The translations under genes were made by a program, and so were the position numbers. Positions 1 through 25,760 of a DNA stretch of 25,760 nt are shown piece after piece (position 1 is the first letter of the stretch; each line of letters opens with the position of its first letter). Below the pieces are notes generated by a model. It was not told the origin of the DNA. It searched no databases and saw only the letters and a list, made by a program, of their open reading frames with translations. The DNA comes from a virus, in the IMG/VR virus record IMGVR_UViG_3300038701_002083, positions 1 to 25,760 of that record, one strand, 5' to 3'.

Positions 1-87
1 TCTATTGCACCAAAAGATAAAGCATTCTTCATGTTTAAAGCTCAAATTGCTGAGCACCGCCTTAAGAAAATGGACTTTGACAGCTAG
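1..87 (+). CDS. C-terminal end of an unidentified early gene (cut by window edge)
   Basis: The reading frame is open from base 1 and ends at TAG 85-87. It encodes a lysine-rich 28-residue tail ending in KKMDFDS. The next gene starts ten bases later and its ribosome binding site (GGAG) overlaps this stop, so the two are probably co-transcribed. Too little is left to name the protein. Its presence shows that the + strand early operon extends left of the window. Confidence 0.6.
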   Translation, partial: SIAPKDKAFFMFKAQIAEHRLKKMDFDS

Positions 88-96
88 GAGATATAC

Positions 97-549
97 ATGC
101 AGAAGGGAAGATTTGCAGTGAGTACGAGTGTCAAGCCAGACAAAACAATGGCTGATATTCGCAAGACATTGAAGAAATATGGGGCGGTATCGATTCATAT
201 CGCCGAGGACGACCGATTGAACAAAGTGGCTGTTGAGTTCATCTTATCTGAGCGACGTGTGCGCTTCGTGGTGACAATGCCGACGATGGCTGAGTGCTAT
301 CTCCGACGCGATGGTGGTCGCATGGGTGATGTGCAGGCGAAACAATCCTATGAAAAGCAGGTGCGGAGTGCGTGGCGGAGTCTCTATCTTGTCATCAAAG
401 GCAAGCTGGAATCGATTGAGATGGGGATTGAGACAATTGAGGAAGTCTTCATGGCACAACTCGTATTGTCCGATGGTAAAACATTAGCCGAGGTTGTTCT
501 TCCACAATTAGAAAGTGGTCAGTTGATGTTGAGTGGGGGGACATCATGA
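97..549 (+). CDS. Uncharacterised phage early protein, 150 aa
   Basis: The start ATG follows a strong ribosome binding site (GGAG about six bases upstream). The protein is soluble, with a beta-strand-rich N-terminal half and a helical C-terminal half whose core is SAWRSLYLVIKGKLESIE, followed by an acidic segment and LSDGKTLAEVVLPQ. From memory, this pattern resembles a family of phage proteins of unknown function found next to recombination or modification genes; I cannot confirm that without a search. There is no membrane segment and no obvious catalytic motif. Its stop overlaps the start of the ASCH gene by four bases (ATGA), so translation is coupled. The gene is certain enough; its function is unknown. 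Confidence 0.85.
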   Translation: MQKGRFAVSTSVKPDKTMADIRKTLKKYGAVSIHIAEDDRLNKVAVEFILSERRVRFVVTMPTMAECYLRRDGGRMGDVQAKQSYEKQVRSAWRSLYLVIKGKLESIEMGIETIEEVFMAQLVLSDGKTLAEVVLPQLESGQLMLSGGTS

Positions 550-959
550 AAGCAATCACGATATGGCAACCCTACGCCAGCCTGATTGCAAATGGGCATA
601 AGCAGTATGAAACGAGGAGCTGGGCAACGGCTTTCCGAGGCGTGTTGGCGATTCATTCCGCAAAGAAATGGGATATTGCTTTGCAACAGGAGACCGAAAC
701 TATAGCAGGGCGATTCCCTGAGTTAAATGGCTATGCGACACAAGAGTTACCACGCGGTTGTGTGATTGCCGCTGTGGAGCTGGTGGCGATTTATCGTGCT
801 GAAGATATACGTGATTCCCTGTCGGAGTTGGAACGGTCTGTCGGGAATTTTGCGACGGGTCGATATGCCTGGGAGATGAAGGTGATTAAGTTGCCTGATG
901 AGCCGATTCCAGCCAAAGGTCAACAGGGCTTGTGGAACTGGGAGTATCAGCGTGATTGA
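546..959 (+). CDS. ASCH-domain protein, 137 aa
   Basis: The N-terminus carries the ASCH hallmark: TIWQPYASLIANGHKQYETR, then W, then FRGVLAIHSAKKW (roughly residues 5-42). PRGCVIAAVELV and a C-terminal GLWNWEY complete the small beta-barrel. ASCH domains are PUA-like folds thought to bind RNA or modified nucleotides; some bacterial members are N4-acetylcytidine amidohydrolases and many phages carry one of unknown role. Here it sits in an early operon with a DNA methyltransferase, which would suit a part in nucleotide or nucleic-acid modification, but that is inference. The start overlaps the previous gene by ATGA, and the next gene starts inside its 3' end. Confidence 0.88.
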   Translation: MKAITIWQPYASLIANGHKQYETRSWATAFRGVLAIHSAKKWDIALQQETETIAGRFPELNGYATQELPRGCVIAAVELVAIYRAEDIRDSLSELERSVGNFATGRYAWEMKVIKLPDEPIPAKGQQGLWNWEYQRD

Positions 960-1149
960 TGTCTCGAAATTGAAGAAAAAATTAGGTGCGGAGTGGGTGA
1001 ATTATCACATCTACGAAACACATGTGCACGTGCATGGCGTATATGGTGGCGAGTATTTTGTCTGCAATTTGTCGATTTATCAGTTGTTTGCACGTGAGGA
1101 TGCTGATGATCGAGTGGGATATGTGGTGGAGCGAATCCGACATGATTAA
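952..1149 (+). CDS. Small unknown early protein, 65 aa (GTG start)
   Basis: The frame is open from an ATG at 898, but that start lies deep inside the ASCH gene without a ribosome binding site. GTG 952 is preceded by GGAG at 941-944 with seven bases of spacing and gives a protein starting MIDVSKLKKKLG, overlapping the ASCH gene by only eight bases. The middle is His/Tyr-rich (YHIYETHVHVHGVYGG), followed by a short helical C-terminus. I recognise no domain. The alternating H-V-H run could bind metal, but nothing else supports that. The next gene overlaps its 3' end by eight bases, so it is part of the same translationally coupled operon. Confidence 0.65.
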   Translation: MIDVSKLKKKLGAEWVNYHIYETHVHVHGVYGGEYFVCNLSIYQLFAREDADDRVGYVVERIRHD

Positions 1150-1387
1150 AAATGCCAAATTAACAATCATTACCTATCGGCTTGATGATTATATACACGG
1201 TCAAGAATTTGAATTCACATCACTCACCGAGGCTGAAAACAAAGCTGTCGAAATACTTAATCAGACAGGGAAGAAATGGCGACGCTGTGAGTTCAGTGTT
1301 GATCGACCTATTAATTTTGAATACACAACACAAAAACGATCTGATGGAATTATTTGTCTACGGATATTTGAAAAACAACATAAGTAA
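1142..1387 (+). CDS. Small unknown early protein, 81 aa
   Basis: The longer frame from 1022 lies almost wholly inside the preceding gene. The ATG at 1142, with GTGGAG about ten bases upstream, gives MIKNAKLTIITYRLDD and fits the overlapping style of the operon. The protein looks like a small alpha/beta fold: a beta-rich N-terminus, a helix around SLTEAENKAVEILNQTGKKW, and a beta-rich C-terminus. No domain is recognised. The end is followed by about 60 AT-rich bases before the next gene. Confidence 0.65.
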   Translation: MIKNAKLTIITYRLDDYIHGQEFEFTSLTEAENKAVEILNQTGKKWRRCEFSVDRPINFEYTTQKRSDGIICLRIFEKQHK

Positions 1388-1450
1388 GATTAAAGCGGTA
1401 AGCAGTTTTTTATATTCGTATCTTTCTATAGGGTTAAAAGGATAAGGAAA

Positions 1451-1786
1451 ATGATTGAAATATCAGGATTACCAATGATAAAAATCGATACTGTTATGAA
1501 CCATGACCATCAATATATCGGTGTTGTCTTCTTTGACAATTCAGATCAAGACGCTTTGATTATGACAGAGCTACATCCTACACGGAAACGTGCGAAACGT
1601 GAGGCGATATCACAATTTAAAAAGGCTTTATTTGAGTGTAGTCACCAATGGAAAGATGAAGGTGAATACAGCGAAGATAACGCTTGGGGCGGTATTGATT
1701 ATGTCCATACATCAACATGTAAAAATTGTGGATTACACAACACAACCAGAAGCGACAGAAGCATCTATGAAGAAAGAGAGGGCTAG
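1451..1786 (+). CDS. Small protein with a Cys/His zinc-binding site, 111 aa
   Basis: The start ATG follows AAGGA with good spacing. The N-terminal 50 residues have a beta-rich look; a basic stretch (HPTRKRAKREAISQFKKAL) follows. The C-terminal half has CSH (about residue 62) and CKNCG (about residue 96), together the C-x-H...C-x-x-C arrangement of a zinc ribbon. That is seen directly; DNA or RNA binding is only inferred. It ends six bases before the methyltransferase start, so the two are probably co-translated. Gene confidence is good; function is unknown. Confidence 0.75.
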   Translation: MIEISGLPMIKIDTVMNHDHQYIGVVFFDNSDQDALIMTELHPTRKRAKREAISQFKKALFECSHQWKDEGEYSEDNAWGGIDYVHTSTCKNCGLHNTTRSDRSIYEEREG

Positions 1787-1791
1787 CGCGG

Positions 1792-2583
1792 ATGGAACAG
1801 CTTCAGTACAACCATGTTTACAATTCCGACATCTTCACACTATGCGACAAATTAGCTGATGCTTCAGTAGATATGATATTAACAGATTTGCCCTACGGTA
1901 TGACAAATTGCAGATGGGATTCCATCATTCCTATTGATGCCATGTGGGAACAATTTACACGAATCATAAAAGATAATGGCGCAATCGTACTTACTGCAGT
2001 ACAGCCGTTCACATCTATGCTGATTGCATCCAACTATGAGATGTATCGCCACAACTGGATTTGGGACAAGAACCGCGCCCCGAATTTTATGAATGCAAAA
2101 AGAGAACCACTAAGACAGCATGAGGATATAATTGTATTTTCTAAAAAAGCAGTGAACTACAATCCTATCATGGTGGCTTCAGAACCACATGTCAGAGGGT
2201 CGAACAGTAAAAATAATGGGACTGTCTACGGTAAACGTAAGCAAGCCAAAAAGACAATTGCACATGATAAATATCCTAAAACGATATTGAAGATTCCAAC
2301 AACTGACAATGCTCAGAAGTTCCACCCCACGCAGAAGCCTGTGAAGCTATTCAAATATTTGATTGAGACTTATACAGATGCTCGAGCTATTGTGTTCGAT
2401 CCATGTTGTGGAAGCGGAACTACTGCCATAGCCTGCCAGAAGTCAAAACGGAATTATATTTGTGGTGATATATCTGCAGAGTATGTAGAGATTGCCAGAA
2501 ATCGTACAGGTGAACAGTTGACATTTAAACATGATGAGCCTGCTGAAGGTAAACAACAATTAAATCTATTTGCGACAAGCTGA
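1792..2583 (+). CDS. DNA methyltransferase, N4-cytosine/N6-adenine type, beta class
   Basis: Transfers a methyl group from S-adenosylmethionine to the exocyclic amine of adenine (or cytosine) in a target site. Catalytic motif IV is DLPYG at residues 32-36, and the S-adenosylmethionine-binding motif is FDPCCGSGTT from residue 202. Motif IV before motif I defines the beta class (PF01555), with the target-recognition region between them at about residues 110-190. The HPTQKPVKLFKYLI segment just before motif I is the usual motif X. Length (263 aa) is normal for phage orphan enzymes. No cognate restriction endonuclease is visible, so a role in protecting phage DNA or in regulation is more likely than a restriction-modification system. 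N6-adenine specificity is favoured by the DLPYG form but is not proven. Confidence 0.93.
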   Translation: MEQLQYNHVYNSDIFTLCDKLADASVDMILTDLPYGMTNCRWDSIIPIDAMWEQFTRIIKDNGAIVLTAVQPFTSMLIASNYEMYRHNWIWDKNRAPNFMNAKREPLRQHEDIIVFSKKAVNYNPIMVASEPHVRGSNSKNNGTVYGKRKQAKKTIAHDKYPKTILKIPTTDNAQKFHPTQKPVKLFKYLIETYTDARAIVFDPCCGSGTTAIACQKSKRNYICGDISAEYVEIARNRTGEQLTFKHDEPAEGKQQLNLFATS

Positions 2584-2638
2584 CAAAATAGAATACTAGA
2601 AAAGCCGATATATCAGATTGAAAAATTAGGAGATTCAC

Positions 2639-3163
2639 ATGATACACGAAACTATCAAAGAAGCACTTAAACAAAGCAAAGAATTAACCGACATGAGAGG
2701 AGATGGTGCTATCCCCCCGGTAAACTACGACATCGCCCTCTGCCTCTATGAGCGCGATCTTGATGGTACAGATGCCGCTACCCCATTTTTGGCACATTCA
2801 CGACCGCAAGACTTTGCTACCAATGAACACATGAAATATCAGTATTTCGGTGCGATGAAACACCATGAGCAAGACGGAAAGAAATATATGGTTTGTTATT
2901 TGATTCACTTGTATTGGGATGGCTCACGAGATGAAGATAGTGCAAGGAAGTTGATTCTAAACGCGGGACTCTTTGGATATGGCGAATGGAGACCGACAGC
3001 TCCCAGTGACCCACTCTTGATGGATGACTTTTGGCTGAGTGAACTGGGCGATCCACCCAATGGGTATTGGGAAGATTCTTCTAATGATTTTGCACCGTTT
3101 GATAACTTTGCTCGTCAGCCCTATCCGATGGTCGATCTAACAGGGATGCAGTCATCAGACTAG
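2639..3163 (+). CDS. Unknown early protein, 174 aa
   Basis: The start follows AGGAG with eight bases of spacing, after a 55-base gap from the methyltransferase. The protein is acidic and rich in Trp, Tyr, Asp and Pro, especially in the C-terminal half (YWEDSSNDFAPFDNF). It has no membrane segment and no motif I recognise. It is the last gene of the + strand operon: the stop codon TAG lies at the foot of a small hairpin (3163-3180) and the next gene is on the opposite strand. Confidence 0.75.
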   Translation: MIHETIKEALKQSKELTDMRGDGAIPPVNYDIALCLYERDLDGTDAATPFLAHSRPQDFATNEHMKYQYFGAMKHHEQDGKKYMVCYLIHLYWDGSRDEDSARKLILNAGLFGYGEWRPTAPSDPLLMDDFWLSELGDPPNGYWEDSSNDFAPFDNFARQPYPMVDLTGMQSSD

Positions 3164-3180
3164 CACAACCCACTTTGTGC
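3163..3180. terminator. Hairpin between convergent operons
   Basis: GCACAA (3163-3168) pairs with TTGTGC (3175-3180) across a six-base loop, starting at the last base of the stop codon of the 174-aa gene. There is no T-run, so it is at best a weak or factor-assisted terminator. The same arms recur at 9121-9138. Confidence 0.35.
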
Positions 3181-3189
3181 AAAGCCAAA

Positions 3190-3381
3190 TTACAAATCGT
3201 AGGGACGTGCAACTGCGCGTCCATTACTGATTTTTCGGGAAGGGGTCGCAACACAAATCAACAATACCCAGACAAATGGCAAGAAAATCCAAGCCAAAAA
3301 CGCAAGCAAATAATGTTGATGTGCCACAAGCATCAATAAAATCACCAACTCAGCCAATGAAAAGAAGATAAGAGCAATCAT
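3190..3381 (-). CDS. Small two-helix membrane protein, 63 aa (possible holin)
   Basis: Two hydrophobic segments fill most of the protein (about residues 2-19 and 24-45), joined by a short His-containing turn and followed by a basic C-terminus. Size and two-helix topology fit a small holin, a protein that permeabilises the membrane at lysis, but this rests only on topology and on its place at the end of the late operon. GGGGG sits a few bases before the start. Its last eight or so codons (encoding GRAVARPYDL and the stop) coincide with the REP-like palindrome at 3199-3222, so the C-terminus may have been replaced when that element inserted. Confidence 0.55.
   Translation of the reverse strand: MIALIFFSLAELVILLMLVAHQHYLLAFLAWIFLPFVWVLLICVATPSRKISNGRAVARPYDL
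3199..3222 (+). repeat. REP-like palindrome, copy A
   Basis: GTAG (3199-3202) is followed by GGACGTGC (3203-3210), loop AACT, and GCGCGTCC (3215-3222), an eight-pair stem with one wobble. A GTAG tetranucleotide at the foot of an imperfect palindrome is the layout of REP elements served by RAYT (REP-associated tyrosine transposases). Two further copies with the same GTAGGGAC start lie at 8731 and 20841. This copy overlaps the 3' end of a small membrane-protein gene. Confidence 0.6.
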
Positions 3382-3411
3382 AAAATCCCCCTAATATAAT
3401 TTAAATTAGAT

Positions 3412-3448
3412 ACAAAAACGCGGACACAGCAACCAAGCCATGTCCGCG
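3412..3448 (-). terminator. Rho-independent terminator
   Basis: Arms CGCGGACA (3419-3426) and TGTCCGCG (3441-3448) form a perfect eight-pair stem with a 14-base loop. On the - strand it is followed by a run of five T. It stands after the coiled-coil membrane protein gene and before the small two-helix gene, so it probably ends most late transcripts. Confidence 0.75.
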
Positions 3449-3468
3449 CTTCTTATTTCCGAGATATA

Positions 3469-3747
3469 TCACAATCCCATCGAAACATCAATTTCAATAT
3501 CGTTTCCCTCGTCATCCTTGGAGGGGGCTAGGGGTGCGGTAGCATCATTACTCAATCTCAATTCATTCAAGAGTTTTGCAACTTCAACCAGCACATCATC
3601 AACCTGATTAGGTGTCTCTTTACTTGCAGTTGTTAAGCCTGCTAACAATTCAGCGGTTTGCTTAGGTGGAAAACTCCGATGTGACCACCAAAACACCAAT
3701 ACCACCACAGCCAAAACCAGTAACTGGAATACTTGGTCAAATGTCAT
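3469..3747 (-). CDS. Single-span membrane protein, 92 aa
   Basis: Residues about 5-22 (VFQLLVLAVVVLVFWW) form one membrane helix, followed by a basic HRSFPPK stop-transfer segment, a helical middle (VDDVLVEVAKLLNELRL) and an acidic tail. The topology, with a short N-terminus outside and a helical cytoplasmic or periplasmic tail, is seen in holin-type or lysis accessory proteins, but nothing specific identifies it. Its start overlaps the stop of the upstream gene by ATGA, so the two are co-translated. It is the last gene before a strong terminator. Confidence 0.65.
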   Translation of the reverse strand: MTFDQVFQLLVLAVVVLVFWWSHRSFPPKQTAELLAGLTTASKETPNQVDDVLVEVAKLLNELRLSNDATAPLAPSKDDEGNDIEIDVSMGL

Positions 3748-3935
3748 TCTTGATCCTCTCCTAACAATCGTTCAATAAGTCGATTCTGCACAATCACTAC
3801 ACCACGCAAGGCTTCAATCTGCTCTGCCTGCGTCAATACACTAAAATTATCAGGCAATAATTGGCTCTTACGTCGTTTTAACCAGCGTTTATTCTTCTCA
3901 TATTGCCCTTGTTCTGATTCGGCTATTTTCGCCAT
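3744..3935 (-). CDS. Small basic helical protein, 63 aa
   Basis: A very basic N-terminal segment (YEKNKRWLKRRKSQLLP) is followed by a helix with coiled-coil character (LTQAEQIEALRGVVIVQNRLIERLLGEDQE). There is no membrane segment. It is coupled by ATGA to the single-span membrane protein downstream, so the two may act together, perhaps in lysis or as an anchor. The start has a GGGAAT-type weak ribosome binding site. No family is recognised. Confidence 0.55.
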   Translation of the reverse strand: MAKIAESEQGQYEKNKRWLKRRKSQLLPDNFSVLTQAEQIEALRGVVIVQNRLIERLLGEDQE

Positions 3936-3980
3936 CGCAATTCCCTTTGTCTAACGTTATGATTTTCGGCTATGGGTGGG

Positions 3981-4424
3981 TTATGCCTCACTCACAGTAA
4001 TCGTGACCGACCCACTTGCAAAATTTCCAACTGTTCTAAATACATAAATATCATATGTCCCAGCCTCAGGCGCATCTAATTCAAGTGTAACCGTACCCGT
4101 GACAGGAGCTTCAGCACCTGATCCGTATACTTCACCGTCAAGCAATACAACATAATTCAAATCATCGTCACTTGTATCATAAGTTACCGTTGGGTCAGCA
4201 TCACCAACAGTCATTGAAGTGGTTGATGCCGTCAAATTGAGATTACCCCAATTATCAAATATTTTTTGAGCTTTGTTCTGCTCACTGGTACTCGCATCAT
4301 CAGGTAAATGTAACCGTGTCCCATATGGACCAGTTGACACACCCAGCGAATCGGGAACAATCGTTGTCAGCATATTATTTACAACGTCAATCGGATAATT
4401 TGTAGCATCTGTAATTTCAATCAT
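3981..4424 (-). CDS. Tail-tip or fibre protein with C-terminal Ig-like domain, 147 aa
   Basis: The frame is open from 4460, but ATG 4424 has a strong AGGAGA ribosome binding site lying in the last codons of the upstream gene, so I choose it. The first 75 residues look like a phage-specific module (MIEITDATNYPIDVVNNML). Residues about 76-147 are a string of beta strands rich in Thr, Asp and Gly (LNLTASTTSMTVGDADPTV, then GTYDIYVFRTVG and SGSVTITVSEA), typical of bacterial Ig-like domains on phage virions that touch host surface sugars. Its place after the tail hub and another adhesin-like gene supports a role in receptor contact. The precise role is inferred. Confidence 0.7.
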   Translation of the reverse strand: MIEITDATNYPIDVVNNMLTTIVPDSLGVSTGPYGTRLHLPDDASTSEQNKAQKIFDNWGNLNLTASTTSMTVGDADPTVTYDTSDDDLNYVVLLDGEVYGSGAEAPVTGTVTLELDAPEAGTYDIYVFRTVGNFASGSVTITVSEA

Positions 4425-4425
4425 A

Positions 4426-4977
4426 TTATATCTCCTGTACCCAGAACATCGGGCGCACATCTTCTACAGCATTACTGGCATATAGCGTTGCCGTCTGGTT
4501 TGTTTTCCAACGGAGCTTGAATGTATGACTCCCAGCCGATAGCCCTGTGATCGGCACCACAAACGACACACTCTCATATTCCTGATTATAGGCAAGTTGT
4601 GCGATGCCATCGTCACTGAAATAATCTGACCCATCGACATCCACGTTAAAGTAAATCTTCGCAGTCCCCGACCCACTTGCACGTGCAAACCCAACAAACC
4701 CCACATACACAACCTGCCCGTTCGTTGTGATCGTCAAACTGAGATTTGTCCCGTCCACATCTGCAAATGATGAAGATGTTGTGCTGTAGTCACTACCTTC
4801 ATCCGCCGTGTACGAATCGTTGTTGTCCAATACACTTTTGAAAAAAGCCTGATTATCGCGGACATAGGCATTGAGGTCTGTTGATGTCAGTGGTTCGGAT
4901 GACCATGTTTTGGGTGTTGTCCACGCCTGCAGAAGAATTTTCCAAATGACAATAAAAAAGAATGCTAAAAATTTCAT
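4426..4977 (-). CDS. Probable tail fibre / minor tail protein, 183 aa
   Basis: The core opening WTTPKTWSSEPLTSTDLNAY and VRDN matches a short module common in phage minor tail proteins (roughly W-x-x-G-x-x-LTAxDLNxxxRDN). It is followed by a Thr/Ser/Gly-rich beta-strand region, likely a jelly-roll-type domain (NGQVVYVGFVGFARASGSGTAKI and so on). Unusually, 18 mostly hydrophobic residues precede the module (MKFLAFFFIVIWKILLQAW) and look like a signal or membrane segment. The AGGGAGA ribosome binding site is well placed for that ATG and I see no usable later start. It lies directly downstream of the hub gene, nine bases apart. Confidence 0.7.
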   Translation of the reverse strand: MKFLAFFFIVIWKILLQAWTTPKTWSSEPLTSTDLNAYVRDNQAFFKSVLDNNDSYTADEGSDYSTTSSSFADVDGTNLSLTITTNGQVVYVGFVGFARASGSGTAKIYFNVDVDGSDYFSDDGIAQLAYNQEYESVSFVVPITGLSAGSHTFKLRWKTNQTATLYASNAVEDVRPMFWVQEI

Positions 4978-4986
4978 AGTGTCTCC

Positions 4987-6570
4987 CTAATATCCGATAA
5001 TATCATCACCATCAATCGAGCTTTCATCGATAATGAAATAAGGTGTTGTGTTATTGCTTCTTAAATACCACTTTAATTGATAAAGATTGCGCCCTGCATC
5101 GTACTGATGGAACTCCCCAAGCACGACATATTCTTCATCGTGTGCTGTCCAACTATCTTGAATCTGAACAACATCGCCGATAGTCACACTCATCACATCA
5201 CCGAAATTATCATCGTCAACAATAATCGTGACCGAATCCAGTACACGACGCATAGTCTTGTGACGCAACAAAAGAAAATTCGCGATATTCTGAGCAAAGT
5301 CATCACGAGAAATATAAGGACCACGCACAGGCGGAAGGGGTTGTAAATTGTATTGAAAAATACTTTCACCATTCCGTGCTTCGGCAATTTGCTCCTGATA
5401 CATCGTAATCGGAGTACCTCTCACCTTGAGAGATGTAATATTAACCGACTTATCCGTTGTATTCTCGAAGGTTAATCGCCCACCTGTGCCATTCAAATCG
5501 GCTTCGCGATACACCTGCGTTGTGATTTCGTTGTCGTCTTCATCAGTGACGATGATGTCAGACCCGATCTCAGGCTCATCCACGACCAGCGCGGCGATAG
5601 TTTCATCTTCATTATCAGGGTCACTAAACCTGACTCGAATCGTTTTTGTACTTCCCGCGGATATATCAATCGGTGTTTGTTCCGATTGAAACATAATGCT
5701 ATTCGGTGTGCCAACCTTACGCGGCGTATAATGCACCTTCACATCGTTGTAGACAGGTGTAGTCATCACCTTCACATCGCTAAATTCTGTCAATGTTAAG
5801 GATGTACTCTGCAAACGGTCATGATAACGGCTATGCCAGTGGAATTTATTATCTCTAGGCTGATAGAAAAAACGACCAAATCCCTCTGCATTACAAACAT
5901 CAGAGGCAAACATCATCGCCTTCTGCACAGGCACATCATATTGATCTTTCCGCAACACATCGCCCACATATTCCATCGTGGTATAACCCGTCTCAATATC
6001 GGTATACAATGGGACGTGTGTATCTGCATCAAAAATCAAAGAATCGCCATCAATAGATGACGCATCGATAAAGAAATAGGTTGATGTATATGGCAAGGTT
6101 AAATCGCCTGTACCCATCATATTTGCAATCGCGGTCGATGTTGTCACATCCTGCTCAACATCAGGCTCATATTCCAGCATTTGGAATCGTTCCATCGCAC
6201 AAACACACTGCACTTCAACTGTCTGTACCCCAAATTTACCGGGATGTTCGATAATCTTGCTGGTGTAATAGATGAACTCATGCGATGTGCCATCACAAGA
6301 CACGATAAATTTGACCTGCAAACTGCTGTGAAGCAGGTTGTAAAAATCTGCCCCCACTTTCTCAAATGACAGTTCAGAATCGCTATTGTGCAGGGTAAAC
6401 TTTGCCTGATTCACAGGCGCAACATAAGCTGATGGATTACTCTCCGTTTGTTTACCACTTGGAAAACCACTGGTGAAGAAGATGCCATCCCGAGCCCGTT
6501 CTGTCACATTGGATAAGGGGTGGTCAAAACTGTTGTTTCTGTTTAAATCAATGTAAATTTCAATGTCCAT
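4987..6570 (-). CDS. Tail hub / distal tail protein, 527 aa
   Basis: Size, place right after the tape measure and beta-rich content fit a siphovirus tail hub or baseplate protein (Dit/Tal-like), which closes the tube and carries the fibres. The N-terminus (MDIEIYIDLNRNN, then SNVTERARDGIFFTSGF) has the look of tail proteins of this class, and the middle is a long run of beta strands. A motif occurs twice: FFIDASSIDGDSLIFD near residue 167 and FIIDESSIDGDDIIGY at the extreme C-terminus. Such an Asp/Gly-Asp motif might bind calcium, but that is speculation. The stop is TAG and the start overlaps nothing. No enzymatic domain is evident. Confidence 0.75.
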   Translation of the reverse strand: MDIEIYIDLNRNNSFDHPLSNVTERARDGIFFTSGFPSGKQTESNPSAYVAPVNQAKFTLHNSDSELSFEKVGADFYNLLHSSLQVKFIVSCDGTSHEFIYYTSKIIEHPGKFGVQTVEVQCVCAMERFQMLEYEPDVEQDVTTSTAIANMMGTGDLTLPYTSTYFFIDASSIDGDSLIFDADTHVPLYTDIETGYTTMEYVGDVLRKDQYDVPVQKAMMFASDVCNAEGFGRFFYQPRDNKFHWHSRYHDRLQSTSLTLTEFSDVKVMTTPVYNDVKVHYTPRKVGTPNSIMFQSEQTPIDISAGSTKTIRVRFSDPDNEDETIAALVVDEPEIGSDIIVTDEDDNEITTQVYREADLNGTGGRLTFENTTDKSVNITSLKVRGTPITMYQEQIAEARNGESIFQYNLQPLPPVRGPYISRDDFAQNIANFLLLRHKTMRRVLDSVTIIVDDDNFGDVMSVTIGDVVQIQDSWTAHDEEYVVLGEFHQYDAGRNLYQLKWYLRSNNTTPYFIIDESSIDGDDIIGY

Positions 6571-6578
6571 ACGCCCCC

Positions 6579-8648
6579 CTACGGATACGGTGTTGCGCCA
6601 CCGTTATTAGCTGTGACTTTTGACATGCCATCAGCCAAAGCCGCAATCGCTTCGGGGTCACTATCTTTGCCAGTTTTAAATGTCACAGTGAATGTCATCT
6701 CACGGTCAACCGCCATATCCTCAATATAACCAGCCGAGGCTTCAATCGGGCCCATGATTGCCATTGCAGAATTTTCCATGCCTGTCATCCGCACTTCACC
6801 AGCAACTTCACCGAGTTCAGTGACCTTTTCTTTTAATCCCTCAATACCTGCCAGTGGCTCTGTCAAGTCCATACTACCGAGTAACCCTCCAGACATGCCC
6901 TCACCGCCCTCAGCATCACCCATTGGAGCTCCAAACGTAGGCAAAAGCCCGCCACCGCCAAATAATTGTCCAGCAAATTGGTCGATACCCTGACCCAAGG
7001 GCGTACTCTGGAACATTGCCAGTTGTGCCGCGTTAGCGATTTGCTCATCAGTATGACCAGCCACCTGACCCTGCTCAATCGCGGCCAGCACCGCTTCCAT
7101 CGCATTGACACCTGCTTCCGTGCCGAGCTTCTCTGTAATTTCGGCAAGCTGTGGCGCAATATCATCTTCAATTGCCGACCCAAGCTCAGTTTGACGACCC
7201 GTCGCCATATCAAAATCGGATTGGATGCCCTCACTATCAGCACCCTCAGACAGGTTTTCCATCACAAGGTCTGATAACTCGCCTAATCGTCCGCCATCCT
7301 CTTTGCCCAGCATCTGATCCAGCGTCATGTTTTCAAAGGCTTCTCGGGCTTTAACGGCTTCATCTGCAAGTTGTTTTGCCCCATCCACCATACGATCAAT
7401 AGACTCAACCTGTTCATCACGAATGAATGGGTTATCCCTTAGTTCATCAGCCATGCCCTTTATCTGTTCATAGCCACTAATAGCAGCTGCAATTGAAGTC
7501 TCAGACATCAACCCCATATTCCCCCGACCTTGGAAGGATTGATTCTGTAAATTCCCATATAACGATTGGAAATCGCCAAAGCTGGAATCAGTAGCATATT
7601 GTCCAGCTTCACCTGTCATACCCAACATGCTATCTAAAATTGACGAGCCCATGTCAGGTAACAGCGACCCCATAGCCCGTTTTTGTCCAGCGAACATCGC
7701 CCCAATATCGAGGGGAGTTGTTGCATGACCCGATTCATCTAAGATGATTTCTTGACCAAGGATAGTGACTTTGGTTTGTTCATAGGTCAGGTTCTCTGGA
7801 TTGATGTTGTTTGCTTCAGCATAAGCAGCCGCGTCTTGTTGAACATCCAACCGTTGCATCATACCGGGCAACATTAATAATTGCGCCCCTGCTTCAATCG
7901 CAGACGATACCACCATGCCCAATTCAGCCCGTAAATTAGCGAATTTGGTTTCTAGCTTGTTGACAGCCGTTACGGAAATATCCGCCGCATCACCCAGTCG
8001 TAAAATGGCTTGTTCACCTTGTTCCATGACAGCCATCGTGAACGCTTCCTCACGATTCAACGCCTGACCAGATGCCAACAACTCATCAATCCGCGCCCGA
8101 ACAGTACCAGAAGCAATCCCGAACGAATCAAGCCGAGCCACACTTTGATTCGCAAGCATCAGAGAAAAATTTTCGATAGCCTCACTAGCCGATTCTGTCG
8201 GCTTTTTGAGCTTGACAGCCATTTCAATTAGCTGATTAACTTCCTCGGCATTACTTGCCAGCCCCATCCGCATCAATTGGCTAGCACCCGACATCAAATC
8301 GAAATCAGATACCACATTGCCAGTCGTCGCCCGCAATTGATTAAGCATCGCATCAGCATTCGCCGTACTTCCAGCCATCGCCTCGAAAATCTGACTCATG
8401 CCCTGTGCTTCAGTCCCGATTTTATTCAGGTCACTCACAACAGACGCAAACCCAGCGACACCGAACCCAGCCACAGCCGCATTCATCGCCGTTCCAAGCT
8501 GAGCAAATCCACCGACACTCCCACTACCTTCACCACCCAAATTACCCACAGTGGTTTCAGTCTTGGCTAATTCGCGGTTAACCTTCTGTAATTGTGGCGT
8601 TGCACTATCTGTCGCAGACAAGATAATATTGATGCGTTCATTAGCCAT
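6579..8648 (-). CDS. Tail tape measure protein, 689 aa
   Basis: Sets tail length and helps eject DNA. It is the longest gene of the block, placed between the chaperone pair and the tail hub as in other siphoviruses. The N-terminus (MANERINIILSATDSATPQLQKVNRELAK) is the usual tape-measure opening, followed by a Gly/Ala-rich hydrophobic segment (about 45-80) and long Ala/Glu/Met-rich helical stretches. The frame extends to TTG 8660, but ATG 8648 is the better start. Using about 0.15 nm per residue, a general rule for tape measures, the tail would be around 100 nm. No lysozyme or peptidase domain is seen. A terminator-like hairpin lies only 15-40 bases upstream of the start. Confidence 0.88.
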   Translation of the reverse strand: MANERINIILSATDSATPQLQKVNRELAKTETTVGNLGGEGSGSVGGFAQLGTAMNAAVAGFGVAGFASVVSDLNKIGTEAQGMSQIFEAMAGSTANADAMLNQLRATTGNVVSDFDLMSGASQLMRMGLASNAEEVNQLIEMAVKLKKPTESASEAIENFSLMLANQSVARLDSFGIASGTVRARIDELLASGQALNREEAFTMAVMEQGEQAILRLGDAADISVTAVNKLETKFANLRAELGMVVSSAIEAGAQLLMLPGMMQRLDVQQDAAAYAEANNINPENLTYEQTKVTILGQEIILDESGHATTPLDIGAMFAGQKRAMGSLLPDMGSSILDSMLGMTGEAGQYATDSSFGDFQSLYGNLQNQSFQGRGNMGLMSETSIAAAISGYEQIKGMADELRDNPFIRDEQVESIDRMVDGAKQLADEAVKAREAFENMTLDQMLGKEDGGRLGELSDLVMENLSEGADSEGIQSDFDMATGRQTELGSAIEDDIAPQLAEITEKLGTEAGVNAMEAVLAAIEQGQVAGHTDEQIANAAQLAMFQSTPLGQGIDQFAGQLFGGGGLLPTFGAPMGDAEGGEGMSGGLLGSMDLTEPLAGIEGLKEKVTELGEVAGEVRMTGMENSAMAIMGPIEASAGYIEDMAVDREMTFTVTFKTGKDSDPEAIAALADGMSKVTANNGGATPYP

Positions 8649-8662
8649 AATGCCATCCAATC

Positions 8663-8688
8663 AAAAAAGCCCATCATCGGATGGGCTT
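8663..8688 (-). terminator. Terminator-like hairpin just upstream of tape measure
   Basis: AAGCCCATC (8667-8675) and GATGGGCTT (8680-8688) form a perfect nine-pair stem with a four-base loop. On the - strand a run of six T follows, so this is a textbook rho-independent terminator. It ends only about 15 bases before the tape-measure ATG. It resembles the hairpin in front of the protease-capsid gene. Confidence 0.8.
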
Positions 8689-8706
8689 CTGTTTTGTCTA
8701 ATATTG

Positions 8707-8730
8707 CCCACAAATTATTGTGGGGTTTTT
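8707..8730 (+). terminator. Plus-strand terminator-like hairpin
   Basis: CCCACAA (8707-8713) pairs with TTGTGGG (8718-8724) around a four-base loop and is followed on the + strand by G and five T. No + strand gene lies upstream for several kilobases, so it may block antisense transcription. It is sandwiched between the - strand terminator and the REP-like copy B. Confidence 0.55.
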
Positions 8731-8750
8731 GTAGGGACGGGCTTCCGTCC
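8731..8750 (+). repeat. REP-like palindrome, copy B
   Basis: GTAG (8731-8734) is followed by GGACGG, loop GCTT, and CCGTCC (8745-8750), a perfect six-pair stem. Same orientation and same GTAGGGAC start as copies at 3199 and 20841. It lies in the gap between a small membrane-protein gene and the tape measure. Confidence 0.6.
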
Positions 8751-8759
8751 GTTTAATAA

Positions 8760-9047
8760 TTACCGAGGCGGTTTAAATGAGTCATGCGGATTCATCGGTG
8801 CGGATGGTGGGTTCTGTGTCGGTGGGGCTTGCCGTCGGATTAACTCTTGCATCATCGCTTCCAAATCGCGCTCATGCTGTGTTTTACCCTCTGCCCATAC
8901 ACCTAATGCAATCACAAATAAGAAGAACGCGCACCCCAATAAGGCACTATGTTCACCTGTCATCGCTCGTACTGTCAAACTATTGACCGTAAAATATAAA
9001 CCAGCCATCAATGCCAGTACCGCCACACCTAAGCTAATGCCACGCAT
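8760..9047 (-). CDS. Two-span membrane protein, 95 aa
   Basis: ATG 9047 has a strong AGGAGA ribosome binding site, so I prefer it to the longer frame from 9086. Two membrane helices (about residues 5-23 and 34-51) are followed by a hydrophilic helix (EGKTQHERDLEAMMQELIRRQ) and a Pro-rich tail. A membrane protein between the tail chaperones and the tape measure is unusual. It could be a holin-like or superinfection-exclusion protein inserted in the late block. Flanking hairpins on both sides (9121-9138 and 8663-8750) suggest an inserted cassette. Function is unknown. Confidence 0.65.
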   Translation of the reverse strand: MRGISLGVAVLALMAGLYFTVNSLTVRAMTGEHSALLGCAFFLFVIALGVWAEGKTQHERDLEAMMQELIRRQAPPTQNPPSAPMNPHDSFKPPR

Positions 9048-9120
9048 AATAATAAGGTCTCCTATACTTTTTGATAAGTATATCAATCAGCAAGCCACTG
9101 CGCGAATTTTTAATAAAATA

Positions 9121-9138
9121 GCACAAGACATATTGTGC
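9121..9138. terminator. GCACAA hairpin, second copy
   Basis: GCACAA (9121-9126) and TTGTGC (9133-9138) with a six-base loop, the same arms as at 3163-3180. On the - strand it is followed by a T-rich stretch, so weak termination after the short 44-residue gene is possible. Confidence 0.4.
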
Positions 9139-9155
9139 AGGGCTAACTAGCCGCG

Positions 9156-9290
9156 TCATCCATCATCATCTTGATTATCCTCACACCCATACTTGAAAAC
9201 GCGACACGCAATCCAGTTAATTAGCGCATCAAACAAATCGAACAACGCGTCTGTAGTTTCAAGTTTACCATGTGGATACTTCTTCGACAT
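9156..9290 (-). CDS. Very short acidic protein after the chaperone pair, 44 aa
   Basis: ATG 9290 lies four bases after the stop of the second chaperone frame, with GGGTGAT just upstream; earlier in-frame starts fall inside that gene. The protein begins MSKKYPHGKLETTDALFDLF and ends in an acidic tail. Tight spacing suggests it is translated with the chaperone frame. A small gene at this place occurs in some siphoviruses, but no family is recognised. Confidence 0.5.
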   Translation of the reverse strand: MSKKYPHGKLETTDALFDLFDALINWIACRVFKYGCEDNQDDDG

Positions 9291-9294
9291 ATCA

Positions 9295-9537
9295 TCACCC
9301 GTGTATCGCCAAATAAAACGGAACATAAGCCTCAAGCGACAACTTGCCCTCATCATTCTTGAGCTTGTCAAGCGTCTCAGTCAATTTCTTGTTGCGGTCT
9401 CGGTCAAATAATATCAATTGTTCCTTCTCCCAACTGGGAAGCCCGAAGAACGCACTAATCGTCAGATGCTTCTGATGGCAAATCCGCAACACCGTTTCCC
9501 GGTATATCTGGAAATCGATCCGCATCTTCTTTAGCAC
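9295..9537 (-). CDS. Second tail-assembly chaperone frame (GT-like), 80 codons
   Basis: This frame overlaps the 3' end of the upstream chaperone gene by 83 bases and ends just before the tape-measure region, the arrangement of lambda G/GT, where a frameshift fuses the second frame to the first. Relative to the first frame it is in the +1 (equivalently -2) register. An in-frame TGA at 9538-9540 limits the shift to 9455-9537. Possible slip codons are AAA-G (9529-9532) and TTT-C (9511-9514). Independent starts are also possible at GTG 9537 or ATG 9525, both close to an AAGGTGAG sequence. The product is helical and Lys/Leu-rich (FDRDRNKKLTETLDKLKNDEG), as chaperone C-terminal parts often are. Confidence 0.65.
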   Translation of the reverse strand: MLKKMRIDFQIYRETVLRICHQKHLTISAFFGLPSWEKEQLILFDRDRNKKLTETLDKLKNDEGKLSLEAYVPFYLAIHG

Positions 9538-9946
9538 TCACCTTCTTACCATATGCCCACGACCGCAAAGCGACAATAAATGCCGTAAAGACATCAGCAT
9601 CCATCGCCCTTAAAATTTCGGCTTTTTCAGCGATGGTTTCAGGCTCAGGGTCACCCCAATCCACATCACCACCAGCATCAAGCGCATAGGCAAGTCTCAG
9701 TGCGTTTCGTTGAATCTCAGCGCGGTCTTCATATTTTTTGAGCTCGACAACATCAACAACATATTTGCTCGGATCATTGATGTCTTTCTTTTTGGGGGTT
9801 ACATTTTGGACAACTTGCATCCCCAGTTCATTCCACATGTCATATGACAAGCCAACTAAAGTGACCTCATCGATGACCTTACCCTTTGTATCGCTAATAA
9901 CAACATCAAAAGGCTTTTGCATATGTTTTCTTACTTGAAATGCCAT
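9455..9946 (-). CDS. Tail assembly chaperone (G-like), 163 aa
   Basis: Directs the tape measure during tail polymerisation. The frame extends to 10102, but ATG 9946 with GAGGGAC close upstream gives a natural start (MAFQVRKHMQKPFDVVISD). Length, place between the tail-tube region and the tape measure, and the overlapping second frame identify it; the sequence itself shows no diagnostic motif. The middle is helical (YEDRAEIQRNALRLAYALD). Near the C-terminus the mRNA contains GGGAAAC exactly in slip register (see findings). The stop is TAG at 9455-9457. A GGGCAG/CTGCCC hairpin precedes the ribosome binding site. Confidence 0.72.
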   Translation of the reverse strand: MAFQVRKHMQKPFDVVISDTKGKVIDEVTLVGLSYDMWNELGMQVVQNVTPKKKDINDPSKYVVDVVELKKYEDRAEIQRNALRLAYALDAGGDVDWGDPEPETIAEKAEILRAMDADVFTAFIVALRSWAYGKKVSAKEDADRFPDIPGNGVADLPSEASDD

Positions 9947-9959
9947 AAGTCCCTCGTGT

Positions 9960-9980
9960 GGGCAGGTGAATTGACTGCCC
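9960..9980. promoter_or_regulatory. Leader hairpin before the chaperone gene
   Basis: GGGCAG (9960-9965) pairs with CTGCCC (9975-9980) over a nine-base loop. It lies a few bases upstream of the chaperone ribosome binding site on the - strand and lacks a T-run. It may tune translation or mRNA processing. Confidence 0.4.
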
Positions 9981-10001
9981 ATATTATCATTAAAAAAGAC
10001 G

Positions 10002-10412
10002 CTAGGTAACCGCGACACCTGTATTATTGATGTCGATGACAAGCTCTGTTGCACTATTCGCAAAACAAACCTGAGAGATATAATCACCACTAGACAAATC
10101 ACCTAGCGGGACAGTCTCCCCAGCAGTTGTGCCCAAATAATAAAAAGTCTTTGCGGTCAACCCGCCACCGACGGTAACAACAGCACCGTCAATTGCAATC
10201 ATCACAAATTCACCACTAACAGCATCATGCAAAGCCATGCCATAAACAACAGCACTCGCTTCCACATCAGCATCAGCAGCCTTTACTTTCGAGTTGTCGG
10301 TCGTATCAATATATACCCAATCGTGCTTACTGATCGTTCCACCAGCCACTCGGATTTTAACACCCGACTTACTATCTGGTGTTGACGCTCCACTAAATGT
10401 TATAGCAGTCAT
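10002..10412 (-). CDS. Capsid-cement / decoration-like protein, 136 aa
   Basis: Small, beta-rich, Gly/Val/Asp-rich protein: GVKIRVAGGTISKHDWVYID, then VYGMALHDAVSGEFVMIAI and DGAVVTVGGGLTAKTFYYLG. This is the pattern of phage structural cement proteins (DUF2190-like), which bind the capsid surface and stabilise it. It stands between tail tube and chaperones rather than beside the capsid gene, so a tail decoration role is the main alternative. GGGAG in the preceding intercistronic gap is a good ribosome binding site. The stop is TAG. Confidence 0.65.
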   Translation of the reverse strand: MTAITFSGASTPDSKSGVKIRVAGGTISKHDWVYIDTTDNSKVKAADADVEASAVVYGMALHDAVSGEFVMIAIDGAVVTVGGGLTAKTFYYLGTTAGETVPLGDLSSGDYISQVCFANSATELVIDINNTGVAVT

Positions 10413-10414
10413 CG

Positions 10415-10864
10415 CTAACTCCCTATAACACTATCAGTAACAGCACCATCAATAGTCAATGTGAGACTCAATTTCTGAGGATCACCCGAACCAGCCGCCG
10501 CATTAACGATCTGAGCTTCACCACCCAGCTTGACTTCGCAGTCATACTGAATAGACCCAGCCGAACCATCAGGTGTCTGTACCCGAAGCGATCGCGCCCC
10601 ACCTTTGCTACTAGCATGTAACGCCCATTCGCGCACATAACCAGCAAATGAGGTTGGGGAGTTATCATTATAATACGTGATACTCACGGTCCCCATGATG
10701 CCGCCTTCCATAGCCTTTCCCCAGCGATCATTCAGCACATGAAATTGACCACCGTTCACTGTCAAAGGCATAGCGATAGTCTCTATACTACTAGAAACAT
10801 CTTGCAATGCGTTGCTCGCATTATCAAATTGGACGATACAATCACCGCCCGCCATCTTACTCAT
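10415..10864 (-). CDS. Major tail (tube) protein, 149 aa
   Basis: Length, beta-rich composition and place (after the neck/tail-completion genes and upstream of the chaperones) fit the tail tube subunit that polymerises around the tape measure. Visible features are an N-terminal strand (GDCIVQFDN), a long loop (LNDRWGKAMEGGIMGTVSITYY) and C-terminal strands (QKLSLTLTIDGAVTDSVIG). It overlaps the upstream gene by eight bases, with AAGGAC as ribosome binding site. No diagnostic motif is visible, so the call rests on size and synteny. Confidence 0.65.
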   Translation of the reverse strand: MSKMAGGDCIVQFDNASNALQDVSSSIETIAMPLTVNGGQFHVLNDRWGKAMEGGIMGTVSITYYNDNSPTSFAGYVREWALHASSKGGARSLRVQTPDGSAGSIQYDCEVKLGGEAQIVNAAAGSGDPQKLSLTLTIDGAVTDSVIGS

Positions 10865-11216
10865 CTGATTTGTCCTTCACTTTAATTGACTTGACTTGTT
10901 TTTTTGGTTTTGGCGTAGGAATCACACCGTGCGTTTTCAGAAGTTCATAATCCGCATGAGATTCATCCACAATTTCAAACACATGCCCTTCAAGTAGCTG
11001 GACAACATGCTCGGGAACACCTGCATAATATCCCTTGCGGAATAAAATCGGCGGGGGGGCAGCTTTTACATTCGGGATGCGCTTACCAGTCTCAATGACT
11101 TCGACCTCTCCATTAGGGTTGTAAGGTTCTTCATCGGAGAAATACGTCCCTGCGGTAATTCTGTCATCGTTCTCACTACGAATAATGTTCTTTATGGCTT
11201 TAAAAAATCGTGTCAT
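10857..11216 (-). CDS. Unknown late protein, 119 aa
   Basis: Soluble, with a basic N-terminus (MTRFFKAIKNII), a central PPPILFRKGYYAGVPEHVVQLLEGHVFE segment and a Lys/Pro-rich C-terminus (PTPKPKKQVKSIKVKDKSDE). Overlaps of four bases upstream (ATGA) and eight downstream tie it to the neck and tail genes. A small neck or tail-tube accessory protein is the natural guess from position. No family is recognised. Confidence 0.6.
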   Translation of the reverse strand: MTRFFKAIKNIIRSENDDRITAGTYFSDEEPYNPNGEVEVIETGKRIPNVKAAPPPILFRKGYYAGVPEHVVQLLEGHVFEIVDESHADYELLKTHGVIPTPKPKKQVKSIKVKDKSDE

Positions 11217-11668
11217 TCGATTATTTCCTTAACTGTCAGAGTCACAATGACCCCATAGTAAACATTCTTAGACTTTGGCGGAAATGGGTATTCTCCCCAT
11301 TCAATATCCAATCCCTCGACTGTTACCAATGGGAATCCCAGCTTTTGATTGTCCTGCATGACCGAGATGTAATTATCAACATACTCCACCAATTCAGTTG
11401 AAGCCGATAACAACGTCCCCTTCTTTGCTGATGAATAAAGCATCAGGTCTGTAATCTGCCACGTCGCTGTCTGAGTTCGACCTAAAGAAACCGTAGTAAT
11501 GCTACGCCCTTCACTCTCACCCATTTGTAAACAGAAAATCATTCGTGCAGGGGTAACTTTGATACTCTCAACCGCCTCAGAGGCTTTATGAACAATCGGA
11601 GTCTTTGACGATGTACCAATCGATAACGCCCCAATGGCATCCATGATTCCAAGTATATTCGTACCCAT
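11213..11668 (-). CDS. Tail completion / terminator-like protein, 151 aa
   Basis: Position between head-tail connector and tail tube, size of about 150 residues, and an alpha/beta layout ending in alternating strands (KNVYYGVIVTLTVKEIIE) match the tail-terminator class that caps the tail and joins it to the head. A helix around ASTELVEYVDNYISVMQDN lies in the middle. It is one base from the upstream stop and overlaps the downstream gene by ATGA. No signature motif is seen, so the assignment is by synteny. Confidence 0.6.
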   Translation of the reverse strand: MGTNILGIMDAIGALSIGTSSKTPIVHKASEAVESIKVTPARMIFCLQMGESEGRSITTVSLGRTQTATWQITDLMLYSSAKKGTLLSASTELVEYVDNYISVMQDNQKLGFPLVTVEGLDIEWGEYPFPPKSKNVYYGVIVTLTVKEIIE

Positions 11669-11669
11669 A

Positions 11670-12203
11670 TCACACCAACTTTTTGTACGGTTTCAGGAGC
11701 ATCTGAATGTCATCAGGCATCATCGCAGCTTCTGCTTGATCCTCAAGTCGCAACCAATGCAAAATCAATTGGATACACGCCATCTTGACATCTTCAGGGG
11801 GTGTCTGCGAGTATCCCCAATACCCCACGACAGAGATTGCTCCCTCTGGGCTATCCTCATACTCCCATACAACATCAGACCCTGTTTTGAGCTTCACACC
11901 ATAGAATGGCGCGTTATTAAGAGGCATCGTCACATAGTTAGATGAAGCCACGACATCCCCATCACCATTCGTAATCACTAAATCTGTAGTGACCGCCATC
12001 CATTCATCAAAAAGAAGCTCACGCCCAGACACATAATCAAATGTCCGTTCCGATGTGCTATCAACTTCAAACACATTATTGGTATGTCGCTCGATTGCGG
12101 ATTGCGCCCGAGGGATTAATGCCGAGATTTCGGCATCACGAGAGGTCTCATCTGCTGAATACCCCCCATGTTGCCGAATATCGTTCAATGTCACATATGC
12201 CAT
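11670..12203 (-). CDS. Head-tail connector (gp6-like adaptor), 177 aa
   Basis: Forms the ring under the portal to which the tail attaches. The N-terminus MAYVTLNDIRQHGGYS with DAEISALIPRAQSAIERHTN is the helical opening typical of gp6-like connectors. A beta region follows (ERTFDYVSGRELLFDEW, then TTDLVITNGDGDVV), and the C-terminus has PPEDVKMACIQLILHWLRLE, the closing helix of this family. It overlaps the upstream stop by one base (TAATG). Confidence 0.82.
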   Translation of the reverse strand: MAYVTLNDIRQHGGYSADETSRDAEISALIPRAQSAIERHTNNVFEVDSTSERTFDYVSGRELLFDEWMAVTTDLVITNGDGDVVASSNYVTMPLNNAPFYGVKLKTGSDVVWEYEDSPEGAISVVGYWGYSQTPPEDVKMACIQLILHWLRLEDQAEAAMMPDDIQMLLKPYKKLV

Positions 12204-12655
12204 TAGGCTACAATTTCAGCAACCGAGGCAAGGTCAACATCAGGTGCATTGCTATAGTGAGCGGGCTCACCAAGAACAATAACTGCACAATCGCTTGTCG
12301 CTGTGGCAACCACAAGTGCACCTTCGATGTATTGAAGACCTTGTGCCGCACATTCTTCTGCTGTGACCTCAACAATCGCCTGCTTATCACTATCGCCACC
12401 AGCCTCGGTCAACTGAGTGATAGCTTTTCCTGTTACCGCGGTGGCGTGACTCCCAGCATTGGAAGAAGCCCCACCTGAAACGGAAAAATCGACCGTAGCA
12501 CTTGTACCCAGTGCCCCTGCCATCACAATGAAAATCACGCGAGTGAAATTCTTCATGTTGATTTCATCAGTGTTGTAGGTAGCAGCAGTGTTAGCATCAG
12601 GATCGACTGTGCCAATAACTGCCAGACGTTCTGTAAGTCTCGACTTACTAGCCAT
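12203..12655 (-). CDS. Phage structural protein of unknown role, 150 aa
   Basis: A beta-rich, Ala/Thr/Val-rich protein with the pattern MKNFTRVIFIVMAGALGTSATVDF early, AVTGKAITQLTEAGGDSDKQ in the middle and LQYIEGALVVATATSDCAVIVLG near the end. I recall similar proteins located between capsid and connector genes of other phages; they are presumed virion or decoration proteins without a proven role. A terminator-like hairpin separates it from the capsid gene. AAAGG lies eight bases before ATG 12655. Confidence 0.68.
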   Translation of the reverse strand: MASKSRLTERLAVIGTVDPDANTAATYNTDEINMKNFTRVIFIVMAGALGTSATVDFSVSGGASSNAGSHATAVTGKAITQLTEAGGDSDKQAIVEVTAEECAAQGLQYIEGALVVATATSDCAVIVLGEPAHYSNAPDVDLASVAEIVA

Positions 12656-12684
12656 AATTCATTGCCTTTCATATTATAGAATCT

Positions 12685-12716
12685 AAAAACGGGCTAGATT
12701 TTTCACCCAACCCGTT
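12685..12716 (-). terminator. Terminator after the capsid gene
   Basis: AACGGG (12688-12693) and CCCGTT (12711-12716) form the stem, and the - strand continues with a run of five T. It lies 23 bases beyond the capsid stop and about 30 bases before the next gene. It would cut the amount of downstream message relative to capsid message. Confidence 0.6.
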
Positions 12717-12738
12717 GGATTTAAATGTAAAGCCCTAT

Positions 12739-14577
12739 CTAGTCATTGAATCGGACGAATGGACTCACTTCATAAGCACTACCAGGGGACGCTTGTGTGA
12801 TTTTACCCTGAACCATGGGCTTACCATCGATTTCCTGACCAAAACGCCAAGAATCCTGACCAGTATTGAATGCTGCATGTTCACTAAAGTCGATATACAT
12901 CGTGCCAAATTCAAACAAGCTGTAACAAGCAAGGTCAACAAGGTTGATACACCCGCTTGCATCCGCTTGGGGCAGATGTTCTTCATAACTAATCGGATAA
13001 CCACCCAGGGATGGGGGTTGTGCGCCTGCAATATTTTGCAACCAAACAGCACCGCCACCAGAACCAACTTCAAGTGCTTCCAAATCTTCCATCATGGACA
13101 AATGAGCCAACCAGATACCACGATTACCAATATTCTTGAATCGTGCTTGCATCTTTGATTTATCTGCCAATTTGAAGACATTGTTGGTAGTTGGGGAAAC
13201 ATCCAACACAGCGGGGGAATTGAGGATACCCAAAGGTTGGGCATTACCAGACCCCAGTAAGATGAAGTACACCAATTTTGAAGACCATGCGATTGTGATA
13301 TGTGTCCGCAAAATACTTTCAATTGTGGACACAGCCGCAGTCATCTTTTTGGATGCTTTGATAAGACCAGAGACCGCATCATTGGTGCTGTATTTGATTT
13401 GTTGCAGATTGAGGTCAGTTTCTGTATAACTACCACCTTCAGCTCGTGACGCGGTTGTAATACCGCTTGCATCCGCAGTGTCACCACTACCCGCTGTTGG
13501 TGCGGTCACATAATCGTAACTTGGCACAGTCCCCACGGGGCTAGTAACAGGAATACGATTTACACCAGCCAAAATTGGACTGACTTGCACAGCATGTTGC
13601 CAGATTTCATTGTGGAACGTATGAGGGATAAGATAACCACCCTCTGCCCCGCTGTCACTGGTTTGCGCTTTATAGGATGACCCATATACCGCTTGCAACC
13701 GTTTCTGGTCATTGCGGACAATTGCCAACATGAAATCGCCCAGTGACTTAATCTCTGGGTCAGCTGTTCCACCATCGACAGTAAAGTAACCACTTTGACG
13801 CACAGCAGGTTCATCTTCCATCAATTGCAAAAGTTTGCCAACACCATCAGACAAACTTTTGACCTCGCCACGCAAGGGGTTATCATCACTTTCCATATAA
13901 CGCTTAATCGAAGCGTCAATCTTTGCCTGCACATCACCTTCAGGCTGCACAGGTGGTTTGTTTTGAGTTTCGTCACTCATGTCTTCACCTTTCGGAAAAC
14001 TTATATTATTAAAACCGCTTGTATCCGATGCGCCGTTTGATGTCTTCGCTTGCATAGCCTCTACATCGCCTAAGCTATCTTCACCTGCGGGTGAATCACT
14101 AAAATCAATCCCCATCTCAGCATACAAATGCTTTAAGGTGCTAACATTGGTCATTCTCGGCTCAGCAGGGGTTGGGGTTAAACTCCCCTCGACAATGGGC
14201 CAAACCTTAATAAAACCATCATGGTCTCGTTCAACTAAATGAGAAAGAGAACCACTGGACCAACGCAAAACACCCTTATCAACCAGACGTTGAACCGCGA
14301 CACAATATCGTTTGTGCATATCTAATTGTGCCTCTGCCCAGATACCCACATCATCCATTCCCAAGGTATCAATAGCACCGATTAATTCTGTTTTTAGCTT
14401 GCCATCAAGCCCATGATGATATAGAACAGGGCGTTTGTCATACCAATCCAATAAAAACTTCGTCTCGGGGGTGAAATAATCACCTTGCAAGTCCCTCGCA
14501 TCAGGAGAACCAAAAACAACCAAATACCCCCCAACACGATTAGTACCCAGCATCTTTACTGTTAAATCTGCCATCAT
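12739..14577 (-). CDS. Prohead protease fused to HK97-type major capsid protein, 612 aa
   Basis: Residues 1-160 are a HK97-type prohead maturation protease: GGYLVVFGSPDARDLQGDYF, then PVLYHHG with His54/His55, and RWSSGSLSH with Ser107-110 as catalytic Ser/His candidates. Residues about 200-280 are the helical delta (scaffold) region, and residues about 300-612 are the HK97 capsid fold (GAEGGYLIPHTFHNEIWQHAV, and GSGNAQPLGILN, a capsid-family motif). Normally two separate genes; here they are one frame. An internal ATG at 13980 (residue 200), preceded by AAAGGTGAAG, would give capsid protein alone (413 aa), so both forms may be made. The stop is TAG. The start may be ATG 14577 or the adjacent ATG 14574, right after GAGGTGAG. 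Confidence 0.9.
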   Translation of the reverse strand: MMADLTVKMLGTNRVGGYLVVFGSPDARDLQGDYFTPETKFLLDWYDKRPVLYHHGLDGKLKTELIGAIDTLGMDDVGIWAEAQLDMHKRYCVAVQRLVDKGVLRWSSGSLSHLVERDHDGFIKVWPIVEGSLTPTPAEPRMTNVSTLKHLYAEMGIDFSDSPAGEDSLGDVEAMQAKTSNGASDTSGFNNISFPKGEDMSDETQNKPPVQPEGDVQAKIDASIKRYMESDDNPLRGEVKSLSDGVGKLLQLMEDEPAVRQSGYFTVDGGTADPEIKSLGDFMLAIVRNDQKRLQAVYGSSYKAQTSDSGAEGGYLIPHTFHNEIWQHAVQVSPILAGVNRIPVTSPVGTVPSYDYVTAPTAGSGDTADASGITTASRAEGGSYTETDLNLQQIKYSTNDAVSGLIKASKKMTAAVSTIESILRTHITIAWSSKLVYFILLGSGNAQPLGILNSPAVLDVSPTTNNVFKLADKSKMQARFKNIGNRGIWLAHLSMMEDLEALEVGSGGGAVWLQNIAGAQPPSLGGYPISYEEHLPQADASGCINLVDLACYSLFEFGTMYIDFSEHAAFNTGQDSWRFGQEIDGKPMVQGKITQASPGSAYEVSPFVRFND

Positions 14578-14584
14578 CTCACCT

Positions 14585-14612
14585 CAAATAAAAAGCACCC
14601 CATCGGATGCTT
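14585..14612 (-). terminator. Terminator-like hairpin upstream of protease-capsid gene
   Basis: Between 14593 and 14612 the - strand reads AAGCATCC, a four-base loop, then GGGTGCTT (eight pairs, one G-T), followed by TTTTATTT. It overlaps the stop of the gp10-like gene, and its T-run ends only a few bases before the capsid gene's ribosome binding site. It shares CATCCGATG and GCTTTTT with the hairpin in front of the tape measure. Confidence 0.65.
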
Positions 14613-14991
14613 ATAAAACTCTACGAATTTCGTTAGCGACAATATCGCCTACCCTAGCCCGTTCTCGGTTCGTGACCGCTCGTATCGAGTGACCACCCCA
14701 CACACGCTTAAAATAAGGATTCGTCTGCTTGCCCTGCACATCATCAGCATAATGAGCGCTATTCCCGATTCTTGCGGTTAAGCCACCATTTTCAATTTTA
14801 TGTGTCCAACGATTCCGCAAATTACCCGTCCGAACATACGCAACGCCTGCTGGTTGTTGCGGATATTCACCCAGCTTGCCCTTCAAATAAACAGCACCAG
14901 CCAGTAAGCCACGCTTCACACTGTCATTCTTGACAAGCTGTTGGATAAGGCTCCGCACGTCGCCCATTTCAATTTGAATATTGATTTTCAT
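14611..14991 (-). CDS. HK97 gp10-like neck/tail-completion protein, 126 aa
   Basis: Characteristic features of the HK97 gp10 family are visible: an N-terminal strand and helix (MKINIQIEMGDVRSLIQQLV), GLLAGAVYLKGKLGEYP, then YVRTGNLRNRW (the R-TGNLR motif), IGNSAHYADDVQG and a C-terminal helix. These proteins act at the neck or in tail completion. In most phages the gene follows the connector gene; here it lies between the MuF gene and the protease-capsid gene, which is unusual. The start overlaps the MuF stop by four bases. Confidence 0.82.
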   Translation of the reverse strand: MKINIQIEMGDVRSLIQQLVKNDSVKRGLLAGAVYLKGKLGEYPQQPAGVAYVRTGNLRNRWTHKIENGGLTARIGNSAHYADDVQGKQTNPYFKRVWGGHSIRAVTNRERARVGDIVANEIRRVL

Positions 14992-15707
14992 ATGATTTCA
15001 TTCTCATATTCATATCGAACACCACAACGACATCGCGTATGTGCAGGCGGGTTTTGATAAGTTCGTCCTGTTTGTGGATGAACAAACGGAGCATCAAAAC
15101 CAATACCCTGCGCTTTCACCCCGTCCAACGGTTCACAAATCGGACAAACATTTTTGTCACGTACAGTCACCCATACGCCACGCATCATCACCCCACCTTC
15201 ACCAAGTTCATTGATGACTGGACGCTCACCTTCAACCGCCGCTCTTGTGATTTCGGTAATCGCGATTTCCTCAGCCTTTTTAGGCGAAAACACTCGGGCA
15301 ATCCTATCAATTACCCCTGCACGATCCACTTTGTTCTCGTAGAAATCGGCAATCGCATCGCCCACAACCTTTTTTCGTGTATCAATCAAGCCACCCGTCA
15401 AATCAGACGAATAACCACGCGCCCAATCGACAGCTCCCTGATTAATTAAATCGAAATCAACCGATAACCCCACTGTTTCAGTCATCGCCTGAGCTGAAGC
15501 AATAAATGCCTGCTCAAGTTGTGGTGTTAATGTCGTCTGAAAATCACGAATAAGCGCATTCCATACATCATCAGTCAAATTATCCAATGATGGGGGGTCT
15601 CCAATTAATCGCACAATCACGCGACGTGACCGTTCATTGAGCTTACCCACTTCACGCGCCATCGCCTCTTCTAATGCTTTTCGCCGTTCATCGTTTAATG
15701 GTGGCAT
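14988..15707 (-). CDS. MuF-like head morphogenesis protein, 239 aa
   Basis: Minor head protein (SPP1 gp7 / Mu gpF class) that binds the portal and aids DNA exit. The N-terminal half is helical; the C-terminal domain has ITEITRAAVEGER, then KNVCPICEPLDG and PPAHTRCRCGVRYEYE, the Cys/His arrangement (C-x-x-C with H-x-x-C-x-C) of the family's C-terminal zinc-binding module. The start is directly adjacent to the portal stop, and the 3' end overlaps the gp10-like gene by four bases. Confidence 0.9.
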   Translation of the reverse strand: MPPLNDERRKALEEAMAREVGKLNERSRRVIVRLIGDPPSLDNLTDDVWNALIRDFQTTLTPQLEQAFIASAQAMTETVGLSVDFDLINQGAVDWARGYSSDLTGGLIDTRKKVVGDAIADFYENKVDRAGVIDRIARVFSPKKAEEIAITEITRAAVEGERPVINELGEGGVMMRGVWVTVRDKNVCPICEPLDGVKAQGIGFDAPFVHPQTGRTYQNPPAHTRCRCGVRYEYENEII

Positions 15708-17171
15708 CTAATACACCTTTAAACCATCATGAGTGTGAGGGTCAATAAGAACAATCGAATTGTCAAATATATGAGAGATGTCATCTCTGTGCTGCACCTC
15801 TGCCAAATGCCCTTCAATCGCAGCCTTCAACGATGGGGGGATAAGCTCAGAAACAAACTCAACCTCAGCATTCCCTTGTTTACGGAACGCCTTTGTCGCC
15901 TTGCGTCTCCACATATCCAAATGATCGACAATACTCTCAACAGGTCGGAATGTGCGAAGAGCAATAGGCTCATCACCCTGCCCTTCATCATCACCTACAG
16001 AGCTCACGGTTACAGTCGGTAGGTTTTCAGCAGGCGGTAATGTCTCGGCTTGCCGAACTTCTGCCCATTGCTCTTCTGTTAAATCAAATCCTAGAATTTC
16101 CATCGCAGTAACCAATGGAATCCCTACCGCCACCAGATTATTAAGGCTATCACTACGGTTAGATTCATCACGCTGGAAGAGTTCCATCTCTTGCTCACGG
16201 AACGATAACTTAACACCCAACCCCATATGAAGGAAATAGGGATTAAGCATCCCCTCAATTTTTCGAGCAAGAGGAATAACCGTTTTGGAGTAGAAATGTT
16301 GATCATCTTGCCGCGCTGTCGCAAAATTCGCCGCCGAACTAAACAATAATGATTGAGGGATGCCCAATGCAGTGCTTATATCCTCACGTTTTTTATCAGT
16401 CAACTCTGGCACAGCCAAATCCTTCATCGGGCTACCGACAGTCTCAAACGTGATATTAGCCCCCACCGGGGCGACCTTATGCGCGCCACTGTTACCACGA
16501 TCAAATAATTTTTCGAGTTTGGACTTGGTACGATCTTGCTCAGCCTGAGGATAAGTCTCAAATTCTTCAATTCTAGCAATCGTTGGGTTAATTGCCCCAC
16601 TATCAAAGTAAGCAACCCCATATTCGTCTATGGATGCTAATAGCCCCGCTGCATTCAATGCCGCTTTGACAGGGGCTGTACCAATAGACAACTCATCCTT
16701 GCGTGATGGAATCCATGTAAAGCCCAATTGGTCACGTTTGTAAAATGTCTGATGTGCACCCAATTGACGATTAAATCCTAGAAGCCCAAGACGTTTGTCT
16801 GTAGCCAGTCGGATTGTACTCGGATGGAATCGCCGTAGTTCTTGATTATTACCGTAACGATTCTCTTCAAGAACACAATACATCGCGCCGAAAAATAACC
16901 AATCCCCGACAATTTCATTCAGAAGATGATTCCAATCGACACGGATATTCGCCGCTTTCAGGTCATCATTATTCCGAGGCAACCCAACAATCGCTTCTGT
17001 GATTGTGTTGATGCCGCGATATAACCACGGAACTTTGTCGTAGAGCTCATACATACCAGCCGAAGAAGACGAACCGATAAGGCTAGTCCATGCTTCGGCA
17101 GGATATTGACTTATCGGGATGCTCTTTACCCCATGTACTGTTGTAATCGCTAACTGTTGTCTTGAATTCAT
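15708..17171 (-). CDS. Portal protein, HK97 type, 487 aa
   Basis: Forms the dodecameric ring through which DNA is packaged. Recognisable features are YDKVPWLYRGINTITEAIV near the N-terminus, DWLFFGAMYCVLEENRYGNN, FHPSTIRLATDKR and the clip/stem region around TDKKREDISTALGIPQSLLF, followed by NFATARQDDQHFYSKTVIPL, all typical of phage portals. The C-terminal 100 residues are acidic and then basic, as often seen, and end with HTHDGLKVY. The order terminase-portal-MuF is standard. The stop is TAG, directly followed by the MuF start. Confidence 0.93.
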   Translation of the reverse strand: MNSRQQLAITTVHGVKSIPISQYPAEAWTSLIGSSSSAGMYELYDKVPWLYRGINTITEAIVGLPRNNDDLKAANIRVDWNHLLNEIVGDWLFFGAMYCVLEENRYGNNQELRRFHPSTIRLATDKRLGLLGFNRQLGAHQTFYKRDQLGFTWIPSRKDELSIGTAPVKAALNAAGLLASIDEYGVAYFDSGAINPTIARIEEFETYPQAEQDRTKSKLEKLFDRGNSGAHKVAPVGANITFETVGSPMKDLAVPELTDKKREDISTALGIPQSLLFSSAANFATARQDDQHFYSKTVIPLARKIEGMLNPYFLHMGLGVKLSFREQEMELFQRDESNRSDSLNNLVAVGIPLVTAMEILGFDLTEEQWAEVRQAETLPPAENLPTVTVSSVGDDEGQGDEPIALRTFRPVESIVDHLDMWRRKATKAFRKQGNAEVEFVSELIPPSLKAAIEGHLAEVQHRDDISHIFDNSIVLIDPHTHDGLKVY

Positions 17172-17179
17172 AGTTGTCT

Positions 17180-18505
17180 CTATAAGAATATTTTTGTACG
17201 AGAGATCTCAACCGCATCTACCATATACCGCACAGCATCCAACCCGTGATTATCAACATCAATCGGGACTTCTTTATTCGGCTTGCCGTCAACACCATCA
17301 GGGTATGAATAACTCGGAAACTCTTGAGCTGTCGAAGTTGGGCGTTTTGCCTCAAGCATATATGGGTCAGTCTCAACAGTAGCCCCCTGGAATAAAAACA
17401 ATCGAGGCTTACCATCGCCAGCTTCACGCAATCGCATCTGCACTTGATTGATACCGATAGAGATACTGTCTTTACCTTTTTTTGTCGCGCGTGTACGAAT
17501 GCCGTGCTGGGCTAATGTTGCGCGTTCCTCTGCCCCTGCACTATCAGCAATCGTAAATTCGATTCGCTCATCACCAGTCAATTTCTTAATCTGTTCGGCA
17601 TGATCTGCAACTGTGCGCCGTGACATATAAATCTCACGATACATGTACAGCCGCCCATCATGATCCATCGCCCACCACTGACACACAAAGGGATTTGTGT
17701 AGCCGAAATCAATCGCCCGAAATCGTCGCCAATCACGGGGGATATCAAATGGTTCAATAACATGGTTTATCGCATGGAACTCTTCATATACTGCCCCCTC
17801 AGCCCCTGCCCATTGCCCCAAGAATCCGCGTTTATACCGCAGACCTGTCAGACTTTGCAGAATAGTCATCGACCGTTTACCCTGTGCCGTTAATTCGCCC
17901 GTCTCTTGATCGTACAAAGTCGGGTTATAGCGATGTAACTGAGTGAAGACCTTCAGACTTTTGCGTTCTAATATCCAATGATTCGGCGGTCCAGGGTTAC
18001 AATCCCCCATCAATTGCGTATAGGGAGTGTTACCGCTACGCCCTGTTAAACGCGATAAAATTTGTTCCCAAGCATTCAGCTTGATTTCTTCTAATTGTGC
18101 GCCACCAGCAAAATCAAATTCACCAGACAGCAATTTATCAGGGTTATCTAGCCCCACCACATAAATCACAGACCCATTAGGATACTGATAAAGCTCAGGT
18201 TTTGACTTCCCTAGCTTCTTAATGGGTGACCTTGGGTGGTCAGGATGAATCGGTAAAATTTTATGTTCATAAGTCTGGACGACCGTGGTCAATAAACTTC
18301 TATAAGTCTGTCGAAAAATAACCGCACGTGCATTGGGGTACTTTACACACAAGGCATGAATCTTTGATAACCAGCTATACGATTTGCCAGTCTCATAAGG
18401 ACCTGATAAAATCGCTTCAATGCCCTTGTACCGCCAGAATTCACGCGCAGGACCATATAACCGAGGCGCACCATCGACTTTATGTTTTGCAATCGATTGT
18501 GTCAT
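17180..18505 (-). CDS. terL: Terminase large subunit, 441 aa
   Basis: ATP-driven DNA packaging motor and nuclease. ATPase: Walker A SGPYETGKS (residues 34-42), a Walker B/catalytic carboxylate segment ending QLEEI (138-141), and the coupling motif GDCNPGPP (167-174). RNase H-like nuclease: acidic residues in AIDFGYTNPF (Asp266), IADSAG (Asp321) and HGLDAVRYM (Asp423). All three are present, so the enzyme looks intact. Length and motif spacing fit the PBSX-like family. The start overlaps the small subunit stop by ATGA. The gene is followed by the portal after eight bases. Confidence 0.96.
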   Translation of the reverse strand: MTQSIAKHKVDGAPRLYGPAREFWRYKGIEAILSGPYETGKSYSWLSKIHALCVKYPNARAVIFRQTYRSLLTTVVQTYEHKILPIHPDHPRSPIKKLGKSKPELYQYPNGSVIYVVGLDNPDKLLSGEFDFAGGAQLEEIKLNAWEQILSRLTGRSGNTPYTQLMGDCNPGPPNHWILERKSLKVFTQLHRYNPTLYDQETGELTAQGKRSMTILQSLTGLRYKRGFLGQWAGAEGAVYEEFHAINHVIEPFDIPRDWRRFRAIDFGYTNPFVCQWWAMDHDGRLYMYREIYMSRRTVADHAEQIKKLTGDERIEFTIADSAGAEERATLAQHGIRTRATKKGKDSISIGINQVQMRLREAGDGKPRLFLFQGATVETDPYMLEAKRPTSTAQEFPSYSYPDGVDGKPNKEVPIDVDNHGLDAVRYMVDAVEISRTKIFL

Positions 18506-18990
18506 AACTCATCAAGATCCATCCCTGTTCGCAAAATAATTTGAGTATTTTCAGTCGCCTGACCACTATCCAACCGTCGGGTTTTAAGAATTTCCTTAAT
18601 CGCAGACTGCGAATCATATAACTCAAGCTGAATCGTATCTTCGACTTCAACCTCGCCATTCTGATCAGTACGAGTGACTCGCTTCATCTTATACTTTTTA
18701 ATCAGTTGGCTTTGAGGATGCTTGATAAGCTCTTCTTCGGACAAGCCAATGAATTGTCCCATGTCACCGATGGCATGTTGATTCAATCGATAGAGGGCTT
18801 CACTCGCAGACATCGTTAATTCATCTTGCCGTTGCTCAATATATGCCAAAACCTCAACATTTTTCAACAACCGACTACCTTGTGAATATGCCGTCCGCTC
18901 AGAATATCCAGCTCGAATCGCCGCTTGTGTAGCATTCCGATCAATTAGATATTCCTCAACAAATGCCCTTCTTTTTTTGGTTAATGCCAT
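18502..18990 (-). CDS. terS: Terminase small subunit, 162 aa
   Basis: Recognises the packaging site on phage DNA. The N-terminal DNA-binding domain is clear: RRAFVEEYLIDRNATQAAIRAGYS (helix-turn-helix, residues about 7-30), SRLLKNVEVLAYIEQR next, then a helical oligomerisation part and an acidic C-terminus. This is the Terminase_2 (PF03592) pattern. It is coupled by ATGA to the large subunit. The packaging site itself may lie nearby, as is common, but no repeat array stands out. Confidence 0.93.
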   Translation of the reverse strand: MALTKKRRAFVEEYLIDRNATQAAIRAGYSERTAYSQGSRLLKNVEVLAYIEQRQDELTMSASEALYRLNQHAIGDMGQFIGLSEEELIKHPQSQLIKKYKMKRVTRTDQNGEVEVEDTIQLELYDSQSAIKEILKTRRLDSGQATENTQIILRTGMDLDEL

Positions 18991-19053
18991 CCTATTAGCC
19001 TCTAGCTATCAGGAGTTAATAATTTACCCCTACACAAAAGTCCTTCTCAAACA

Positions 19054-19548
19054 CTACTCATCATGTCTTCTGAGCTCACCTGTATCCATCTGTGGTTCAG
19101 GGATCGGCAAATTATGTTTTCGCATTTCTTTCTCAAGTTGCTTGACCCGATTTTCCAGTGTCGTGATTTTTCGTGTTTTCTGGTTGTTATCGTCTTTTAG
19201 AACTTTGATTTCTTTTTCCATTTCGTATATCGCTTTACTCTTGAGCCTATCAGTCGTCTCAAGTCGCTCAATCTTTTGCCCCTGAGTTTCGAGCTGTCCG
19301 TTAATGACCTTATTTTGCTCAAAGACCTGTTGCAATAACCCTGCTGTGATTGCACTGGTTTTCAGCACAACCCCCATCGGGAACTCTTCTTCTACAGGAC
19401 TGACACGCACAGGCGCACTAGCCTTATCCTCTACCCGATTCGGAGAGTGCCGTCGCCGATGATCTAAAAACGCCAGTACAAACGGTGACAAAAAACCAGC
19501 AATTGTACCCAGTGCCGTTCCTATCGTTTGTAACGATGCTGTGTCCAA
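19054..19548 (-). CDS. Membrane-anchored coiled-coil protein, 164 aa (TTG start)
   Basis: Starts at TTG 19548 with GGGGG six bases upstream, two bases after the previous stop. An N-terminal hydrophobic helix (about residues 8-28) is followed by a basic turn (DHRRRHSPNR), a linker, and a long heptad-rich coiled coil from about 75 to 150 (QGQKIERLETTDRLKSKAIY and so on). An anchored coiled coil beside another membrane protein could be part of a lysis or spanin-like apparatus, or a superinfection-exclusion device; none of these is proven. It precedes the small terminase by about 60 bases. Confidence 0.65.
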   Translation of the reverse strand: MDTASLQTIGTALGTIAGFLSPFVLAFLDHRRRHSPNRVEDKASAPVRVSPVEEEFPMGVVLKTSAITAGLLQQVFEQNKVINGQLETQGQKIERLETTDRLKSKAIYEMEKEIKVLKDDNNQKTRKITTLENRVKQLEKEMRKHNLPIPEPQMDTGELRRHDE

Positions 19549-19550
19549 TG

Positions 19551-20039
19551 CTATCCCCCTTTTTCGGCTTCGAGGGCTTTAATTCTTGTCTTTAATGTCT
19601 CGTTTTCTATTTTTAGCAATTGGTTGATAGATGCTTCTTCGTCGGTCTCAGCACTAAAATAGTAGAGGACCACAACAAAGACCAATATTCCTACAGCATT
19701 TACCAGATGAGCAAGCGGGGCAGTCTCTGATGTCAATATCTGCCGTGCCAAAAAGACCGTCATCGCAATCATCGGCGACAATCCAATCAACACAGTCAAT
19801 AAATTCCGCCAAATATAATAACAAAACAGCATCACAGGGATCATCAACCACAGAGAAAACCCAATCGCATTCGGTGCAATACCCGTACTCTCCAGCAAAT
19901 ACCGATTGGTTGTCGTGTCCAACCGTGCCAATATCGCCGCACCAAGCACAAACGATAGCGCACAATAAATACACACCACACGCAATTGATATGGAATGCC
20001 TTGCCATCTCATCTTTGCCGTTAAATCTCTATTTGTCAT
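19551..20039 (-). CDS. Four-helix membrane protein with C-terminal coiled coil, 162 aa
   Basis: Four hydrophobic stretches (about residues 18-38, 56-78, 80-100 and 110-130) predict an integral membrane protein. The last 25 residues (SINQLLKIENETLKTRIKALEAEKGG) form a short coiled coil that might pair with the coiled coil of the next protein. The two genes are two bases apart. Candidate roles are holin or exclusion protein; I recognise no family. The stop is TAG. Confidence 0.65.
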   Translation of the reverse strand: MTNRDLTAKMRWQGIPYQLRVVCIYCALSFVLGAAILARLDTTTNRYLLESTGIAPNAIGFSLWLMIPVMLFCYYIWRNLLTVLIGLSPMIAMTVFLARQILTSETAPLAHLVNAVGILVFVVVLYYFSAETDEEASINQLLKIENETLKTRIKALEAEKGG

Positions 20040-20080
20040 ACCATGTACTTTCTATTCGTAAATTATTCCGCGGTCAACGG

Positions 20081-20209
20081 CTACACCATCAACCAGCAAA
20101 ACCAACCAAGGAACGCATACCAGCGGAAATGAGGAAGAGGAAACGATACATAAGAGCTCCGATTGTCCATCCGAGCCTTCAATGCCGATAGCCGTTTCAT
20201 AGCCTTCAT
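20081..20209 (-). CDS. Small membrane-type peptide, 42 aa
   Basis: ATG 20209 has AGGGAGA with six bases of spacing, an excellent ribosome binding site, and the frame is open to TAG 20081. The N-terminal half is basic (MKAMKRLSALKARMDNRSS); the C-terminal half is hydrophobic and Trp-rich (WYAFLGWFCWLMV), suggesting a membrane-inserted tail. It would be the first gene of the late operon after the terminator at 20235-20257. Its shortness makes it uncertain, but start signal and context argue for a real gene. Confidence 0.5.
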   Translation of the reverse strand: MKAMKRLSALKARMDNRSSYVSFPLPHFRWYAFLGWFCWLMV

Positions 20210-20234
20210 ATCAATCTCCCTATAAATGCAAAAA

Positions 20235-20257
20235 TCTCCACCAGGGAGACATTTTTT
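20235..20257. terminator. Rho-independent terminator, usable on both strands
   Basis: TCTCC (20235-20239) pairs with GGAGA (20245-20249). On the + strand it is followed by C, A and seven T, and on the - strand by five T. It separates the 132-aa gene from the late block, so late transcription either begins below it or reads through. Confidence 0.7.
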
Positions 20258-20287
20258 TGACCTTAATTTACTTTCACACTACCACAT

Positions 20288-20312
20288 CTATAGAATATGC
20301 GTTCCGCTATAG
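20288..20312. promoter_or_regulatory. Repeated CTATAG hexamers
   Basis: The self-complementary hexamer CTATAG occurs at 20288-20293 and 20307-20312, 19 bases apart, in an AT-rich gap before the late block on the - strand. The spacing of about two helix turns fits an activator or operator site for late transcription. A clear -35/-10 pair is not visible. Confidence 0.35.
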
Positions 20313-20330
20313 TTACAATAAATATTAAGA

Positions 20331-20729
20331 CTAAGCGACACGACGACTCATCTCCAAGTCAGCAATCACCTCAGATGCAAATTCCAACGTCCCTTTCACA
20401 TCGCGCCATGTAAACGATGACTTAAACTTAATCGACATCACACGCGCCATCTCAATATACAACTGCTCACCACGTAGAAAGCTATTGCTCAAGTACATCC
20501 GCTCCAACCGCAACGCCTCACGCTCCACAGTGGATAAATAATTACGATAGGTCCGCCGACGATTATCACTCGCCCCGGCAAACTTCACTTTGCCAAACGC
20601 CTGTTGAATCACATTATGAAACACTTCACGTTCCAAATCAGACATCGGACGGCTGTCAAATCCATACTCGCGCAAAATATCAAAAAAAATGTTTCGATTA
20701 GCGCGCACAGCTAATAAAATCTCATTCAT
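20331..20729 (-). CDS. Unknown accessory protein, 132 aa
   Basis: The frame runs up to 20984, but ATG 20729 follows GAGGG with eight bases of spacing and lies about 28 bases downstream of the - strand TATAAT box at 20764-20769, so I choose it; the longer form would run through a + strand promoter and gene. The protein is helical and rich in Arg, Leu and Glu (YRNYLSTVEREALRLERMYL), soluble, with no known motif. It is transcribed away from the + strand gene at 20881 and ends before a strong terminator, so it is a single-gene unit. Confidence 0.65.
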   Translation of the reverse strand: MNEILLAVRANRNIFFDILREYGFDSRPMSDLEREVFHNVIQQAFGKVKFAGASDNRRRTYRNYLSTVEREALRLERMYLSNSFLRGEQLYIEMARVMSIKFKSSFTWRDVKGTLEFASEVIADLEMSRRVA

Positions 20730-20763
20730 TGATAAATCCCTCAACATGTACAAATTTATCCAT

Positions 20764-20769
20764 ATTATA
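20764..20769 (-). promoter_or_regulatory. -10 box for the 132-aa gene
   Basis: The - strand reads TATAAT, a perfect -10 hexamer, about 35 bases before ATG 20729. No good -35 is visible 17 bases upstream, so an activator may be needed. Confidence 0.5.
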
Positions 20770-20810
20770 CCACGACTCACCAACGACTTTTTGCGACATC
20801 CAAAACCATG

Positions 20811-20816
20811 TATAAT
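20811..20816 (+). promoter_or_regulatory. -10 box for the 216-aa gene
   Basis: A perfect TATAAT on the + strand. TTGCGA at 20791-20796 is a partial -35 match with a short 14-base spacer. The resulting leader of about 60 bases would contain REP-like copy C. It faces away from the - strand TATAAT at 20764. Confidence 0.5.
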
Positions 20817-20840
20817 AAAACCATCATCCAGCACGACAAT

Positions 20841-20864
20841 GTAGGGACTGAGCTTGCCCTGTCC
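20841..20864 (+). repeat. REP-like palindrome, copy C
   Basis: GTAG (20841-20844), then GGAC (20845-20848) pairing with GTCC (20861-20864) and an inner GC/GC part, with two mismatches. Same orientation and GTAGGGAC start as copies A and B. It lies in the 5' leader of the + strand gene at 20881, close to its ribosome binding site. Confidence 0.5.
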
Positions 20865-20880
20865 GCACAAGGACAACAAC

Positions 20881-21531
20881 ATGCCACAAGTAAAAGACTT
20901 GATAGGTAAAATAGATAACAAAAGCTTCTCTGATGCACTAGATAAAACGAGTAAAGATTTTGAGGAACTGGGAAGAGTGATCAAATCCGTAACTATACCA
21001 CTTAGTCTTTTTGGAAGTGTATATCATCAACAAATGATAAACGCGCAAGACAGAATAGCAAGACAACAATCAATGGAATCGTTAACAGGATTGAGTGCAG
21101 ATGAGATTGATTTATTAAACAATACACCTCTCAATATGGACAAAATAAGACGTGAGAACTGGGAGATAACAGTAGATGATCCGCAACTAAGATGGGAGTA
21201 TCAAAAAGGGATTTTATGCTCACCATATTACTTGATTGTTGATTTAATCAATCAGACAACTGCAAATATGTCTAAGAGGAACAAAATGGCAAAATTTTAC
21301 TCAGAAATTGACCAAGCAAGAACAATCATCAAAGACAGCCAAGCCGACCTCAATCTTGAAATAGAAACCTACACAGAAGGGTACGGACATCATATCCAAA
21401 TCACAGGATACAAAGCAACAATCCGCCCAATCGAAAATCTAACCCCAGAGGATGAAAAACACATCAAAGAACTCGGGTTCAAACTCACAACAGACTTTGA
21501 ATATGTTCTCGACACACGCGGACACGCATAG
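20881..21531 (+). CDS. Isolated accessory gene of unknown function, 216 aa
   Basis: ATG 20881 follows AAGGA with seven bases of spacing; an upstream alternative at 20854 lies in the REP-like element. The first 45 residues are helical with a mildly hydrophobic segment (VIKSVTIPLSLFGSVY), the middle has DPQLRWEYQKGILCSPYYLI, and the C-terminus is mixed (GYGHHIQITGYKATIRPIEN). I see a faint similarity in layout to Abi-alpha/DUF4393 proteins, not enough for a call. It is the only + strand gene in this part, has its own promoter, and sits between structural and integration genes, the usual place of a lysogenic-conversion (moron) gene. A defence or host-interaction role is therefore plausible but not shown. 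Confidence 0.7.
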   Translation: MPQVKDLIGKIDNKSFSDALDKTSKDFEELGRVIKSVTIPLSLFGSVYHQQMINAQDRIARQQSMESLTGLSADEIDLLNNTPLNMDKIRRENWEITVDDPQLRWEYQKGILCSPYYLIVDLINQTTANMSKRNKMAKFYSEIDQARTIIKDSQADLNLEIETYTEGYGHHIQITGYKATIRPIENLTPEDEKHIKELGFKLTTDFEYVLDTRGHA

Positions 21532-21642
21532 AGTCAAATCATTTACCCCCACACAATCTCGCTTCTCAACCCTCAAATTACACCCCATTTTTGGCACTTC
21601 CGTAGCCCTGTCCGTAATCAACCACCGAAAATAAGCTAAACC

Positions 21643-21669
21643 AAAAGAGACCCCATTTCGGAGTCTCTT
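21643..21669 (-). terminator. Hairpin downstream of the tRNA-like gene
   Basis: AAGAGAC (21645-21651) pairs with GTCTCTT (21663-21669); inner CC/GG pairs extend the stem past one mismatch. On the - strand it is followed by a short T-rich run, so it probably ends the transcript carrying the tRNA-like sequence. Confidence 0.55.
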
Positions 21670-21704
21670 CGGTCTGTACAGAAATTCAATTAAAAAGGGT
21701 TTTG

Positions 21705-21778
21705 TGGGGAAGCATGGAATCGAACCAACTACCTCCTCTACCTAGATAGAGTCGCTCTAACCAATGAGCTACATCCCC
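21705..21778 (-). tRNA. Degenerate tRNA-like gene, apparent anticodon CTA
   Basis: Reading the - strand from 21778: acceptor GGGGATG, TA, D-arm GCTC with loop ATTGGTTA and stem GAGC (all normal), an anticodon arm CTCT...AGAG, and a TTCGATT loop. The 3' acceptor strand is CTTCCCC with discriminator A (T-T mismatch at pair 6), and CCA is not encoded. Two parts are abnormal: the T stem has only three pairs, and the anticodon loop is eight bases (ATCTAGGT), or six if an A-T pair closes it. The triplet after U33 is CTA, which would read UAG. It could be a suppressor-type phage tRNA, a decayed tRNA, or a tRNA mimic. Confidence 0.55.
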
Positions 21779-21972
21779 ATATCCAAAATACTAGCACGAA
21801 TTTTCTATCCACGCAACCACACCGCCGAAAATGGGGTAACAAAAAAGAGCAGCCCACGCCACCCTTCGGAGAAAGAAAGTTCAATGCCTAATTGAATCTA
21901 ACATACATATGTAGACCCCAATTATAACACAAACTCGATTACCAGCCGAAGACAGACAGCATGTCTTTTCAA

Positions 21973-22182
21973 TTAGCTTGAATGAGAACTGCCATCCACA
22001 TCCATTACCTGCCAACCTGTAACCCATACATGACGGCAAGATAAACAACCAACTTTCCCCAATTGTCTAGGAGGTTCAAAAGTAGCGCGAACTTCAATAT
22101 CCCTTAGATCACAATCTTTGCCCTTACACTTAGGACACTGAATATCATCCATGAAGCTAGTATCAATAATAATTGCAACCAT
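21973..22182 (-). CDS. Small zinc-ribbon protein, 69 aa
   Basis: ATG 22182 has AGGAG with seven bases of spacing; the frame is open from TTG 22197 but that start is weaker. Four cysteines form CPKCKGKDC and, 30 residues later, CLSCRH, the layout of a zinc ribbon. The first ten residues are hydrophobic (MVAIIIDTSF). It is the last protein gene of the small operon read from the promoter at 22806-22834. Zinc binding is inferred from the cysteines; the target is unknown. Confidence 0.7.
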   Translation of the reverse strand: MVAIIIDTSFMDDIQCPKCKGKDCDLRDIEVRATFEPPRQLGKVGCLSCRHVWVTGWQVMDVDGSSHSS

Positions 22183-22218
22183 CACATCACTCCTCAACTA
22201 TATCCCAACATATCCCAA

Positions 22219-22398
22219 TTATAACTTTCTAATTTCAGATTTCTCCACCATCAATATCACCCAGTCCGAAAAACTTAGACCTTCACGGTCTAATATTTTA
22301 TCTAATGACTCTCTCTGCTCAGGAGTCAAACGCCCCCGGGGGATGTGAGAAGTGCGCCCCCCCTTATGCGCTTTAATTTTACGTTTTCCCTTTGCCAT
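22219..22398 (-). CDS. Small ribbon-helix-helix-like protein, 59 aa
   Basis: ATG 22398 with AGGAG about eight bases upstream is chosen over the longer frame from 22527, which would overlap the previous gene. The N-terminus is very basic (MAKGKRKIKAHKGGR), followed by GRLTPEQRESLDKILDREGLSFSDWVILMV, a helix-turn-helix pattern typical of CopG/Arc-type ribbon-helix-helix repressors. A DNA-binding regulator of this or a neighbouring promoter is likely. Two GC-rich hairpins lie just upstream (22418-22468). Confidence 0.65.
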   Translation of the reverse strand: MAKGKRKIKAHKGGRTSHIPRGRLTPEQRESLDKILDREGLSFSDWVILMVEKSEIRKL

Positions 22399-22477
22399 GT
22401 TATACTCTCCTCTCAGGGTTTCCTTACCCTGTTTATCTTGGTGGAGGGGAGGGGATCGACCTCCCCCCTGCTTAAAG

Positions 22478-22774
22478 TTAAGCCAAATCTTTACGAATTT
22501 TGCTCGAATGAGCTTTTGCTTCAGCAACTTCTTCCAAATCCAGTTTCAATGAAAAACTACGAACTTTCGGCTTTTCGATGCGAATAGGTTTTGATCGACG
22601 CTGTGGAATAGCCACTGCACCATATGTCCCTTTTTCTGCATAAACATCACGGCGGTAGATACCACCATGCCGACCAGAGTAAACAATTGTCTCAACATGT
22701 TTTTCAAATTTTGGATCATCATCATAATCTGGTGTTACAAGTGCGTAGGGGTTATTGATATTTAATTTACTCAT
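22478..22774 (-). CDS. Unknown small protein, 98 aa
   Basis: First gene behind the strong promoter at 22806-22834, with AAGGAG as ribosome binding site. Begins MSKLNINNPYALVTPDYDDD; the middle is Tyr/Gly/Arg-rich (IVYSGRHGGIYRRDVY), then a basic segment (RRSKPIRIEKPKVR) and a helical C-terminus. No motif is recognised. Its leading place in a repressible operon suggests an early lytic or regulatory role. Confidence 0.7.
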   Translation of the reverse strand: MSKLNINNPYALVTPDYDDDPKFEKHVETIVYSGRHGGIYRRDVYAEKGTYGAVAIPQRRSKPIRIEKPKVRSFSLKLDLEEVAEAKAHSSKIRKDLA

Positions 22775-22805
22775 GTCTATCTCCTTATTTGTTTATCTTG
22801 ATTAA

Positions 22806-22834
22806 ATTATACAACTTTGTAGCCACAAAGTCAA
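22806..22834 (-). promoter_or_regulatory. Strong promoter with built-in operator
   Basis: On the - strand TTGACT (22834-22829), 17 bases, then TATAAT (22811-22806): one mismatch from the sigma-70 consensus with ideal spacing. The spacer holds a perfect inverted repeat, ACTTTGT (22814-22820) and ACAAAGT (22825-22831) around four bases. A repressor bound there would cover the promoter. It drives the genes at 22774, 22398 and 22182 and possibly the tRNA-like sequence. Confidence 0.8.
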
Positions 22835-22867
22835 GACGTTTTTAAAAATTGGTCAAAACTCGCAAGA

Positions 22868-24088
22868 CTACTCCAAATCCATAAACTCCGTAATCAATGA
22901 ATCCTTACTACTCGGCTTATTCCCAATATATCGGAACGTCGTCGTCGCATCGGCATGACGCATCACACTCTGAATATCCGTAATCGCCATCTTCGCCTTA
23001 TTGAATGCCAAAGACGCATAAGTCCGTCGCAAATCATGAGGCGTACATGTCACCTTCAACACCATCGCCGTTATTTTCTTGATAATCTCGCGAATACCGC
23101 CCTTACTCAAACCCTTCTGGGCATCATATAACGCATTCCCGAGTTCAGGATGCCCCCCACCTTTTCTCATTGCCTGAAAAATGGGGTTAGAATCACCAAT
23201 CCGCCGAGGATCATCCGCATCGAGCGGAGCATTGTACAGCTCAACATAGTCCAAAATCGCCTTATACAATGCCTTAGAAATCGGAACACCATCAAAATTA
23301 GACCGCTTACCACGCACAATAATCTCCCAAATCCCATTATCATTCTGTTTCAGTGATGACAAACTAATCCGTTGCAACTCAGCCACCCGTAACCCACACT
23401 CAAACGGGATTTTGAAAATTAAGTAATCGCGCGCACCCACAATCGTACTCCGATCGAAGAATCTCAACAGCTTTCTCACCTGACGCTTCTTCAAACGGTT
23501 AAATTTCGGATTCCATAGTGCGCTCACATTGCTCTTCTGCTGACGTGGATTCTTGACCTCATCCAAAGCCGTCCGCATCTGTTCCTTGCACTCAATAAAA
23601 AAATCACGCATGTCACGCTTCATATTCTTGGTGTCAATATCATCAAACGGGTTAATCTGTATCCGATGTGGAGTCGCCTGCTTCACCAGCTTCTTCAAAA
23701 AGATTCGCACAGGCGCAAGATAATTACTCGCAACCGTACTCGCCGACACCCCATATTGAGGCTCTCGTGTATCCTCAGCTCCATCTTTCGGTGGCTGACC
23801 CCGATACCATTCCTTCTCATGCAGAAGATGAGCCACAAAATCAGTCAACAACTGCTCATTCGGTAACCGCATCTCCAAACCGCCCGCCCATTCAATAAAA
23901 TACAAAACCCCTCGCGTGTACGAATCTCTTGTGTACTGCTCAGGCGTTTTGTCAGACCCCAAATTCCCGATATGCGAATCAAGACCATACAAGGCTTCCT
24001 GCACATCAAAAAATTGAAGCCATGTCGAATCGTTGAAAAAATCTTGCGCTAAATCAGTTTGTAGTGGTATCATTGCTGTACTGTTCAT
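22868..24088 (-). CDS. int: Tyrosine recombinase / phage integrase, 406 aa
   Basis: Catalyses site-specific DNA strand exchange. The catalytic residues are all present in the C-terminal domain: Arg234 (CGLRVAEL), Lys261 (RGKRSNF), His351 and Arg354 (HDLRRTYASL), His378 and the nucleophile Tyr387 (MRHADATTTFRY, correct nine-residue spacing). The N-terminal 190 residues include a SAM-like core-binding domain (YTRGVLYFIEWAGG and VASNYLAPVRIFLKKLV). The start has AAGGA upstream. It is divergent from the helix-turn-helix gene and ends in TAG. Because it is separated from the tRNA-Pro fragment by the regulator, it is not clear which of the two recombinases uses that site. Confidence 0.93.
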   Translation of the reverse strand: MNSTAMIPLQTDLAQDFFNDSTWLQFFDVQEALYGLDSHIGNLGSDKTPEQYTRDSYTRGVLYFIEWAGGLEMRLPNEQLLTDFVAHLLHEKEWYRGQPPKDGAEDTREPQYGVSASTVASNYLAPVRIFLKKLVKQATPHRIQINPFDDIDTKNMKRDMRDFFIECKEQMRTALDEVKNPRQQKSNVSALWNPKFNRLKKRQVRKLLRFFDRSTIVGARDYLIFKIPFECGLRVAELQRISLSSLKQNDNGIWEIIVRGKRSNFDGVPISKALYKAILDYVELYNAPLDADDPRRIGDSNPIFQAMRKGGGHPELGNALYDAQKGLSKGGIREIIKKITAMVLKVTCTPHDLRRTYASLAFNKAKMAITDIQSVMRHADATTTFRYIGNKPSSKDSLITEFMDLE

Positions 24089-24154
24089 GATTGTTCCTTT
24101 TCATGAGCTATGGACAAATTAAGTTGTGAGAGGCTAACCCCTCTTCCAAAATTG

Positions 24155-24178
24155 CCGAGGTCGCAACTCGGTTTTTTT
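24155..24178 (+). terminator. Plus-strand rho-independent terminator
   Basis: CCGAG (24155-24159) pairs with CTCGG (24167-24171) and is followed by seven T. A second small hairpin (AGAGG and CCTCT) lies about 20 bases upstream. No + strand gene ends here, so it either blocks transcription coming from the left or ends a small RNA. Confidence 0.7.
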
Positions 24179-24189
24179 GGTCAATTCTT

Positions 24190-24231
24190 TATGTATCTAT
24201 CTACATAATACACGATTTTAAGTTTAAAATC
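24190..24231. promoter_or_regulatory. Two operator-like inverted repeats
   Basis: TATGTA and TACATA (24190-24195, 24202-24207) around six bases, and GATTTTAA and TTAAAATC (24214-24221, 24224-24231) around two bases. Both span 18 bases and lie between the divergent recombinase and regulator genes. The palindrome ATTCATGAAT (24318-24327) just before the regulator's -35 box may be a third site. Confidence 0.5.
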
Positions 24232-24330
24232 AAGTTATTTCACATTGCATTTTGGTTATTTTTTAAAGGATACACACATAAAAAACACGGGGTTAAGTTA
24301 CAATTTAATGTATCATCATTCATGAATTTC

Positions 24331-24359
24331 TTGACAGGTTGGAAATTATGGTATAGAGT
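24331..24359 (+). promoter_or_regulatory. Promoter of the helix-turn-helix gene
   Basis: A perfect -35 TTGACA (24331-24336). The -10 is TATAGA (24352-24357, spacer 15) or TAGAGT (24354-24359, spacer 17). The leader would be about 25 bases before ATG 24392. Confidence 0.65.
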
Positions 24360-24391
24360 TTTACTCAATGGTTAATAAAAGAGGGAACAGC

Positions 24392-24694
24392 ATGAAAGCA
24401 AAATACTCTCTCAAAAATCGTATAGCTGAACTCCTCGCAATCAAAGCACGAGATGAGGGACGCTCAAGTATCCCACAGCAAGAGATTGAGAAGGAAACAG
24501 GAATAACCCAACATTCAATCTCTCGACACATTAGAAATCAGGTTACACGATATGATGAGAAAACGATTATTCTTTGGTGTCAATACTTGGATATTACACC
24601 ATCAGAGTTTTTCGCATGGATGCCAATTAAAGAAGATGATGAAGGGGCTGACGAGCCAAAAGAAGAAAGTGCCCTATTACCCCTCTCCGCCTAA
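24392..24694 (+). CDS. Helix-turn-helix (Cro/C1-type) regulator, 100 aa
   Basis: ATG 24392 has GAGGG seven bases upstream and is preferred to ATG 24368, which lacks a ribosome binding site. Residues about 5-72 form an XRE-like domain: LKNRIAELLAIKARDEG, IPQQEIEKETGITQHSISRH (the turn and recognition helix), then YDEKTIILWCQYLDITPSEFF, the closing helices of this family. The tail is acidic. It probably binds the palindromes upstream and controls its own gene and the divergent recombinase. A short length (no oligomerisation or peptidase domain) fits a Cro-type or host-like regulator rather than a LexA-type repressor. The 3' end lies in a large hairpin. Confidence 0.8.
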   Translation: MKAKYSLKNRIAELLAIKARDEGRSSIPQQEIEKETGITQHSISRHIRNQVTRYDEKTIILWCQYLDITPSEFFAWMPIKEDDEGADEPKEESALLPLSA

Positions 24695-24713
24695 AGGTTG
24701 GGGTAAGTAGGGC
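24671..24713. repeat. Large hairpin across the end of the regulator gene
   Basis: A 13-pair stem, GCCCTATTACCCC (24671-24683) against GGGGTAA and TAGGGC (24700-24713) with one bulged G. The stop codon TAA 24692-24694 lies in the loop. There is no T-run, so it may protect the mRNA 3' end or serve as a protein-binding arm of the attachment region. Confidence 0.6.
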
Positions 24714-24721
24714 AGAAAGTC

Positions 24722-24801
24722 GGAGCAGAAGCTCCAGTGCATATTAACAACCGAAACAAACACAAAATGGAGAACCTACATTTGGTACAAGGTTGGTTCT
24801 C
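24722..24801. repeat. Further inverted repeats next to the attachment site
   Basis: GGAGC and GCTCC (24722-24726, 24731-24735) around four bases, and GAGAACC and GGTTCTC (24770-24776, 24795-24801) around 18 bases. With the large hairpin and CTCCA/TGGAG (24884-24895) they surround the tRNA-Pro fragment. They are possible recombinase arm sites. The stretch 24695-24817 holds no gene. Confidence 0.45.
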
Positions 24802-24817
24802 TTAGGTTCATTTCGTG

Positions 24818-24864
24818 TCGGGGTACCCGGACTCGAACCGGGGACCTCTTATCCCCGATACAAA
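24818..24864 (-). other. 3' half of tRNA-Pro(CGG): probable attachment-site core
   Basis: On the - strand the sequence reads as the 3' part of a tRNA: anticodon stem TTTGT/ATAAG with loop ATCGGGG (anticodon CGG), variable loop AGGTC, a perfect T arm CCCGG-TTCGAGT-CCGGG, 3' acceptor strand TACCCCG and discriminator A. No matching 5' half (acceptor CGGGGTA or D-arm) lies upstream, so it is not a complete gene. A tRNA 3' half directly beside an integrase gene (24899) is the classic signature of attP or of one prophage end. Confidence 0.78.
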
Positions 24865-24898
24865 AAACGGGTCTAATTAGTTCCTCCATTTGGAGAGG

Positions 24899-25760
24899 CT
24901 ATTGTACCAGTTTTTTAGGGAAAGGCGTAATATTTGAGGACGGTTTGGTCTCTTTATTGTCCAAAGATAGCTCCCTCGAAACAGCCTCGGCACGATCCCA
25001 GTCAGCTGGGTAGTAATTCAGTGTTGTGTCAGTGGATTCATGTCCTAACAGCGTCGCCGCTACCGATAATGACACACGGTTATCTGATAATTGATAGCCT
25101 TTACGGTGGCGCAAGCTATGCGGACCATATGAACCGATACCAGCATTGATGCAGGCACGACGAAAGACCTTCGTCAACGATGCAACGGTTTGGAGCTTCG
25201 GCGTTTTGGAGAATACATACTCGCAAGAATCCGCAGGGCGCAACGATAGCCAAATACGGATAGCTTCAGCAGCACCTTCACCAAATGCAACCATCCGTTG
25301 CTTACTCCCCTTCTCGACAACACTGGCAACGCAGTTCTCAAGATCAACATCTTCGACTTTGAGTGTGTGCGCTCCACCAATACGGCAACCTGTATCGGCT
25401 AGGAAGCGGATGAGGGCGTTATGCCGAGGGTGGAATTGTGACCATGCCAGTAAGGTTTCAAGATGACCTTCATCCATCGCCTTCTTGCGATCAATATTCC
25501 TCGGAGTTTTGGGTCGTTTGATGGCATTCGCAGGGGATGAGGGGATGATACCAAATTCAACTAAGAAATTAAAAAATGCCTTGATGCTAATAATGTGCTT
25601 GCGAATGGTGTGGACAGAATAATTTTTGTTCTGCAATGTACTTGCATACTTGACCACATCATGAATGTCAACATCCACAACAGGTCGCTCGGTACTAATG
25701 TATTTCATCATTGGGGTTAGGCAGCCCCGATATGCCTTTCTGGTACCGGCATTTTCATAC
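24899..25760 (-). CDS. Second tyrosine recombinase, XerC/D-like (N-terminus cut by window edge)
   Basis: The frame is open to the right edge: upstream of ATG 25711 it continues as YENAGTRKAYRGCLTPMMKY, which reads like the start of a core-binding SAM-like domain, so ATG 25711 is an internal Met. Counted from that Met, catalytic residues are Arg110 (TGCRIGGAHTL), Lys134 or Lys137 (EKGSKQR), His198 and Arg201 (GPHSLRH), His224 and Tyr233 (GHESTDTTLNY). All are present. It is unlike the 406-residue recombinase in length and motif wording. The tRNA-Pro 3' half lies 35 bases beyond its stop, so this enzyme is the likely user of that site. Stop TAG. Confidence 0.9.
   Translation of the reverse strand, partial: YENAGTRKAYRGCLTPMMKYISTERPVVDVDIHDVVKYASTLQNKNYSVHTIRKHIISIKAFFNFLVEFGIIPSSPANAIKRPKTPRNIDRKKAMDEGHLETLLAWSQFHPRHNALIRFLADTGCRIGGAHTLKVEDVDLENCVASVVEKGSKQRMVAFGEGAAEAIRIWLSLRPADSCEYVFSKTPKLQTVASLTKVFRRACINAGIGSYGPHSLRHRKGYQLSDNRVSLSVAATLLGHESTDTTLNYYPADWDRAEAVSRELSLDNKETKPSSNITPFPKKLVQ

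Follow-up and report, generated by a model that had tools for sequence, protein, structure and literature searches.

Propionibacterium phage Doucette carries a 45-bp attP core on tRNA-Pro beside its int gene (PMC5831693), and the anticodon-centred attP class of the Islander collection comprises fragments running from the anticodon loop to A73 that lie next to an integrase gene, can restore the tRNA, and recombine in the anticodon loop (PMC4383910). Other phages are known for lysogeny as plasmids. In the parts of the literature drawn on here, plasmid prophages are described as often encoding one or two recombinases of the Xer type, with a presumed role in dimer resolution (PMC8026635), and Tyroviruses as encoding three (PMC9703825). 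Phages with both an integrase and ParAB have also been reported, among them the glacial phage CY1_63_1964, which its authors, in the section used here, read as either integrating or persisting as a plasmid (PMC4490671).

The locus described here lies in a virus record from IMG/VR (IMGVR_UViG_3300038701_002083; the whole stretch of 25,760 bp is hereafter the window), in which a tRNA-Pro(CGG) 3′ half stands between two tyrosine recombinase genes, int1 and int2. As in Doucette, the predicted attP is internal to a free phage genome, an integrase gene stands 5′ of the half, and a repressor-type gene stands on its other side. Doucette int points its N-terminus toward attP, whereas the C-terminus of window int1 faces it; one recombinase is annotated in the Doucette stretch examined, as against two in the window; and the two halves match at 32/41 positions and differ at 9/41. 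Doucette is thus a precedent for the arrangement, not evidence of the same host. With the Islander class the window shares the fragment from anticodon loop to A73, the adjacent integrase gene, and the fragment's capacity to restore a tRNA gene, although the crossover position in the window is deduced from the unintegrated sequence. Phages vB_BtS_B83 and pVv01 and the Tyroviruses (one to three Xer-type recombinases) resemble the window in having more than one tyrosine recombinase, and further points of similarity are the partition genes that we find in two relatives and the proposed mixture of integrated and plasmid states. In the portions of their descriptions consulted, however, no compact arrangement in which two recombinases flank a tRNA attP is mentioned, and the attP proposed for Tyroviruses is an 11-6-11 bp inverted-repeat site rather than a tRNA half (PMC9703825). 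Compared by description, CY1_63_1964 resembles the window's group in coupling an integrase to a partition system, but the relevant part of its report has no paired recombinase cassette.

Genomic setting of the locus

The record lacks an end repeat and is best read as a phage fragment. Its minus strand encodes portal, capsid, terminase, and further late genes of a tailed phage, with a portal-to-tail block in the same order as in the relative G409, and its left end holds early-type genes on the plus strand (ASCH, DNA methyltransferase). At the right end stand, in order, int2, a regulator gene, the tRNA half, and int1. The preliminary description of this DNA had proposed checking the contig for circularity, and this gave no support: besides the missing terminal repeat, joining the ends directly leaves the integrase frame open, yet the added residues do not extend the match to the SAM-like domain, so a direct join is unsupported. 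An ARAGORN call of "tRNA-???" at 21704-21778 was set aside for its anticodon of two bases. Near the left end, positions 97-549 encode a phrog_17260 protein of unknown function; in mycobacteriophages MooMoo, Yoshi, and Farewell about 1 kb separates its homologues from the integrase gene.

A tRNA-Pro(CGG) 3′ half as predicted attP core

The tRNA half lies at 24818-24858 on the minus strand, in a single copy within the window, and reads TCGGGG-ATAAG-AGGTC-CCCGG-TTCGAGT-CCGGG-TACCCCG-A. In tRNA numbering, it runs from T33 through the CGG anticodon (34-36), the 3′ strand of the anticodon stem (ATAAG, 39-43), the V loop (44-48), a 5-bp T arm without mismatches, and the 3′ acceptor strand (66-72) to the discriminator base A73. 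The preliminary description had recognised this half and named an adjacent D arm and 5′ acceptor strand as what would speak against its reading; no 5′ half adjoins it, no 5′ acceptor strand occurs within 400 nt on its 5′ side, and the sequence shows no D arm in that stretch. ARAGORN calls no tRNA at the locus, and Rfam cmscan returns no tRNA match for a half of such length.

A perfect T arm alone is within chance (one found in the window against about 0.5 expected). The full half is beyond chance, because a degenerate pattern of it, with 34 specified bases (two of them R) and the anticodon-stem positions left free, gave just two matches across 85k species genomes (257 Gb); by ARAGORN both are complete tRNA-Pro(CGG) genes, one in an Anaerolineae MAG and one in a Peregrinibacteria MAG. 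The exact half had no match in the viral_contigs or genome_contigs collections.

On the 5′ side the half is continued, on the same strand, by a phage-derived A32 and an anticodon-stem mimic, TTTGT (24859-24864), which pairs with ATAAG at 5/5 positions, two of them wobble, around a seven-base loop. The extension of the element to 24864 in the preliminary description is therefore sensible, these last positions being a stem mimic made by the phage. They are a probable second core site for the integrase, with the anticodon loop as overlap region, and mimic and half together look as an anticodon-loop attP core would be expected to look. Putative arm-site repeats around the core are at chance level, an 11-nt direct repeat appearing in 25/200 shuffles and an 8-nt inverted repeat in 45/200. 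A 26-bp near-palindrome at 24812-24837, centred on GGGTACCC and formed from the T arm and acceptor strand plus phage bases past the tRNA end, could be due to chance or could be a recombinase site.

Integrases related to Int1 recur beside tRNA halves

The int1 gene (24899-25759, minus strand) begins its 286 visible codons at the contig end and stops 40 bp from the half, on its 5′ side, so that the recombinase is directly adjacent, as previously noted. Int1 has a Phage_integrase domain (PF00589, 3e-26; phrog_1, 1e-40) and a SAM-like N domain (core-binding). The earlier label of a truncated recombinase holds insofar as the contig ends inside the gene, with roughly 20 N-terminal residues missing by comparison with the homologue in G001, but all the catalytic residues (R, K, HxxR, GH, and Y) are present, so that int1 is interrupted by the contig edge and shows no decay.

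A motif common to Int1 and the G001 relative was used to search IMG/VR viral contigs and found 14 loci, 13 of them with a usable Int1-like gene and G001 again among them. A same-strand, T-arm-bearing 3′ half of tRNA type occurs 32-107 nt past the integrase stop in 8/13, against about 0.2 expected; two pairs of records among the eight are near-identical, leaving about six independent cases. Where the anticodon is legible, it gives the isotype as Pro(GGG) for L036, as Lys(CTT) for L038, L039, and L047, and as Met(CAT) for L042, L048, and L049. Locus L036, which belongs to phage G410, holds the best match to Int1 by identity (40%) and also has a tRNA-Pro half. The recurrence of halves past Int1-type stops, together with the Pro half of L036, therefore ties the window half to Int1. 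G001 is the closest terminase relative of the window phage (56%), and its Int1 homologue lies at the end of its record. A direct-repeat end in G421, which carries a Met half, was dropped as proof of circularity since the repeat looks low-complexity.

A two-recombinase cassette shared by distantly related phages

To the left of the half in window coordinates, the plus strand encodes a Cro/CI-type regulator of the HTH_26 family (24368-24694; PF13443, 1e-5), and divergent from it stands int2 (22868-24088, minus strand), encoding a tyrosine recombinase of 406 aa (PF00589, 2e-15). A match to the promoter consensus, TTGACA-17-TAGAGT, lies at 24331-24359, in a promoter scan that is near background. 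An imperfect 14-bp inverted repeat at 24670-24714, TGCCCTATTACCCC / GGGTAAGTAGGGCA, spans the end of the regulator gene and is possibly a terminator.

The order and strands of int2(-), regulator(+), half(-), and int1(-) are identical in two further phages, G410 (42,982 bp, containing L036) and G414 (38,313 bp, containing L040), with the regulator homologues in the same place. In G410, Int2 is 33% identical to that of the window over 419 aligned positions (E 6e-70) and the regulator 35% identical, while outside the cassette the terminase is the only other window gene matched, at 29% over part of its length. G414 has profile matches to all three genes (int2 5e-63, regulator 3e-19), a stretch of about 0.9 kb, occupied by other ORFs, that separates int2 from the regulator, and a half with a good T arm but an unclear isotype. 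Its record bears a 123-bp terminal direct repeat, which is consistent with a circular unintegrated genome in which the cassette is internal. In its Int1 homologue (L069:5213-6160) ND replaces the catalytic GH; that protein may have lost or changed its activity, in which case Int2 would be the sole intact recombinase of the G414 cassette.

Because the cassette that spans 24.82 kb is conserved in G410 and G414, both flanks of that point belong to one phage. The preliminary description had placed the element to the right of the half and offered either an attP in an unintegrated phage genome or two elements in tandem that meet at about 24.82 kb. Contrary to the first of these statements, the half has phage DNA of one and the same element to its left and to its right, and the supposed boundary falls inside a cassette conserved in two other phages; the unintegrated attP, by contrast, is well supported by the halves past the stops of the Int1 subfamily and by the Doucette precedent. 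The attP itself is ordinary. The part worth following is the cassette, which has two different recombinases where one is usual and which at least three distantly related phages share. No earlier account of such a cassette was found in a limited literature search.

Integration model and alternative explanations

We propose, with a probability of about 0.88, that a temperate tailed phage uses positions 24818-24864 as its attP core when it inserts, via Int1, into a tRNA-Pro(CGG) gene, a reading based on sequence, layout, and conservation. Int1 would catalyse crossover in the anticodon loop of a bacterial tRNA-Pro gene (catalysis, crossover point, and host all being deduced), the phage copy would restore the 3′ end of the tRNA, and the displaced bacterial 3′ end would come to lie beside int1. 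Integration through an attP that sits between regulator and int1 would split int1 from the other two genes, so that one prophage end would carry int1 next to the displaced half and the other would carry the regulator and int2 next to the restored tRNA. That split follows from the geometry, on the Islander principle (PMC4383910).

A half flanked on each side by its own tyrosine recombinase could also mark the junction of two elements stacked at a single tRNA-Pro gene, with int1 in the element on the right and int2 in the one on the left, and tandem arrays are on record, 125 among the 3919 islands of Islander (PMC4383910). We consider this very improbable, given that the order int2-regulator-half-int1 is kept in G410 and G414, the latter a record with a 123-bp terminal repeat, that the Int1 relative in G001 accompanies the same type of terminase, and that the window holds just one tRNA half and not one per element. 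A tandem of two copies of the same phage would have an identical appearance at the locus. Least credible of all is that the half resembles a tRNA by chance, or derives from a phage tRNA unconnected to integration: a bare T arm is indeed expected about 0.5 times per window, but the full half, matched only by tRNA-Pro(CGG) genes in 257 Gb, and its recurrent position beside Int1-type integrases make this reading very unlikely.

A further proposal is compatible with the attP reading and concerns the division of labour within it. The pairing of both recombinase genes around attP in three phages that are otherwise little alike, and the retention of all catalytic residues in Int2, would fit an integrase of two proteins resembling XerC/XerD, in which Int1 and Int2 each take one half-site of the tRNA core. 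Most members of the Int1 subfamily that have a tRNA half, however, show no Int2 in the fetched flanks, and Int1 is therefore apparently able to work alone; we regard the two-protein integrase as rather unlikely.

Search for the host

For a phage known only from uncultured material, the tRNA half offers a direct lead to the host, and it provides a predicted integration system for a tRNA-Pro site. The nearest tRNA-Pro genes are those retrieved by the degenerate pattern, identical to the half at 35/41 positions in the Anaerolineae MAG and 34/41 in the Peregrinibacteria MAG. Positions 38-42 of the half differ from both genes, and identity of phage and host there is assumed. The suggested search for a complete tRNA-Pro(CGG) gene sharing this sequence gave these two similar genes; the exact half, and with it an attB, was found in no genome of the searched sets. 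None of 400 Chloroflexota genomes (0/400) has the half within 3 mismatches, the sampled Chloroflexota genomes yielded no close Int1 at E <= 1e-35, and terminase relatives among them reach only 39-45% identity.

A possible plasmid state and the role of Int2

Both G410 (L052:3762-7162) and G414 (L069:7118-9770) encode ParA and a ParB-like protein at a distance of about 1 kb beyond int1. The ParB-like protein is large and its assignment is weak, resting on a ParB_N match of 8e-5 in G414 and, in G410, where there is no Pfam match, on position and size. No ParA motif occurs in the window, and the region that would match the ParA of the relatives lies beyond its right end. From these two relatives, we infer that phages of this kind may be capable of integration as well as of maintenance as partitioned plasmids. 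The attP-centred cassette, together with the ParA and ParB-like genes of the relatives, raises the question of whether these phages choose between integration and plasmid lysogeny, with Int2 deciding. It is conceivable, though doubtful, that the two highly divergent recombinases and the regulator bracketing the tRNA attP switch the phage from integrated prophage to plasmid prophage partitioned by ParAB and back, or else form the two-protein integrase considered above.

By analogy with the known plasmid prophages, and given the ParA and ParB-like genes of the two cassette relatives, Int2 most likely acts on unintegrated phage DNA, either resolving multimers in the plasmid state or aiding integration and excision; resolution of the plasmid state in particular is a tentative assignment, at somewhat less than even odds. 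No close relatives of Int2 were found in the phage, plasmid, and sampled Chloroflexota sets, which gave only weak matches to the catalytic domain. Neither a regulator homologue nor a complete tRNA gene occurs in the fetched flanks of the two Chloroflexota matches, and the only int1-profile match in them, a weak one, is the same ORF. Nor was Int2 found beside other Int1-type integrases in the fetched flanks. AlphaFold prediction of Int2, run on three sequences, reached a mean pLDDT of 53.5, too poor for a structure search. The residues R, K, HxxR, H, and Y are invariant across the three Int2 homologues, those of the window, G410 (L052:65-1237), and G414 (L069:2058-3611). The Int2 ORF of G414 has about 150 extra residues on its N-terminal side.
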